From assembly GCA_938091335.1 (NCBI GenBank), contig CALLJG010000006.1, positions 1 through 64,000 on the forward strand: a DNA stretch of 64,000 nt. Direction: 5' to 3'. The DNA is from an uncultured Thermodesulfobacterium sp. Lineage in GTDB: Bacteria; Desulfobacterota; Thermodesulfobacteria; Thermodesulfobacteriales; Thermodesulfobacteriaceae. Made by a program: the position numbers and the translations under genes. Shown here in pieces: positions 1 to 64,000 of the stretch (positions within the stretch are counted from its first letter, which is position 1; every line of letters begins with the position of its first letter). The notes below the pieces were generated by a model that worked only from the letters and a program-made list of their open reading frames with translations, did no database searches and was not told the DNA's origin.

Positions 1-263
1 ACTTTAAATTGGGTTGTAGAGTTTTTATAAGTTTTCTGTTTAATCTTTATGTTTCCTAAAATATTTATGGTTTCTTCTTTGATAGGAGTTGCTTGAAATC
101 CTTCTAATTCTATAAAAAAATTTAAACTGTTTTGATAAAAATAAGAAGGCTCACAAGTTAAATTATTTAAAATTTCTTTTTGTTCAGCAAATCCATTTTT
201 TAGATATAAAAAAATTAAAAAAAATGGTAAAAATAATAAAAATCTAAATAAAAGATTAAACAT
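1..263 (-). CDS. Secreted protein of unknown function (partial, C-terminus outside window)
   Basis: An open minus-strand frame starts with ATG at 263 and runs off the left edge, so only about 87 residues are seen. It begins with a strongly hydrophobic stretch (about residues 3-20) ending near NGFAEQK, which looks like a signal peptide for export. The mature part has one Cys and no motif I recognise. Its start overlaps the stop of the upstream nfeD-like gene by 8 bases, so the two are probably translationally coupled. No function is assigned. Confidence 0.6.
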   Translation of the reverse strand, partial: MFNLLFRFLLFLPFFLIFLYLKNGFAEQKEILNNLTCEPSYFYQNSLNFFIELEGFQATPIKEETINILGNIKIKQKTYKNSTTQFK

Positions 264-1560
264 TATTTTTAAAAGGTTTTACTTTCAAAGTTAGTCCCTT
301 TTTTTCAGTCACTATTACTTTAGTGCCTTTAGGAATAAATTCATCTGCAACAGCTTTCCATATTTCTCCTTCTATAAATATTTTACCTCCTTCTAGATTT
401 ATATCTTCCACTACATTTCCTATCTTATTAATAAGGGCCTCTTTTCCTGAAACTGGCTTTTTTCTAATAGTTTTAATAGCTAAATAGGTAATACTAATTA
501 AGATCCCAGAAAAAGTTAATGTTACTGTATATAAGAAAGGTTGATATACTTTAAGAGCAGGTGGGTTTTTACCGAAAAGCATAATAGAGCCTAAAAAAAG
601 ACAGATAATTCCTCCTAAAGTAAGAAGCCCATGAGAAATTACTTGAAGTTCTAAAAAAAATAATATTCCAGACAAAATTATCAAAGCTAAACCTGCATAA
701 TTAATGGGAAGGATGCTAAGACCTACAAAGGCAAGGATAAGACAAATAGCTCCTATTACTCCAGGAAAGATTGTTCCTGGATGAGATAATTCAAAATAGA
801 GACCTGCAAGCCCAAGCATTAAAAAAAAATATACCAAATTAGGATTAGTTAGGACTTTTAATATTTTTGTTTTTAAGTCTTCTTTAATTTCTTCAATGGG
901 AAGGTTTTTTAAATTTAAAGTAATTGTTTTTTCTTTTATAAAAACAGTTTTATTATGAGCTAATCTAATAAGTTCTTCTAAATCTTTAGCTATAATTTCT
1001 ATAACTCCAATTTTGAGAGCTTCGGTTTCTGTAATGCTTTTACTTTTTTTTACTGCTTCTTCAGCAAAAGACTCATTTCTTTTTCTCATCTGAGCAAGAT
1101 TTTTAGCCCAAGCTACCAAATCATTAGCTATTTTTTCCATTACTTTTTTATCTGCTTTACCTGTTAATTCTACAGGATGAGCTGCTCCTACATGTGTGCC
1201 TGGTGCCATAGCTGCTAAGTGAGAGGCAAGAAGAATGAAAGTCCCTGCTGAAGCTGCTCTTGCTCCTGAGGGACTTACATATGTAATAATAGGAATATCA
1301 CTTTTTAAAATTTCTTTTACAATTTCTCTAGTTGATTCAACAAGTCCTCCTGGCGTATCTAATTCTATAATTAAAGCCTGTACCCCTTTTTTATTTGCCA
1401 AATCAATGCTATATATTAAAAAATTAGCAATTACAGGTGTAATAGGAGCATCTATTTTTACTAAATATATTTTACTTTCTTTACAAAAACCCTCTGAGAT
1501 CTGAAAAAACAGGATTAAAAATAAAAGGAAGTTAAAAATTTTATAAAAAATTTTCTTCAT
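256..1560 (-). CDS. NfeD-family membrane protein with ClpP-class serine protease domain
   Basis: 434 residues, the long form of the NfeD/stomatin-operon-partner family. A signal-like hydrophobic N-terminus is followed by a ClpP-fold protease domain (about 30-230). This domain contains DTPGG near 68-72 and the motif RAASAGT with the likely nucleophile Ser104; the partner Lys is expected near 143. A cluster of hydrophobic helices (about 240-365) and a C-terminal OB-fold NfeD domain follow. In archaeal homologues this protease cleaves stomatin-like proteins in the membrane. It overlaps the upstream glycosylase gene by 20 bases, implying one operon. A slipin gene exists in this window but about 30 kb away. 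Confidence 0.9.
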   Translation of the reverse strand: MKKIFYKIFNFLLFLILFFQISEGFCKESKIYLVKIDAPITPVIANFLIYSIDLANKKGVQALIIELDTPGGLVESTREIVKEILKSDIPIITYVSPSGARAASAGTFILLASHLAAMAPGTHVGAAHPVELTGKADKKVMEKIANDLVAWAKNLAQMRKRNESFAEEAVKKSKSITETEALKIGVIEIIAKDLEELIRLAHNKTVFIKEKTITLNLKNLPIEEIKEDLKTKILKVLTNPNLVYFFLMLGLAGLYFELSHPGTIFPGVIGAICLILAFVGLSILPINYAGLALIILSGILFFLELQVISHGLLTLGGIICLFLGSIMLFGKNPPALKVYQPFLYTVTLTFSGILISITYLAIKTIRKKPVSGKEALINKIGNVVEDINLEGGKIFIEGEIWKAVADEFIPKGTKVIVTEKKGLTLKVKPFKNNV

Positions 1561-2215
1561 ATAATTTCCTAAATTTTTGTAAATCTTCCCATATTAATCT
1601 TTTAACAATGGGGTTTTTAATTATGTAGTTAGGGTGGTAAGTAAAAAGAACCACAGAATCTTTTATTTTTATGTGATTTCCTCTTATAGAAGAAAAGGTT
1701 GAACTATTTTCAAAAAACATTTTAGGAGGAGTAAAACCAAAAGCTAAAATAAGTTTTGGTTTTAAAAGTTTTATTTGATTTAAAAGATAATATTTACAGG
1801 CTAAAATTTCATCAATTTCTGGAGGTCTTCCTCCAGGAGTTTTACACTTTACAGCATGAGTAATAAAAAAATCCTCCTTCTTTAGTTTTATGGCTGAAAG
1901 CATTTTTTTTAAAATCTCTTCATTTGCCCCAACAAAAGGTCTTCCATAAAAGTCTTCATCTCTATCAGGATATTCACTTATAATCATAAGTTGAGCATCT
2001 TCACTTCCTTCTCCCCAAATAGGTTGTTTTCTTATTCTATGAAGAGCACATTTCTTACAAGCTAAAAGAGATTCTTTAATTTTTTCTATATTGTTTACAG
2101 ATAAATAATTATTATTTTTTAAAAACTTATTTAATTTTTCACTAATAGGGAAAAAATCTATTCCAAGTTCATTTAAATAAGTAAAATATTTTTTAATTTC
2201 TTCTATGATATTCAT
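1541..2215 (-). CDS. udg: Uracil-DNA glycosylase, family 4 type (4Fe-4S)
   Basis: 224 residues. It removes uracil from DNA as the first step of base excision repair, a job that matters in thermophiles where cytosine deaminates fast. Four cysteines at 53, 56, 124 and 140 match the iron-sulfur ligand pattern of family 4 enzymes. The motif GRPFVG (91-96) and the C-terminal motif TYHPNYIIKNP (192-202) are also typical. The usual GEAPG motif reads SEYPD at 80-84, an unusual substitution in the active-site loop. There is no ribosome binding site; the ATG lies 11 bases after a consensus -10 box. Family assignment is firm, substrate range is not. Confidence 0.88.
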   Translation of the reverse strand: MNIIEEIKKYFTYLNELGIDFFPISEKLNKFLKNNNYLSVNNIEKIKESLLACKKCALHRIRKQPIWGEGSEDAQLMIISEYPDRDEDFYGRPFVGANEEILKKMLSAIKLKKEDFFITHAVKCKTPGGRPPEIDEILACKYYLLNQIKLLKPKLILAFGFTPPKMFFENSSTFSSIRGNHIKIKDSVVLFTYHPNYIIKNPIVKRLIWEDLQKFRKLYEENFL

Positions 2216-2226
2216 TATAATAAAAT

Positions 2227-2254
2227 ATTATATAGATAATTTCGATCTTGTCAA
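2227..2254 (-). promoter_or_regulatory. Consensus sigma70-type promoter for the udg-nfeD operon
   Basis: On the minus strand, TTGACA (2254-2249) and TATAAT (2232-2227) are both perfect matches, separated by 16 bases. The predicted start of transcription is only about 5 bases before the udg ATG at 2215, so the mRNA would be almost leaderless. Confidence 0.75.
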
Positions 2255-2256
2255 AA

Positions 2257-2286
2257 TTCTTAGATAGATTAAGATTTTGTTATAAT
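2257..2286 (+). promoter_or_regulatory. Possible promoter for icd-leuS-lptE
   Basis: TATAAT at 2281-2286 is a perfect -10 box, 26 bases before the icd ATG. The best-placed -35 is TTCTTA (2257-2262, spacing 18), a weak 3 of 6 match. This lies next to the divergent udg promoter. Confidence 0.4.
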
Positions 2287-2311
2287 TATGGAATTATGAA
2301 AGAGGGGAAAA

Positions 2312-3556
2312 ATGGGGAAAATAAGGCTTAAGGCTGATTTTACTTTGGATGTGCCTGATGATCCAGAGATTGCTTTTATTAAAGGAGATGGGATAGGGCC
2401 TGAGATAATGGAAGTTACTTTAGAAGTTTTAAATGCAGCTATTGATAAAGCTTATAAAGGAAAAAGAAAAATTATTTGGAAAGAGGTATTAGCCGGAGAG
2501 AAAGCTTATAAAGAGACAGGTAATTATTTACCAGATGAGACTTTTGATATTATAAGAGAATGTGTAGTGGCTTTAAAAGGACCTCTTACTACTCCTGTTG
2601 GAGGAGGGTTTAGAAGTCTTAATGTGACTTTGAGGCAGGTGTTGGATCTTTATGCGTGTGTAAGACCTATAAAATGGATTCCTGGAACTCCTTCACCTAT
2701 AAAATATCCAGAAAAAGTAAATATGGTAATTTTTAGAGAAAATACTGAGGATGTTTATGCCGGTATTGAATATCCTGCTTCTTCTGCTGAAGCTAAAAAG
2801 CTTATAGAGTTTATTAAAGAAAATTTTGGGGAAAAAATCAGAGAAGATTCCGGAATTGGAATAAAACTCATTAGTAAGTTTAATACTTACCGTTTAGTAA
2901 GAAAAGCTATAAAATATGCTTTAGAAAATGAATATCCCAGTGTAACCCTTGTTCACAAAGGAAATATAATGAAATATACTGAGGGAGCTTTTAGAAATTG
3001 GGGTTATGAAGTAGCTGAAAAAGAATTTCCTGAAAAAACTGTAAGAGAAGATGAGGTTTTTGAAAAATATCCTTTTGGAGTACCTAAAGGGATTGTAATT
3101 ATAAAGGATAGAATTGCAGATGCAATGTTTCAGTGGGTGCTTTTAAGGCCAGAAGAATATAGTATTCTTGCTACTCCTAATTTAAATGGAGATTATCTTT
3201 CTGATGCTCTTGCTGCACAAGTTGGAGGATTGGGTATGGCTCCCGGAGCAAATATTGGAGATGGATATGCAATTTTTGAGGCTATTCATGGTTCAGCTCC
3301 AAAATATGCTGGTCTCAACAAGGTTAATCCTTCTTCCTTAATTCTTTCAGGAAAAATGTTATTAGAATATATTGGGTGGAAAGAGGCTGCAGAACTTATA
3401 TGGAAAGCTCTTTCTAAAACCATTCAACAAAAAATTGTTACTTATGATCTTGCTAGACAATTGGAAAATGCTAAAGAAGTTACATCTTCAGAATTTGGAG
3501 AGGCAATAATTAAAAATATCTATCAAGAATGCTCACCAAAGGGGGAATTTTTATGA
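2312..3556 (+). CDS. icd: Isocitrate dehydrogenase (NADP type)
   Basis: 414 residues, the usual length for the homodimeric bacterial enzyme that converts isocitrate to 2-oxoglutarate and CO2. Visible signatures are GDGIGPEI near the N-terminus, the substrate loop [13 protein letters not shown], and [17 protein letters not shown] near the C-terminus. The segment HGSAPKYAG keeps the Lys-Tyr pair that in E. coli contacts the 2'-phosphate of NADP, so NADP is the probable cofactor. The ATG at 2312 follows AGAGGGGAAAA. The stop overlaps the leuS start (ATGA), placing it first in an icd-leuS-lptE operon. It probably feeds 2-oxoglutarate to glutamate synthesis. Confidence 0.95.
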
Positions 3557-6141
3557 AAAAATATGACTTTTCTTTCATAGAATCTAAATGGCAAAGGCTA
3601 TGGGAAGAAAAAAAGATATTTGAAGTAAAAATTGATCCTCTTAAACCTAAATACTATATATTAGAAATGTTTCCTTATCCTTCTGGAAAAATTCACATGG
3701 GGCATGTAAGAAATTATACTTTAGGAGATATATTAGCAAGAGTAAAAAGAATGGAAGGTTATAATGTGCTTCACCCAATGGGATGGGATGCCTTTGGGCT
3801 TCCTGCTGAAAATGCAGCTCTTAAACATGGAGTGCACCCAGCAGAATGGACTTATTCTAATATAGAATATATGAAAAAACAATTAAAAAAGCTTGGTTTT
3901 AGCTATAATTGGGATAGAGAAATTACCACTTGTGATCCAGAATATTATAAACATGAGCAAAGATTTTTTATAGAGATGTATAAAAGAGGGCTTGCTTATA
4001 GAAAAAAGACTTTGGTAAATTGGTGCCCTTCTTGTAAGACAGTTCTTGCTGATGAACAAGTAGAAAATGGCGGATGTTGGAGATGTGGCACAGAGGTAAG
4101 TTTTAAAGAAATGGAAGGGTGGTTTCTAAAGATTACTGCTTATGCAGAAGAACTGCTGGAGGATTTAAAAAAATTAGAAGGTCATTGGCCTGAAAAAGTA
4201 ATTGTAATGCAAAGAAATTGGATAGGAAAAAGTGAAGGAGCAGAGATTAAATTTTATCTTCCCGAAATAGAAGAAGATCTTATTGTTTATACTACACGTC
4301 CTGATACTCTTTATGGAGCAACTTTTGTAAGTATATCTCCAGAACATCCTTTAGCTATGAGATTAGCAGAGAAAAAAGGATTGAAAGAAAAGTTAGAAAA
4401 ATTTATAGAAAAGGTTAAAAAAGAAAGAAGAAAAATAGAGTCAGATTTAGTTGAAAAAGAAGGCATATATTTAAATACTTATGCTATACATCCCTTAACT
4501 CAAGAAAAAATACCTCTTTATGTTGCTAATTTTGTTTTAATGGAATATGGGACTGGAGCAATTATGTGTGTTCCTGCTCATGACCAAAGAGACTTTGAAT
4601 TTGCTAAAAAATATGGTCTTTCTATTAGAGTAGTTATTCAACCTTATGATAGGTCTTTAAATTCTTCTAATATGGAAGCAGCTTATGAAGATGAAGGTAT
4701 AATGGTAAATTCTGGTATTTTTTCAGGAATAGATAGTAAAGAAGGAAAATTCCAAATTATAAATTATTTGGAAGAAAAAGGATTAGGAAGAAAAAAAATT
4801 ACTTATAGACTAAGGGATTGGGGGATTTCTCGACAAAGATATTGGGGGTGCCCTATTCCTATTATTTACTGTGAAAAATGTGGAATAGTACCTGAAAAAT
4901 TAGAAAATCTTCCAGTGGTTTTACCTCTAAATGCTAAAATCGATTCATCTGGAAAATCTCCCCTTCCTGATCTTGTTGAATTTGTAAATACTTTCTGTCC
5001 AGAATGTGGAAGTCCTGCAAAAAGAGAAACAGATACCTTTGATACTTTTGTAGAATCCTCTTGGTATTTTGCAAGATTTGCTTCTCCTAATTATCCCGAA
5101 CCTTTTAATAAAGAGGATATAAAGTATTGGCTTCCTGTAGATCAGTATATTGGGGGCATTGAACATGCTATCTTACATCTATTATATGCTAGATTTTTCA
5201 CTAAAGTGCTGAGAGATTTAGGATATCTTGAGTTAGATGAACCTTTTGCCAATTTACTTACTCAGGGGATGGTAATTAAAGAGACTTATAAATGTCCTGT
5301 TCACAGCTGGCTTTATCCGGAAGAAGTGTCTCAAGAAGGTAGATGTAAAAAAGAAAATTGTGGTATGGAAGTAATAATAGGAAAATTTGAGAAAATGTCT
5401 AAAAGTAAGTGTAATATAGTTGATCCAGATCATATGATTCAAAAATACGGAGCTGATACTGTAAGACTTTTTATAGCTTTTGCTGCTCCTCCTGAAAAAG
5501 ATTTAGAATGGAGTGATCGAGGAATAGAGGGTGCTTTTAGATTTTTAAAAAGATTTTACAACTTAGTTACAGAATATTCTCCTCAATTAAAGGAAATAAA
5601 ATATAATTCTGATGAGTTTAATAATTTACCTGAGCAGTTATTAAGATTAAGAAAAAAACTTCATCAAACTATAAAAAAGGTCTCAGAAGATTTGGGGAAA
5701 AGATTTCATTTTAATACAGCTATTGCCAGTATAATGGAATTTTTAAATTTTTTACAAGACTCTTTAAAACAAATCTCTTTAGAAGATTTAATCGGAAAAA
5801 AAGTATTGAAAGAATGTTTTGAAAAGATTCTTCTTCTTCTTTCTCCTATTTGCCCTCACATTACAGAAGAATTATGGCAAGAACTTGGTAATAAAACATT
5901 TATTTCTTTAGAAAAATTTCCTGAATTTGAACCAAATCTTTTAAAGGAAGATACTTTTATTTTAGTTATTCAAGTAAATGGAAAATTAAGAGATCAAATT
6001 GAGATTCCTATTACACTTACCCAAGAAGAAATTGTAGAAATAGCTAAAAGTCGTTCTAAAGTTTTAAAATATCTAGAAAGTAAAACACTGAAAAAGGTAA
6101 TATATGTTCCTAAGAAACTTATTAATTTCGTTGTGGCTTAG
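3553..6141 (+). CDS. leuS: Leucyl-tRNA synthetase
   Basis: 862 residues; charges tRNA-Leu in the cytoplasm. The class I signatures are HMGH (48-51) and KMSKS (614-618). It also has a zinc-type CPSC...CWRC cluster, the CP1 editing domain, and a second cysteine cluster (CPVH...CKKENC) just before KMSKS in the leucine-specific region. I start it at 3553 rather than 3529, because AGGGGGAATTTTT precedes 3553, the ATG overlaps the icd stop, and the protein then begins at the family position. No T-box or leader peptide precedes the operon. Confidence 0.96.
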
Positions 6142-6625
6142 TATAGGGTTAATCTCCTGCGGGTATCAATTTTATCTTAAATCTGAGCAGAAAACTATTT
6201 ATATTGCTCCTTGGAGAAATTTTACTTCAGAAAGTAGACTGGGAGAAATGCTTGCCTATGAATTAAGATATAAATTAGCACAAGGTAAATTTTTTATTCC
6301 TGTATATGATGAAAATAAAGCAGATCTTATTTTGAAAGGTGAGATAATTAAAGTGTATTTAGAACCTGTAGCTTATGAAACTTTTATACAAACCAAAGAG
6401 AGAAAGATTAGTTTTGAAGGTAAATATAAGCTTATAAATAAAGAAAGAAATGAAATTATCTTAGAAGAAACTTTAAATAGATATGAAATTTATCGTATTC
6501 CAACCATTACAAAGGATCTTATTGATCCTGGGAGAGAAGAAGCATTAAAGCTTTTAGTTAAAGATTTGGCAGAGATTATATTACAAGAGATTATGTTTAA
6601 AGACATTAAATTTACCAAACCTTAA
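6104..6625 (+). CDS. lptE: LPS assembly lipoprotein LptE-like
   Basis: 173 residues. The N-terminus has a signal peptide ending in the lipobox LISC (Cys at 19), followed by GYQF, typical of LptE. The body contains the family pattern of paired strands ([22 protein letters not shown]). LptE plugs the LptD barrel that inserts lipopolysaccharide into the outer membrane. The gene starts inside the leuS end (38-base overlap), and leuS followed by lptE is a common order in diderm bacteria. Its end overlaps the convergent HARP gene by 14 bases. Sequence conservation in this family is low, so the call rests on lipobox, size and position. Confidence 0.8.
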
Positions 6626-7193
6626 AACCTTCCAAAGTATCTTTTATATCTTTAGGTTCTAAATATCTTAATCCTAATTTATCAGCCATATTTAAAACCC
6701 CTTTGTCAGCAGAAAGGACCAAAGCATCAATTTCTAAAGCAAGAAGTATTATTTCTAGATCTTCTTTGCTATCTACAATTCCTTCTCTTAATGCTTCTCT
6801 ATACCTTCTTCTTAAGAATTTTAAAACTTCTTCAGGTTTTTTATAAGTAGAAGCTTTAACTGCTTCTTCAGCAATTCTTAATCCTTTATTGATCCTATTA
6901 CGAATTTCTTCAATAAATTCATACATTAAAAAAGCAGGTATGTAAAGTTCATATTTTTTGGGAGATTTTACCTTGAGTACAGAGCGAGCTTTAGGAGTTA
7001 ACTTTAGACTAACTAACATTCTTTTTAATTCTTCAAAAACTGAAGTGGGAATATACACAGCAATTTCTCCCTCAAGTTCCGCCACCATCAAAAGAAAATT
7101 ATTAAAAGCATCAGAAGGAGTTTTGCCAAATTGGATATAAATGTCAGGATTAGTAAAAATGCTTGTATCAGGTACTAATCTTTCCTTTTCCAT
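6612..7193 (-). CDS. HARP: protein-only RNase P (PIN domain, Aquifex RNase P homologue)
   Basis: 193 residues, near the length of the Aquifex minimal RNase P, which removes the 5' leader from precursor tRNAs without an RNA subunit. The PIN signature begins with PDTSIFTNP (Asp9). It continues with a helical region containing RINKGLRIAEE (about 100-110). The acidic motif GIVDSKED follows (Asp141, Asp145), then LSADKG (Asp163). These Asp positions are offset by a constant 2-3 residues from the catalytic Asp residues I recall for the Aquifex enzyme. Older annotations call this family RNA ligase partner protein. No ribosome binding site is present; the ATG follows a -10 box by 6 bases. PIN toxins of the VapC type are shorter and come with antitoxins, which are absent here. 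Confidence 0.88.
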   Translation of the reverse strand: MEKERLVPDTSIFTNPDIYIQFGKTPSDAFNNFLLMVAELEGEIAVYIPTSVFEELKRMLVSLKLTPKARSVLKVKSPKKYELYIPAFLMYEFIEEIRNRINKGLRIAEEAVKASTYKKPEEVLKFLRRRYREALREGIVDSKEDLEIILLALEIDALVLSADKGVLNMADKLGLRYLEPKDIKDTLEGFKVW

Positions 7194-7199
7194 AAAGTT

Positions 7200-7227
7200 A
7201 TTTTATAAAACTATACACCTGAGGTCA
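7200..7227 (-). promoter_or_regulatory. Promoter for the HARP gene
   Basis: Minus strand TTGACC (7227-7222), 16-base spacer, TAAAAT (7205-7200). Each box matches the consensus at 5 of 6. The start codon at 7193 falls where transcription should begin, so the mRNA is probably leaderless. Confidence 0.6.
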
Positions 7228-7280
7228 AGATTAATCTTTTTATGTAGTAAATAATTATAATTGTGATAAATTATATAATT

Positions 7281-8651
7281 ATGAAGGAACTGGAAAAGCT
7301 TTCTTTATTTTATCCAGAAAAAGAAAAATTATATTATACAGTTAAAGAAGTTACTGAAGATTTAAAAAATATTATAGAAAAGAACTTTCCTATATTATGG
7401 ATAGAAGGAGAAATTGCTAATCTAAGATATAGTACTAATGGAAATATTTATTTTAGTTTAATAGAAGAAGAGGCTTCTATTAAAGCCTTAATTTTTAGCT
7501 CCCAGAGAGATATTGCGATTACACCTTACCTTAGAGATGGACTTAAAGTTTTATGTTTAGGTAAACTTAATTTTTATCCTCGTTCAGGCGAATGTTATTT
7601 TATTGTAAGAAGAATTGAACCATTAGGAAAAGGAATACTTATTTTAAAAAAAGAAGAACTTATAAAAAAATATAAAGATTTTTTTGATCCTAAAAGAAAA
7701 AAAGAAATCCCCTTTTATCCTCACAAAATTGCACTTATTACCTCCCTTTTTGGAGCAGCTTTACAAGACTTTTTAAAAATTTCTCATAATAGATGGGATA
7801 TAGAAATACTTATCTATCCAGTAAGAGTTCAAGGAGAGGGTGCAGAAAAAGAAATAGTCCAGGCTATAAAAGACATAAATACCTATTTTAAAGACGTAGA
7901 AATAATTGTTATTACTCGTGGAGGTGGTGCCTTTGAAGATCTTGCTCCATTTTATACAGAAGAGATAATTTTTGGAATAAGAGATTCTAAAATTCCAGTA
8001 GTTTCTGCAGTAGGTCACGAAATAGATCATACTATTTGTGATTTAATAGCTGATAAAAGATGTGCTACCCCTTCAGCTGCTGTAGAAGAAATTATTCCAA
8101 ATAAAGAAAAAATTTTTGATAAATTAAAGCTTTATAGAAAAAAATACAATCAGTTATTAGAAACCATAATATCTACAAGAGAGAGAAAAATTTATGAAAG
8201 TAAGATTTTACTTGAGGACAAAAGTCCCTCTAAAAAAATTTATTTAATTGAAAAAAGGTTAAAAGAACTTTTTCACAAAATCCTTTTAGAAATAGAAAAA
8301 CGCCTTTCTTTTGAAGAAAAAAGAATATTAGAAATAAAAAATCTTTTAAGAAAAAGACATCCACAAGAAAAAATTAAAATTAATGAAGAAAAGCTTAAGT
8401 TTTTAAAAAATAAGTTTTCATATGTAATTAATGGCTTTCTTGAAAAAAAAGAAAAAAGAATTCAAAATTTATTTCAACTTTTAAATACCCTTTCTCCTTT
8501 AAATGTACTAAAAAGAGGATATAGTATAGTAAAATTTTATCCGGAAGGTAAGATTGTAAAAGAAGCAAAAGAAGTAAAAAAAGGAAAATTTTTGGAAATT
8601 CAATTATACAAGGGTAAACTTTTAGTAGAAGTAAAAGAAGTGGAGGAATAA
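7281..8651 (+). CDS. xseA: Exodeoxyribonuclease VII large subunit
   Basis: About 456 residues from the ATG at 7281. The N-terminal OB-fold (IEGEIANLRYSTNGNIYFSL) binds single-stranded DNA. The central nuclease domain has ITRGGGAFEDLAPF and SAVGHEIDHTICDLIADKRCATPSAAVE. A long Lys/Glu coiled-coil region and a C-terminal segment with LKRGYSIV follow. It degrades single-stranded DNA with XseB. A GTG at 7263 is in frame, but it lies directly after TATAAT (7256-7261), so I prefer the ATG. Neither start has a Shine-Dalgarno sequence. xseB follows at once. Confidence 0.93.
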   Translation: MKELEKLSLFYPEKEKLYYTVKEVTEDLKNIIEKNFPILWIEGEIANLRYSTNGNIYFSLIEEEASIKALIFSSQRDIAITPYLRDGLKVLCLGKLNFYPRSGECYFIVRRIEPLGKGILILKKEELIKKYKDFFDPKRKKEIPFYPHKIALITSLFGAALQDFLKISHNRWDIEILIYPVRVQGEGAEKEIVQAIKDINTYFKDVEIIVITRGGGAFEDLAPFYTEEIIFGIRDSKIPVVSAVGHEIDHTICDLIADKRCATPSAAVEEIIPNKEKIFDKLKLYRKKYNQLLETIISTRERKIYESKILLEDKSPSKKIYLIEKRLKELFHKILLEIEKRLSFEEKRILEIKNLLRKRHPQEKIKINEEKLKFLKNKFSYVINGFLEKKEKRIQNLFQLLNTLSPLNVLKRGYSIVKFYPEGKIVKEAKEVKKGKFLEIQLYKGKLLVEVKEVEE

Positions 8652-8909
8652 ATGGAAAAATATGAAGATTTACGATTTGAAGAAGCTTTAAAAAAAATTG
8701 AACAAATTTTAAAACAACTTGAAAATAAAGATCTTGATTTAGAAGAAGCTATTTATTTATATGAAGAGGGATTAAAGCTAATTCGTTTTTGTGAAGAAAA
8801 GTTAAAAAATGCCAGAACAAGAGTTGAAGTAATTTTGAGAGAAAAAGAAGGATTTAAATTAGAAAGCCTTGAAAAAGCATATGAAATATTAAAAAATGGT
8901 TCCAAATAA
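8652..8909 (+). CDS. xseB: Exodeoxyribonuclease VII small subunit
   Basis: 85 residues, two-helix protein with the family signature RFEEALKKIEQILKQLE and DLDLEEAIYLYEEGLKL. Several copies wrap around the XseA coiled coil in exonuclease VII. The ATG directly follows the xseA stop and is preceded by GTGGAGGAATAA. Its 3' end overlaps ispA by 14 bases, so xseA, xseB, ispA and dxs probably form one transcript. Confidence 0.93.
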   Translation: MEKYEDLRFEEALKKIEQILKQLENKDLDLEEAIYLYEEGLKLIRFCEEKLKNARTRVEVILREKEGFKLESLEKAYEILKNGSK

Positions 8910-9801
8910 ATTCGATCTAAAATCTTATTTAAAAGAAAGAGCGCAAAAAATAGAAAAAACATTAGAAAGATATTTTCCTTCTGAAAAAAACTATGCAAAA
9001 AGAGTTATTTCTGCTGGTAAGTATAGTGTTTTTGCTGGTGGTAAAAGAATAAGGCCGATTTTATGTTTAGCTGGATGTGAAGTTGTAGGAGGAGAATGGG
9101 AAAAAATCCTTTTATTTGCTGCAGGAATAGAATGTATTCATACTTATTCTCTAATTCATGATGATCTTCCCTGTATGGATGATGATGATTTTAGAAGAGG
9201 TAAACCTTCATGTCATAAAGCTTTTGATGAAGCAACTGCTATATTAGCAGGAGATGGTCTTCAAGCATTAGCTTTTTATTTTTTTACTCATCCAGAGTTA
9301 GTAAAAAACATAAAAAAAACTAGGCTTTTAAAGGCAATTCATTTTATTTCTAAAGTTATAGGATTTGAAGGAATGGTAGGAGGTCAAATGGTGGATCTTC
9401 TTATGGAAGGTAAAAAGGGTTCACTTAAAGTAATAAAGTGGATACATCTAAATAAAACTACTAAATTAATTGAAGCTTCTGTTGTAAGCGGAGCTTTACT
9501 TGGTGGAGGAACCTTCAAAGAATTAAAGGCATTATCTTTTTATGGGAAAAATTTGGGGTATGCTTTTCAAATAATAGATGATCTTTTAGATATTTTGGGA
9601 GATGAAAAAGAATTAGGTAAAAAAACTTTTTCTGATATAAAAAAACAAAAATTAACTTATCCTAAGCTTATAGGAATTGAAAAAACCAAAGAATTAGCAA
9701 AAAAATATACAGAAAAGGCTATTTTAGCTTTAACTTCCTTTAAAGAAAAAGGGATTCCTTTAAAAAGTATAGCTGAATTTTTGCTTAATAGAGTTTATTA
9801 A
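8896..9801 (+). CDS. ispA: Polyprenyl (farnesyl/geranylgeranyl) diphosphate synthase
   Basis: 301 residues, trans-prenyl transferase joining isopentenyl diphosphate to allylic diphosphates. The first Asp-rich motif DDLPCMDDDD lies at 89-98 and the second, DDLLDILGDE, in the C-terminal third; GGKRIRP (48-54) binds diphosphate. The sequence before the first motif (CIHTYSLIH) resembles the E. coli IspA type, so a C15 or C20 product is likely. The exact chain length cannot be read with certainty. It lies between xseB and dxs, the common xseB-ispA-dxs order of isoprenoid loci. Confidence 0.93.
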   Translation: MVPNKFDLKSYLKERAQKIEKTLERYFPSEKNYAKRVISAGKYSVFAGGKRIRPILCLAGCEVVGGEWEKILLFAAGIECIHTYSLIHDDLPCMDDDDFRRGKPSCHKAFDEATAILAGDGLQALAFYFFTHPELVKNIKKTRLLKAIHFISKVIGFEGMVGGQMVDLLMEGKKGSLKVIKWIHLNKTTKLIEASVVSGALLGGGTFKELKALSFYGKNLGYAFQIIDDLLDILGDEKELGKKTFSDIKKQKLTYPKLIGIEKTKELAKKYTEKAILALTSFKEKGIPLKSIAEFLLNRVY

Positions 9802-9803
9802 TT

Positions 9804-11666
9804 ATGAAATTTCTAAAAACTATAAATTCTCCAGAAGATCTTAAAAAATTAAAAATTCCTCATTTAAAGGTCTTAGCTGAAGAAATAAGAAGATATATCA
9901 TTGATGTAGTTTCTAAAAATGGAGGTCATTTAGCTCCCAACTTAGGAGTAGTTGAATTGACACTTGCTCTTCATTATGTGTTTAATTCCCCTAAAGATAA
10001 GATAATCTGGGATGTGGGTCATCAATGTTATACTCATAAAATTATTACAGGTAGAAGAGATCAATTCGTGACTTTAAGAAAATATGGAGGACTTGCAGGA
10101 TTTCCTAAAAGAGAAGAAAGTCCTCATGATATTATAGATACAGGTCATAGTAGTACTTCTATTTCTGTAGGGCTTGGAATTGCAACTGCCTTAAGATTAA
10201 AAAAAGAGAAACACAAAGTTATTGCAGTGATCGGAGATGGGTCCATTACTGCAGGACTTGCTTTTGAAGCATTAAATAATGCTGGGTTCCAAAAAGAAAA
10301 TTTAGTGGTTCTTTTAAATGATAATGAAATGTGTATTTCTCCTAGTGTAGGAGCCCTTTCTTCTTTTGTATCAAAAAGATTAACAGGAAATTTAGCAAGA
10401 TTTATTAAAAGAGAAATTGAAAAAATAGCTCATAAATTTCCAGGGGGTGAGAGTTTTATTAACTTTTTAAAAAAAGGAGAAGAGTTCTTTAAACTAATAG
10501 TTACTCCAGGAGCCCTATTTACTGCACTTAATTTTGAATATATTGGACCTCTTAATGGTCACGATTTAGAAACTCTTATTGAAATTTTTAATAATATAAA
10601 AAATATGGAAGGACCAATCCTAGTTCATGTAATTACTAAAAAAGGAAAAGGATATCCTTATGCAGAAAAAGATTCAGAAGCTTTTCATGGAGTAGGTTCT
10701 TTTGAAATTTCTACAGGAAAAGTATTAAAGTCATCTTCTACGCCTTTAACTTATACAGAGGTATTTGAAAAAACTATTCTTAAATTGGCAGAAATAGAGC
10801 CTAAGCTTATAGCAATAACTGCAGCAATGAGACTCGGAACAGGATTAAAAGCTTTTTCAGAAAGATATCCTGAGAGATTTTTCGATGTAGGAATATGTGA
10901 ACAACATGCAGTAACCTTTGCAGTAGGTTTAGCTCTCGAAGGCTTTATTCCTGTATGTGCTATTTATTCCACCTTTTTACAAAGAGCATTTGATCAGATA
11001 ATTCATGATGTAGCTTTAAATAAAATTAAGGTAATTTTTGCGATTGATAGAGCTGGTTTAGTAGGAGAAGATGGGCCTACCCATCATGGGAGTTTTGACC
11101 TTTCTTATTTAAGAATTGTTCCTTATATAACAATAATGTCACCTAAAGACGAAAATGAATTTCAACATATGCTTTATAGTGCATTAAAATATCCTGGTCC
11201 AGTGGCTATTAGATATCCCAGAAGTTTAGGAGAGGGAGTTCCTTTAGATTGGGAACTTAAAGAAATACCTTTGGGTAAAGCAGAATTACTAAAAGATGGA
11301 AAAGATATAACAGTCATAGGGATTGGAAATATAGTATACAAAGCTCTTAAAGTTGCAGAAGAACTTGAAAAACAAGGTGTTTCAGTAGCTGTAATTAATG
11401 CCAGATTTGTCAAACCTTTAGATGAAAAATTGATTGTGGAGTTTGCTAAAAAAACTGGAAAGGTCATTACTATAGAAGAAAATACTTTAATAGGAGGTTT
11501 TGGAGGATCTATTTGTGAGTTATTAATGGATAATCAAGTTTCTGCAGTTGTGAAAAGAATAGGACTTCCTGATAAATTTATTGAGCATGGAGATCTTTAT
11601 ACTTTAAGAGAAAAATATGGGCTCAGTATTGAATATATTAAACGAAGTATTTTAAATCTAATATAA
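9804..11666 (+). CDS. dxs: 1-deoxy-D-xylulose-5-phosphate synthase
   Basis: 620 residues. A thiamine-diphosphate enzyme condensing pyruvate and glyceraldehyde 3-phosphate, the entry step of the MEP isoprenoid pathway and a source of DXP for thiamine and pyridoxal phosphate. Signatures are HQCYTHKIITGR near the N-terminus, the ThDP motif VIGDGSITAGLAFEALN, the transketolase pyrimidine domain (GICEQHAVTFAVGLA) and DGPTHHGSFD. It starts 2 bases after ispA. Full length, with no oddities. Confidence 0.96.
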   Translation: MKFLKTINSPEDLKKLKIPHLKVLAEEIRRYIIDVVSKNGGHLAPNLGVVELTLALHYVFNSPKDKIIWDVGHQCYTHKIITGRRDQFVTLRKYGGLAGFPKREESPHDIIDTGHSSTSISVGLGIATALRLKKEKHKVIAVIGDGSITAGLAFEALNNAGFQKENLVVLLNDNEMCISPSVGALSSFVSKRLTGNLARFIKREIEKIAHKFPGGESFINFLKKGEEFFKLIVTPGALFTALNFEYIGPLNGHDLETLIEIFNNIKNMEGPILVHVITKKGKGYPYAEKDSEAFHGVGSFEISTGKVLKSSSTPLTYTEVFEKTILKLAEIEPKLIAITAAMRLGTGLKAFSERYPERFFDVGICEQHAVTFAVGLALEGFIPVCAIYSTFLQRAFDQIIHDVALNKIKVIFAIDRAGLVGEDGPTHHGSFDLSYLRIVPYITIMSPKDENEFQHMLYSALKYPGPVAIRYPRSLGEGVPLDWELKEIPLGKAELLKDGKDITVIGIGNIVYKALKVAEELEKQGVSVAVINARFVKPLDEKLIVEFAKKTGKVITIEENTLIGGFGGSICELLMDNQVSAVVKRIGLPDKFIEHGDLYTLREKYGLSIEYIKRSILNLI

Positions 11667-11712
11667 TTCCTATTTCTTGTAAAAAAATTAAATAGAGCTT
11701 AAATTTATTAAG

Positions 11713-13890
11713 ATGAGTACTTTAAGTAAAATTTTAGATGAAATACAAAGTTATTTGCCTGGTTGTAACACTCATTTAGTAGAAAAAGCTTATGAATGGG
11801 CTGCTTATTTACATAAAGGTCAAATAAGAAAATCAGGAGAACCATTTTTATCTCACCCTTTAGAAGTAGCTTTTCTTTTAACCAAAATGAAACTTGATCT
11901 CCCTACTATAGCTGCTGGTTTACTTCATGATGTGGTAGAGGATTCGCAAATAGATTTAGAAGAAATAAAAAAAGAATTTGGGGAAGAAGTAGCTTTTATT
12001 GTAGATGGAGTAACAAAACTTAAAAGTCTTCCAGGTTCAGTAGATAAAATAACTACTCAAGCTGAAACTTTAAGAAAAATAATTCTTGCCATGTCAAAGG
12101 ATTTAAGAGTAATTTTAGTAAAGTTAGCAGATAGATTACACAATATGAGAACCTTAGAGTTCCAGCCTAAATATAAAAGAGAACTTATTGCTAAAGAAAC
12201 TTTAGAAATTTATGCTCCTCTTGCTGGGAGACTAGGTATAGATTGGGTTAAATGTGAATTAGAAGACTTAGCTTTTAAACATTTATATCCAAAAGAATAT
12301 GAAAAATTAAAAGAAGAGGTTAATAGAAGGGTTGCAGCTGCTAAAGAATATATAGAAAAAATTAGAAGTCAATTAGAAGAATTATTAGAAAAAAATAATA
12401 TAAAAGGCAAGGTCTTAGGAAGGGTTAAACACCTTTATAGTGTATATAAAAAACTTGAAAAATATAATCTCACTATTGATGAGCTAGATCAAATTTATGA
12501 TTTGATTGGATTTAGAATAATAGTGAATACTGTGGAAGAGTGCTATAAAACTCTTGGTTTAGTTCATGCACTATGGACACCGGTTCCTGGTAGGATAAAA
12601 GATTATATAAATCTTCCTAAGCCTAACATGTACCAAAGTCTTCATACTACAGTACTTGGACCAGAAAGTAAAAAAATTGAAATACAAATCAGGACAGAAT
12701 ATATGGATAAAATTGCTAATGAAGGAATAGCTGCTCATTTTCTTTATAAAGAAGGCTTTTTCCCTCATAAGTATGAACATTATAAATATTTAGAATGGCT
12801 TAATAAATTGATTGAATTACAAAGAGAACTTAAACATCCAAGAGAATTTTTAGAATCTTTAAAATTAGATCTTTTTCCTGATGAAATATATGTATTTACT
12901 CCAAAAGGGGATGTAATTACACTTCCTATAGGAGCAACCCCTCTTGATTTTGCTTATGCTATTCATACTGAAGTAGGAAATAAATGTGTAAGAGCCTTTG
13001 TAAATGAAAAATTAGTTTCTCTGGATTATAAACTTCAAACTGGAGATATAGTGAAAATAGAGACTTCGCCTTCTCAAAAGCCAAGTAGAGATTGGTTGAA
13101 AATTGTTGTTACTGCAAGAGCTAAGAGTAGAATAAAAAACTGGTTTAAGAAGGAGGAAAAAGAGAAACTGATTAACTTAGGAAAAGAATTATTATATAAA
13201 GAGCTTAAAAAATATAAAAGTTCTATAAATTTTTTTATTCAAGAAACTGAAAATAATTCAGAATTAATGGAAATTTTTAAAGTCAAAAGTTTAGAGGAAC
13301 TCTTTTATAATTTGGGAAGTGGTAAAATCTCAGCTAAGTATATAGTTAAAATTTTTGGAGAAAAAACAGGATTACTTTCTATAGAAGAAGAAAAGTTTTT
13401 AGAAACTTACAAACCTACTTTAGAAGAAATTAAAGTTTATGAATCACCTAAGGATATAATTGTAGTTGATGGTACTAAAGACATTCTTTTCCATTTAGCT
13501 CAATGTTGTAAACCTATTCCTGGAGATGAAATTGTAGGTTATATCACCAGAGGTAAAGGGATATCTGTTCATAGAACAGACTGCCCTAATTTAAAAGATT
13601 TAGATATGGAAAGATTTATTGAGGTACATTGGGGAATTTATAATAATAAAATTTATCCAGTTCATTTATTTGTGGTTTGTATAGATAGGAAGGGTCTTTT
13701 AGCTAATATTTCCTCTGCTATTGCTACTGCAGAAAGTAATATCCTAAAAGCGGAGGTAAGAACTACTTCTGATAAAAAGGCCTATTTTGAATTTTATATA
13801 GAAGTAAGTGATAAAAATCATTTAGAAAAAATTATTTCCAATATTTTTAAAGTAGAAGGTGTTTTAAGAGTAGAAAGGAAATTTGGTTAA
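11713..13890 (+). CDS. rel: Bifunctional (p)ppGpp synthetase/hydrolase (RelA/SpoT, Rel)
   Basis: 725 residues; makes and degrades the stringent-response alarmone. The hydrolase domain has an intact HD motif (His72-Asp73 in LLHDVVEDS). The synthetase domain carries GRIKD (Arg294-Ile-Lys-Asp297), the RxKD form seen in bifunctional enzymes, followed by KPNMYQSLHT. TGS (about 385-450), a Cys-containing helical zone (AQCCKPIPGD) and a C-terminal ACT domain (about 650-725) complete the order. The start lacks a Shine-Dalgarno sequence; TTGTAA (11677-11682) and TAAATT (11700-11705) with 17 bases between form a weak promoter. Its stop TAA shares TTAA with the rpmB stop. Confidence 0.95.
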   Translation: MSTLSKILDEIQSYLPGCNTHLVEKAYEWAAYLHKGQIRKSGEPFLSHPLEVAFLLTKMKLDLPTIAAGLLHDVVEDSQIDLEEIKKEFGEEVAFIVDGVTKLKSLPGSVDKITTQAETLRKIILAMSKDLRVILVKLADRLHNMRTLEFQPKYKRELIAKETLEIYAPLAGRLGIDWVKCELEDLAFKHLYPKEYEKLKEEVNRRVAAAKEYIEKIRSQLEELLEKNNIKGKVLGRVKHLYSVYKKLEKYNLTIDELDQIYDLIGFRIIVNTVEECYKTLGLVHALWTPVPGRIKDYINLPKPNMYQSLHTTVLGPESKKIEIQIRTEYMDKIANEGIAAHFLYKEGFFPHKYEHYKYLEWLNKLIELQRELKHPREFLESLKLDLFPDEIYVFTPKGDVITLPIGATPLDFAYAIHTEVGNKCVRAFVNEKLVSLDYKLQTGDIVKIETSPSQKPSRDWLKIVVTARAKSRIKNWFKKEEKEKLINLGKELLYKELKKYKSSINFFIQETENNSELMEIFKVKSLEELFYNLGSGKISAKYIVKIFGEKTGLLSIEEEKFLETYKPTLEEIKVYESPKDIIVVDGTKDILFHLAQCCKPIPGDEIVGYITRGKGISVHRTDCPNLKDLDMERFIEVHWGIYNNKIYPVHLFVVCIDRKGLLANISSAIATAESNILKAEVRTTSDKKAYFEFYIEVSDKNHLEKIISNIFKVEGVLRVERKFG

Positions 13891-14084
13891 CTTACAGCTT
13901 TTTGAATTTTTCCAGCTTTTAAACATCCAGTACAAATCTTAAATTTTTTAACTTTTCCATTAGGTAATTTTATTCTAACTTTTTGAATATTAGGATACCA
14001 CCATCTTGTAGATTTTTTGCCAGAGTGACTCACTTTATTTCCTGCTTGAGGCCTTTTTCCACATATTTCACAAATTTTTGACAT
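13887..14084 (-). CDS. rpmB: 50S ribosomal protein L28
   Basis: 65 residues. N-terminal CEICGKRP and C-terminal CTGCL give four cysteines, the zinc-binding version of L28 common in thermophiles. HSGKKSTRWWYPNIQ is the family signature. The start is fixed by TAAGGAGGAATTGAG just upstream. It stands alone on the minus strand with its own promoter (TTGAAA, 16 bases, TATATT). It converges on rel with a four-base overlap. Confidence 0.95.
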   Translation of the reverse strand: MSKICEICGKRPQAGNKVSHSGKKSTRWWYPNIQKVRIKLPNGKVKKFKICTGCLKAGKIQKAVS

Positions 14085-14114
14085 CTCAATTCCTCCTTAA
14101 TTAAAGGTTTTATT

Positions 14115-14142
14115 AATATATTCTAAAATTTTTAATTTTCAA
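14115..14142 (-). promoter_or_regulatory. Promoter for rpmB
   Basis: Minus strand TTGAAA (14142-14137), 16-base spacer, TATATT (14120-14115), each 5 of 6 to consensus. The strong ribosome binding site follows about 20 bases later. The spacer is almost filled by the left arm of an inverted repeat. Confidence 0.55.
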
Positions 14143-14174
14143 TCTTTACTTTTATTATAAATAATTTTAGAATA
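14119..14174. repeat. 12-base inverted repeat in a divergent intergenic region
   Basis: Arms TATTCTAAAATT (14119-14130) and AATTTTAGAATA (14163-14174) are perfect inverted copies, 32 bases apart, between rpmB and the divergent DUF3108 gene. The left arm lies within the rpmB promoter spacer. It could be a paired operator or simply chance in AT-rich DNA. Confidence 0.4.
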
Positions 14175-14203
14175 AGAATAAAACTCTAAAAAATTTGACT
14201 AAA

Positions 14204-14911
14204 ATGTTTAAAATCAAGCTTTGTATTTTATTTATTGTTTTATTAGTATTAGGAAGAGTTAGTGAAGGAAGAGAAATTAAACTTTTTTATGATATCTATT
14301 GGGGTCCTTTTAAGGTAGGAGAATCACAAATATATATTCTTTCAAATAAATATGTAGCTATTGCTTATAGCTTAGGAATTGCTAGTTCATTGTTTCCATT
14401 TTATGCTAAATGGGAAACTTGGATCGATAAAGAGGGTTATCCTGAGATGAGTATAATATATTCTGAAGAAAAAAATAAAAAAAGAAAAAGAATACTTTAT
14501 TTTAAAAAAGCATCTAACAAAATAATTATACAAAAGCTTCTCCCAACTTCCAAAGCTCCTGAGGAGATATATATAGAGTTTCCAATATATGATGAACTTT
14601 CCTCCTTTCTCACTTCCTTTTTTATAGATTATTGGAGTTTCCCTAAAAAAGAGATTCCCATTTATGTAAAAAAAAGTAGAGAATATGTAAAACTTAATTT
14701 TGAGAAGAAATTAAAATGTAACTTTTTAGAAGATCAAAAAACTTGTTTGAAAGTGAATGTATATCTGCCTGAAAAAAGTGAATTACTTAAAAGATCTTCG
14801 GAAGTAGAAATGATTCTTTTAGAAAAAGAAAGATTTCCTTTAGAACTTAAAGGAAGATTACCTATTTTTGGTAGTTTGATAGGTAAGTTAAACAAAATAG
14901 AATACTTATAA
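14204..14911 (+). CDS. DUF3108-family secreted protein
   Basis: About 235 residues from the ATG at 14204; a TTG three codons earlier is a weaker alternative. A signal peptide (about 1-24, ending near VSEGRE) directs export. The mature part starts with strand-rich sequence (LFYDIYWGPFKVGES) typical of DUF3108, a periplasmic beta-rich family of unknown function. Neither start has a clear Shine-Dalgarno sequence. It is a single gene; its stop overlaps the convergent nuclease gene by 6 bases (TTATAA). Family assignment is by pattern, so moderate. Confidence 0.7.
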   Translation: MFKIKLCILFIVLLVLGRVSEGREIKLFYDIYWGPFKVGESQIYILSNKYVAIAYSLGIASSLFPFYAKWETWIDKEGYPEMSIIYSEEKNKKRKRILYFKKASNKIIIQKLLPTSKAPEEIYIEFPIYDELSSFLTSFFIDYWSFPKKEIPIYVKKSREYVKLNFEKKLKCNFLEDQKTCLKVNVYLPEKSELLKRSSEVEMILLEKERFPLELKGRLPIFGSLIGKLNKIEYL

Positions 14912-16306
14912 AAGATTTATATACTCACCTAAAGAAGGAATGTATATTTCTTCGAATTTTTCTTTATATCCTTTTAAAAGGAGTTCCTTGAAAATTTTCA
15001 TTTTTTCAATTTCTCCATGAACTAAAAATAATTTTTTTACCTTATCTAAATGAGAAATCCAATCAATTAATTCATTTTGACCAGCATGGGAAGAAAATCC
15101 ATTAATAGTATAAATTTTTGATTTAATGTGAATTTCTTCTCCAAATAGATGTATTTTTTTATCCCCATCAATAATATTTCTTCCTAAAGTTCCTTTTGGT
15201 TGGTAACCTACAAAAACAAGACTACATTCTTTTCTCCATAAATTATTTTTTAAATGATGAAGGATTCTTCCTCCGGTTAAAGTTCCATTACCTGCTATTA
15301 TTATAGCTCCAGACTTAATATTATTTATATTTTTTGATTCTTCTATATCTTCAGTTAAAACAAGATAGGGAAAGTCAAAGGGATCATTTTTACTAAGTAT
15401 TTTTTTAAGAGTTTCTTCATCATAAAACTCTGGGTTATCCTTAAAAATTTTAGTAGCTTTAATAGCTAAAGGACTATCTAAAAATACTTGACAAGTTGGT
15501 AAAATGCCATCTTCATAAAATTCACGTAATACATATAAAATTTCTTGAGCTCTTTCCAATGCAAAAGTAGGAATAAGAACATTCCCCCCATCTTTAAATG
15601 TTTCTAAAATAGCTTCTAAAAGTTCCTTTTTGGATTCTTCAAAAGATTTATGGTTCCTGTCAGCATAAGTTGTTTCAATTATTAAAAAATTGGTAGGATC
15701 AGGATAGGAAAAATCTCTTATTATAGGCTTATTTTTATTTCCTAAATCCCCAGAAAAAGTTATTTTAGTTGAAGTTTCAAGATCTTCTATTTCCACAAAA
15801 GCAGAACCAAGAATATGTCCAGCATCCTTAAAAGTAATTTTTATATTATTTTCTAAAATAAAAGGTTTATTATATCCTATAAATATTTTAAAATAGTCGA
15901 AACTTTTTATTACCTCATATTCATCATACAGAGGTTGTGGAGGGAAATTTAAGCCTTTTCTTAAAGATTTTCGGTAAAGGGTTTTATAATGTTCTCTCAT
16001 TACTTTAGCTGCATCAAGAAGCATAATCTTTGCTATTTGTGATGTAGGTTTGGTAGAAATAATTTTTCCTTGAAATCCTTCTTTTATTAAAATAGGAAGC
16101 CTTCCACAATGATCAATGTGAGCATGGGTTAAAATTAAGTAATGAATTTCTTTTGGATTAAAGGGAAGTTTGTCATAATTTTTTGAATTTTCCAAGCCTT
16201 GAAATAAACCACAATCTATTAAAACTTTTGTTCCTTTAATGTCTAATAAAAAACAACTTCCTGTTACTCCTTGAGAAGCTCCAAAAAAACCTAAAGAAAT
16301 ACCCAT
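14906..16306 (-). CDS. Beta-CASP metallo-beta-lactamase-fold ribonuclease
   Basis: About 466 residues. The metal site HAHIDHCG (61-68) is the beta-lactamase fold HxHxDH motif. AGHILGSAF, FSGDLGN and later GFSSHAGQ and LVHGE complete the beta-CASP signatures seen in CPSF73/Ysh1-like RNA nucleases. No KH domains precede the catalytic domain, so it is the short bacterial/archaeal type, probably an RNase. I prefer ATG 16306 over a TTG at 16315 because the ATG lies just after the fdhD stop. The substrate is unknown. Confidence 0.88.
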   Translation of the reverse strand: MGISLGFFGASQGVTGSCFLLDIKGTKVLIDCGLFQGLENSKNYDKLPFNPKEIHYLILTHAHIDHCGRLPILIKEGFQGKIISTKPTSQIAKIMLLDAAKVMREHYKTLYRKSLRKGLNFPPQPLYDEYEVIKSFDYFKIFIGYNKPFILENNIKITFKDAGHILGSAFVEIEDLETSTKITFSGDLGNKNKPIIRDFSYPDPTNFLIIETTYADRNHKSFEESKKELLEAILETFKDGGNVLIPTFALERAQEILYVLREFYEDGILPTCQVFLDSPLAIKATKIFKDNPEFYDEETLKKILSKNDPFDFPYLVLTEDIEESKNINNIKSGAIIIAGNGTLTGGRILHHLKNNLWRKECSLVFVGYQPKGTLGRNIIDGDKKIHLFGEEIHIKSKIYTINGFSSHAGQNELIDWISHLDKVKKLFLVHGEIEKMKIFKELLLKGYKEKFEEIYIPSLGEYINLL

Positions 16307-16307
16307 T

Positions 16308-17069
16308 TTAAACAACTATTCTATAAGAATAAGTATAGATATTAAATCTATTTCCTCTAAGAAATCCAATGAGTGTCAATCCGATTTTTTCTGCTAATTC
16401 AATAGCTAAAGAAGTAGGGGCTGTTCTACTAACTATAATAGGTACTTTGAAATTTCCCACCTTTAATACCATTTCAAAAGAGATTCTCCCACTTACAAGA
16501 ATTATTTTATTTTCCAAAGCAATTTTGTTTAAAAAAGCATAACCAATAACTTTATCAACTGCATTATGTCTTCCTATATCTTCAGCTAAAAAGATAATTT
16601 CTTCTTTATCAGCAAGACCACAATAATGAATACATCCTGTAGTTTTGTATAACTCTGATTTTTTTTGAAATTCTCTAAAAAGATTAAGAATTCTTTCAGC
16701 ACTGATTTTAAAATTATCCTCATATTTTGGAGGAATAGTTTTTAAAAAACTATAAGAAGCCATACATCCTGAAGTTAAGATTTTTTCACTAAGATCTAAA
16801 TAACCATTTGAATACATTTTAACCTTAACTTCATCTTTATCTTCAATAATTTCCATTTCGTAAGGGCACCAATTTCCTTTTATTATATTTTCAGTTAAAA
16901 AAAATCCTGTTACTAATTCTTTAATATGAAGAGGAGTAGCAGAAAGAGAAATTATTTCCTCTTCGTTTACAAAAATTTTTATTTTAATCTCTTTAGCTAT
17001 AATATCTTCTACCCACGAAATTTGATTATCTTTAAATTTAAGGATTTTTTTAGTTACTACAGAATCCAT
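16308..17069 (-). CDS. fdhD: Formate dehydrogenase accessory sulfurtransferase FdhD
   Basis: 253 residues. FdhD passes sulfur from a cysteine desulfurase to the molybdenum or tungsten bis-MGD cofactor of formate dehydrogenase. The central signature FLAEDIGRHNAVDKVIG is intact, as is LVSGRISFEMVLKV. The sulfur-carrying loop reads LTSGCMAS (Cys102), with only one of the two cysteines of the E. coli CxxC loop. Two other cysteines (CIHYC, about 147-151) lie nearby. No formate dehydrogenase gene is in the window. It may be co-transcribed with the PilB-like gene upstream. Confidence 0.92.
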   Translation of the reverse strand: MDSVVTKKILKFKDNQISWVEDIIAKEIKIKIFVNEEEIISLSATPLHIKELVTGFFLTENIIKGNWCPYEMEIIEDKDEVKVKMYSNGYLDLSEKILTSGCMASYSFLKTIPPKYEDNFKISAERILNLFREFQKKSELYKTTGCIHYCGLADKEEIIFLAEDIGRHNAVDKVIGYAFLNKIALENKIILVSGRISFEMVLKVGNFKVPIIVSRTAPTSLAIELAEKIGLTLIGFLRGNRFNIYTYSYRIVV

Positions 17070-17086
17070 TTTTTAATTAAAGAAAA

Positions 17087-19096
17087 TTATCTTACTGTTA
17101 CTGCTAAAATTTGTTTTAAAGTAGTTTCTCCTTTTAGTACCTTAATGATACCATCTTGTTTCAAAGTAAGAAAACCTTTTTGCATAGCTAAATTACGTAT
17201 TTCATTAGCAGGTGCATTTTTTATTACTAGTGTTTTGATTTCATCATCTGGAATTAATAATTCATGAATAGCAAATCTTCCTTTAAACCCTGTATAATTA
17301 CATTGGGAACAGCCTACTGGTTCAAAAAAAGTTGCTGTTTCTATTAATTTTTCATTTAAAGGTTTTAAAGGGTGATATCCATATTCTCGTTTTATTCTTT
17401 CAACTTCTTCTTTTGAAGGTTTATAAGGTTTTTTACACTTAGTACAAAGTCTTTTAGCTAATCTTTGAGCTAACACTCCAAGAAGAGCATCAGCAAAATT
17501 ATAGGGATCAATACCCATATTTAAAAGCCGCGTTACTGTTTCAGGAGCACTGTTGGTATGAAGAGTGGTTAATACTAAATGTCCTGTTAAAGATGCTTCT
17601 ATTAAAGTATGAGCAGTTTCTTGATCTCTTGTTTCGCCAATCATGATAATATCTGGATCAGCTCTTAAAAAAGACCTAAAGACTCTTGCAAAAGTTAATC
17701 CTATTTTTGGATTTACTTGAACTTGCCTTAATCCTTCTTGAACTATTTCTACAGGGTCTTCAGCAGTCCATATTTTTTTATTAGGGCTGTTTAAATATTT
17801 TAATGCTGCATGCAAAGTAGTGGTTTTACCAGAACCTGTTGGGCCAACTACTAGAATCAAACCATAAGGATAATCTAATATTTTTTTAAATTTTTCATAA
17901 TTTTCTTCAGATAAATGTAATTCTTCCAGACTTCTAAATTCAATCCCCCCAAGAATTCTCATTACTACATCTTCGTTATTTTCTATAGTAGGTATTGTAG
18001 CTACTCTTATTTCAAAAGTTTTTCCATCTTTGGTTCTAAATTTAATTTTTCCATCTTGAGGGAGTCTTTTTTCTGCTATATCTAAATTGGCCATAATTTT
18101 GATACGTGAAATAACTGGTCTTTTCTGACTTTCAGGAATATTGGTATAAAAAAAACATTCACCATCAACTCTTAATCTTACTTGTAATCCCTTTTTGCCT
18201 ACTACACTTTCCCAATGAATATCTGAAGCTCTCATTCTGTAAGCTTCTTCAATAATGAAATTTACTAACTGAACAATGGTACTGTCAATAAGGGCTTCTT
18301 CCTCAATCTCCTCAACAGGTTCTAATTCAAATTCAATCTCAGAAAGAGGTGAGGAAGTATAATATTTTTCTATAATTTCTATTAAATCTTCTTTTATGGA
18401 AAAAGCTATTTGAACATCTGTAGAAGGTATTTGTAAGATTCTTTTGACTTTCTCAATAATTTCTTTCTCTTCAGGATTATAACAAACAAGATAAATAGTT
18501 TTTTGAGATTGGAAAGGAATACATAATGTTTCTAAGAAAAATTGTTTTTTAATATTTAAAACTTGAGGAATTTTTTTAAAGTTTTTGAAATCTTTGATCT
18601 CAAAAACAGGGATTTCATAAAAATTTTTTATAGACTCTAAAATTTCAGTTTTAGGAATTTTCAATTTTTCTATTAGGATCATCTCTATACTTTTACCAGT
18701 TTCTAAAGATTGATAATAAATATTAAGAAGCTCATCTAAAGAAATCTGAAATTTTTTAAGAGCATTTTTTAATCTTTCAAAGATTTTTAAAATTTTTAAT
18801 TTTTCAATCTTTTCTAAATATTTAGGAGAAGAAGAGATTAAAAAGAGCCTTTTGTAAAGTTCCAAAGCTTTAGTAAATTCATAAAGTTTTTCATATAAAA
18901 AAACTGCTTTTTCCAAAAGAAAAATTTCTACCTCTTTTGATAAGTCTTTATTTTGGAGAGTATCTAAAACTAATTCTAAAATTAAATAAGGTTGTGGTAA
19001 TTTCTTTTCTAATTCTTCAATTGTTTGTTTTATGATTTCTAAATTAGAAAGATTTGTTTTAATGATACCTTTAATCGTTCGGATCTGTATATCCAT
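17087..19096 (-). CDS. Type II secretion/type IV pilus assembly ATPase (PilB/GspE family)
   Basis: 669 residues. A helical N-terminal part is followed by a GSPII_E N-domain (about 115-180), then the motor domain. Walker A is GPTGSGKTTT near 418, Asp box and Walker B DPDIIMIGETRD near 482, His box LTTLHTNSAPET. Two CxxC pairs (CTKC near 545 and CSQC near 602) form the family zinc site. It powers pilus extension or protein secretion at the inner membrane. No pilin, PilC or secretin gene is adjacent, so PilB and GspE cannot be told apart here. Confidence 0.9.
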   Translation of the reverse strand: MDIQIRTIKGIIKTNLSNLEIIKQTIEELEKKLPQPYLILELVLDTLQNKDLSKEVEIFLLEKAVFLYEKLYEFTKALELYKRLFLISSSPKYLEKIEKLKILKIFERLKNALKKFQISLDELLNIYYQSLETGKSIEMILIEKLKIPKTEILESIKNFYEIPVFEIKDFKNFKKIPQVLNIKKQFFLETLCIPFQSQKTIYLVCYNPEEKEIIEKVKRILQIPSTDVQIAFSIKEDLIEIIEKYYTSSPLSEIEFELEPVEEIEEEALIDSTIVQLVNFIIEEAYRMRASDIHWESVVGKKGLQVRLRVDGECFFYTNIPESQKRPVISRIKIMANLDIAEKRLPQDGKIKFRTKDGKTFEIRVATIPTIENNEDVVMRILGGIEFRSLEELHLSEENYEKFKKILDYPYGLILVVGPTGSGKTTTLHAALKYLNSPNKKIWTAEDPVEIVQEGLRQVQVNPKIGLTFARVFRSFLRADPDIIMIGETRDQETAHTLIEASLTGHLVLTTLHTNSAPETVTRLLNMGIDPYNFADALLGVLAQRLAKRLCTKCKKPYKPSKEEVERIKREYGYHPLKPLNEKLIETATFFEPVGCSQCNYTGFKGRFAIHELLIPDDEIKTLVIKNAPANEIRNLAMQKGFLTLKQDGIIKVLKGETTLKQILAVTVR

Positions 19097-19270
19097 ATTT
19101 AAAAATTTACCTCATTTATAAAAAAATCCAATATTAATATATTTAATATAAAAATTTTAAAATGTTTCCATATATTTTTATATTTTTTTAAAAAACATCA
19201 AAAAAAGAGAAAAAAAATTAAAAATCAAAATTTTTAAAAAAATTTTTAGTATATTTATTTTTTTTAATTC

Positions 19271-19298
19271 TTGACTTAAAAGATAAAATCTATAAAAT
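19271..19298 (+). promoter_or_regulatory. Promoter for the dsr operon
   Basis: TTGACT (19271-19276), 16-base spacer, TAAAAT (19293-19298), each 5 of 6. The 170 bases upstream (to 19100) are almost pure A and T with long A and T tracts, like an UP element or curved DNA. That may drive high expression. The dsrA ribosome binding site AGGAGGAGG follows. Confidence 0.6.
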
Positions 19299-19329
19299 AA
19301 AATGTTAATAAAAATAGGAGGAGGTTATT

Positions 19330-20628
19330 ATGAGTGAGATTAAAAAACATGATACGCCAATGGTTGATGAATTAAAAAAGGGTCCCTGGCCAAGTTTTGT
19401 AGATGATATTTATACTTATGCTGAGAAACATAAAAAACAAGCTTGTTTTGATATTATGGGGCTACTTGAATTGTCTTATATTCATAAAGAGACTCACTGG
19501 AAACACGGAGGAATTGTTGGAGTTTTTGGATACGGAGGTGGGGTAATTGGACGTTATTGTGATCAACAGGAAAAATTTCCGGCAATTTGGGCTTTTCATA
19601 CTCTTCGTGTTCATCAAACAGGTGCAAAATGGTATCATACTTCTGCTTTAAGAAAACTATGTGATATGTGGGATCATCGGGGAAGTGGAATTGTTAATTT
19701 TCATGGTTCTACAGGGGATATAATTCTTTTAGGGACAGTTACTGAACAACTTGAACCTATTTTCTTTGATTTAACTCATCAATTAAATTGGGATCTTGGT
19801 GGTTCTGGTTCTAATATGAGAACTCCTGCATGTTGTATGGGATATTCTCTTTGTGAATGGTGTTTATATGATGTTCAAGAAATGGATTATGAATTGAGTA
19901 TGGCTTTTCAGGATGAACTTCATCGTCCAGCTTTTCCATATAAATTTAAGCTTAAATTTTCAGGATGTCCTCTTGATTGTGTAGCTGCGGTTGCAAGAGC
20001 AGATCTTTCATTTATTGGAATTTGGAGAGACAATATTAGAATAGATCAAGAAGCTGTAAGAGCTTATGTGAATGGAGAACTTCCACCTAATTCTGGTGCC
20101 TTTTCTGATAGAGATTGGGGTCCTTTTGATATAAAAAAAGAGGTAATTGATTTTTGTCCAACTCAGTGTATGTATTGGGATGAAAAAGAACAAAAGCTTT
20201 ATATTAATGATCAAGAATGTAATAAGTGTATGCATTGTATAGCTGTAATGCCTGAAGCTTTAAAACCTGGTACAGATACTGGAGTATGTATATTAATAGG
20301 ATCTAAATCTGTTATCTTAGAAGGTGCTCAACTTTCAACCGTTCTTGTACCATTTATAAAAACAGAGCCTCCTTATGATGAAATAAAGGAATTAGTATAT
20401 AAGATATGGGATCACTGGATGGAAGTTGGGAAAATGCGTGAAAGAGTAGGTGAATTGATTCAAAGAATTGGATTAAATAGATATTTAATAGATGTTCTGG
20501 GTATTGAACCTATACCTCAACATATATTAATGCCTCGTGTAGATCCATATATTTTCTGGAGAGAAGAAGAAGTTCCTGGAGGTTGGACAAGAGATATTGT
20601 TGAATTTAGAAAGCGTCACCCAGCTTAA
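19330..20628 (+). CDS. dsrA: Dissimilatory sulfite reductase alpha subunit
   Basis: 432 residues, full length. DsrA with DsrB reduces sulfite in the cytoplasm, the last step of sulfate respiration. Siroheme/4Fe-4S ligands fit Cys169-X5-Cys175 and Cys213-X3-Cys217 (SGCPLDC). An inserted ferredoxin domain carries CPTQC and CNKCMHC. The start is fixed by AGGAGGAGG shortly upstream. Codon use and composition match the neighbours, so no sign of recent transfer. dsrB and dsrD follow. Confidence 0.98.
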   Translation: MSEIKKHDTPMVDELKKGPWPSFVDDIYTYAEKHKKQACFDIMGLLELSYIHKETHWKHGGIVGVFGYGGGVIGRYCDQQEKFPAIWAFHTLRVHQTGAKWYHTSALRKLCDMWDHRGSGIVNFHGSTGDIILLGTVTEQLEPIFFDLTHQLNWDLGGSGSNMRTPACCMGYSLCEWCLYDVQEMDYELSMAFQDELHRPAFPYKFKLKFSGCPLDCVAAVARADLSFIGIWRDNIRIDQEAVRAYVNGELPPNSGAFSDRDWGPFDIKKEVIDFCPTQCMYWDEKEQKLYINDQECNKCMHCIAVMPEALKPGTDTGVCILIGSKSVILEGAQLSTVLVPFIKTEPPYDEIKELVYKIWDHWMEVGKMRERVGELIQRIGLNRYLIDVLGIEPIPQHILMPRVDPYIFWREEEVPGGWTRDIVEFRKRHPA

Positions 20629-20667
20629 AAATTAGAAATCCAAATACTAAATAAAAGGAGGGGAAAC

Positions 20668-21909
20668 ATGGGTTTAGAAAAATTAAAGGAGCTTGATCCA
20701 ATATATCAAAAACCTTATGATCCCACATTAGCAGAAAAGTTGTATAATCCTGAAAGACCAATGGAAAATAGAATTACAGATATTGGACCACCATATTTTT
20801 GGCAATTTATGCCACCTATTGTTCAAAAAAACTTTGGTAAATGGAAATCCCATGTGATTATTCAACCAGGTGTTATTAAAAGAGTTTCTGAAACAGGTGA
20901 TACTATTTATGTAGTAAGATGTGGAACCCCACGTTTGGAAACTACTGATTATATAAGGGAAATATGTGAGATAGCAGATAAATATTGTGATGGATATGTA
21001 CGCTGGACTACAAGAAATAATGTGGAATTTGTAGTAGATTCTGAAGAAAAATTAAGAGGCCTTCTTGAAGATCTCAAAAATAGGAAACATCCTAATGGTT
21101 CTTATAAATTTCCCATAGGAGGAACTGGAGCTGGAGTAAGTAATATTGTTCATACTCAGGGATGGATTCATTGTCATACTCCTGCTATTGATGCTTCTGG
21201 TATAGTAAAGGCACTTATGGATGAACTTTTTGAATATTTTGGCTCTCATAAACTTCCTGCTAAAACAAAACTTGCTCTTGCATGTTGTTTAAATATGTGT
21301 GGGGCTGTTCATTGTTCTGATATTGCTATTGTTGGTATTCATAGAAAACCACCATTTGTTGAAGATGAGAGGTTAGAACATGTATGTGAAATACCTTTAG
21401 CTATTGCTTCTTGTCCTTTAGGTGCTATAAGGCCTGCCACGGTAGAAATTGATGGCAAGAAAAAGAAAACTGTTAGAGTAAATGTAGAACGTTGTATGTT
21501 CTGTGGTAATTGTTATACGATGTGCCCTGCCATGCCTCTTGCTGATGGTGAAGGAGACTGTATTACTATTGTGGTAGGAGGTAAAGTTTCTAATAGAATT
21601 ACGCCTCCTGCATTTTCAAGAGTAGTTCTCAGTGGAATTCCTAATGAACCTCCGCGTTGGCCTACTACTGTTAAATGGGTAAAACATATTTTAGAAGTTT
21701 ATTCTAAATATGCTAAAAAATATGAAAGAATAGGTACTTGGATTAAAAGAATTGGATGGGAAAGATTTTTTGAATTGGCAGATATTCCTTTTACTGAAAA
21801 AACTATTGATGATTATAGATTGGCTTATGTAAGTTATAGAACCACTACTCAGTTTAAATTTACTAAACATGTAAAAACTAAATTAGAAGAATATTATATT
21901 AAAAAATAA
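20668..21909 (+). CDS. dsrB: Dissimilatory sulfite reductase beta subunit
   Basis: 413 residues. Homologous to DsrA; binds the catalytically active siroheme in the DsrA2B2 complex. The cluster region reads [12 protein letters not shown] (about residues 207-218). A ferredoxin domain with [12 protein letters not shown] lies near 275-286, and SCPLGAIRP precedes it. The ATG follows AAAAGGAGGGGAAAC. It is 39 bases after dsrA in the standard order. Confidence 0.98.
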
Positions 21910-21917
21910 AAAAGAAC

Positions 21918-21944
21918 TTGACATTTTTTGGAACAGTGTTTAAT
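21918..21944 (+). promoter_or_regulatory. Possible internal promoter between dsrB and dsrD
   Basis: A perfect TTGACA (21918-21923) is followed after 15 bases by TTTAAT (21939-21944, 5 of 6). The spacing is shorter than the 16-17 seen at other promoters here, so strength is uncertain. It could give dsrD extra transcription. Confidence 0.4.
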
Positions 21945-21980
21945 TGAAGTTTAAAAATAATGAAAAGAGGTGAATAGAGG

Positions 21981-22241
21981 ATGACAAAAGAGGAGTTAAA
22001 AGATAAGGTTTATAAAGCAATTGAAGAAAAAATAAAGAAAGGTGGAAAAAGTAAATTAAATATAAAGGATATTCAAAGGGAGCTACCGGATATTAATCCT
22101 CGTGAGTTAAAAAATCTTTGTAATGAATTAGTAAGAGAAGGTAGGCTTGAATATTTTTCTTCTGGAAGTACAGTGATGTATGGAATACCTGGTATGGGGA
22201 TTGGAGTAGAAACAGCTTTTAAAAGAGAAGAAGAAGAATAA
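21981..22241 (+). CDS. dsrD: DsrD, activator of dissimilatory sulfite reductase
   Basis: 86 residues, close to the usual 75-90. It folds as a small winged helix (NIKDIQRELPDINPRELKNLCNELVREGRLEYFSSGSTVMYGIPG). DsrD is reported to be an allosteric activator of DsrAB rather than a DNA-binding protein, and it is a marker of the reductive pathway. It begins after GAGGTGAATAGAGG, 71 bases from dsrB. It ends the operon; dsrC and dsrN are not nearby. The C-terminus is unusually Glu-rich (KREEEE). Confidence 0.93.
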   Translation: MTKEELKDKVYKAIEEKIKKGGKSKLNIKDIQRELPDINPRELKNLCNELVREGRLEYFSSGSTVMYGIPGMGIGVETAFKREEEE

Positions 22242-22485
22242 AAATTTTTTTAAAAAATATTTTAAAAATAAAAAAGGAGTTAAACCGGGAATTGGTTTAT
22301 TTGATCTATTAATGTGAAAGAGTAGAATATTATATTGAGAATTTCATTTTACAATTTTATAGAGTTAAATTCTTGTAACTGGAGCGATAGAAAACGAGAG
22401 GGAAGAGAAAAAATCTTTTTATTTTCTCTTTCACTTTGAAATGTTTCAAATCTTCCTTTACAGACTCATCATCAATTTTATTTGC
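22242..22485. other. Intergenic region after dsrD, no gene seen
   Basis: No convincing reading frame lies here. It holds a 6-base hairpin (TAAACC at 22281-22286 with GGTTTA at 22294-22299) soon after dsrD, not followed by a T run, and a longer hairpin at 22401-22432. The stretch around 22380-22400 is more purine- and G-rich than its surroundings. An unknown small RNA cannot be excluded. Confidence 0.4.
22401..22432. terminator. Possible terminator between converging dsr and minus-strand genes
   Basis: An 11-base stem (22401-22411 with 22422-22432, one G-T pair) encloses a T-rich 10-base loop. The core AAGAGAAAA pairs with TTTTCTCTT. There is no clean T run after it on either strand, so confidence is low. 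Its position after dsrD fits a terminator. Confidence 0.3.
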
Positions 22486-22662
22486 TTACCTTTCTACAAT
22501 TTTTAATGTTTCTGCAGGCACTCCTCCAATAATAGCTATAGTACCTTTTTGGCAGGCAAGCACACGTTTTTCACATCCATGACAAAGTTCTTTATAAATT
22601 TCTATAATCTTTTTTAGAATTTTGGTTAATTTTTTATTTTTACTTTTAATAAAGTTTTTTAC
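22486..22662 (-). pseudogene. Start-less frame, probable frameshifted tail of the zinc-ribbon gene
   Basis: A 58-codon open frame on the minus strand has no usable start codon before its conserved-looking part. It reads IIEIYKELCHGCEKRVLACQ, then KGTIAIIGGVPAETLKIVER and a stop. It has three cysteines and a glycine turn, like a real domain. It overlaps the end of the upstream zinc-ribbon gene in the +1 frame. Removing one A from the run of six (22655-22660) would join the two into a protein of about 235 residues. This may be a true mutation, a programmed shift or a sequencing error. Confidence 0.5.
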
Positions 22663-23185
22663 CTAATAATTTATTTTTTAAGTCCTCTATAGTAAGACCT
22701 GAAGGTAACTCTCGTAGGACGATTTTAATATTCTCCCACAAGTTCTCAGGAAGATTCATCTTTTTTTGAACTTCTTCCCTTTGTTCAGGAGTGAGAAAAT
22801 AAAAGTAAAAGGTTAATATCAAAAGACCGGGAGATTTTTCTTTCTCCTTTAGTTTTTCTTCTAAAATAGTTGCTTTTCTCTCCAGTTCCTGATAAGTATT
22901 TGGAGCTAAAATTTTTTCAATTATAGTAAGTAATTGAGTTTTAAGTAAATTTGCCTTTTCTCTAATAAATTCAGATGGTAATTCTACCAAGCAAAGTTCA
23001 GCGTATTTACAATACGCAGCACACCCAAAATCCATTTTTGGATTAGGAATAGTTTTTTTACATTGAGGACATTTGCGAACTGTATCATCTTTAAAAAATT
23101 CTATTTTCTCTCCACAAAAAGGACAACTGATCTCAAATATGTCATCTTTTTTCCAATATCTCCAATCTTGTCCAGGACACTTCAT
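22646..23185 (-). CDS. Zinc-ribbon protein of unknown function (possibly truncated by frameshift)
   Basis: 179 residues as read. The N-terminus MKCPGQDWRYW is followed by two CxxC pairs (CPFC, CPQC) forming a zinc ribbon, then DFGCAAYCKYAELC, which adds three cysteines. I recall this N-terminal pattern in proteins from sulfate and metal reducers, some with an HD domain, but no HD domain is seen here. The rest is helical and Lys/Glu-rich. The start is supported by AAGAAGGTTAAGAA. The reading frame ends just after an A6 run, and a plausible C-terminal domain continues in another frame. Confidence 0.6.
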   Translation of the reverse strand: MKCPGQDWRYWKKDDIFEISCPFCGEKIEFFKDDTVRKCPQCKKTIPNPKMDFGCAAYCKYAELCLVELPSEFIREKANLLKTQLLTIIEKILAPNTYQELERKATILEEKLKEKEKSPGLLILTFYFYFLTPEQREEVQKKMNLPENLWENIKIVLRELPSGLTIEDLKNKLLGKKLY

Positions 23186-23219
23186 TTCTTAACCTTCTTA
23201 TTAAAATTGTAAACATTTT

Positions 23220-24161
23220 CTATTTAAAATTAAATATCATTTTATAAATTTCTGGGAAAAATATTTTTGTTAATTTAAAAAGTTTTTTTTCTGCAATAGG
23301 TATATATTTTTTAAACCAATATTTTCCTGTATTAAAAAGTTTACAATAAGCAGCTAAAGCCTGCATTAACCGAATGATACTTAAAAATTGGAATTCTTTA
23401 TAAAATTTTTCAGGAGGATATTTAGTAAGTGTCAAATAATAGTTTATTAATTTAAAGATTTCTTTAAAATTTTTAAAATGATTTATATAAGGATCATGTA
23501 AAAGAGAAGCTAAATCATAAGATGGAGGACCAAGTCTTGCTCCTTGAAAATCTATTATAAAAATTTTATTATTTTTTATCATCAAATTTTTACTTTGAAA
23601 ATCTCTATGCATTACTACTAAATCCAAAAAATTAGTTTTTTCTTTTGCCCATAAAAAAATTTCATGTATTAAATTAGTATGTAATTTTATATTTTTATAT
23701 TTTTTTAGATACCAATCCAAAAAATAGTTTATTTCCTTTTCCCAAAGAAACTCAAAATTATAAATTGGGGTTTCTAAGGTTTTATCTATAGGGAAACCTG
23801 GAACTAATCTTTGAAGGTTACTTAAAATTTCTAAAATTTTATAGTAAAAAGATAAAAAATTTTTAACCATGCATAATTTTTTGTTTCCAAGATCTTCTAC
23901 TATTAAAATTCCCTTTTCTGAATCCCAAAACTTAATTTTAGGTACAGGTATATTGTGAAAATAAAAAAAATTTCCCAATTCATAATAAGCTTTTGCTTCG
24001 TTTAATCCATATTCTCCTTGTTGAGGAAGTATAAGAATTAAAGTATAATTTTTAAAATAAAGTCTATAAAATGAACGATTTGAACCATCTCCTCTCAAAG
24101 CCTTTATTTTATAAGGGCTAATTTTGAAAGAAGATTTTAAAAGCTCAAATATTTTTTTCAT
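23220..24161 (-). CDS. amgK: Sugar kinase of the aminoglycoside phosphotransferase fold (AmgK-like)
   Basis: About 313 residues from the ATG at 24161, which overlaps the stop of the upstream nucleotidyltransferase gene (ATGA). The kinase motifs are HRDFQSKNLM (catalytic loop), IIDFQGARLGPPSYDLASLL (metal site and following helix) and an N-terminal ALRGDGSNRSFYRL. This pattern matches AmgK, which phosphorylates the anomeric carbon of MurNAc or GlcNAc. The next-door MurU-like gene supports this. The pathway would return cell-wall sugars to UDP-MurNAc without full breakdown. The substrate is inferred, not shown. Confidence 0.7.
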   Translation of the reverse strand: MKKIFELLKSSFKISPYKIKALRGDGSNRSFYRLYFKNYTLILILPQQGEYGLNEAKAYYELGNFFYFHNIPVPKIKFWDSEKGILIVEDLGNKKLCMVKNFLSFYYKILEILSNLQRLVPGFPIDKTLETPIYNFEFLWEKEINYFLDWYLKKYKNIKLHTNLIHEIFLWAKEKTNFLDLVVMHRDFQSKNLMIKNNKIFIIDFQGARLGPPSYDLASLLHDPYINHFKNFKEIFKLINYYLTLTKYPPEKFYKEFQFLSIIRLMQALAAYCKLFNTGKYWFKKYIPIAEKKLFKLTKIFFPEIYKMIFNFK

Positions 24162-25039
24162 ATTAGAAGACAATTTTCATAGTTTCCTGATTTGATATAG
24201 GCTCCCTTCCAAGTAATTACCTTTGATAGTTGAGTATCTTTTTCTATTACTGTATCTTCTTCAATATATACCCAGTTCTTAAATACTACATTATTCCCTA
24301 TCTTTTTAGATTTAATTATAAATGGTTTTTCAAAAAAGGGAATTTCCTTAATTTGAATTTTCTTTAAAAGGATATTTTCATGAGCTTTTAAGTAATTTTC
24401 GATCGTTCCAATATCTTTAAAATAAGAATTCTTCTCTATATAAGCTGTTATTTTAATACCTTTATTTATTAGCTCTTCATATATTTCTATAAGGTCCTTT
24501 TTATAAGGAAAGCTTTTAATAATCTCGGGCTTAATTATTTGAATACCTGCAAAAGTTAAAGAATTTTTATCTTTTTTTCTAAAAGATATTACGAGATTTG
24601 ACCCAGGATTGATTATTACATTATTATTACTTCCTCTATATAATACTATATTTATAGGATCTGAGGTTTTAGAACAAAGATAAAAAAAGTTTTTAAAATT
24701 GAAATTAGTAAGGATATCTGCATTAATTATTAATGTTGAAGTTTTAAAAAATTCCTTTGCATTTATAATACCTCCACCAGTTCCTAAAAGTTCTTTTTCC
24801 TCAAAAATTTTAAGTTCTATTTGTGGGTTATTTTGTTGATATTTTTTTAGAAACTCTAATAGTTTATTTTTAAGATGAAATACATTAATCCCAATGAGTT
24901 TAAATCCTGCGTTTTTTAATTGATCTAAAATAATTTGGATAATTGGTTTTCCAAGGATAGGAAAAAGAGGTTTTGGAAGAACTTTAGTATAAGGATAAAG
25001 GCGTGTTCCTTTACCTGCTGAAAGAATAAAAGCTTGCAC
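24158..25039 (-). CDS. murU: Sugar-1-phosphate nucleotidyltransferase (MurU-like) with C-terminal extension
   Basis: 293 residues starting with GTG at 25039. The signature QAFILSAGKGTRLYPYTKVLPKPL is split here as QAFILSAGKGTRLYP and TKVLPKPLFPILGKP: nucleotide-binding loop and Lys of the family. LGTGGGIINA and NADILTNF are also typical. Paired with an AmgK-like kinase, it probably makes UDP-MurNAc from MurNAc-1-phosphate. Pseudomonas MurU has about 223 residues. The extra 70 residues here look like a short left-handed beta-helix (VVFKNWVYIEEDTVIEKDT). A general glucose- or mannose-1-phosphate enzyme is the alternative. Confidence 0.7.
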   Translation of the reverse strand: MQAFILSAGKGTRLYPYTKVLPKPLFPILGKPIIQIILDQLKNAGFKLIGINVFHLKNKLLEFLKKYQQNNPQIELKIFEEKELLGTGGGIINAKEFFKTSTLIINADILTNFNFKNFFYLCSKTSDPINIVLYRGSNNNVIINPGSNLVISFRKKDKNSLTFAGIQIIKPEIIKSFPYKKDLIEIYEELINKGIKITAYIEKNSYFKDIGTIENYLKAHENILLKKIQIKEIPFFEKPFIIKSKKIGNNVVFKNWVYIEEDTVIEKDTQLSKVITWKGAYIKSGNYENCLLI

Positions 25040-25047
25040 TTAAATTT

Positions 25048-25275
25048 TTATGTTTTTTTAGAGGAAACTTTTTCTTCTGAGGAAGATGATTCTGTTTTTT
25101 TGTTTTCTAATTTTTCCAGATCTTCCTTTATTTCAGCTCCTTTTAAAGCTTCTTTAAAAGACCGAATTCCTTTGCCAAGGCCAGCTCCCACTTCAGGTAA
25201 TCTCTTAGCTCCAAATAAGAGCAAAGCTAAAAAAAGAATAATGAATAATTCCTGTCCACCTAAATTAGGAAACAT
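25048..25275 (-). CDS. tatA: Twin-arginine translocase subunit TatA
   Basis: About 75 residues. One transmembrane helix (ELFIILFLALLLFGA) is followed by the amphipathic helix RLPEVGAGLGKGIRSFKEAL and a charged, Ser/Glu-rich tail. It forms the translocation pore for folded proteins. Two ATGs are possible. The AGGAGG is only 2 bases from the first (25281) but 8 bases from the second (25275), so I choose the second. It follows tatC by a few bases. Confidence 0.93.
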   Translation of the reverse strand: MFPNLGGQELFIILFLALLLFGAKRLPEVGAGLGKGIRSFKEALKGAEIKEDLEKLENKKTESSSSEEKVSSKKT

Positions 25276-25287
25276 TGTCATAACCTC

Positions 25288-26022
25288 CTATTTTTTGATC
25301 TCTCCAAATCTTACCAAAATTATACCTACTTCATATAAAAGTGTCAAGGGTAAAGCTAAAATAATTTGATTTAGTGGATCACTTCCAGAAGTTACTATAG
25401 CGGCTATAAAAAAGAAAAAAATAATAGCATAAGGTCTGAAATTTTTTAATTGAGCTGAATTTACCAAATCTAATTTGGAAAGTAAAAATAAAAAAGCTGG
25501 TAATTGAAAAAAAATTCCAAAAAGAATAAAAATTTTTAAAACAAAAGAAATATATTCTTTTAAAAAAGGTTTAAAAATTAAAAATTTTTCTCCAAAAGAA
25601 TAAAAAAATTTTAAAATATAAGGAAGGAAAAGAAAATAGGCTATTAAATCCCCGATTAAAAAAGAAAAACAGGTTAAAAAAATAGCACTTTTAACCCATT
25701 TTTTCTCATGTTGATAAAGTCCAGGGGAAATAAAACTCCATATTTGATAAAAAATATAAGGACTTGAAATTATAAATCCCATAATAATAGAAAGTTTTAT
25801 ATAAACAGCAAACACTTCTGGAAAGGTTCTAAAAAATACAGTAATTCCTTTTGGGATAATTTTATAAAGAGGGAGTAGCAAAAAATTTATAATATGTTCA
25901 GCAAATATATAAGCTATTATTGCTCCTATTGTCCATCCTATAAAAGATTTAATTAAACAACTTCTTAATTCAATTAAATGTTCTACAAGAGCTTGTTTTT
26001 TTTCTTCATTTGATTTATTCAT
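25288..26022 (-). CDS. tatC: Twin-arginine translocase subunit TatC
   Basis: 244 residues with six hydrophobic segments, the usual size. The N-terminus has the family signature LVEHLIELRSCLIKSF, and FYQIWSFISPGLYQHEKKW lies in the first large loop. TatC recognises twin-arginine signal peptides. In a sulfate reducer, it exports folded redox enzymes such as periplasmic hydrogenases. It overlaps the upstream transketolase by 8 bases and precedes tatA. Confidence 0.94.
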   Translation of the reverse strand: MNKSNEEKKQALVEHLIELRSCLIKSFIGWTIGAIIAYIFAEHIINFLLLPLYKIIPKGITVFFRTFPEVFAVYIKLSIIMGFIISSPYIFYQIWSFISPGLYQHEKKWVKSAIFLTCFSFLIGDLIAYFLFLPYILKFFYSFGEKFLIFKPFLKEYISFVLKIFILFGIFFQLPAFLFLLSKLDLVNSAQLKNFRPYAIIFFFFIAAIVTSGSDPLNQIILALPLTLLYEVGIILVRFGEIKK

Positions 26023-27961
26023 TTATTAATTCTTCCATATTTTTGGCTATACTTTCTGGATCTAAACCTGCTAATTTAAACAATTCTTTAGGATTCCCAG
26101 ATGAAAGGGGCTTTTTTAATCCTAAAAGTTTAATTTTTACATTTTTATTTTTTAAGGCAAAAAAACAAGCTATTTTATTTCCTAATCCAGTTTCTACTAA
26201 ATGATCCTCAACTACTAATATATTTTTTAATTCAGATACTTTTAAAAGATCTTCTTCAGGTAAAGGTTTTATAGAAGCTATATTTAATAAAGTAATATCA
26301 ATTTCTTTAGTTTTTAAAATTTCCCATGCAGAAAGGGCGTATTGGCACATGGTACCATAAGTAATGATAACCCCTTTTGTTCCCTTTCTTATCCAATCAG
26401 CTTTACCAGGAATAAATTGGTAATTTTCATCAAAATAAGGAGTACCATCTTCTTTAGTTATTATTGGAACTTTAGACCTTCCCATACCAACAAAGATATT
26501 TCCCTCTTTTTGAGCAATGTATCTTATTATATGATCTGTTTGGTTAGGATCTGCAGGAATATAGATATTAAAATCATAAAGATTAAATAAAAGTCCAAGA
26601 TATTCAATACAATGATGAGTAGGTCCATCTTCTCCCACATCGGCACCTAAATGTGTAGACACGATTTTAAGTGCAGTTTTATTAAGAGTGTTTATTCTAA
26701 TTTGGTTATACACTTCGTTAATGGCAAAAACTCCAAAAGTTGAAAAAAATACTAAAAATCCCTCTTTTGAAAGAGCACCAGCTACAGAAGCAGTATGATG
26801 TTCTTGAATTCCTGATTCAAAGAAGGCATAAGGAGAATGTTTTTTAAAAGCTCCCATTTTAACAGAACTTTCTAAATCGCAAGTAAGACCCAAAATTTTG
26901 GGAGGTTTACCGGGAAGGTTATTTTTCTCTGCTAATTTTAGCAAACTATTTCCATAGGCGCTTCTACAATCAATTTTAATTTCACTTGGATAAATCGTAG
27001 GTTCTGGAATTTCTATTTCTACAACTAATGGATCATGGGGTTGATGAGGGAAGCATACATTCCAACTTTTTCTTCGTTCTTTTAAAATATCTAATTCTGA
27101 AGGATCAAATCCTAGTTCCTTAAGAGCTTCTTTAGCTAAATTTTCAGGTAAAGCCATTCCATGCCATTTAGGGTCATTTTCCATAAAAGAAATTCCTTTT
27201 CCCATTACAGTATGAGCTAAAATTGCAGTAGGATTGTTTGGATTTTCTACTTTACCCTTTAAAACTCTTTTTAAAGCTTTAAAAATTTCCGAAAAGTTAT
27301 GTCCATCTATTTCTATTAAATTCCAAGAAGTAGCTAAAATTTCTTCTTTAATCCTTTGAGGCATTACTTCAGCGATATTACCTCCGATCTGAAGCTTATT
27401 ATAATCTATTAAAACTATCAAGTTATTCAAGCCAAACTTTACAGCCCAACGTCTTGCCTCTATTACTTGACCTTTTTGTTGTTCTCCATCTCCCATTAAA
27501 CAAAAAACTTTATTTTTAAATCCCTTTAATTTGATAGCCATTGCCATTCCGCAAGCAGCAGAAAGTCCTTGTCCTAAATTTCCTGTATTCCATTCAATAC
27601 CAGGCACTGTTTGTTCTACATGACCTGCAAAAGCTGAATTTGCTCGCCTAAATTCCATTAAAAAAGGTTCTTCTGGAAAAAATCCATATTCACATAGCAC
27701 ACTATAAACACCAGGACTAATATGTCCTTGACTTATCACTACTCTATCCCTATCTTCAGCTCTTGGATTTTTAGGGTCAATCTTGGCAATTCCATAAATT
27801 ATTAAAAGCATACTTAAAGAAGAAAGAGATCCTCCTGGGTGTCCACTGCCTGCTAAAGTAGTAGCTAATATAATTCTTCTTGCACAATTTTTGAAAGCTT
27901 TTTCTAAGTATTCAAGTTCTTTTTCAGAGAGATTCTCTTGCTCAATATCTAATTTAAACAT
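26015..27961 (-). CDS. tkt: Transketolase
   Basis: 648 residues with both halves in one chain. The N-terminal ThDP domain has SGHPGGSLSS and LMGDGEQQKGQ; the pyrimidine-binding domain has GIQEHHTASVAGAL and VGEDGPTHHC; a C-terminal domain follows. It moves two-carbon units in the non-oxidative pentose phosphate pathway. The start is supported by AAGGAGG eight bases before the ATG. Its stop lies inside the tatC start, so it heads a tkt-tatC-tatA-murU-amgK transcript. Confidence 0.93.
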   Translation of the reverse strand: MFKLDIEQENLSEKELEYLEKAFKNCARRIILATTLAGSGHPGGSLSSLSMLLIIYGIAKIDPKNPRAEDRDRVVISQGHISPGVYSVLCEYGFFPEEPFLMEFRRANSAFAGHVEQTVPGIEWNTGNLGQGLSAACGMAMAIKLKGFKNKVFCLMGDGEQQKGQVIEARRWAVKFGLNNLIVLIDYNKLQIGGNIAEVMPQRIKEEILATSWNLIEIDGHNFSEIFKALKRVLKGKVENPNNPTAILAHTVMGKGISFMENDPKWHGMALPENLAKEALKELGFDPSELDILKERRKSWNVCFPHQPHDPLVVEIEIPEPTIYPSEIKIDCRSAYGNSLLKLAEKNNLPGKPPKILGLTCDLESSVKMGAFKKHSPYAFFESGIQEHHTASVAGALSKEGFLVFFSTFGVFAINEVYNQIRINTLNKTALKIVSTHLGADVGEDGPTHHCIEYLGLLFNLYDFNIYIPADPNQTDHIIRYIAQKEGNIFVGMGRSKVPIITKEDGTPYFDENYQFIPGKADWIRKGTKGVIITYGTMCQYALSAWEILKTKEIDITLLNIASIKPLPEEDLLKVSELKNILVVEDHLVETGLGNKIACFFALKNKNVKIKLLGLKKPLSSGNPKELFKLAGLDPESIAKNMEELINE

Positions 27962-28049
27962 AAAATATGCCTCCTTCTTAGTTTTTGGAAAAAATTATAA
28001 AAGACATTTATAACTTAACAAAAGAAAAAAATCAAGAGAAAGAAAACTT

Positions 28050-28547
28050 TTATGAGGTTTTTTTCTCTCTTTTCATAGCTATAATTCCAGTTCTTGCTAT
28101 TTCTTTAATCCCTATAGGTTTTAATAATTCTATAACAGCTTCTAGTTTTTCCTTATCTCCTGTAACCTCAAGAATGTAATTTTTTGGACTTACATCAACA
28201 ATTTTGCATCTGAAAATTTCACATATTCTAAAGATTTCTTCTCTATGCTCTTTTTCAGCTCTTACTTTTATTAGTGCCATTTCTCTTTCAACATATTCTT
28301 TTTCTTCAGTAACATTAACTACTTTATATACATCAATAAGTCTTCTTAATTGTTTTATAATTTGTTCAATTATTTGTTCATCTCCATGAGTAACTAAAGT
28401 CAAATGAGAAAGAGTAGGATCTAAAGTTTCAGCTACACATAAACTATCAATATTGAATCCTCTTCCACTAAAGAGTCCAGCGATTCTTGCTAAAGCACCT
28501 GGAGTATTTTCTACTAAAACTGATAGAGTATGTCTTTTTTCTTCCAT
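28050..28547 (-). CDS. ilvN: Acetolactate synthase small (regulatory) subunit
   Basis: About 165 residues. An ACT domain at the N-terminus (SVLVENTPGALARIAGLFSG, then RGFNIDSLCVAET) gives valine feedback, and a C-terminal domain activates the large subunit. An upstream in-frame ATG at 28562 exists. However, the GGGGAGG that would serve as ribosome binding site lies inside that longer version, 6 bases before ATG 28547, so the shorter start is right. It directly follows ilvB. Confidence 0.95.
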   Translation of the reverse strand: MEEKRHTLSVLVENTPGALARIAGLFSGRGFNIDSLCVAETLDPTLSHLTLVTHGDEQIIEQIIKQLRRLIDVYKVVNVTEEKEYVEREMALIKVRAEKEHREEIFRICEIFRCKIVDVSPKNYILEVTGDKEKLEAVIELLKPIGIKEIARTGIIAMKREKKTS

Positions 28548-28562
28548 CTTTTTCCTCCCCAT

Positions 28563-30254
28563 TTATACTAAAATCATTTCAGTAGTTGCCTTTCCTGCAG
28601 GTACCATAGGGAATACATCTTCCTCTGGTGCTATATGAATATCTAATATAACCAAAGTATTCATTTCTAACATTTTTTTAAGCGCTGGCTCTACTTCTTG
28701 AGGTTTGTTGATTTTCATACCTACAGCACCATAAGCTTCTGCCAATTTTACGAAATCAGGTAATACATGAAATTTTACATAAGAATATCTTTTTCCATAA
28801 AATAATTCTTGCCACTGTCTTACCATTCCTAAATATCCATTATTGAGGATTACTATTTTTATAGGTAATTTCTGTTCCATAGCAGTAGCCAATTCTTGAA
28901 TATTCATTTGAATGGACCCATCTCCTGCAATATCTATAACTAATTTATCAGGATTACCTATTTGAGCTCCTATGGAGGCAGGAAATCCAAAGCCCATAGT
29001 TCCTAGCCCACCAGAAGTGATTAAAGTTCTTGGATATTTAAATTTATAATATTGGGCAGTCCACATCTGATTTTGTCCTACTTCTGTAGCAATAATAGCT
29101 TTTCCCTTAGTTAATTCATATAATTTTTCTATTACAAATTGAGGTTTAATATAATTAGGATCATTTTTGTAAGAAAGAGGATATCTTTTTTTCCATATTT
29201 CAATTTGTTCCCACCATTCTTTAAATCTCTCTTTCCAATATTTTTTAGGTTTTCCTACATTTTTGGTAATCTCCAATAACCTTGTTAAAGTCCTTTTACA
29301 ATCTCCAACAATAGGGATATGAACTTTTACATTTTTTTGAATTGAAGAGGGGTCTATATCAATATGAATTATTTTAGCTCCAGGGGCAAAGGCATCTACT
29401 TTTCCTGTAACACGGTCATCAAATCTTGCACCTACAGCTAAAAGTACGTCACAATGAGCTATAGCCATATTAGCATAATAAGTACCGTGCATCCCAAGCA
29501 TACCTAAAGATTGTTCATGATCCCCAGGAAAAGAACCTAAACCCATAAGAGTCATGGTTACAGGTAAATTCAAAAGTTCTGCTAATTTAGTTGCTTCTTC
29601 TGAAGCACCTGAATTAATAACTCCTCCACCTAAAAGTAAAACTGGTCTTTCAGCTTCCTCTAAAAGAGTATAAGCTTTTTCTACTTGTTTAATATGTGGT
29701 TCATAAATAGGATTATAGCTTCTTAATTGAATTTGTTCAGGATAATAGAATTCTCCCTTTGCTTGTTGAATATCTTTTGGAATATCTATTAATACCGGAC
29801 CAGGTCTTCCTGTTTTAGCTATATAAAATGCTGATTTTAAAATTTTAGGTAAACTTTCTATACTTTTTATTAAAAAATTGTGTTTAGTAATAGGTCTTGT
29901 AATACCAGTAATATCCACTTCTTGAAAAGCATCGTTACCAATAAGTTTGGTGGGAACTTGTCCAGTAAGCACTATTATAGGGATTGAATCCATGTAAGCA
30001 GTAGCGATTCCCGTTACAGTATTAGTAGACCCTGGGCCTGAAGTAACTAGTGCTACACCCACTTTACCTGTAGATCTTGCATATCCATCAGCAGCATGCG
30101 CAGCTCCTTGTTCATGTCTTACAAGAACATGTTTTATTTCAGGAGTTTTGTAAAGTTCATCATAAATATCTATTACAGCTCCTCCTGGATATCCAAAAAT
30201 TACTTCTACTCCCTCTCTTTTAAGAATCTCTACTAATATTTTAGCTCCGGTCAT
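28563..30254 (-). CDS. ilvB: Acetolactate synthase large subunit
   Basis: About 563 residues. The ThDP enzyme condenses pyruvate (or pyruvate and 2-oxobutyrate) for valine, leucine and isoleucine synthesis. Signatures are [32 protein letters not shown], the FAD-region [12 protein letters not shown] and the ThDP motif [22 protein letters not shown] at 30266 with a GGAGGG nine bases away competes with ATG 30254 (GGGAG five bases away). I prefer the ATG. No leader peptide or T-box precedes it. Confidence 0.95.
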
Positions 30255-30296
30255 TTTCTCTCCCAATTTATTAACCCTCCTTAGTTTGTAGTATTA

Positions 30297-30521
30297 TTAA
30301 TCTATCTCTATTCCTTCATATTTTTTAATGAGTCTATAAAGTTGTTCTTTTATGTATAGTTTTTCTTTTTTTAATTGTTTTAATTTTAATTCTTCTTCCG
30401 GAGTTAAATAAATTTTTTGAGAAATTTTTGATACTTCATTTTCTAAAGCTTGATGTTTTTCAAATAATTCTTTAACATCAGGATATTTTTGGCTAAATTG
30501 TCTAATTACTTCCCTTTCCAT
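30297..30521 (-). CDS. YdcH-like small coiled-coil protein (DUF465)
   Basis: 74 residues forming two helices with the pattern KHQALENEVSKI and EEELKLKQLKKEKLYIKEQLYRLI, typical of the YdcH/DUF465 family. Its function is unknown. An excellent ribosome binding site (AAGGAGGGGGTT) precedes the ATG. It lies 42 bases upstream of ilvB on the same strand and may share its transcript. Confidence 0.75.
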   Translation of the reverse strand: MEREVIRQFSQKYPDVKELFEKHQALENEVSKISQKIYLTPEEELKLKQLKKEKLYIKEQLYRLIKKYEGIEID

Positions 30522-30611
30522 AACCCCCTCCTTATATTAAATTAAAAATTAAAAGAATGATACAATTTGTGAAAAAAATCTTTATTAATGTAAAAGAACC
30601 TCTTATAAAAA

Positions 30612-31355
30612 TCATTTGGGAGAAGATACAGCTTTAAGAATTTCTATAGGTAAAGGGAAAAGGATAGTGGAATTTTTTTCACTGGAAATTTCAGTAAGAG
30701 TTTGTAAATATCTTAACTGAAGGGTGATGGGGCTTTGAGCCATAATATTGGCAGCTTCTAAAAGTCTCTTAGCTGCTTGATATTCTCCCTCAGCATTTAT
30801 TATTTTGGCTCTCCTTTCTCGTTCTGCTTCTGCTTGTTTTGCCATAGCTCTTTTCATTTCTTCTGGAAGATCAATTTCCTTTATCTCAACTTTAGAAACT
30901 TTTATCCCCCAAGGTTCTGTATCTGTGTCAAGTATTTCTTGAATTCTAAGATTAAGTTTTTCTCTTTCGGCTAACACTTCATCTAATTCTGCTTGACCAC
31001 AAATACTTCTTAAAGTTGTTTGAGCTAGTTGACTTGTAGCATAATGATAATCCTCAACTTGTAAAAAAGCTTTTTCAGGATCAATTACTCTATAATAAAC
31101 TACTGCACTAACTCTTATAGAAACATTATCTTTAGTTATTACTTCTTGAGGAGGCACATCCAAAGTAATAACTCTTAGATCTAGTTTTCTCATCCTGTCA
31201 ATTACAGGAATAAGAAGAATTAACCCTGGCCCTTTCACAGCTAAAAATTTACCCAACCTTAACACTACAGCTCTTTCATATTCGTTTACTACCTTTATAG
31301 CAGCTTGTAAAAATAGTAAAACAAGTATAATTAAAAAAAGTAATATAAATCCCAT
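30612..31355 (-). CDS. Slipin/stomatin-like SPFH-domain membrane protein
   Basis: 247 residues. An N-terminal hydrophobic segment (about 2-22) anchors it. The SPFH/band 7 domain follows, with [28 protein letters not shown] and [17 protein letters not shown] charged helix ([19 protein letters not shown]) probably drives oligomer formation in membrane microdomains. Slipins usually sit next to a long NfeD protease; here that gene is about 30 kb away. Its start has AAAAGGAGGTAATTTT. Confidence 0.92.
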
Positions 31356-31383
31356 AAAATTACCTCCTTTTGCTTTTAATTGT

Positions 31384-31412
31384 ATTTTAATGGATTATAA
31401 AATATTGGTCAA
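31384..31412 (-). promoter_or_regulatory. Promoter for the slipin gene
   Basis: Minus strand TTGACC (31412-31407), 17-base spacer, TAAAAT (31389-31384). The boxes are identical to those before the HARP gene. A leader of about 20 bases with a strong ribosome binding site follows. Confidence 0.55.
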
Positions 31413-31456
31413 GTTATATGAACTTTTTAAAAATATATTAAAATTTTTTGTGGAAA

Positions 31457-33007
31457 ATGGAGAGAATTTTTTGGGATAAGGTTATTACTTTAGATTCTTT
31501 TTCTTTCGCTATTTCTCAATTTAAAGTTGTACAAACTCACATTTCTTATGTTTTCATTACTAATGATATAGTATATAAAATAAAAAAACCTATAAATTTA
31601 GGATTTCTTGATTTTTCTACTTTAGAGAAAAGAAAATATTTTTGTGAAAAAGAAGTAGAACTAAATAGAAGACTTTCTCCAGAAATTTATTTAGGAGTTG
31701 TTCCTGTGACTAAAGAAAGAGAAATTTTTAAGTTTGAAGGTCAAGGTGAAGTAGTAGAATATGCTGTAAAAATGAAAAGACTTCCTGAAAATGGAATGAT
31801 GAATTTTCTTCTTCAAGAAGGTAAACTCACAGAAAAACATGTAGACTTGATTATAAATACTTTAGTTCCCTTTTACCAAAAAGCACAAACAGGAGAAAAA
31901 GTTAATATATATGGAAGTAAGGAAGTGATTTTTTATAACATTAATGAAAATTTTGAACAAACTAAAGAATTTGTAGGTTTAGCTCTTACAGAGGAAAAGT
32001 ATAAATATTTGATAGATTTTAATTTTCGTTTTATTAAGGAAAAAGAGAAATTATTTAAAGAAAGGATTGATAAAGGTTTTATAAGAGAAGGACATGGAGA
32101 TCTTTATTCAGCTAATATTTGTTTTGAGGATCTCAAAAAGGTTTATATCTTTGATTGTATTGAGTTTAATGAAAGATTTAGATGTGGAGATGTATGTTCG
32201 GACATTTCTTTTCTGGCTATGGATTTAGATTATCATCGGTTTAGAAATTTGTCTCAATATTTTATAAAAAATTATGTAAAAAAGAGTAAAGATTTTAAAA
32301 TTTTTGAATTGCTTGATTTTTATAAAAGTTATAGAGCATATGTGAGAGGTAAAATAGGATGTTTTACTTATGTTTCCCCTCAAATACCAGAAGAGGAAAG
32401 AAAAAAAGCTTTAGAATCTGCTCAGAAATATTTTGATTTAGCATATTTTTATGCAGGAGGAATTCCTAAAGTAATAATCTTCTTTGGACTTTCAGGCACT
32501 GGTAAAACCTTTTTATCTCAAAAACTTTTGAAAAAGATCCCAGCTGTATATCTTGCATCAGATGTAATAAGAAAAAGATTGTTAAATTTAGATCCTTATA
32601 AACATTATTATGCTCCTTTTGAAAAGGGAATTTATGCTCCTAATATTACAAAGGAAACTTACAAAAAATTGATAGAGTTAGCTTCTGAAGAACTTTCCTA
32701 TGGAAGAGATGTGATTTTGGATGCTACTTTTATAGAAAAAAAATTAAGGCATCTACTTATAAATAGTTTGAAGGATGTAAGAGCTAAATTTTATTGGATT
32801 TGGTGTAAGGCTGAAGATGAAGTAATAAAAGAAAGAATTTTAAAAAGGAAAAAAGAAAATACCTTTTCTGATGCTTTATGGAATATTTATCTTTCTCAAA
32901 AAGAAAAATTTGAATATCCTGAAGAATGTTCACCTTTATTGATACTGGAAACTTCTGATTTTGAGGAAAATCTTTTAAAAAAAATTCTACAGTTTTTAAA
33001 AATTTAA
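31457..33007 (+). CDS. Fusion of phosphotransferase-fold kinase and P-loop kinase domain
   Basis: About 516 residues. The N-terminal part (1-330) is an APH-fold domain with the catalytic loop GHGDLYSANICF and IFDCIEFNERFRCGD. The C-terminal part (about 340-516) has Walker A GLSGTGKTFLS and resembles small AAA-type nucleoside or sugar kinases (SDVIRKRL, DATFIEKKLRHLL). This two-domain combination recurs in many bacteria; its substrate is unknown. It probably starts at ATG 31457 or a TTG at 31448. It is divergent from the slipin gene. Confidence 0.8.
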   Translation: MERIFWDKVITLDSFSFAISQFKVVQTHISYVFITNDIVYKIKKPINLGFLDFSTLEKRKYFCEKEVELNRRLSPEIYLGVVPVTKEREIFKFEGQGEVVEYAVKMKRLPENGMMNFLLQEGKLTEKHVDLIINTLVPFYQKAQTGEKVNIYGSKEVIFYNINENFEQTKEFVGLALTEEKYKYLIDFNFRFIKEKEKLFKERIDKGFIREGHGDLYSANICFEDLKKVYIFDCIEFNERFRCGDVCSDISFLAMDLDYHRFRNLSQYFIKNYVKKSKDFKIFELLDFYKSYRAYVRGKIGCFTYVSPQIPEEERKKALESAQKYFDLAYFYAGGIPKVIIFFGLSGTGKTFLSQKLLKKIPAVYLASDVIRKRLLNLDPYKHYYAPFEKGIYAPNITKETYKKLIELASEELSYGRDVILDATFIEKKLRHLLINSLKDVRAKFYWIWCKAEDEVIKERILKRKKENTFSDALWNIYLSQKEKFEYPEECSPLLILETSDFEENLLKKILQFLKI

Positions 33008-33103
33008 AATAAGTATCTTGTCTTTTTAAAATAAATGATTATTTTTTGGTTAAAAAATTAAAGGTCTTTCAAAAATTTAAAAATTAAGAAAGGAGGTGAC
33101 TAT

Positions 33104-33394
33104 ATGAAAGTTAAACCTTTGTATGATCGAATTTTGGTTCAGCGTATTGAGGAAGAGCAGAGAACTGAATCAGGTATTATTATTCCTGATACAGCAAAAG
33201 AAAAGCCTATTATGGGAAAAGTTATAGCAATAGGAGACGGTAAAGTTTTAGACAATGGACAAAAACAACCCTTGATTGTGAAAGAAGGAGATAAAGTTCT
33301 TTTTAGTAAATATGCAGGAACAGAAATTAAAATAAAGGGAGAGGAATATTTAATTATGAGAGAAGATGATGTTTTAGCTATTATTGAAGATTAA
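33104..33394 (+). CDS. groES: Co-chaperonin GroES
   Basis: 96 residues: [18 protein letters not shown], the mobile loop ([15 protein letters not shown]) and the roof region are all present. It caps the GroEL ring during protein folding. AGAAAGGAGGTGACTAT fixes the start. The 96 bases upstream hold no CIRCE repeat, so HrcA control is not supported. groEL follows after 30 bases. Confidence 0.97.
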
Positions 33395-33409
33395 ATTAAA
33401 AATAAATGA

Positions 33410-35047
<1,638 letters not shown>

Positions 35048-35073
35048 AGACTTTAAAAATCTAAATCCTTTTT

Positions 35074-35112
35074 AAGGGGAGACAATTTATATGTCTCCCC
35101 TTTATTTTTTTA
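35074..35112 (+). terminator. Rho-independent terminator after groEL
   Basis: A perfect 11-base stem (AAGGGGAGACA at 35074-35084 with its complement at 35092-35102) has a 7-base loop and is followed by a T-rich run. It is the clearest terminator in the window. Confidence 0.88.
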
Positions 35113-35169
35113 TTTAAATATTATTTTTTTCTTTATTTTTCTCATTAAAAAACTTTCACTAAAATAATC

Positions 35170-35198
35170 TTGTTTTAACCTAAAAATTAGGTTATATT
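35170..35198 (+). promoter_or_regulatory. lptA-rpoN operon promoter with a palindromic operator in the spacer
   Basis: TTGTTT (35170-35175), a 17-base spacer and TATATT (35193-35198) form the promoter. A perfect palindrome, TAACCTAA-AAA-TTAGGTTA (35176-35194), fills the spacer exactly. The arrangement suggests a repressor or MerR-like activator binding between the boxes. The regulator is unknown. Confidence 0.5.
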
Positions 35199-35210
35199 TT
35201 AAAGTTAAAG

Positions 35211-35681
35211 ATGGCGAAAAATTTAATAAAAATAGTAAAAATTTGGATTATTTTAAATTTTGTTTATATTTCTTTGGGCTTGAGTTCTCAGATAGATATT
35301 AGTGCAGACAAAATGGAAGTTTTTGACAGTGAAGGATTGGTTGTTTTTACAGGAAAGGTTTTTGGAACTAAAGAGAATTTTAAAATTTGGTGTGATAAGA
35401 TGTATGTATATTATGTGATCTCTCCAGAGGGACAAAGGCAAATAAATAAAATAATAGCCTTAGGAAGGGTAATTATAGAAAAAGGAAAATGGAAAGCTTA
35501 TGCAGGTAAGGCAGTATATTTTAAAGATCAAGAAAAATTAATATTAGAAGAGATCCCTAAGGTATGGCATGAAAAAAATTTAATAGAAGGAGATATAATA
35601 ATTATATATTTCAAAGAAGATAGAGGTGAAATTTTGGCAAAAGATCAGGGAAGGGTAAGAGCAACAGTTTATATAAGATAA
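35211..35681 (+). CDS. lptA: Lipopolysaccharide transport periplasmic protein LptA
   Basis: 156 residues. An N-terminal signal segment (about 8-26) is followed by the OstA/LptA fold: ISADKMEVFDSEGLVVFTGKV, then VIIEKGKWKAYAGKAVYFKDQ. LptA bridges inner and outer membranes to carry lipopolysaccharide. It is followed by lptB and rpoN, the classical order; an lptC gene is not found upstream. It is the first gene after the palindromic promoter. Confidence 0.88.
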   Translation: MAKNLIKIVKIWIILNFVYISLGLSSQIDISADKMEVFDSEGLVVFTGKVFGTKENFKIWCDKMYVYYVISPEGQRQINKIIALGRVIIEKGKWKAYAGKAVYFKDQEKLILEEIPKVWHEKNLIEGDIIIIYFKEDRGEILAKDQGRVRATVYIR

Positions 35682-35695
35682 ATAGGGATTTTATA

Positions 35696-36412
35696 ATGCT
35701 TAAAGTGGAGAAAATTAAAAAAATATTTAAAAATAAAGTGGTAGTAAATGAGATATGTTTAGAAATAGGGAAGGGAGAAATCATAGGTCTTTTAGGTCCT
35801 AATGGAGCAGGTAAAACTACCAGTTTTTTCATAATTGCAGGTTTTTTAAAACCAGATAAAGGAGAAATATTTTTAAAACAGGAAAAGATTACTTCCTTAG
35901 ATGTAGCTGAAAGAGCAAAAAGAGGAATTATTTATTTACCTCAAGAGTCTTCAGTTTTCAGAAAACTTACAGTAAAAGAAAATTTTGAGATAGTTTTAGA
36001 AAGAGTTAAAAACAATTTGATAAGATTAAAAGAAAAGCTAGACTATTATATTCAACTTTTTAATTTACACGATATTTTAGCGCAAAAAGCTTATACTTTA
36101 TCTGGAGGGGAAAAAAGAAAAGTTGAAATAGTAAGGGCTTTATTAATTGAACCTCAATATATTCTTTTAGATGAACCTTTTGCAGGAATTGATCCTATTG
36201 GAGTTTTTCAACTTAAAAAGATTTTTAAAAATTTAAAAGATGAAGGAATAGGAATTTTAATTTCAGATCATAATGTAAGGGAAGCTCTTAAAATATGTGA
36301 TAGAGGATATGTAATAGCTGAAGGGAAGATTATAGGGGAGGGTAGCCCAGAGGCTTTGCTAGAAAATAAGTTGGTAAAAGAAAAATTTTTAGGAGATAAG
36401 TTTATCCTTTAA
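35696..36412 (+). CDS. lptB: LPS export ABC transporter ATPase LptB
   Basis: 238 residues. Walker A GPNGAGKTTSFF, signature LSGGEKRKVEIVRAL, Walker B YILLDEPFAGIDP and the switch His in LISDHNVREAL. It drives lipopolysaccharide extraction from the inner membrane with LptF and LptG, which are not in the window. It lies between lptA and rpoN, 14 bases after lptA. Confidence 0.94.
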   Translation: MLKVEKIKKIFKNKVVVNEICLEIGKGEIIGLLGPNGAGKTTSFFIIAGFLKPDKGEIFLKQEKITSLDVAERAKRGIIYLPQESSVFRKLTVKENFEIVLERVKNNLIRLKEKLDYYIQLFNLHDILAQKAYTLSGGEKRKVEIVRALLIEPQYILLDEPFAGIDPIGVFQLKKIFKNLKDEGIGILISDHNVREALKICDRGYVIAEGKIIGEGSPEALLENKLVKEKFLGDKFIL

Positions 36413-36421
36413 AGGCTTAAA

Positions 36422-37831
36422 ATGATAGAATTGAAAAATCAACTTAAATTGACACCTCAGTTAATTCTGACTCCTCAACTTAAGCTTGTTTTAAAGGTGT
36501 TACAATTAAATAATGTTGAACTGTATGAATTTTTATTAGAGGAAGTTCAGAAAAATCCTTTCTTAGAATTAGAATATAAAGATCTTCCAGAAAAAGAGTT
36601 TTTTCATTTAAGTAATAAAGAAAATATTAAATTAAATGAAGAAATTAATTTTGAAGAAGAATTAGTAGAAAAAAATTTTAATATTTTTGAAGTTTTCTTG
36701 GAAGAAGAAACTGTTTCTTGGGAAAGAATTTTAAAATCTGAAGAAAAGTTATCTGATTATCTTTTATGGCAAATAAATTTAAAAGAACTTACCTTACTTG
36801 AAAAAGAGATAGCAAAGTATATTGTAGGTAATTTAGATGAAAAAGGTTATTTAAATGTTTCATTAGAAGAAATTGCAAAAGAATTTGGAGTATCCATAGA
36901 AAAAGTTGAAAAAGTAAGAAATATTATTAAATTTCTTGATCCTATTGGAGTGGCTTCCTTAAATTTAAAAGAATGTCTACTTACTCAGCTTGAATTTTTG
37001 GGTTATGGGAAAGATATGCTTCCTTATATTTTAGTAGAAAAACATCTAAATGAAATTCCTCGTGGGATAAAATTTTTGAATGAATTTTATAATTATGGCT
37101 TAGAAGAATTGGAAAGCTCCTTGGAAATAATTAAACAATTAGAACCTTATCCTGCAAGAAATTATTCTAATGAAAGTCCAGTGTATATAGAGCCTGACTT
37201 AATATTTTATAAAGATGAAAATGAATGGAAAATACAAGTAGTAAAAGATAATTTTTTTGTATTGAGATTTAATCAATATTATAAAGATTTTTGGAGAAAA
37301 AGGAAAGAAATAAAACAAAATTCAAAAGATACACAATTTTTAAGAGGAAAAATAAAGGAAGCAGAGAATCTTTTAAAAGCTCTTGATAGTAGATATTCCA
37401 ATCTTTATAAAGTTGGAAGTATTATTTTAAAACATCAAAGGGATTTTTTAGAGAAGGGAATAAAATTTTTAAGACCTTTAACTTTAAAAGATGTTGCAGA
37501 AGAAACTCAATTACATGAATCTACAATAAGTAGAATCATAACTCATAAGTATGTTCAAATTCCAAATGGTATAATTCCATTAAAATTCTTTTTTTCTTCA
37601 GGATATAAAAGTTTAAAAGGAGAAAATTTATCTGCTAAAGCTGTAAAAGATTATATTAAAGAAATTATTGAAAGTGAAAATCCAGCAAAGCCTTTTAGTG
37701 ATCATTACATAGCCAAACTTTTAAAGGAAAAATATGGAATAAAAATTGCAAGACGTACAGTTACTAAATATAGAGAAGAAATGGAAATTCCCTCAATTAG
37801 AGAAAGAAAAAATATTATCTATAGAAAATAA
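36422..37831 (+). CDS. rpoN: RNA polymerase sigma-54 factor
   Basis: 469 residues. Region I has the Gln/Leu-rich start (LKLTPQLILTPQLKLVLKVLQL). A short acidic region II follows, then the core-binding domain. The helix-turn-helix (DVAEETQLHESTISRI) and RpoN box ARRTVTKYRE near 450 recognise -24/-12 promoters. It directs activator-dependent transcription. It is in the widely conserved lptB-rpoN-hpf-rapZ cluster. Confidence 0.95.
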   Translation: MIELKNQLKLTPQLILTPQLKLVLKVLQLNNVELYEFLLEEVQKNPFLELEYKDLPEKEFFHLSNKENIKLNEEINFEEELVEKNFNIFEVFLEEETVSWERILKSEEKLSDYLLWQINLKELTLLEKEIAKYIVGNLDEKGYLNVSLEEIAKEFGVSIEKVEKVRNIIKFLDPIGVASLNLKECLLTQLEFLGYGKDMLPYILVEKHLNEIPRGIKFLNEFYNYGLEELESSLEIIKQLEPYPARNYSNESPVYIEPDLIFYKDENEWKIQVVKDNFFVLRFNQYYKDFWRKRKEIKQNSKDTQFLRGKIKEAENLLKALDSRYSNLYKVGSIILKHQRDFLEKGIKFLRPLTLKDVAEETQLHESTISRIITHKYVQIPNGIIPLKFFFSSGYKSLKGENLSAKAVKDYIKEIIESENPAKPFSDHYIAKLLKEKYGIKIARRTVTKYREEMEIPSIRERKNIIYRK

Positions 37832-37856
37832 AGTTTATTAGGAAGGGGGTTAATAA

Positions 37857-38363
37857 ATGATTGATTTTAATTTTACTTTTAAAGGTATTGAATCTTCAGA
37901 AGCAATTAAAAATTATGCAGAAAGAAAATTTAGAAAATTTGAAAAATATTTTGATAGTCCTGTAAATGTGCAAATACTATTTAAAAGAGAAAAATTTAGA
38001 GAAATTGTAGAGGTAATTATAAATGGTGATGGAGAACAGCTAATTGCAAAAGAAGAGACCTCTGATATTTATGAAGCTATTGATTTAGCATATGAAAGTT
38101 TAGAAAAACAAGTAAAAAAGTTTAAAGAAAGAAAGAAAGAGTTTAAAAAATTAAGAACTTCAGAAATCATTCCTTTTGAATTAGAAGAAAAATATTCTGT
38201 TAGGACTGTAGAAGTTACTCCTATGACCACTCAAGAAGCTTTAGAATGGTTTGAAAAAAATAAAGACAATTTTTTGCTTTTTTATAATACTGACTTTGAA
38301 AGAATTTGCTTAATCTATTTAGAAGGAGAAAAATCTGTGGTTGTTATTCCTGAATTACCCTAA
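37857..38363 (+). CDS. hpf: Ribosome hibernation promoting factor, long form
   Basis: 168 residues. The N-terminal S30AE domain (about 1-105) binds the 30S decoding site. The C-terminal domain (about 115-168, with PMTTQEALEWFE) pairs two copies to make 100S ribosome dimers. The start has AGGAAGGGGGTTAATAA. It lies right after rpoN. Confidence 0.92.
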   Translation: MIDFNFTFKGIESSEAIKNYAERKFRKFEKYFDSPVNVQILFKREKFREIVEVIINGDGEQLIAKEETSDIYEAIDLAYESLEKQVKKFKERKKEFKKLRTSEIIPFELEEKYSVRTVEVTPMTTQEALEWFEKNKDNFLLFYNTDFERICLIYLEGEKSVVVIPELP

Positions 38364-38368
38364 ATCTA

Positions 38369-39253
38369 ATGCATATAGTTATAATAACAGGTCTTTCTGG
38401 ATCAGGTAAAAGTACAGCTTTAAAAGCTTTTGAAGATTTAGGATATTTGGCTATAGATAATTTTCCTATTAGACTTCTTATTCAATTTCTTAAAGAAGTA
38501 GAAGAAAGTCTAGAAAATAAAAAAATAGCTTTAGTAATAGATATAAGGGATAAATATTTTTTAAGAGAATATTCCGAAGTTTTTGAAAGGTTTAAAAAAG
38601 AAAAATACCCTTTTGAGATTCTTTTTTTGGATGCAAGTACAGAAGTAATCGTAACTAGATTTAATCAAACAAGAAGACCTCACCCCTTATTAAAAGAAGA
38701 AATCTCAAGTTTAGAATCAGCTATAAATAAAGAAAGAGAGCTTTTATTTGATTTAAAAGAACTAGCCACTTTAATTCTTGATACTTCCCATTTTAATGTA
38801 CATCAGTTAAGAAATGAAATATTTAGATTATATAGTAGAAGAGAAAACACCAAAGACTTAATTATTCATTTTATTTCTTTTGGTTATAAATATGGAATTC
38901 CTTACGAAGCTAACTTTTTATTTGATGCAAGGATTTTACCTAATCCTTATTTTGTTCCTGAGTTTAAATTATTAAGTGGGAGGGAAAAGAAAATAAAAGA
39001 ATATCTATTAAACTCTATTCATACCTTAAAGTTTATAGAATACTTAGAATCCTTTTTGTATTGGTTAATACCTCTTTATATTAAAGAAAATATGCGGCTT
39101 TTAACCATAGGAATAGGTTGTACTGGTGGAAGACATAGGTCTCCTGCAATAGTGGAAATTTTAGTAGAAAGATTGAAAAATAGATATTTTAATATAAATA
39201 TAGATATAGTGACAACTTATAGGGATATTGAAAAAGATGTCAGTAATTTGTGA
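38369..39253 (+). CDS. rapZ: RapZ-like nucleotide-binding RNase adapter
   Basis: 294 residues. Walker A GLSGSGKSTALKAFEDLG, the family motif YLAIDNFPI, and the C-terminal GIGCTGGRHRSPAIVE. In E. coli RapZ senses glucosamine-6-phosphate and steers small RNAs that control GlmS. glmS is in this window about 4 kb downstream, though the same sRNA circuit is unlikely here. There is no clear ribosome binding site. Confidence 0.93.
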   Translation: MHIVIITGLSGSGKSTALKAFEDLGYLAIDNFPIRLLIQFLKEVEESLENKKIALVIDIRDKYFLREYSEVFERFKKEKYPFEILFLDASTEVIVTRFNQTRRPHPLLKEEISSLESAINKERELLFDLKELATLILDTSHFNVHQLRNEIFRLYSRRENTKDLIIHFISFGYKYGIPYEANFLFDARILPNPYFVPEFKLLSGREKKIKEYLLNSIHTLKFIEYLESFLYWLIPLYIKENMRLLTIGIGCTGGRHRSPAIVEILVERLKNRYFNINIDIVTTYRDIEKDVSNL

Positions 39254-39692
39254 AGCTAAAAAAAGGGATCTTAATCAAATTTATAAATTAGAAAAAGATT
39301 TATTTGGAAATTTTTCCTGGGCTAATTATCAGATATTAAAAGAATATGAAAATAAATTTTCAAAAATATGGTTATTAAAGGAAAAAAATCAAATAGTCGG
39401 ATATATAATTCTTAGAGAGATAAAACCAGAAGTTGAAATACTAAGAATAGGAATTAAAAAAGAATTTCAGCATAAAGGAAAAGGGAGTTACTTTCTTAAA
39501 GAATTGATAAATTTTTATAAGAAAAGGGGAATAAAAAGAATTTTTCTTGAAGTTAGGGCTTCTAATTTACCTGCATATAATTTTTACAAAAAAATGGGGT
39601 TTAAGGAAGTTTATAAAAGAAAAGAATATTATGATAAAGAAGACGCCATAGTAATGGTAAAAGAGGTTAACGATGGAGAGATACCACAATGA
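39237..39692 (+). CDS. GNAT-family N-acetyltransferase (RimI-like)
   Basis: About 151 residues from the ATG at 39237, inside the rapZ end (17-base overlap); a TTG at 39228 is possible. The acetyl-CoA loop is EFQHKGKGSYFLKELI. LEVRASNLPAYNFYKKMGFKEVYKRKEYY is split here as LEVRASNLPAYNFYKKMGF plus KEVYKRKEYY, the RimI-like end. It may acetylate a protein N-terminus; the target is unknown. It couples to the gap-like gene by ATGA. Confidence 0.85.
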   Translation: MSVICEAKKRDLNQIYKLEKDLFGNFSWANYQILKEYENKFSKIWLLKEKNQIVGYIILREIKPEVEILRIGIKKEFQHKGKGSYFLKELINFYKKRGIKRIFLEVRASNLPAYNFYKKMGFKEVYKRKEYYDKEDAIVMVKEVNDGEIPQ

Positions 39693-40696
39693 TTAAAGTA
39701 GGGATTAATGGTTTTGGCAGAATCGGAAGGCAAATTTTGAGAGCTAAATTAAGATACCCAGAATTTAATAATTTTGATATAAGTGCTATAAATGACCTTT
39801 CTCAACCTTCCATGTTAGCTTATTTACTAAAATATGATAGTGTGTTTGGTAGACTATCTTATGAAATAAAAGTAGAAGAAAATTATATAGTAGTAAATGA
39901 TAAAAAAATAAGAATATTCCAAGAACCTCAACCTGAAAAAATTCCTTGGAAGGAAGAAAAAATCAATTATGTAATAGAAGCAACAGGGAAATTCACACAT
40001 GCTGAGAAAGCAAAAAAACACTTATTAAATGGAGTAAAAAGAGTAATTATTACCGCTCCAGCTGTGAATGAAGATATTACTATAGTTATGGGAGTAAATG
40101 AGGATTTATATGAGCCTTCTAAACATTTTGTTATTTCTACTTCTTCCTGTATTTCTAACTCTGCAACATGTGTATTAAATTTTTTAATGAAGTTTTATAC
40201 TATAGAAAAATGTTTTTTAACAAGTGTTCATGCTTATACTAATACTCAAAGATTGCTTGATATGATACATCCTACTGATTTTAGAAGAGCAAGAGCTGCA
40301 GCCTTAAACATGGTTCCTATAGATATTGATTTTAATACTATAGAAAAAGTTATTCCTTCCTTAAAAAATAAGATTGATGGGATTTGTATAAGAGTTCCTA
40401 TTCCTTGTGTTTCTTTAAATGATTTTTGTATTTTAATAAAAGAAATTACTACTTCAGCAGAGATTAACCGGCTTTTTAAAGAAAACCAAAATGAATACTT
40501 AAGATATACTGAAGAACCTATAGTTTCTTCAGATATAATTGGGGATTCACATAGTGCAATTATTGATGGTCTTTCTACTAAAGTTATAAAAGATAACTTA
40601 ATAAAAATATTAGTTTGGTATGATAATGAATGGAGTTACGCCTTAAGAATTTTAGATTTTATCAAATATATAGCAGCGAAAGAAAATTTAAAATAG
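39689..40696 (+). CDS. Divergent glyceraldehyde-3-phosphate/erythrose-4-phosphate dehydrogenase family protein
   Basis: 335 residues, GAPDH length. The NAD fold begins KVGINGFGRIGRQILRA. The catalytic Cys is kept (SSC) but the usual SCTTNC reads SCISNSA. The His motif is HAYT. The phosphate loop TTTGAA is absent: the sequence NMVPIDIDFNTIEKVIP looks more like the erythrose-4-phosphate dehydrogenase Epd of E. coli. WYDNEWSYA closes the protein. A role in pyridoxal-phosphate synthesis is possible but unproven. It ends the rapZ-GNAT-gap run. Confidence 0.8.
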   Translation: MIKVGINGFGRIGRQILRAKLRYPEFNNFDISAINDLSQPSMLAYLLKYDSVFGRLSYEIKVEENYIVVNDKKIRIFQEPQPEKIPWKEEKINYVIEATGKFTHAEKAKKHLLNGVKRVIITAPAVNEDITIVMGVNEDLYEPSKHFVISTSSCISNSATCVLNFLMKFYTIEKCFLTSVHAYTNTQRLLDMIHPTDFRRARAAALNMVPIDIDFNTIEKVIPSLKNKIDGICIRVPIPCVSLNDFCILIKEITTSAEINRLFKENQNEYLRYTEEPIVSSDIIGDSHSAIIDGLSTKVIKDNLIKILVWYDNEWSYALRILDFIKYIAAKENLK

Positions 40697-40700
40697 AGCT

Positions 40701-40750
40701 ACGGCTTTGAAAATTTCTGCCTTTATAGTAGGTAAATTTTCAAAAACCGT
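40701..40750 (+). terminator. Long hairpin, probable terminator
   Basis: ACGGCTTTGAAAATTT (40701-40716) pairs with AAATTTTCAAAAACCGT (40734-40750) with one bulge. The 17-base loop can form its own CCT/AGG pairs. TTTT follows, but the T run is short. It begins 4 bases after the first GAPDH-like gene. Confidence 0.5.
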
Positions 40751-40960
40751 TTTATGAAAATTTGTTTATCTTCTAGTATAGAAGAAAGAATCTTATATTT
40801 TAAAATTTAAATTGTAGTATTTTTTATGTTGCTATAATAATTTACAGAAAGAACAAAATTTAGGTTATGAAAGTTTAATTATAGATAAAATAGAAAAAAG
40901 AAGCTAAAAATTAATGTAATGTTATTAAAATTAATAAATTGGATTATTAAAATGGTTAAT

Positions 40961-40989
40961 TTGTCTAATTTTAAAAGTTAAAGTAAAAG
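40961..40989 (+). promoter_or_regulatory. Possible promoter for the second GAPDH gene
   Basis: TTGTCT (40961-40966), 17-base spacer, TAAAAG (40984-40989); each box matches 4 of 6. A strong AAAAGGAGG follows at about 41010. Confidence 0.4.
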
Positions 40990-41024
40990 AAGAGCAAATA
41001 AAAAATTTAAAAGGAGGTAAAAAA

Positions 41025-42209
41025 ATGAAATTAGGTATTAATGGGTTAGGGAGGATAGGTAAACTTACCTTATGGTATCATGTAGGTAGAAAGTATTTTA
41101 ATGAGATTGTAGTTAATGTAGGAAGAGAAGTAGGGACTTCCTTTTCGGATATTGCAAATTATATAGAAAAAGACAGTACCTATGGTTGGTTACCAGTTTA
41201 TTTATATGGATATAAAAGTAAAAGAGTAATTGAAAATTTAAATGAAAAGGAAGGAACTATGTACATAGATGGAATAAAAGTAAAAATTTTAAGGAAAACC
41301 AGAAATCCCAAAGAAATTGATTGGCGCGCAGAAGGTGTAAAATTGGTAGTAGAATGCTCTGGTAAATTTAGAGATCCCAATGAAGATCCTGAAAATCCTA
41401 AAGGTTCAGTTAAGGGGCATTTATTAGCAGGAGCAGAAAAAGTTATAGTTTCAGCTCCTTTTAAAATAAAAGATAAAGAAAAGGGAATGCCTGAGGATGC
41501 TATTACCATAGTATACGGAATTAATGAAGATATGTATCAATCTAATAAACACAATATAATTTCTGCAGCTTCCTGTACCACTACCTGTTTAGCTTATATG
41601 ATGAAACCTTTATTAGATTATTTTGGAATTGAGAGAATTCTTTCTGCATCTATGGTAACTGTTCATGCAGTTACAAGTTCTCAAGTGATATTGGATAGAC
41701 TTCCTCAGGAAGGTAAAAAAGATGTAAGAAGAATGAGAAGTGTTTTTAATAATATTATTTTAACCACCACAGGAGCTGCTGAAGCTTTAAGTCTTGTAAT
41801 TCCAGAAATTCGAAAAATTGGTTTTGTTGCAAAAAGTGTTAGAGTTCCTATAACTACAGGAAGTTTGATAATTCTCAATGTGAATATCCAAGAAGAAAGT
41901 TTAGAAAATCCTATTACCGCAGACCTTATAAATAAAATATATGAAAAAGCAGCAGCTACCAAATATAAAAATGGTTTAATTTTTACTATGGAACAGAACG
42001 TTTCTACAGATATTATAGGATATCCTCAAGCAGCAGCTGTAATTGAAGGATCAGAGACACATACTTGTACTGCTTTAGTAAAAGTAGATAGTGGTAAAGT
42101 TTTACCTATTACTCAAATTGTTATTTATGGATGGTATGATAATGAACTTGGGTCTTTTTCTAATTTGATGGGGGATCTAAGTGTGTTTATTGCAGAAAAA
42201 ATGATTTAA
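41025..42209 (+). CDS. gap: Glyceraldehyde-3-phosphate dehydrogenase family protein (long form)
   Basis: 394 residues, about 55 longer than usual GAPDH. NAD fold MKLGINGLGRIGK, catalytic Cys in ASCTTTCLA, His in VHAVTSSQ, phosphate loop ILTTTGAAEAL and end motif WYDNELGS are all present, so it is likely active. The extra length includes the segment DPNEDPENPKGSVKGH (about 120-135). It keeps the substrate residues the first copy lacks, so it is the better candidate for the glycolytic/gluconeogenic enzyme. Strong ribosome binding site AAAAGGAGGTAAAAAA. Confidence 0.85.
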   Translation: MKLGINGLGRIGKLTLWYHVGRKYFNEIVVNVGREVGTSFSDIANYIEKDSTYGWLPVYLYGYKSKRVIENLNEKEGTMYIDGIKVKILRKTRNPKEIDWRAEGVKLVVECSGKFRDPNEDPENPKGSVKGHLLAGAEKVIVSAPFKIKDKEKGMPEDAITIVYGINEDMYQSNKHNIISAASCTTTCLAYMMKPLLDYFGIERILSASMVTVHAVTSSQVILDRLPQEGKKDVRRMRSVFNNIILTTTGAAEALSLVIPEIRKIGFVAKSVRVPITTGSLIILNVNIQEESLENPITADLINKIYEKAAATKYKNGLIFTMEQNVSTDIIGYPQAAAVIEGSETHTCTALVKVDSGKVLPITQIVIYGWYDNELGSFSNLMGDLSVFIAEKMI

Positions 42210-42218
42210 AATTTTTTT

Positions 42219-42650
42219 ATGATAAGAAGAAAAGCTAGGGAAATAGCACTTCAAATTCTCTATCAAAAGGAAATAATTAATCTTCCAGTAAATGAAGCTA
42301 TCGAAAGTTATAAAAAATATTTTAATATAAAAAATAAGAAAATTTTAAATTTTGTTGAAGAATTAGTAAAAGGGGTCACAGAAAATATTAAATTTATTGA
42401 TGAGATAATAATAAAGTATACTCCTTCCTGGCCTTTAGAAAGATTAAATCTTACAGATAAAAATATTCTTAGATTAGCAGTTTATGAAATGTTTTTTAGA
42501 CCAGATATTCCTGAAATAGTTTCTATAGATGAAGCTATTGAATTGGCTAAAATATATGGTACTGATGATTCTCCTTCCTTTATAAACGGAGTGTTAGATA
42601 GTATTTACAAAAAGGAAATAAAAAGTAAATTTAAAGATTTAAAAAAATGA
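42219..42650 (+). CDS. nusB: Transcription antitermination factor NusB
   Basis: 143 residues, all-helical. Start RRKAREIALQILYQKE binds boxA RNA; the end has IDEAIELAKIYGTDDSPSFINGVLDSI. With NusE it supports antitermination of rRNA operons. It starts 9 bases after gap and couples to cmk by ATGA. Confidence 0.94.
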   Translation: MIRRKAREIALQILYQKEIINLPVNEAIESYKKYFNIKNKKILNFVEELVKGVTENIKFIDEIIIKYTPSWPLERLNLTDKNILRLAVYEMFFRPDIPEIVSIDEAIELAKIYGTDDSPSFINGVLDSIYKKEIKSKFKDLKK

Positions 42651-43321
42651 ATAAAAAAAATTTTATTATTACTATAGATGGGCCTGCTAGTTCAGGCAAA
42701 ACTACTGTTGCGAGAATTATTTCACAAAAATTAAATTTTTTATTGTTAGAATCAGGGAATTTGTATAGGGCAGTAACCTATTTATGGTTAGAATTTCAAA
42801 ATAAATTTTTAGAAAATTTAGACAATCTAAAAAAATTTTTTGAACAAGAAATAAAGATAGAACTTTTACCTTCTGGAACAAATATATATTGGAAAGATAA
42901 ATTATTAAAGGATGAATTAAGATCTAAAGAAGTAGAAGAAAAAGTTTCAGAAATTTCAGCTATTAAGGAAATAAGAAATTTTTTAACTGAATTTATGAGA
43001 AGTTTTATTAATAGAAATAATTTAGTTGCTGAAGGAAGAGACATGGGTAATGTGGTTTTTCCTGAAGCAGATTTAAAAATTTTTTTAACAGCTAGAGAAG
43101 AAATTAGAGCTAAAAGAAGATATAAACAAATAATAGGTAAAGAAAAAAGAAAAAATTTATATAAAGAAGTTTTAGAGAACATAAAAGTTAGAGATAGATT
43201 AGATAGTGAAAGAGAAATAGCCCCATTAATTATTCCAGAAGGGGCTTATGTGATTGATACTTCCTATTTAACTCCTGAAGAAGTAGTAGAAAAAATTTTA
43301 CAAAAAATAAGACAAAGATGA
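42647..43321 (+). CDS. cmk: Cytidylate kinase
   Basis: 224 residues. P-loop ITIDGPASSGKTTVARI, CMP-binding VAEGRDMGNVVFPEADLKIFL, and RDRLDSEREIAPL. It phosphorylates CMP and dCMP. The first signature residues follow MNKKNF directly, which supports the start. It lies between nusB and the HNH gene with ATGA overlaps at both ends. Confidence 0.94.
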   Translation: MNKKNFIITIDGPASSGKTTVARIISQKLNFLLLESGNLYRAVTYLWLEFQNKFLENLDNLKKFFEQEIKIELLPSGTNIYWKDKLLKDELRSKEVEEKVSEISAIKEIRNFLTEFMRSFINRNNLVAEGRDMGNVVFPEADLKIFLTAREEIRAKRRYKQIIGKEKRKNLYKEVLENIKVRDRLDSEREIAPLIIPEGAYVIDTSYLTPEEVVEKILQKIRQR

Positions 43322-43644
43322 GAAAAAAGCCAAAAAAAATTATTTTAGAGGAATTTATTAAAAAAGAAAAAGCTAAAGCCAAAAAACTCAAAAATACTAG
43401 ATGGTGGAAAAGACAATTAGAGAGAGGTATATGTTATTATTGTAAAAGAAAAACAAATCCAAAAGAGCTTACCATGGATCATAAGATACCTTTATCACGA
43501 GGTGGAACTTCAGATAAGATTAATATTGTTCCAGCTTGCAAAGAATGTAATAATAAAAAAAAATATTTACTTCCTTGGGAATGGGAGAGATATTTAAAAA
43601 ACTTTAAAGGAGAAAAAACAGAGGGAGAAGAATGTGTGGGATAA
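43318..43644 (+). CDS. Small HNH endonuclease
   Basis: 108 residues. A basic N-terminus (about 1-40) is followed by the HNH core: CYYC, DHKIPLSRGGT, and NIVPACKECNNKKK, with two zinc CxxC pairs. It should cut DNA or nick it. Its role is not known. It overlaps cmk (ATGA) and glmS (13 bases), so it is translated as part of the housekeeping operon and not as an obvious mobile element. Start context is set by the overlap. Confidence 0.85.
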   Translation: MRKKPKKIILEEFIKKEKAKAKKLKNTRWWKRQLERGICYYCKRKTNPKELTMDHKIPLSRGGTSDKINIVPACKECNNKKKYLLPWEWERYLKNFKGEKTEGEECVG

Positions 43645-45473
43645 TAGGTTATATCGGAGGAAGACAAATTATTCCAGTACTTTTAGAAGGATTGAGAAGA
43701 TTAGAATACAGAGGCTATGATTCTGCTGGAATGGTATTTTTGGAAAATGAAGAAATAAAAGTAATTAAAGTAAAAGGAAGTGTGTTTAATTTAGAAGAGA
43801 AGGTATATACTGAGCTTCCATATAATTCTAAGGCTCCCGGACTTGGACATACTAGATGGGCTACCCACGGAGAACCCTCTGAAAATAACGCTCATCCTCA
43901 CCTAGATTGTGAAGGAAATCTTGCTTTGGTTCACAATGGTATTATTGAAAACTATTATGAATTAAAAGAATCTCTTATAAAAAGAGGGCACAATTTTATA
44001 TCTGCTACTGATACAGAGGTAATAGTTCATCTTATAGAAGATTATGTAAGACAAGGTTTAAATTTAAAAACAGCTTTTATGAAGAGTGTTAAGAAAATTA
44101 GAGGCTCTTTTGCTATAGCTCTTATTTCCAAAAAAGATCCTCAATTTATAATGGTTGCAAGAGAGAAAAGTCCATTAATTATTGGTTTAGGAGAAGGTGA
44201 AAATTTTATAGCTTCAGATATTCCTGCCATTCTTCCTTTTACTAAAAAAGTTTTGTTTTTAGACGATGGAGAGATAGCTATTTTATATAAAGATAGAGTG
44301 GAACTTTTTAATTTTGAAGGGGAAAAAATAAGAAAAAATCCTGTTTGTATTTCTTGGGATCTTGCTTTAGCAGAAAAAGGAGGATTTCCTCATTTTATGC
44401 TAAAAGAGATTTATGATCAACCAGAAGCTGTTAAACATACATTATTAGGAAGATTAGATTTGGATTCAGGAGAAATAAATTTTTCAAAAGAAGGTTTAAC
44501 ACAAGCCTTTTTAAAAGATATTGAAAAAATTTTTATTGTAGCTTGTGGTACTTCTTATCATGCTGGATTAGTAGGAAAATATTTAATAGAAAGACATTTA
44601 AAAATTCCTGTTGAAGTTGATCTGGCTTCAGAATTTCGTTATAGATTTCCCTTAATTGATTCTAAAACTTTATTTATAGCTATTTCCCAATCAGGAGAGA
44701 CAGCAGATACTTTAGCAGGTTTAAGATTAGCTAAACAAGCAGGAGCCAGGATTTTATCCATTTGTAATGTTTTAGGAAGTACTATAACTAGAGAAAGTGA
44801 TCTTGTCCTTTATACTCAAGCAGGTCCTGAAATTAGTGTAGCATCAACCAAAGCTTTTGTTACTCAAGTGTTAATTTTTATTCTTTTAGTTTTATACATA
44901 AAAAAAATGTTTTATGGAGAAAGTAAAAAAGATATGATATTAACTTTAATAAAACTACCCTCACTTCTTAAAAATTTTACGGAAAAAGTACATTTTGAGA
45001 TAAAAAAATTAGCTGAAAGATGGTATCGTATCGAAAACTGTTTATTTTTGGGAAGAAATATTTTATATCCTATTGCGATGGAAGGAGCTTTAAAACTAAA
45101 AGAAATTGCTTATATTCACGCAGAAGGATATGCAGCAGGAGAAATGAAGCATGGCCCCATAGCTTTAATAGGAGAAAATTTTCCAACTGTAGTTCTTTCT
45201 GCTAAAGAAACTGGTATAGTTTATGAGAAAACCCTTTCAAATGCTGAAGAAGTAAAGTCCCGCAGAAGTCCTATTATTGCAATAATTTCAGAAAATTCTG
45301 AAGAATTTAAAAAAATTGCCGAAAGTTATATAGAAGTTCCCTCAACTCATTATGAGCTTTTACCTATTTTATATGTGATACCTTTACAGCTTTTTGCATA
45401 TGAAATGGCTACTTTAAGAGGTTGTGATGTAGATAAACCTCGTAATCTTGCGAAAAGCGTGACAGTAGAATAA
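43632..45473 (+). CDS. glmS: Glucosamine--fructose-6-phosphate aminotransferase (isomerizing)
   Basis: 613 residues. The N-terminal glutaminase has nucleophile Cys2 (MCGIIGYIGGRQ) and HTRWATHGEPSENNAHPH. Two SIS domains bind fructose-6-phosphate (SQSGETADTLAGL), and the end is AKSVTVE. It makes glucosamine-6-phosphate for peptidoglycan and LPS. GGGAGAAG precedes the ATG. No glmS ribozyme sequence is seen upstream, since the HNH gene overlaps. glmM is also in this window. Confidence 0.97.
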   Translation: MCGIIGYIGGRQIIPVLLEGLRRLEYRGYDSAGMVFLENEEIKVIKVKGSVFNLEEKVYTELPYNSKAPGLGHTRWATHGEPSENNAHPHLDCEGNLALVHNGIIENYYELKESLIKRGHNFISATDTEVIVHLIEDYVRQGLNLKTAFMKSVKKIRGSFAIALISKKDPQFIMVAREKSPLIIGLGEGENFIASDIPAILPFTKKVLFLDDGEIAILYKDRVELFNFEGEKIRKNPVCISWDLALAEKGGFPHFMLKEIYDQPEAVKHTLLGRLDLDSGEINFSKEGLTQAFLKDIEKIFIVACGTSYHAGLVGKYLIERHLKIPVEVDLASEFRYRFPLIDSKTLFIAISQSGETADTLAGLRLAKQAGARILSICNVLGSTITRESDLVLYTQAGPEISVASTKAFVTQVLIFILLVLYIKKMFYGESKKDMILTLIKLPSLLKNFTEKVHFEIKKLAERWYRIENCLFLGRNILYPIAMEGALKLKEIAYIHAEGYAAGEMKHGPIALIGENFPTVVLSAKETGIVYEKTLSNAEEVKSRRSPIIAIISENSEEFKKIAESYIEVPSTHYELLPILYVIPLQLFAYEMATLRGCDVDKPRNLAKSVTVE

Positions 45474-45484
45474 GGAGGTAACAA

Positions 45485-45688
45485 ATGGAGTGTAAGAAGG
45501 ATGAAAATTTGAAAAAGTGTAATTGTACCTATGAACCCTGCCCTAAAAAAGGACTTTGCTGTGAATGTCTCCGATATCATTTAAAAATGAGACAATTGCC
45601 TGGTTGTTGTTTTTCTGATGAGTACGAAAAAACTTATGACAGAAGTTTTGAGTTTTTTGCCAAATTGGTAATTCAAGGAAAAATATAA
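45485..45688 (+). CDS. DUF6485-like cysteine-rich small protein
   Basis: 67 residues, 9 Cys. The pattern [21 protein letters not shown] followed by LPGCCF is that of a small family (DUF6485) found in sulfate reducers and others; it may bind zinc or an iron-sulfur cluster. AAGGAGGTAACAA fixes the start. It sits 11 bases after glmS and immediately before rsfS. Function unknown. Confidence 0.75.
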
Positions 45689-45689
45689 A

Positions 45690-46058
45690 ATGGAAAATAT
45701 TGAGTTAGCTGAAAAAATTATTACTTATTTAACTGATAAAAAAGCTGAAAATATAATTCTTATAGATATAAGAAAAAAAGTAGATTATGCTGATTTTTTA
45801 ATAATTTGTAGTGCACACTCTACTAAACATACTCAAGGGCTTAGTGAATTTGTAATATATGAAATGGAAAAATTAGGTATTAAGCCAATAGGGATAGAAG
45901 GTATAGAATTAGGACAATGGATTATAATTGATTACGACACAGTAATAGTACACATTTTTTACGAACCTATTAGAAAAATCTATGCTCTGGAAGAATTATG
46001 GGGAGATTTTCCTTCTTTAAAGAAACTTCATTTGGAATCTTTCCATTTTCAAGAATAA
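45690..46058 (+). CDS. rsfS: Ribosomal silencing factor RsfS
   Basis: 122 residues. The family core reads IILIDIRKKVDYADFLIICSAHSTKH, here as KKVDYADFLIICSAHSTKH, and LGQWIIIDYDTVIVHIF. RsfS binds L14 and blocks joining of ribosomal subunits when nutrients are short. Its last 89 bases overlap the convergent hflX end. No clear ribosome binding site: its start is one base from the DUF6485 stop, implying coupling. Confidence 0.92.
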   Translation: MENIELAEKIITYLTDKKAENIILIDIRKKVDYADFLIICSAHSTKHTQGLSEFVIYEMEKLGIKPIGIEGIELGQWIIIDYDTVIVHIFYEPIRKIYALEELWGDFPSLKKLHLESFHFQE

Positions 46059-47742
46059 TAAGTTTTTTTTCTATTGTCTCTATTAATAAGTCAATATTTG
46101 TTCCTATTTTAGCTGAAATAGCAATAGCATTATATTTTAAAAGAACATTTTTAAGCCAATTTTCCGAATAATTTTCCTTTTTTTGTAAAAGGTCTATTTT
46201 ATTAAATGCTATAATTTTGGGAATCTTTATAAGTTCCATTTCTTCTAATATTTTTTCAACGGTCTCAATATGGGTTTCAAAATCAGGATGAGAAATATCA
46301 ACTAAATGTAAAAAAATGTCAGCAGAATGAAGTTCTTCCAAAGTAGCTTTAAATGCTTTTTTAAGATCTTCCGGAAGATTTCTTATAAATCCTACCGTAT
46401 CAGAAAGAAGAAATACCTTATTATTTTTGGTTTTAATAACTTTAGTCACAGGATCTAAAGTAGCAAAAAGTTTATCTTCAACTAAATAATTGGTTTTAGC
46501 TAAAGTATTAAGTAAAGTAGTTTTACCTGCATTTGTATATCCTATTAAAGAGACAACTTTAAGATTGAGTTTTTTTCTTCTTTTTCTTCTAAGTTCTCTT
46601 TCTTGAGAAATTTTTTCTAATTCTTTTTCAAGTTTTGCTATCCTTTCTTTTATTCTTCTTCTATCAATTTCAAGTTTGGTTTCTCCTGGACCTCTTCCTC
46701 CTATTCCACCTGTTAATCGGGAGAAAGCATCATCTTTAGCTCTTAACCTAGGAAGAGTATATTTTAATTGAGCAATTTCTACTTGAATTTTTCCCTCTTT
46801 TGAGCACGCCCTTTGAGCAAAAATATCAAGAATTAACTGAGTTCTATCAATCACACGTAAGTCTGTAATTTCAGTCAATGCTCTTACTTGAGATGGAGTA
46901 AGTTCGTTTTCAAATATAAGTAAGTTTGCTCCAGTTCTCATAGCTGTAACCATAACTTCTACTAATTTACCCTTTCCTATTACATACTTAGGATCAAGAG
47001 AGGTTCTTTTTTGTATTATTTCTCCTACTACATTCACACCTGCTGTTCTTGCTAATTCCTTGAGTTCTTCTATCCTTTCCTCTAAAAAGGATTCATGAAG
47101 TTCTTTAACGAAAATTAAAAGAGCTCTATCTTTATTCTCATCAATTTCTTTAAGAGGTTTTACTCTATCCAATTCATTTTCTAAATTTTTAATAAGTTCT
47201 AAAAAATTTTCTCTAAGTTCCCATACATAACAAGGTTTATAAAAATAAAATAAACCTTCTTGGTCCTTTAAAAAAGAAGATTTAAAAAATTCTGGATTAG
47301 GTAAAATATGAGCAATATAAATTTTCCCAGGTTCACCATTAGGTTTAGTCTCTAAAGCACCAATTAAATCAAGTCTTAATAAAGCTAAATCTAAAAGATC
47401 ATCTTGATCAAGGCCTATTTCTATATTTTTATTTAAATCCTTAATAAGATGAGTATGAATAAATCTTAATCCTTTTAATCTTGCAATATGATCGCGATAG
47501 CCTTTTAATTCTGGAATTTCAATTCTATTGAAAGTTCCTACTATTACATAATCTATTTCTCCTTTTCTATTTATTAGAATCCCTATTTGTCTATTTAGTT
47601 CAAAAGAGATTTGTGAGATTTCTTTTGCTAATTCATAAGTAATAATAAAAGAAGGAGGAATTTTTTTTCTATATAAACGTTCTAACTTTCTAAATTCACT
47701 TGGTTTTAAACCTATTGTATTTCCAAAAACAATATGACCCAT
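45970..47742 (-). CDS. hflX: Ribosome-associated GTPase HflX
   Basis: 590 residues, longer than the usual 430-ish because of an N-terminal extension of about 180 residues. The HflX domain (KGKLVEVMVTAMRTGANLLIF) and glycine-rich GGIGGRGPGETKLEIDRRRI lead into the G domain: GYTNAGKTTLLN, DTVGFIRNLP and FNKIDLL. HflX splits stalled or idle 70S ribosomes. GGAGG lies only 3 bases before the ATG. The convergent 89-base overlap with rsfS is unusual. Confidence 0.93.
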   Translation of the reverse strand: MGHIVFGNTIGLKPSEFRKLERLYRKKIPPSFIITYELAKEISQISFELNRQIGILINRKGEIDYVIVGTFNRIEIPELKGYRDHIARLKGLRFIHTHLIKDLNKNIEIGLDQDDLLDLALLRLDLIGALETKPNGEPGKIYIAHILPNPEFFKSSFLKDQEGLFYFYKPCYVWELRENFLELIKNLENELDRVKPLKEIDENKDRALLIFVKELHESFLEERIEELKELARTAGVNVVGEIIQKRTSLDPKYVIGKGKLVEVMVTAMRTGANLLIFENELTPSQVRALTEITDLRVIDRTQLILDIFAQRACSKEGKIQVEIAQLKYTLPRLRAKDDAFSRLTGGIGGRGPGETKLEIDRRRIKERIAKLEKELEKISQERELRRKRRKKLNLKVVSLIGYTNAGKTTLLNTLAKTNYLVEDKLFATLDPVTKVIKTKNNKVFLLSDTVGFIRNLPEDLKKAFKATLEELHSADIFLHLVDISHPDFETHIETVEKILEEMELIKIPKIIAFNKIDLLQKKENYSENWLKNVLLKYNAIAISAKIGTNIDLLIETIEKKLIILENGKIPNEVSLKKENLPIILPEHRFF

Positions 47743-47820
47743 TTACCTCCAAATTTAAAGATTTCTAATAATTAAATATAAAGGAAAAATTTTTAATTAC
47801 AAGTTTTTATAGAAGAATAA

Positions 47821-48345
47821 TTAAGAGATTAATTTTTCTATAAGTAAAAATAAAGCTACTCCAAAAGCGACTGCAGCATTAAGAGATTCTTTCTCTCCAA
47901 AAAGAGGTATTTCTAAAATTAAATCAGCTTTTGGAAAAACGTTATTCTCTATTCCTGTAACTTCATTACCTATTACCAAAGCTAAAGGGAAATCATTAGG
48001 CACAATTTGGTAAATAGGGACACTATCTTTGGTTATTTCCAATATGGCAATTTTAAATCCCCTATTTTTAAAAGTTTCGATAGCCTGGAGAGTATTGGGA
48101 AAGTAACTCCAAGGTACTAAATTGGTAGTCCCAAGCGCAGTCTTTTCTATTTTAGGATTGGGAGGATGAGGGGTTATTCCACATAAGATAAGCTCAGAAA
48201 TATATGCACATTCAGCAGTTCTAAACATAGAACCCACATTATAAGCACTTCTTATATTATCTAAAATAGCTACAATAGGAAATCTTTTATTTGGACGATT
48301 TTTTCTCCACTTTTTTAATATTTCTTCTCCTTCCAATTTGACCAT
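47821..48345 (-). CDS. TrmH/SpoU-family RNA 2'-O-methyltransferase
   Basis: 174 residues. SPOUT motifs are LDNIRSAYNVGSMFRTAE (motif 1), LALVIGNEVTGI (motif 2) and IPLFGEKESLNAAVAFGVALF, cut here to IPLFGEKESLNAAVAFG (motif 3). It transfers a methyl group from SAM to a ribose in tRNA or rRNA; the target is not predictable. The motif 3 reads SLNAAVA where SLNVSVA is common. It is divergent from sfsA. Confidence 0.88.
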   Translation of the reverse strand: MVKLEGEEILKKWRKNRPNKRFPIVAILDNIRSAYNVGSMFRTAECAYISELILCGITPHPPNPKIEKTALGTTNLVPWSYFPNTLQAIETFKNRGFKIAILEITKDSVPIYQIVPNDFPLALVIGNEVTGIENNVFPKADLILEIPLFGEKESLNAAVAFGVALFLLIEKLIS

Positions 48346-48352
48346 ATTAATT

Positions 48353-48378
48353 TTATAATTTTAGCTTATAATTTTAGC
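48353..48378. repeat. Perfect 13-base tandem duplication before the sfsA start codon
   Basis: TTATAATTTTAGC occurs twice head to tail (48353-48365 and 48366-48378), the second copy ending exactly at the ATG. Each copy contains TATAAT. The second one sits 6 bases before the start codon, as expected for a leaderless message. A TTGACC lies at 48338-48343 but is badly spaced for either box. Confidence 0.7.
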
Positions 48379-49539
48379 ATGCTAGATTATCCTTTCAAAT
48401 TTCCTAAAATAGAAGGCACTTTTTTAAAAAGAATAAATAGATTTATAGCAGAAGTAAAGGTTGGTAAAAAAATTTCTTTGGCATATCTTCCTAATCCGGG
48501 TAGATTGTGGGAACTTCTATATAGAGAAACTCCGATTCTTTTGGTAAAAAATCCCAAACCTAATACACTTCCTTATATTATTTTAGCATGTAAGAAAAAT
48601 TTTAACTATATTTTGTTACATACTCACTTAACTAATAAGATAATTAAAAAATTAATAGAAGAGGAAAAGTTAAAATTTTGGAAAGATTGGAAAATTTTAA
48701 AAGATGAGCCAAAATTTGAAAATGTTAGATTTGATTTATTGCTTGAAAATAATAAAACTTTTGAAAAAATGGTTCTAGAAATAAAAACTTGTACTCTTTT
48801 TGGGAAAAAAATAGCTATGTTTCCTGATTCAGAAACTAAAAGAGGAACAAAACATATAATAGAGTTAATCAAGATTCAAGAGCAAAGATTAAAAAGTGGG
48901 CTGCTATTTGTAATAATGAATCCTAATATAAAATATTTCCTTCCTGCTTATCATATAGATTATAAATTTTCTAAAACTTTATTAGAGGCAAAAAATAGAT
49001 TAGAAATAAGAGCTATAGCTATAAAATGGGATGAAGAATTTATGTATGTAAAAAAAATAAAAAACCTTATCATCCCTTTTGAATTTTTAAATAAAATAGA
49101 AGATAAAGGCATCTACCTTTTATTTTTTAAAATCGGGAATGAAGAAAAGATAAAAATAGGTGGATTGGGAGAGCATATCTTTAAAAAGGGCTATTATATA
49201 TATATAGGATCAGCAACTAACAATCTAACTAAGAGAATTCAAAGACATCTAAAAAAAAATAAAAAACTTAGATGGCATATAGATTATTTACTTTTAATAG
49301 CTCAAAATTTGAAAGTTATCCCTATAAGAACCTTTTTTAAATGGGAATGTGAAGTTGCAGAAAAATTGAGTTTCATTTCAGATGAAATCATTTCTGATTT
49401 TGGAGCATCAGATTGTAAATGTGATTCTCATCTCTTTTATTTTCTTCAAAATCCTTTAGAAAGAGAGGAATTTCAAAAATTAGTTTTAGAATACCAAATA
49501 AATAAATTAGAATCAGAATTAGAAGATGTTTTTACCTAA
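48379..49539 (+). CDS. sfsA: SfsA fused to a GIY-YIG (DUF123-type) nuclease domain
   Basis: 386 residues. The first 235 are a full SfsA protein: OB-like N-terminus with YLPNPGRL, then RFDLLL (Asp119), EIKT (Glu134, Lys136) and FPDSETKRGTKH, a PD-(D/E)XK-like arrangement. From about 242 comes a GIY-YIG domain of the DUF123 class: GIY (244-246), YIG (275-277), RIQRH, WHIDYLL and CKCDSH. Usually these are separate proteins. Two potential nuclease domains in one chain suggest a DNA-processing role; this is inference. The start lacks a Shine-Dalgarno sequence. Confidence 0.85.
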   Translation: MLDYPFKFPKIEGTFLKRINRFIAEVKVGKKISLAYLPNPGRLWELLYRETPILLVKNPKPNTLPYIILACKKNFNYILLHTHLTNKIIKKLIEEEKLKFWKDWKILKDEPKFENVRFDLLLENNKTFEKMVLEIKTCTLFGKKIAMFPDSETKRGTKHIIELIKIQEQRLKSGLLFVIMNPNIKYFLPAYHIDYKFSKTLLEAKNRLEIRAIAIKWDEEFMYVKKIKNLIIPFEFLNKIEDKGIYLLFFKIGNEEKIKIGGLGEHIFKKGYYIYIGSATNNLTKRIQRHLKKNKKLRWHIDYLLLIAQNLKVIPIRTFFKWECEVAEKLSFISDEIISDFGASDCKCDSHLFYFLQNPLEREEFQKLVLEYQINKLESELEDVFT

Positions 49540-50209
49540 GTTTAAAATAACAACTGGTTTAAGAGCTATTATATTTTTTACATTATCTGAATGGAATAAA
49601 GCCAAAGAGAAATTTTTAATGTTTAAAAGAGGAAATTATTTGAATGTTCAATTTAGATATAATGATAAAGGATTAATTTTAGGTCCACTTATAGGATCCC
49701 CTTTTTTAGGAATAATTTTAGAAATACTTAAAAATTTGCAAATAAAAGAAATAATTGGATTTGGTTGGGCTGGTAAACTAAATCCTAAAATTGGCATAGG
49801 AGACTTATTTGTTCCTGTAAAGGCTTATAGCTTAGAGGGCACAACCAAAATGTATTTTTCTAAAAGAAAAGTGTTTTATCCAGATAAGAATCTGCTCTTA
49901 AAAATCGAAAAAAAATTAAAACAAAAAGGAGTGGAATATAAAAAAGGAAAAATTCTCTCTGTAGATGCCCCCTTTATTTTTGAAAGAAAAAAAGAATTTT
50001 TTGAAAAATGGAATAAAAGGGTTGAAGCTATGGATATGGAAACCTCAGCTCTATTTTCTTTAAGTGAATCTTTACAAATAAAATCTTTAGCTTTACACTT
50101 TATAACTGATGAAATAGGAAAAATTTGTTATGAGATACCTAAAGAAAAAATTTTGCCTAAGAGAGAGATTATTTGGGGAATATTGAAAGAATTTTTAGAA
50201 GGTATATAA
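49526..50209 (+). CDS. Phosphorylase-superfamily nucleosidase (MTA/SAH nucleosidase-like)
   Basis: 227 residues. The fold is recognisable from GFGWAGKLNPKIGIGDLFVP and VEAMDMETSALFSLSE, the motif binding ribose via Glu. It may cleave methylthioadenosine, S-adenosylhomocysteine or purine nucleosides; residues deciding this are not clear. Its start overlaps sfsA by 14 bases and the J-domain gene follows within 4 bases, so the three form one transcript. Confidence 0.75.
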   Translation: MFLPKFKITTGLRAIIFFTLSEWNKAKEKFLMFKRGNYLNVQFRYNDKGLILGPLIGSPFLGIILEILKNLQIKEIIGFGWAGKLNPKIGIGDLFVPVKAYSLEGTTKMYFSKRKVFYPDKNLLLKIEKKLKQKGVEYKKGKILSVDAPFIFERKKEFFEKWNKRVEAMDMETSALFSLSESLQIKSLALHFITDEIGKICYEIPKEKILPKREIIWGILKEFLEGI

Positions 50210-50212
50210 AAA

Positions 50213-51109
50213 ATGGAAGGCCTAAAAAAGAATCCTTTTGAAATATTTGGTCTTACTCCTAAAATAGTAAAGGAACTTGATGAAGAAAATTTATTTAGAC
50301 TAATTAAGGCTATCTACAAAGTTTTTCAAATGATACATCATCCTGATAAAGGAGGAGAATCTAAAAAAGCATTAGAAATAAATCTCGCCTTTGAATGCCT
50401 CAATCTGGAAAAAAATTTTGAAAGTTTTAAAAATTTTAAAAAAAAATATATAGAAAGACTTTCAAGAAAAACTATGCAAAAAAAAATAGAAGAGTTAAAA
50501 ACACAAAATAGAAAATTTCAATTTCATAATGAACTTTTAAAAGAAAGATTTTGGCAGTTTGTAGAAAATCAATATGAGTTCTTACAAAAATTAATTGATC
50601 AGGAAAAAGGACTTAAACTTAAAATTTTTGATATAGTTTCATATATGAATCTTTCTCATATCAGAAAAATTAGAAAACAATTATTTTTTAAAGAAATTAT
50701 ATTATTTAAAAAATTTATCTTAAAAAGAAAAAGTTATGAAGAATTTTTTAGAAATATTATAAACTATAAATATATAGGTTCGATTAAGAGGGAGTATATA
50801 GAGCCTTGGGTTTTATTAGAAAGAGATTTAAAAGAGGGTTCTTATAATTTTAAGAATTTTCTTTCTAAAGAAACTTTTATTAAAGAATGTTTGGTATATT
50901 TAGAACCTGATATTAGGCCAAATTCATATATTTTTTTCTATTCTTCAGAAAATTTTGAAAAAGTAATTTTGGAAGGTGTAGTAATAAAGCAAGAAATATT
51001 AGATAAAGAGGGAATTTTAGATATATTTAAAAATAGGGTGATTCAACAAGAAAATATGATACAAAAAGAGAATTTTAAATGGACAAATAATGAAATAGTA
51101 GAGTATTAA
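50213..51109 (+). CDS. Orphan J-domain-like protein
   Basis: 298 residues. The N-terminus (about 7-60) resembles a J domain, with the HPD tripeptide at 43-45 in IHHPDKGG, so it may stimulate a DnaK. The rest is Lys/Glu/Phe-rich and helical, with no G/F region or zinc fingers, and I recognise nothing else. The TAA stop shares TTAA with the convergent radical SAM gene. No dnaK gene is near. Confidence 0.7.
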   Translation: MEGLKKNPFEIFGLTPKIVKELDEENLFRLIKAIYKVFQMIHHPDKGGESKKALEINLAFECLNLEKNFESFKNFKKKYIERLSRKTMQKKIEELKTQNRKFQFHNELLKERFWQFVENQYEFLQKLIDQEKGLKLKIFDIVSYMNLSHIRKIRKQLFFKEIILFKKFILKRKSYEEFFRNIINYKYIGSIKREYIEPWVLLERDLKEGSYNFKNFLSKETFIKECLVYLEPDIRPNSYIFFYSSENFEKVILEGVVIKQEILDKEGILDIFKNRVIQQENMIQKENFKWTNNEIVEY

Positions 51110-52197
51110 GTTAAAAGATGTAAATTTCCTATGGACACATTTTTTAATCCATTTTTTTTAGCAATTTCGTAACATTTGTAAGCTAATTCTTTTGAGGTGA
51201 GAGGTAAGTCTCTCATATAAAAGTGGGGATAGAAAGCAAGAAGTCTATAGGGTATATTTGGGTTTAAGTTTGCTATAAATTTAGAGATACCATCTATTTC
51301 TTTTTCATCTATATATCCTGAAACAAGAAGAGTACTTGCAATTAGTAAAGGAATTTGAGGTCTTTCTTTTATATATTCTGCAACAAAAGCAAAATTTTCT
51401 AAGATTTTTTTATTGGAAATTCCTGTTAAAGCAATATGTAAGTTTTCATTCCAGGTTTTAAGGTCAAATTTAATACATCCTCCTGAAATTAAGGAAAGTT
51501 CTATTACCTTTTTAAGCATATTTTTATTCATGAGCCCGTTAGTTTCCCAACAAATTCTAAGTATTCTATTTTTTTTATTTTTTAATGCTTCTGAAGAAGC
51601 TTTTATAGCAAAGGGAAGTTGAGGTGAGGGATCTCCACCAAAATAGCATATACATGATATTTTTGGGTTAAGTGTATTTAGAAAATTTTCTATAGATTCA
51701 GTTTTATGTTCTAAAGTGAGTTTTCTAAAATGCCAATTTTGACAAAATAAACAGTTAAGGCTACAGGCATGAAAAAAAACTGCTAAATTGTAGTATCCGT
51801 ATTCTGGGCCAGGTTTATAAGCATATTCAGGATAACCACACCCTGTTCCAGCAGGGCAAACCCAGTCAGCTACACAATTAGTTGGTAAAGGATCTAAATA
51901 CCAAGAAACTTTAGCTGATTTATAACTAGGTCCTTTAAGTACACCCTTTTCATTTTTTCTTAATCCACAAAAACCCATTTCATTTTCAGGAATCTTACAT
52001 TCATTAGCACAAATTTTACATTTTATTCCTTCTTTTCCTGAGCAAGGAAAAGAAGGAAGTTTAAAAGGTTCTCTACTTTCTTTATGAGCTTTTTCTATAT
52101 AAGGTCTGGTTTCTTTTTCAAAATTTAAAATACAATCTTTACAAACCCCTAAAATTTTAGCTACAATCTTTTCTTTTCTACAAACTTTACAATTCAT
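51106..52197 (-). CDS. Radical SAM protein with cysteine-rich N-terminal region
   Basis: 363 residues. The 4Fe-4S motif is CSLNCLFC (Cys145, 149, 152), followed by QNWHFRK as in the PflA-like/AmmeMemoRadiSam group. Before it lie twelve more cysteines: CKVC (3-6), 19, 22, 52, 60, 63, 67, 77, and an insertion with Cys108, 114 and 120 (CVADWVCPAGTGC). The N-terminal part resembles zinc or extra-cluster sites. YFGGDPSPQLP and FDLKTWNE are typical core motifs. The reaction is unknown. It overlaps the methyltransferase gene by ATGA-type coupling. Confidence 0.8.
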   Translation of the reverse strand: MNCKVCRKEKIVAKILGVCKDCILNFEKETRPYIEKAHKESREPFKLPSFPCSGKEGIKCKICANECKIPENEMGFCGLRKNEKGVLKGPSYKSAKVSWYLDPLPTNCVADWVCPAGTGCGYPEYAYKPGPEYGYYNLAVFFHACSLNCLFCQNWHFRKLTLEHKTESIENFLNTLNPKISCICYFGGDPSPQLPFAIKASSEALKNKKNRILRICWETNGLMNKNMLKKVIELSLISGGCIKFDLKTWNENLHIALTGISNKKILENFAFVAEYIKERPQIPLLIASTLLVSGYIDEKEIDGISKFIANLNPNIPYRLLAFYPHFYMRDLPLTSKELAYKCYEIAKKNGLKNVSIGNLHLLT

Positions 52198-53369
52198 TTT
52201 ATATAAATACCTATTCCTTTTAAATAAAAAGTCTCCTCTACAAAAGGATTAATCGGATGGTCTGGTGCTTGAGATCCATGAAAAATAAATCTTCCTTCTT
52301 TGTTAAGATTTTTTAAATTATTCTCAATAAACTTTTTTAAGGTTTTATTTTTCAAAAAATGAGAACAAGAAAATGCAAAAAGTAACCCCTCTTTTTTTAA
52401 AGCCTTCATTCCTAAAAAATAAAGACTTTGATATTTTTTTATCCCATCTTTAAGATCTTTTTTAGATTTAATAAAAGCTGGTGGATCAATAATAATTACA
52501 TCAGCTTTTGGAGGATTTTTTAAGATTTGAAAAGCATCCCCCAAAATAGGTATTATTTTATCTTTCCACCCATTTAATTTAGCTATTTCCTTAGCTAAGT
52601 CAAGGGCAAATTCAGATCTATCTAAAAGGTAAGCCTTTTTAGCTCCTCCTTTTAATGCATAAAAAGCAAATCCACCAGTATAAGAAAATACATCTAAGAT
52701 AACATCAGACTTTATTAAAGCTTTTATAAATCTTCTATTTTCTCTTTGATCTAAGAAAAAACCAGTTTTTTGACCTTTTATAACAGGAATAAGAAATTTT
52801 ATCTCATCCATTTCTACTAAAATTATTTCTTCTGTTTTACCATAAATGATTTCTACATAAAGTTCAAGTTCTTCTTCTTTTCGAATAATTGAATCATTCT
52901 TTAATATGATAGCTGAAGGAGCAAATAGAATTTTTAGAGCTTTGATAATAAAATTCTTAAGTTTTTCAATTCCTAAGGTTTGGATTTGAAGTACTATTAC
53001 TTTATTATAAATATCCACAATAAGACCTGGTAAAAAGTCACCTTCTGAAAAGATCAGTCTAAAACACTTTTCTTTTGAATATAATTTTTTTCTTAATTTC
53101 AGAGCATTAGAAAATTTATTTAAGAAAAATTTTTCATCTATTAATGTTTTTTCTTTACTTAATATTTTTAAGGAGTAATAGCTTTTAGGATTAAAATATC
53201 CACATCCTAGGAAAAAACCATCCTCAGAAAATATATTCACTAAAGAACCTGGAGATATATTTTCTTTAACTTTTTCAAATTGATAAATTTCTTGAGGTCT
53301 AAACCACAAATGATTAGAAAAATATCTTTTTAATCCTATTTGATTTAATTTAACTTTAGGATATTCCAT
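52194..53369 (-). CDS. Class I rRNA large-subunit methyltransferase (RlmI-like)
   Basis: 391 residues. An N-terminal PUA domain (about 1-75, with GSLVNIFSEDGFFLGCGYFN) is followed by a Rossmann SAM domain: LDVFSYTGGFAFYALKGGA, ILGDAFQIL and the catalytic IDPPAF. RlmI methylates C1962 of 23S rRNA in E. coli. QKTGFFLDQRENR is a strong family mark. It overlaps the NapH-like gene by 14 bases. The exact base is inferred. Confidence 0.88.
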   Translation of the reverse strand: MEYPKVKLNQIGLKRYFSNHLWFRPQEIYQFEKVKENISPGSLVNIFSEDGFFLGCGYFNPKSYYSLKILSKEKTLIDEKFFLNKFSNALKLRKKLYSKEKCFRLIFSEGDFLPGLIVDIYNKVIVLQIQTLGIEKLKNFIIKALKILFAPSAIILKNDSIIRKEEELELYVEIIYGKTEEIILVEMDEIKFLIPVIKGQKTGFFLDQRENRRFIKALIKSDVILDVFSYTGGFAFYALKGGAKKAYLLDRSEFALDLAKEIAKLNGWKDKIIPILGDAFQILKNPPKADVIIIDPPAFIKSKKDLKDGIKKYQSLYFLGMKALKKEGLLFAFSCSHFLKNKTLKKFIENNLKNLNKEGRFIFHGSQAPDHPINPFVEETFYLKGIGIYIK

Positions 53370-54222
53370 AAGAGGATTTATTAAGTTTTATAGTAATGGC
53401 TTTAGTAGGGCAAATTTTCAAACAATTAAGACATCTTATACATTCTATTGAATTTAGTTTTTTAGGGATAGATAGTTTAAAAGGACATACCTTCTCACAT
53501 ATTTTACAAGAATTGCAATTATTTTGATCTAAATAAAGTTTAAAAATGCCTATATTGTTAAACAATCCATAAATAAACCCCAATGGGCAAATACTTTTAC
53601 AAAAGAATCTAAATTGAATTATACATGAAAATATAACAAGAATCAGAATTAAACTTTTTAAAAAAAAGGTAAAACCTATAAAAGAAAGTAAGTGAGGTTG
53701 AAGAAAGAGATTTAAATAACCTGCTTCTAATGTTCCAGCAGGGCAAAAGTATTTACAAAACCAAAGTATTCCATAACCTAATTCATCAGAAATTGAAACA
53801 GGCAAAATTATTACAAAAAATAAAAGAAGAAAAATTTTAAAAATTTTTTCTGCTTGATAGGGAAGAAAAAATGTAATTTTAAAAAATGGTATTTTATAAA
53901 GAAGTTCTTGAAAAAAACCAAAAGGGCATAACCATCCACAGATGAATCTTCCTAATAAAAGACCAAAAATTAAAAAAAAGCTAATAATATATGAAAAGGT
54001 TCCTATTAAAATGTGCCAAGGTAAATTTCTTATTGAAATAAGGAAACTTTGCAGTATTCCTAAAGGACAAGCAAAAAGACTTGCTGGACAAGAATGACAG
54101 TTTAATCCCGGGGCACAAAAGTTTTTTAACATACCTGAATAAATATTATGGGTGATTAAAAATCCAGGATAACCGTTATGAATGAGGGTTGAGATTAACT
54201 GAATCCATTTTCTTTTTATCAT
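53356..54222 (-). CDS. NapH-like membrane 4Fe-4S ferredoxin
   Basis: 288 residues with about five hydrophobic helices. Family boxes are GRFICGWLCPFGFFQEL, CKYFCPAGTLEAG and CKSICPLGFIYG, followed by two ferredoxin clusters (CNSCKICEKVCP and CIRCLNCLKICP). Such proteins pass electrons from quinol or across the membrane. Extra cysteines lie at the N-terminus (CAPGLNCHSCPASLFACP). It starts with ATG overlapping the stop of the small peptide gene (ATGA). No nitrate reductase genes are present, so NapH as such is unlikely. Confidence 0.85.
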   Translation of the reverse strand: MIKRKWIQLISTLIHNGYPGFLITHNIYSGMLKNFCAPGLNCHSCPASLFACPLGILQSFLISIRNLPWHILIGTFSYIISFFLIFGLLLGRFICGWLCPFGFFQELLYKIPFFKITFFLPYQAEKIFKIFLLLFFVIILPVSISDELGYGILWFCKYFCPAGTLEAGYLNLFLQPHLLSFIGFTFFLKSLILILVIFSCIIQFRFFCKSICPLGFIYGLFNNIGIFKLYLDQNNCNSCKICEKVCPFKLSIPKKLNSIECIRCLNCLKICPTKAITIKLNKSSYGIS

Positions 54223-54350
54223 TCCAATCCCATACAGGAAAGACAGAGAACTACAGATCTTGAATAAATAAAATCATAGCCCTTTAAAAAAACTCCTAAA
54301 AAAAGTCCTAAAAAAGTTAAAATTAATAGAGAAAAAATAATTTTTTTCAT
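54219..54350 (-). CDS. 43-residue membrane peptide ending in a CxxC motif
   Basis: A short gene with start ATG at 54350 (overlapping the glmM TAA as TAATG) and stop TGA that overlaps the NapH-like ATG. It reads MKKIIFSLLILTFLGLFLG, then VFLKGYDFIYSRSVVLCLSC and MGLE. One transmembrane helix (about 4-22) would place the CLSC motif near the membrane surface, probably outside. The double overlap supports real translation. I do not know the family; the Cys pair and neighbours suggest a redox or metal role. Confidence 0.65.
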   Translation of the reverse strand: MKKIIFSLLILTFLGLFLGVFLKGYDFIYSRSVVLCLSCMGLE

Positions 54351-55702
54351 TAATTTAGCTTGATTTTTATATATTCAGCTAATTCATCTGCTATTTCTTC
54401 AATTAATTTAGGATCTTCTCCTTCTACCATAACTCTGTATTTTGGTTCTGTTCCTGATGGTCTTACGATTATTCTGCCATTTTTACCTAATTTTGATTCA
54501 GCTAGCTTAATTTTTTCTAATAAACCGTTAATACTTTCTAAGGATTTTTTCTTCTTTATTTTAACATTTTTTATTACTTGGGGAAATTTTTCAAAAAGAT
54601 TTAGAAATTCAGAAAGAAATTTCCCCTTTTCTTTCATTAAAGATATTAATCTAATTCCTGTTAATAATCCATCTCCAGTAGTAGTTTTATCCAAAAATAT
54701 TATGTGTCCTGAGGTCTCACCTCCTAAAATTGCATTTACTTCTTTCATTTTCTGAACTACATATCTATCTCCAACTGATGTTCTAAGGAAAGATATTCCA
54801 TTTTTGATCAAAAAGTTTTCTAATCCTAAATTATTCATTATAGTTCCAACTACTGTATTATTAGAAAGAAGGTTTTTATTTTTAAAATCAATAGCAAAAA
54901 TAGCTAAAAGGTCGTCCCCATCTACAAGGTTTCCTTTTTCATCTACCAACACAATTCTGTCTCCATCTCCATCAAGAGCAATTCCCAAATGAGCTTCTAG
55001 GTCTAAAACTAATTTTTTTATATTTTCTGGATAGAGAGCTCCACAATTTTCGTTTATGTTAATTCCATCAGGTGAACATCCTATAGCAATAACATTAGCT
55101 CCTAATTCTTCAAGAACAAGAGGTCCTATTTGATAAGCAGCTCCATTAGCACAATCTATTACTATTTTTATACCCTCGAAATTGATATGAGATGGTACAA
55201 CTGATTTTAAGTGTATTGCGTATCTTCCTATCGCATCTTTAATTCTATAAGCCCTTCCTAATTGATCTTTGAAATAACGGATGTTTGAAAAATTTTCATC
55301 GAAAACAAGTTTTTCTATTTTTTCTTCTAATTCATCTGAAAGCTTATATCCGTCTTTTCCAAAGATTTTAATTCCATTATCATAATAAGGATTATGGGAG
55401 GCAGAAATCATTATTCCTGCATCTGCTCTCATATCTTTAGTTAAAAAGGCAATAGCAGGAGTTGGTAAAGGTCCTATTAACCAAGTATAAACTCCCATTG
55501 AGCAAAGCCCAGAAACTAAAGCAGATTCAAATATATAACCTGATAATCTTGTATCCTTTCCTATAATAACTTTGCTTACAGATAAATCATTTTTAAATAA
55601 ATATCCAATAGCTCTTCCTACTTGTAAGGCTATTTCAGGAAGCATAGGGAAAATATTAGCCTCACCTCTTATTCCATCAGTTCCGAATAACTTTTTTCCC
55701 AT
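54350..55702 (-). CDS. glmM: Phosphoglucosamine mutase
   Basis: 450 residues. The phosphoserine loop is IMISASHNPYYDNGIK (catalytic Ser102), the metal loop DGDGDR, sugar loop GGETSGHI and phosphate loop RPSGTEPKYRVM. It turns glucosamine-6-phosphate into the 1-phosphate for UDP-GlcNAc. It follows cdaA and cdaR; in Firmicutes the same trio exists and GlmM restrains CdaA. The small peptide gene follows with a TAATG overlap. Confidence 0.96.
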   Translation of the reverse strand: MGKKLFGTDGIRGEANIFPMLPEIALQVGRAIGYLFKNDLSVSKVIIGKDTRLSGYIFESALVSGLCSMGVYTWLIGPLPTPAIAFLTKDMRADAGIMISASHNPYYDNGIKIFGKDGYKLSDELEEKIEKLVFDENFSNIRYFKDQLGRAYRIKDAIGRYAIHLKSVVPSHINFEGIKIVIDCANGAAYQIGPLVLEELGANVIAIGCSPDGININENCGALYPENIKKLVLDLEAHLGIALDGDGDRIVLVDEKGNLVDGDDLLAIFAIDFKNKNLLSNNTVVGTIMNNLGLENFLIKNGISFLRTSVGDRYVVQKMKEVNAILGGETSGHIIFLDKTTTGDGLLTGIRLISLMKEKGKFLSEFLNLFEKFPQVIKNVKIKKKKSLESINGLLEKIKLAESKLGKNGRIIVRPSGTEPKYRVMVEGEDPKLIEEIADELAEYIKIKLN

Positions 55703-55714
55703 ATATTTTACCTC

Positions 55715-56338
55715 TCATTTTTCTTTATAAATAATTTTTACTTTTTGGGGAATTGTGGAAAGAACCCCAGGAGGGGATATTATTCCAACCTCAGTTTCTT
55801 TAATAAGTTTAAGTTTGATTATATTTAAAGGTTCTGTGCTAACAGAATGAATATTAAATAAAACCTCTGCAGGAGCCTTAATAGTTACATAAGCTGGCTT
55901 TATAATAAGAGTAAATTTTTTAATAGAAATAGCTTCTTGTAAATAAATAGGTTTTACAGGTACTTTTTTTGCTTCTATTTTTTTAATTATTACTGTTAGG
56001 GAATCAGGGCTTATTTCTTTTATCTTAATTTCAGAAGGAATATTTAATTTTTCAATAGGTACTCTAATTTGATACACTCCTGGTGAGTATTTAGATAAAT
56101 TTAATTCTAATTTTAGATTAGATTCAGGGAAGGTTCTTAAAACTCTTCGTGTAGTTTCTATTTTCATAGCAATATTGGAAGGATTAATTTCTACTAAATA
56201 ATCAAGATTTGAAAGTTTATGAATTATAGGAACTTCTATCTTTTTTTCTACTGGTTTACCTAATACTACAAAATACCATAAAGTGATAGCTAAGACAAAA
56301 GAGATTATTTTTAATTTATGTTCCCTTTTGAATTTCAT
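55715..56338 (-). CDS. cdaR: YbbR/CdaR-like regulator of diadenylate cyclase
   Basis: 207 residues. One transmembrane helix (about 10-27, KIISFVLAITLWYFVVLG) anchors a YbbR-repeat region outside: PVEKKIEVPI, ISPDSLTVIIKKIEAKKVPVKP. YbbR proteins bind CdaA and modify c-di-AMP production. It overlaps the cdaA end by 23 bases and precedes glmM by 12. Confidence 0.88.
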   Translation of the reverse strand: MKFKREHKLKIISFVLAITLWYFVVLGKPVEKKIEVPIIHKLSNLDYLVEINPSNIAMKIETTRRVLRTFPESNLKLELNLSKYSPGVYQIRVPIEKLNIPSEIKIKEISPDSLTVIIKKIEAKKVPVKPIYLQEAISIKKFTLIIKPAYVTIKAPAEVLFNIHSVSTEPLNIIKLKLIKETEVGIISPPGVLSTIPQKVKIIYKEK

Positions 56339-57149
56339 AACCTGTTCTTACCCACCAAGGAGCTTTAGATTCAAATCCTAACAATTGAGATAGCAATTTT
56401 CTTAAGGTAGCAGGGGTTATATCTCTATTAATTTTGCCACTTACTGCTAAAGATATATAACCAGTTTCTTCTGATACCACTAAAGATATAGCATCTGTAA
56501 TTTCGGTAATTCCTATAGCAGCTCTATGTCTTGTGCCTAAGTCTTTACCTATATACGGATTAGTGGAAAGGGGTAAAATTACCCCTGCAGCTAAAATTTT
56601 TCCTTTGCTAATTATTACTGCTCCGTCATGTAAAGGGCTTTTGGGGTTAAAAATGCTTATTAAGAGTTCCTGTGTAACTTTTGATTCAATAGATATTGCA
56701 CCCTCTGCAAAATTTTTCAAACTAATTTCTCTTTCAAAGACAATGAGAGCACCTATCTTTTTTTCAGCTAAATTAGTAACAGCTTTTACTACTTCTTCAA
56801 TAACATGAGAAAATTCAGTTTGCAATTTAGGAAAAGAAGGATTCCCAATCTGAGCTAAAGCTCTTCTTATATCTTCTTGAAAAACAATAATAATTAATAT
56901 AAAAATAGATGACATAAAAGTGTTTAGTATCCAATTCAAGGTCAAAAGCTGAAATTTATCAGATAAAAGATACATAAATACTATAATAATTAAACCTGCA
57001 GCCATTTGAAAAGCTCTACTTCCTTGAATCAGAAGAAAGATCCGATAAATAATAAAAGAGACAATACCTATATCAATCACATCTTTTATAGTTAAAGCTT
57101 TTAAAATTTCTGCAAATTTTTTAAAAAATTTAATCCAATAGAGGTCCAC
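56316..57149 (-). CDS. cdaA: Diadenylate cyclase CdaA
   Basis: 277 residues, starting with GTG at 57149. Three hydrophobic helices (about 25-95) precede the DAC domain with LHDGAVII (Asp175-Gly-Ala) and GTRHRAAIG (Arg207-His-Arg), both catalytic motifs intact. It makes c-di-AMP from two ATP. The arrangement folP-cdaA-cdaR-glmM is common in Deltaproteobacteria-like genomes. A c-di-AMP-degrading enzyme is not seen in the window. Confidence 0.94.
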   Translation of the reverse strand: MDLYWIKFFKKFAEILKALTIKDVIDIGIVSFIIYRIFLLIQGSRAFQMAAGLIIIVFMYLLSDKFQLLTLNWILNTFMSSIFILIIIVFQEDIRRALAQIGNPSFPKLQTEFSHVIEEVVKAVTNLAEKKIGALIVFEREISLKNFAEGAISIESKVTQELLISIFNPKSPLHDGAVIISKGKILAAGVILPLSTNPYIGKDLGTRHRAAIGITEITDAISLVVSEETGYISLAVSGKINRDITPATLRKLLSQLLGFESKAPWWVRTGYEIQKGT

Positions 57150-57189
57150 CTCTCACCCTTTTTATGATTATTAGAACTTAAATATTAAT

Positions 57190-58032
57190 TTAATAGTTTA
57201 ACAAAAATTTAAAAGTCCTTATAGCATCTTTATTTATATCAACTTTATGAACTCTTAAAAATTGAACATTTTTTAAATATGCAAAAATGGAAATTCCTAC
57301 AGTACCTCCGTCTCTTTCAATAGGAGGTTTTTTAATAATTTCTCCTATAAATCTTTTACGAGAATGCCCTATTAAAATAGGACGATTTAGTTCTTGGAAT
57401 ATATGAAGATTTTTTAGAATGTGAATATTATGTTCAAAGGTTTTGCCAAAGCCTATTCCTGGATCAATTATTATTTTTTCAAAAGAAATCCCCTTTTCTA
57501 TTAAAAATTCAATTCTTTGCATCAAAAATTCTTTAATTTCTTGTATTACATTTTTATAGATGGGATTTATTTGCATTGTTTTTGGGTTTCCTTTCATATG
57601 CATTATTATTACAGGACAATCAAAGTGTTTTACTACCTCTATCATTTTAGGATCAAATCTTAAAGCACTTATATCATTAACTATTTCAGCTCCAGCTTCT
57701 AAAGCCTTTTCTGCTACTTTACTTTTATAAGTATCTATGGAAATAATCGCCTTAGGAAATTCTTTTTTGATTGCTTTTATTACTGGAATAACTCTCATTA
57801 ATTCTTCATTTTCAGGTACAGGATCAGAAAAGGGACGAGTAGATTCACCTCCTACATCAATAATATCTGCCCCTTCATCTAATAATTCTTTAGCTCGGGT
57901 TAAAGCAGAATCCAATGTTAAATAATTTCCTCCATCTGAAAAAGAATCAGGAGTCACATTGAGAACGCCTATAAAATAAGGTATATCCTTCCAGTCAAAA
58001 ATCTTAGAATTAAGAACTAAAGGAGAAATCAT
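57190..58032 (-). CDS. folP: Dihydropteroate synthase
   Basis: 280 residues. The motifs GVLNVTPDSFSDGGNY, DVGGESTRPFSDPV, DISALRFDP and IIDPGIGFGK are all present, and GHSRKRFIG near the end. It joins p-aminobenzoate to the pterin diphosphate in folate synthesis. It sits between ftsH and cdaA, 6 bases after ftsH. Confidence 0.95.
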   Translation of the reverse strand: MISPLVLNSKIFDWKDIPYFIGVLNVTPDSFSDGGNYLTLDSALTRAKELLDEGADIIDVGGESTRPFSDPVPENEELMRVIPVIKAIKKEFPKAIISIDTYKSKVAEKALEAGAEIVNDISALRFDPKMIEVVKHFDCPVIIMHMKGNPKTMQINPIYKNVIQEIKEFLMQRIEFLIEKGISFEKIIIDPGIGFGKTFEHNIHILKNLHIFQELNRPILIGHSRKRFIGEIIKKPPIERDGGTVGISIFAYLKNVQFLRVHKVDINKDAIRTFKFLLNY

Positions 58033-58038
58033 AAAAAT

Positions 58039-59838
58039 TTAATTTCCTTCAATAATCAACTTAAATTTATAAGCATCTAAGGTCTCTTCTTCTAAAAGAG
58101 TATGAGCAACTTTATGAAGTTTACCTATATATTGAATAAGAATAAGTTTAGCTTTTTCATAACAATTTAATACAATACTTTTAATTTCTTCATCTATTAA
58201 TTTTGCTGTTTCTTCAGAAAAATCTTTAATTTGGAAAAGTTCTTTTCCTAAAAATATGTGCTCTTCAGTTCTTCCAAAAGTAAGAGGTCCTAATTTTTTA
58301 CTCATTCCCCAATTACAGACCATTTTTCTTGCAATTTGGGTAGCTTTATTTAAATCATCTTGTGCACCACTGCTCACTTTATTAAAAACTATTTCCTCAC
58401 TAACTCTTCCTCCAAGAAGCACAGTTATTTTTTTTAATAAATAATCTTCTGTATAAATATGTCTATCATCTAAGGGTAATTGTTGAGTTACTCCAAGTGT
58501 ATGTCCTCTTGGAATGATACTTATTTTGTGTACTGGATCTGGATCAGGTAAATAGTAAGCTACTAAAGCATGTCCTGCTTCATGATAGGCTATAATTTTT
58601 TTCTCTTCTTCACTTAATATTATTCCTTTCCGTTCTTTTCCCATCAGGATTTTATCTTTAGCTTCTTCTAAATCTTCTAAAGTAATTTTTTCTTTCCCCT
58701 TTTTAGCAGCTATCAAAGCAGCTTCATTTAACATATTTTCAATATCAGCTCCAGTAAATCCAGGAGTACTTTTAGCTATATTTTTCAAATCAATAGATTC
58801 ATCCACTTTAAATTTTTTGGCATAAAGTTTTAAAATGGCTTCCCTTCCGTTGACATCAGGAGGAGGAACAACTACTTGTCTATCAAATCTACCTGGTCTT
58901 AAAAGTGCAGGATCTAATATATCTGGTCTATTGGTCGCAGCTAATACTACAATTCCTTCAGACGTATCAAAACCATCCATTTCCACTAAAAGTTGATTTA
59001 AAGTTTGTTCTCTTTCATCATGTCCTCCTCCAAGTCCTGCCCCTCTTTGTCTTCCTACAGCATCAATTTCATCAATAAAAACAATGCAAGGTGCATTAGT
59101 TTTTGCTTGATTAAACAAATCTCTTACACGAGCAGCTCCTACACCTACAAACATTTCTACAAAGTCAGAACCACTTATGCTAAAAAAAGGTACACCTGCT
59201 TCTCCTGCTACAGCTTTAGCTAAAAGAGTTTTTCCAGTTCCAGGAGCGCCCACTAATAAAATTCCCTTGGGTATACGCGCACCTAATTTAGTAAATTTTT
59301 GTGGATTTTTTAAAAATTCAATCACATCTTGAAGTTCTTCTTTCACTTCCTCTATTCCTGCTACATCCTTAAAAGTTACTTTAATATCTCCTTCTTTTAT
59401 TAATTTTGCTCTACTTTTAGCAAAAGAAAAAGGTTTGTTTCCTGGTTGAAGTTGTTTTAAAAAGACGATCCAAAGTACTATAAGGATTAAAAAAGGAAGC
59501 CAAGAAATTAAAAAATTAGTAACCCAATTATTTTGATTCTCAGGTTTGGCAACAATTTTTATATTTTTACTTTTTAGCAAAGGAACCAAGTCTTTGTCAT
59601 CAGGTGCATATGTGGTAAAATACTTATCAGAAATTAATTTTCCAGTAATTTTTTTCCCTTCTATAGTAACTTCTTGAATTTCACCTTCATTAACTTTTTC
59701 TAAAAATTCAGAATAAGTTAGATTAATGGAGTTTAAAGATGAGTAAAATCCTTTTTTTGCAAAGAAAAAATTATATAAAAAAAGAATAAAAATACTTATA
59801 ATTATCCAAACAATTAAAGTTTTTCCCATAATTTTCAT
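58039..59838 (-). CDS. ftsH: ATP-dependent membrane zinc protease FtsH
   Basis: 599 residues. Two membrane helices (about 9-26 and 108-125) flank a periplasmic domain. The AAA domain has [26 protein letters not shown] and the second region of homology RPGRFDRQV. The metal site is HEAGH (419-423). It degrades membrane and short-lived proteins. Starts at 59838 and 59829 are both possible. It follows tilS. Confidence 0.97.
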
Positions 59839-59914
59839 CTCAATTGACTTCTCTTTTAATTTTTATCTTTTTAAAATAAATTTATTACAACTTTCTTTAA
59901 AATCAATTGTTATT

Positions 59915-61285
59915 TTATTCTTTTCCCTCTATTTGTAAAAGAATAACTTCTTTAGTATCTTTATTTATTTTATAATCTGGATGAATGTATAGATTCCATA
60001 CTCCTATAATTTGGTTATTATGTTCTATTATAATAATATTTTCTCTTAAATAAGCTGGAACAGCTTTTTCCCATAAAAACTTTTTAAGTTTTTTATGACC
60101 TATAAAGGGTTGATATATTTTGTCTCCTGGTTTTCTTTTTCTAATAACAAAAGGAAAAGTTAATTTTTCTCCAGATAATACAATACTATCAATTGGTTTA
60201 GTAAAATTTTTGGATAAAGAAAATTTAGACACTCTAAGAATTTGTTTAGTAGGAAGAGCATATTCTCCTTCTTTATTAATAATAATTTCAAAATAAGGGA
60301 GAGCAAAAAATTTTTTAGTAAAAATTATATATCCTGGGCCCCTATAAACTATAAAATTCCCAGGAAGATATACAGGACCTTTTCCTTTTTTAGAAATTAA
60401 ATTTTCTAAGCTTTCCAAATGAGCATACCTTATTCTAAATAAAGGAATTCCCACTTCTTTAAAAGCAATAAAATAAATTCTTCTTCTTAAGGCAGAATGA
60501 ATTTGTTTAAATTCATGAAATCTTAATCCCAAATCTCCTTCTAAGTAAATTTTTATTTCTTCAAATTTTTTTTTTGCAAGGTCTTCAATAAGTTCTTCTT
60601 CTTCAGCTATTAAAAGTGCAGTTTTTTTTATACTTTCTTTCAAGTTTTTATTGAAATTTTTTTCTAAAAAAGGGATGAGTGTATATCTTATTTTATTTCT
60701 AAAAAATCTTAAGTCTTGGTTAGTAATATCTTCTCTCCAAGTCAAACCTCTTTCTAAAGCAAATCTTTTTATTTCTTCTTTTGTAACAAATAAAAGAGGT
60801 CTTACAATTAAATCTTCTCTTTTTACAGGAATACCAGCTAATCCTCTCTTTCCTGTACCTTTAACAATTCGCATGAAAATTTCTTCAGCAAGATCATCCA
60901 AATGATGAGCTAATGCTATTTTTTGAAAATCATATTTTTTAGCTAAATTATACCATAAATTATATCTTAATTCTCTTCCTGCCATTTCTAAACTGAGACC
61001 TTCTTTTTTGGCATACATAGGGACACATGAGGCAGTGTAAAAAAAGGGAATTTTTCTTTCTTTACACAATTTATATACAAAAAGAGCATCCTTATAAGAA
61101 TCCTTTCTTATTTTATGATCATAATGTGAAACAAATAGTTTAAGTTTATATTCTTTTTTTAAAAGAAATAAAACTTCTAAAAGTGTAACTGAATCAAGTC
61201 CTCCAGAAATTCCTAATAAAACTCTGTCCCCTTCTTGAAATAATTGGAATCTTTCTATGTTTTTTTTTATTATACTTAGAAACAT
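59915..61285 (-). CDS. tilS: tRNA(Ile)-lysidine synthase
   Basis: About 456 residues. ATP pyrophosphatase loop LLGISGGLDSVTLLEVL, later ALAHHLDDLAEEIFMRI, and RNKIRYTLIPFLEK; the C-terminal domain has IRKRKPGDKI and KLKKFLWEKAVP. It makes lysidine in tRNA-Ile so that AUA is read as Ile. That matters in this AT-rich genome. I choose ATG 61285 (TGATG overlap) over GTG 61288. It precedes ftsH. Confidence 0.94.
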   Translation of the reverse strand: MFLSIIKKNIERFQLFQEGDRVLLGISGGLDSVTLLEVLFLLKKEYKLKLFVSHYDHKIRKDSYKDALFVYKLCKERKIPFFYTASCVPMYAKKEGLSLEMAGRELRYNLWYNLAKKYDFQKIALAHHLDDLAEEIFMRIVKGTGKRGLAGIPVKREDLIVRPLLFVTKEEIKRFALERGLTWREDITNQDLRFFRNKIRYTLIPFLEKNFNKNLKESIKKTALLIAEEEELIEDLAKKKFEEIKIYLEGDLGLRFHEFKQIHSALRRRIYFIAFKEVGIPLFRIRYAHLESLENLISKKGKGPVYLPGNFIVYRGPGYIIFTKKFFALPYFEIIINKEGEYALPTKQILRVSKFSLSKNFTKPIDSIVLSGEKLTFPFVIRKRKPGDKIYQPFIGHKKLKKFLWEKAVPAYLRENIIIIEHNNQIIGVWNLYIHPDYKINKDTKEVILLQIEGKE

Positions 61286-62049
61286 CACTTTAAATATTTT
61301 AATAAATTTTTAGCGTTTTCAGGATTGTGCTTAAATGAAATTTGGGCAAGTGCTGAAATCTCAGAATAAATTTGAGAGGGCTCACGAATTGAATTATATT
61401 TTTTAAAAGTTTTTTCAAGTGGATCAGGAACCTTTATTTTTAATGTTTCAGTTAATTCCTCTATAACCTTTTGCTTGTCTATTATTTCTCCCATTTCTTC
61501 TTCTTTTTGATTCTCAAATTTTTTGAAAAAACTTAAAATATAAGAAAGATCAAATTTTTTATGAAAACTTTCAGTTTCTTTATTTAAAATGCCATAATAT
61601 TCTTCCATATTTTTATAAAGTTTTAGATAGTTATTTATTACTTTAAATAAACTTTTGTATACATTATACAAAAGTTTAACAAATTTACCTTTGGAAGTAA
61701 AACCAAAAGGAGAAATTAATCTACTTAAAAGTTTTTCTTTTAATTCTTGTTGAGAAATTTGATAAAATTTTGGATATAAAATTTGACTATCTTTAATTAT
61801 ATCTGTAAGAGGAAAGTTAGAGATCTTTTCAAATTTTTCTATTAAATCTGGATTACCATTCAAAATAAAATATATTCTCCAAGCATTATTAAAAATCTTT
61901 TTTAATTCTTTTTTAAGTTCCTCTAAAAGTATATAATAATTCTCCCACTCATCTTCTAAATAAAGTTTTTCAGAAAAATAATTTTCTGCGATTTCCCTTT
62001 TTATTTCTGAAGCTAAAATATGAGAAAGTTCTTCCCAATCTTTTTCCAT
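61285..62049 (-). CDS. Hypothetical helical protein
   Basis: 254 residues, mostly Lys/Glu/Leu/Phe helix with no signal peptide, no membrane segment and no cysteine. The start reads EKDWEELSHILASEIKREIAENYFSEKLYLEDEWENYY, here shown only as WEELSHILASEIKREI, suggesting a bundle. Its 3' end couples to tilS, and the DUF342 gene lies 21 bases upstream. I do not recognise the family. Confidence 0.7.
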   Translation of the reverse strand: MEKDWEELSHILASEIKREIAENYFSEKLYLEDEWENYYILLEELKKELKKIFNNAWRIYFILNGNPDLIEKFEKISNFPLTDIIKDSQILYPKFYQISQQELKEKLLSRLISPFGFTSKGKFVKLLYNVYKSLFKVINNYLKLYKNMEEYYGILNKETESFHKKFDLSYILSFFKKFENQKEEEMGEIIDKQKVIEELTETLKIKVPDPLEKTFKKYNSIREPSQIYSEISALAQISFKHNPENAKNLLKYLK

Positions 62050-62070
62050 AGGGTATATAATAAAATCTAT

Positions 62071-63501
62071 TTAAATAAATTTAAATTTGTCTGCTTCAAT
62101 ACAAAAAGTAATAGGACCCCTTTTTTCTTCCTCTATAGTATAAGTAATATCTGTAATTCCTAAAATTACACCTGGATAAACTTTTTCTAATACTTTTATA
62201 GTTCTTGATTTATATTCTGAGATTATCTTCTTAAGATCAAAAATAGTATTTTTTATTTTTTCTAATGTATTATAACATTTCTCAGCTTCTTCTTTTAATT
62301 TAAATAAAATTTTTTCTTTTTCAGGGGTAAGTTTTTCATATTTTTTCAATTTTTCACCAAATTTAATTCCTTGGTTGAGTCTTTCTAAAGTTTCTTTCAA
62401 AATGGCTTCTTCTTGTAAAGCCTTTTTATAAGGTTCCATAAGAGTAGGGTTATATCCTGCAAAAATTTTGGTAGGAGTATGACCTTCGTTACCAAGAATT
62501 TTAGCTTCAATATTTCCACTACATTTTATATTTCCACCATAAATTATTCCTTTTCCTGCAACAGATTTTATATTTCCATATACAATAGTTTTAGAAAAAA
62601 TTAGATAATTATTAATAATCAGATCTCCTTCTATTTCAAGTATAGCAAATTCTACAGATTTAATTTCTGTCTCACCTTTAACTTTCACAGTAGTTTCTTC
62701 ACCTCTTATAATTCCATGACAAATAAAATTTCCTTCTACTTCTATATAAACCTTGTTTTCTGTAGAACCTTGGAGTTCTAATTTTCCCTTACATACCACT
62801 TTAAACCCAAATTTTATATCTCCTTGGATGATAAGACTTTTCCCAATAAAATATATATTTCCTGTTGAAAAATCTACATCGCCTTTTAAAGTATATTCTG
62901 GATATACTTCTATCTTATCTTTTTCAATTATTATAACTCCATTTTCCTTTGCTTTTATTAAGTTATCATTTTCATCTATATAAAGATTGTTTCCTAATAC
63001 AAAAGTGGATTTTTCAGTAAGTGGAGGAGGTTCTATAGGATCTCCCCATATATTTAAACCCGGAGTTCCTGGAATTGGAGGATACCATCTACCTATAGGT
63101 TCTTCTTTTTTTACACAAATAATTCTCTGGCATAAATCCCTTAAATCTTCTGAAACTTCTTCTGAAATTTCTTTATTACTTAATTCAAGAGATTTTTCAT
63201 TTTTTAAAAGAGGTATAAATTTTTCAAAAAATTCTATCTTTTCAGGAATGGGACTTTTGGGAGGATTTCCTTTAGCAAGAATAAGTTGATTATCCACAAA
63301 TTCTGGATCTGATAGAATCCCATAAAATTTTTCTTTCTCTAATTCAGATTTTATAGCTTCCCACTTTTCTCTCAAACTGTTTATCAAAATAGGATTTTTA
63401 GGATCAATTTCTACATATAGATACATATCATCTGATGAGACCTTGATTATAAATTCATCTATTATAATACCCTCAGTTTTAGCTTGTCTTCTCTCGATCA
63501 A
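62071..63501 (-). CDS. FapA-like DUF342 polymerising protein
   Basis: 476 residues. The N-terminal part (about 1-120) is the FapA N-domain. It is followed by RWYPPIPGTPGLNIWGDPI and a right-handed beta-helix of repeated hydrophobic steps (KGDVDFSTGNIYFIGKSLII, here ended) running to about 330, then a coiled coil (about 365-430). DUF342 proteins are membrane-associated or flagella-linked scaffolds. No flagellar genes are near, so a different scaffold role is possible. It is 3 bases from plsY. Confidence 0.85.
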   Translation of the reverse strand: MIERRQAKTEGIIIDEFIIKVSSDDMYLYVEIDPKNPILINSLREKWEAIKSELEKEKFYGILSDPEFVDNQLILAKGNPPKSPIPEKIEFFEKFIPLLKNEKSLELSNKEISEEVSEDLRDLCQRIICVKKEEPIGRWYPPIPGTPGLNIWGDPIEPPPLTEKSTFVLGNNLYIDENDNLIKAKENGVIIIEKDKIEVYPEYTLKGDVDFSTGNIYFIGKSLIIQGDIKFGFKVVCKGKLELQGSTENKVYIEVEGNFICHGIIRGEETTVKVKGETEIKSVEFAILEIEGDLIINNYLIFSKTIVYGNIKSVAGKGIIYGGNIKCSGNIEAKILGNEGHTPTKIFAGYNPTLMEPYKKALQEEAILKETLERLNQGIKFGEKLKKYEKLTPEKEKILFKLKEEAEKCYNTLEKIKNTIFDLKKIISEYKSRTIKVLEKVYPGVILGITDITYTIEEEKRGPITFCIEADKFKFI

Positions 63502-63504
63502 TTT

Positions 63505-64000
63505 TTATACCTTACGCCAGCTTTTTTCTTCACCCTTAACAAGTCTTTTAATATTATCTTTGTGTTTAACCCATATAAGTATTACCAAAATTAAACTACA
63601 TATAAAATATTCGAAAGAATAACCAAAGAAATAAATATTTAAAGGTAATAAAGCTGTAGCCAAAAGAGAACCTATAGAAATATAATTAAATATAAAAAGA
63701 GCTATAAAAAAAATTACTAGGCTTAAGATCATAGCTTTAGGTGTAAGAATTAGAAATACTCCTATAGTTGTAGCAACTCCTTTACCTCCTTTAAACTTTA
63801 GAAAAATTGAAAAAAGATGTCCTAATACAGCAAAAAAGGCAGTACCTGCAAGAATTAAATCTTTTGGATAAGGAATTTTATTTACAAAGAAATAAGCTAT
63901 AAAAAGGGCAAGAACGCCTTTAGAGGAATCTCCTATAAAAGTAAGGATACCCCATTTTTTTCCTAAAAGCCTTGTAACATTTGTTGCACCAGGATTTTTA
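63505..64000 (-). CDS. plsY: Glycerol-3-phosphate acyltransferase PlsY (N-terminus outside window)
   Basis: About 164 residues are seen, from KNPGATNVTRLLGKKWG at the right edge. The motif NPGATN and a conserved KFKGGKGVATTIG (acyl-phosphate site) mark PlsY, followed by several hydrophobic helices and an end with HKDNIKRLVKGEEKSW. It acylates glycerol-3-phosphate using acyl phosphate, the first step of phospholipid synthesis. The start codon lies beyond 64000. It heads the minus-strand array that runs to 51.1 kb. Confidence 0.93.
   Translation of the reverse strand, partial: KNPGATNVTRLLGKKWGILTFIGDSSKGVLALFIAYFFVNKIPYPKDLILAGTAFFAVLGHLFSIFLKFKGGKGVATTIGVFLILTPKAMILSLVIFFIALFIFNYISIGSLLATALLPLNIYFFGYSFEYFICSLILVILIWVKHKDNIKRLVKGEEKSWRKV

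Follow-up and report, generated by a model that had tools for sequence, protein, structure and literature searches.

The question at this locus, part of a 64,000-nucleotide stretch from an uncultured Thermodesulfobacterium sp. (the window), is whether a frame of 43 codons between glmM and a NapH-like gene encodes a protein and, if it does, what that protein may do beside such a partner. A sequence-only reading had taken it for an overlooked small membrane peptide. The comparisons below uphold this view and add that the family has already been named by NCBI, that glmM is merely a local neighbour, and that many homologues carry an in-frame TGA, probably read as selenocysteine (Sec), at the first cysteine of the C-terminal motif.

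Gene Arrangement in the Window

The following features, all on the minus strand, are involved:

54350–55702, minus: glmM (phosphoglucosamine mutase), the upstream neighbour, with TAATG common to it and the peptide gene
54219–54350, minus: single-span membrane peptide homologous to CD1871A, 43 aa, Cys form, with CXXC at residues 36–39
54228–54245, minus: conserved motif C-L-S-C-M-G, codons TGT CTT TCC TGT ATG GGA
54219–54222, minus: ATGA, the peptide stop and the NapH-like start, a 4-base overlap
53356–54222, minus: NapH-like polytopic Fe-S protein, 288 aa, with 18 conserved cysteines

The translation of the frame is MKKIIFSLLILTFLGLFLGVFLKGYDFIYSRSVVLCLSCMGLE, in which one hydrophobic helix is followed by CLSC-MGLE at the C-terminus. 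The peptide ATG and the glmM TAA have a single base in common (the second A of TAATG), and the peptide gene, ending in TGA, runs four bases into the NapH-like gene, which starts with ATG; both the double overlap and the helix with a C-terminal CxxC are as first described. Because the overlap with glmM is only one base long and a Shine-Dalgarno sequence is not clearly recognizable before the peptide gene, its translation probably depends on coupling. Promoter-like and terminator-like sites, for which the peptide stretch was scanned, did not rise above chance. Further downstream (51106–53369, minus strand), the NapH-like gene overlaps an rRNA-methyltransferase-like gene by a few bases, and the latter overlaps a gene for a Cys-rich protein in the same way, so that this entire run of genes has the look of a single compact operon.

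Conservation of the Peptide

Matches to the peptide were found in nearly all genomes of the window's genus, family, and order, and the few genomes of the same family or order with no convincing match are incomplete (64–76% complete). The best matches have 58–65% identity and end at the same motif, whose C-x-S-C-M-G-L columns are invariant among 27 aligned relatives; one relative, at locus L009, has Ala in place of Gly (CLSCMALEE). The codons of the motif vary synonymously in relatives at Cys, Ser, Gly, and Leu (TGT/TGC, TCC/TCT, GGA/GGC/GGT/GGG), and dN/dS of the peptide is below 1 in every genus-level pair listed.

Judged by this conservation, the 43-residue frame is a true protein gene. The expectation that it lies beyond chance is borne out by its near-universal presence in its own family and order, the invariant motif, and the synonymous codon changes. 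Its short length would suit a chance frame in the gap between two genes, but this explanation is already refuted by the conservation and homology of the peptide, and its probability is practically nil. Disruption of the frame at a neutral rate, which the sequence-only reading had named as counter-evidence, was not seen, save for decayed copies beside a few NapH paralogues.

Relation to the CD1871A Family

The window peptide matched no Pfam or NCBIfam model and no PDB entry by sequence. This includes NF040920, the NCBIfam model for CXXC motif-containing proteins of the CD1871A family, whose curated cut-off of 32 bits it does not reach. The same loci in relatives are matched by NF040920, one over the cut-off (G030, 39.0 bits) and many below it; the model is over cut-off in 36 of 297 genomes and, of 27 close relatives, it matches 14 with E-values of at most 0.1. 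Profile–profile comparison (hhalign) of the window's group with the over-cut-off members covered 42 columns with a probability of 97.7 and an E-value of 1.6e-12.

Like CD1871A proteins, the peptide falls in the range of about 40–50 residues with one span and a C-terminal CXXC. In both, the gene directly precedes that of a 4Fe-4S membrane protein, an observed regularity that lies outside the NF040920 model. In Peptoclostridium acidaminophilum, the gene of the annotated CD1871A protein WP_168023683.1 overlaps that of the 4Fe-4S binding protein WP_025437090.1 by 8 bases, in the same order. The differences concern the end of the motif (CIGIG in CD1871A, CMGLE in the window) and the residues before it (K-A and SR-(A/S), respectively). 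On the evidence of these alignments, which show homology, the window peptide is a divergent sister group of CD1871A, formally under the NCBI cut-off. The spread outside Thermodesulfobacteriota rests on Peptoclostridium, one WOR-3 genome, and the CD1871A family name.

Linkage with the NapH-like Gene

A search with the NapH-like protein found it in 98 of 297 genomes of the phylum. We examined 131 NapH-like loci, 130 of which were placed on a tree; L065 was left out, its NapH match being a second copy. The peptide gene lies upstream at 119 of the 130 loci (95 in the Cys form and 24 in the Sec form, with L009, L092, and L136 assigned by eye), which is not an unbiased rate, since the loci were gathered by peptide searches as well as by NapH searches. 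A less biased test is given by the NapH-like loci whose peptide the CD1871A model missed, and most of these do carry the peptide. Its presence upstream at the 119 loci shows a near-constant linkage, and the two genes form a cassette. The small frame before NapH-like genes that was to be looked for in relatives is there, and conservation and linkage together support the claim of an overlooked, genuine coding gene for a membrane peptide coupled to the NapH-like gene.

At the other 11 loci, NapH-like paralogues stand without the peptide; a NapH-like protein thus does not always need it, which counts against the joint role proposed below. Of these loci, at least two, L145 (G061) and L147 (G224), lie beside apparently decayed peptide remnants without a membrane span, which read KLVWLSRIGVG (RLVWLSRIGVG in the frame of L145) and KLVULSCIGVG.

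As the upstream neighbour, glmM is conserved only in the family of the window and in a single genome belonging to the next family, and the other recurrent neighbours are housekeeping genes that differ between lineages (read as rdgB, rph, and others). Since other genes take its place outside the window's family, glmM is a bystander.

Two loci, L133 and L153, have variant peptides with CYSCIGV and an odd region before the motif (DYYDHEEV and NYEHEEV), and their NapH-like genes fall on a separate branch. In another genome, which also has a Sec form, a second peptide in the Cys form (MLCLSCIGMG; L094, G227:C70:11571-11678) was found with no NapH-like gene nearby.

Selenocysteine Forms in Relatives

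Most of the NapH-like loci that seemed to be without the peptide proved to have it with TGA at the first Cys (LULSCIGVG and close variants). TGA takes the place of the first Cys codon of CXXC at 24 loci in nine bacterial families (f9, f12, f25, f30, f47, f80, f82, f88, and f94; the decayed f24 copy, L147, is uncounted). The internal stop is always TGA and never TAA or TAG. The residues after it are kept (LSCIGVG) while their codons change, synonymously at Ser, Cys, and Ile, with Ser encoded by both TCN and AGY.

A bSECIS-like hairpin with a GGGU loop (once GGUU), starting about 18 nt after the TGA, is present in 19 of the 22 measured copies; of the other three, two from f9 form another hairpin at a greater distance, and one has a weak hairpin. 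The median hairpin energy is −7.4 kcal/mol in TGA copies and −0.7 kcal/mol in Cys copies; since the copies are related by descent, the p-value of this difference is overstated. In the 19 hairpin copies, 91% of cells pair, against no more than 59% at slid positions. Covariation within the hairpin falls short of significance: two pairs show two-sided change, which shuffles reach in 114 of 500 cases. The median distance from peptide to NapH-like gene is 60 nt in the Sec form versus 11 nt in the Cys form, giving the hairpin space.

Every one of the 24 genomes with the Sec form has tRNA-Sec, and SelB was over cut-off in the five tested. Because tRNA-Sec is common in these genomes (55 of 60 overall and 31 of the 36 without the Sec form), its association with the Sec form is consistent but statistically weak; where tRNA-Sec was searched for and not found, in five genomes, the peptide is always of the Cys form. 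The window copy is itself a Cys form, though its genome has tRNA-Sec and SelB.

On the NapH tree, a quick tree with several long branches, at least four switches between Sec and Cys can be counted, with Sec nested in Cys in f9 and Cys nested in Sec in f30. One of these f30 Cys forms belongs to G303, which has neither tRNA-Sec nor a SelB over cut-off. L095 (G104), of the Cys form, branches within Sec forms; its genome has kept tRNA-Sec and SelB, the hairpin sequence is partly preserved, and the locus looks like a Sec-to-Cys reversion.

The relatives thus combine a TGA aligned with Cys and followed by coding sequence, a bSECIS-like hairpin, and Sec machinery in the genome, by which selenoproteins are recognized, and we strongly infer from these sequence features that the TGA is decoded as Sec. 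If the TGA were instead an ordinary stop, these copies would be truncated or pseudogenes, and the window peptide would still be real. Such a reading could draw on the sequence basis of Sec decoding, on the non-significant covariation, and on the abundance of tRNA-Sec in the phylum; it is nevertheless very improbable given the conservation of the LSCIGVG codons after TGA with synonymous change in nine families, the restriction of internal stops to TGA, and a hairpin far stronger in TGA than in Cys copies.

The NapH-like Partner

With the NapH and MauN ferredoxin-type quinol dehydrogenases (TIGR02163), the partner shares CX3CP motifs and two C-terminal [4Fe-4S] motifs; unlike them, it carries an additional C-x5-C-x2-C-x6-C near the N-terminus and a third CX3CP, and no other nap genes were seen among the recurrent neighbours. 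Its score against TIGR02163 is 60.7 bits, below the cut-off of 213.05. Eight of its 18 conserved cysteines belong to the two C-terminal ferredoxin motifs, six to the three CX3CP motifs, and four lie near the N-terminus. Matches in the PDB by sequence cover the ferredoxin domains only, and an AlphaFold model made with 19 homologues is poor (pLDDT 52.7, pTM 0.46) and so lends a complex with the peptide no structural support. As far as PMC5928378 relates the work of Kern and Simon, NapH is proposed to transfer electrons from menaquinol by quinol oxidation, and it needs its CX3CP motifs to keep its integrity and to contact its partners.

Proposed Function

The density of Lys and Arg is 0.45 before the span and 0.06 after it; this charge distribution points to a cytoplasmic N-terminus and an extracytoplasmic CXXC. 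Selenocysteine occurs in the active sites of oxidoreductases (PMC1794560), and its apparent decoding at the first position of CXXC in relatives argues strongly for redox chemistry there.

Taken together, we think it fairly likely that the peptide is a single-span, N-in/C-out redox peptide that swaps electrons with its 18-Cys NapH-like partner. The peptide, of about 45 residues, would insert in the membrane with its N-terminus inside and its CXXC outside, and would be the small partner of the NapH-like Fe-S membrane protein encoded by the adjacent gene, the two probably forming a physical complex. The CXXC would be a redox-active dithiol, with selenocysteine as its first residue in homologues, and CXXC or UXXC would serve as the outer redox couple of a two-part membrane relay. 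Electrons could be exchanged, in either direction, between this couple and the NapH-like protein on its quinol/quinone or cytoplasmic ferredoxin side, linking the membrane electron pool to a thiol, a disulfide, or an acceptor of that kind on the outer side of the cytoplasmic membrane.

It is possible, but unlikely, that CXXC or UXXC is not a thiol/disulfide couple but a ligand of a metal or cluster, filling out a metal site of the NapH-like protein. In VhuU, a small selenopeptide, a UxxC is contributed to the nickel site of a hydrogenase, and this precedent of a tiny Sec subunit, the Sec ligation of metal in some enzymes, and the 18 conserved Cys of the partner would all fit a ligand; on the other side, the partner's own Cys suffice for its two ferredoxin clusters, and genes of hydrogenases or other metalloenzymes do not recur nearby. 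Still less probable is a role without redox chemistry, in which the peptide would help the NapH-like protein to assemble or to stay stable, or would chiefly serve to couple translation. Overlapping genes and near-constant adjacency are what such a role would lead one to expect, but the motif is kept where the genes are 220–530 bp apart (L044, L122, L124, L125, and L140), and Sec at the first Cys would make no sense in a leader.

With the electron-exchanging redox peptide as the preferred reading, a family so far named but uncharacterised can be given a near-constant partner, a residue that is probably catalytic (the first Cys, apparently Sec in members from nine bacterial families), and a function open to test. 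More broadly, we lean toward the view that CD1871A-like peptides are uncatalogued, widespread membrane selenoproteins of about 45 residues with repeated switching between Sec and Cys, and that together with the NapH-like Fe-S protein they would constitute a hitherto undescribed transmembrane relay in anaerobes, built of two components and carrying electrons by thiol/selenol chemistry. Gene callers take the TGA for a stop and so are likely to miss the genes of the Sec form. Should Sec be confirmed, these peptides would be among the smallest membrane selenoproteins and would offer a direct handle on the role of NapH-like proteins outside nitrate respiration.

Comparison with Other Small Selenoproteins

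In the parts of its Table 1 covered here, a review of prokaryotic selenoproteins (May 2026, PMC13188914) names neither a CD1871A family nor one linked to NapH, and neither CD1871 nor NapH appears as a term in the paper; VhuU is among the selenoproteins listed. VhuU and other very small UxxC selenoproteins resemble the Sec-form peptide in being tiny and in having UxxC; unlike VhuU, the CD1871A-like peptide is membrane-anchored and has a NapH-like partner, and its recurrent gene neighbours include no [NiFe] hydrogenase.

TsoA (LULAxC motif selenoprotein, NF045695) was considered as a name for the Sec form and rejected, as the peptides do not match its model. The LUL motif has a similar look, but the TsoA model has 144 positions and, where TsoA is present (G121 and G046), it lies at a different locus. 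In G121, the NapH-like gene of the Sec-form cassette L125 (G121:C31:22400-24400) is followed, some 400 bp further downstream, by a tRNA-Sec gene (G121:C31:24494-24584).
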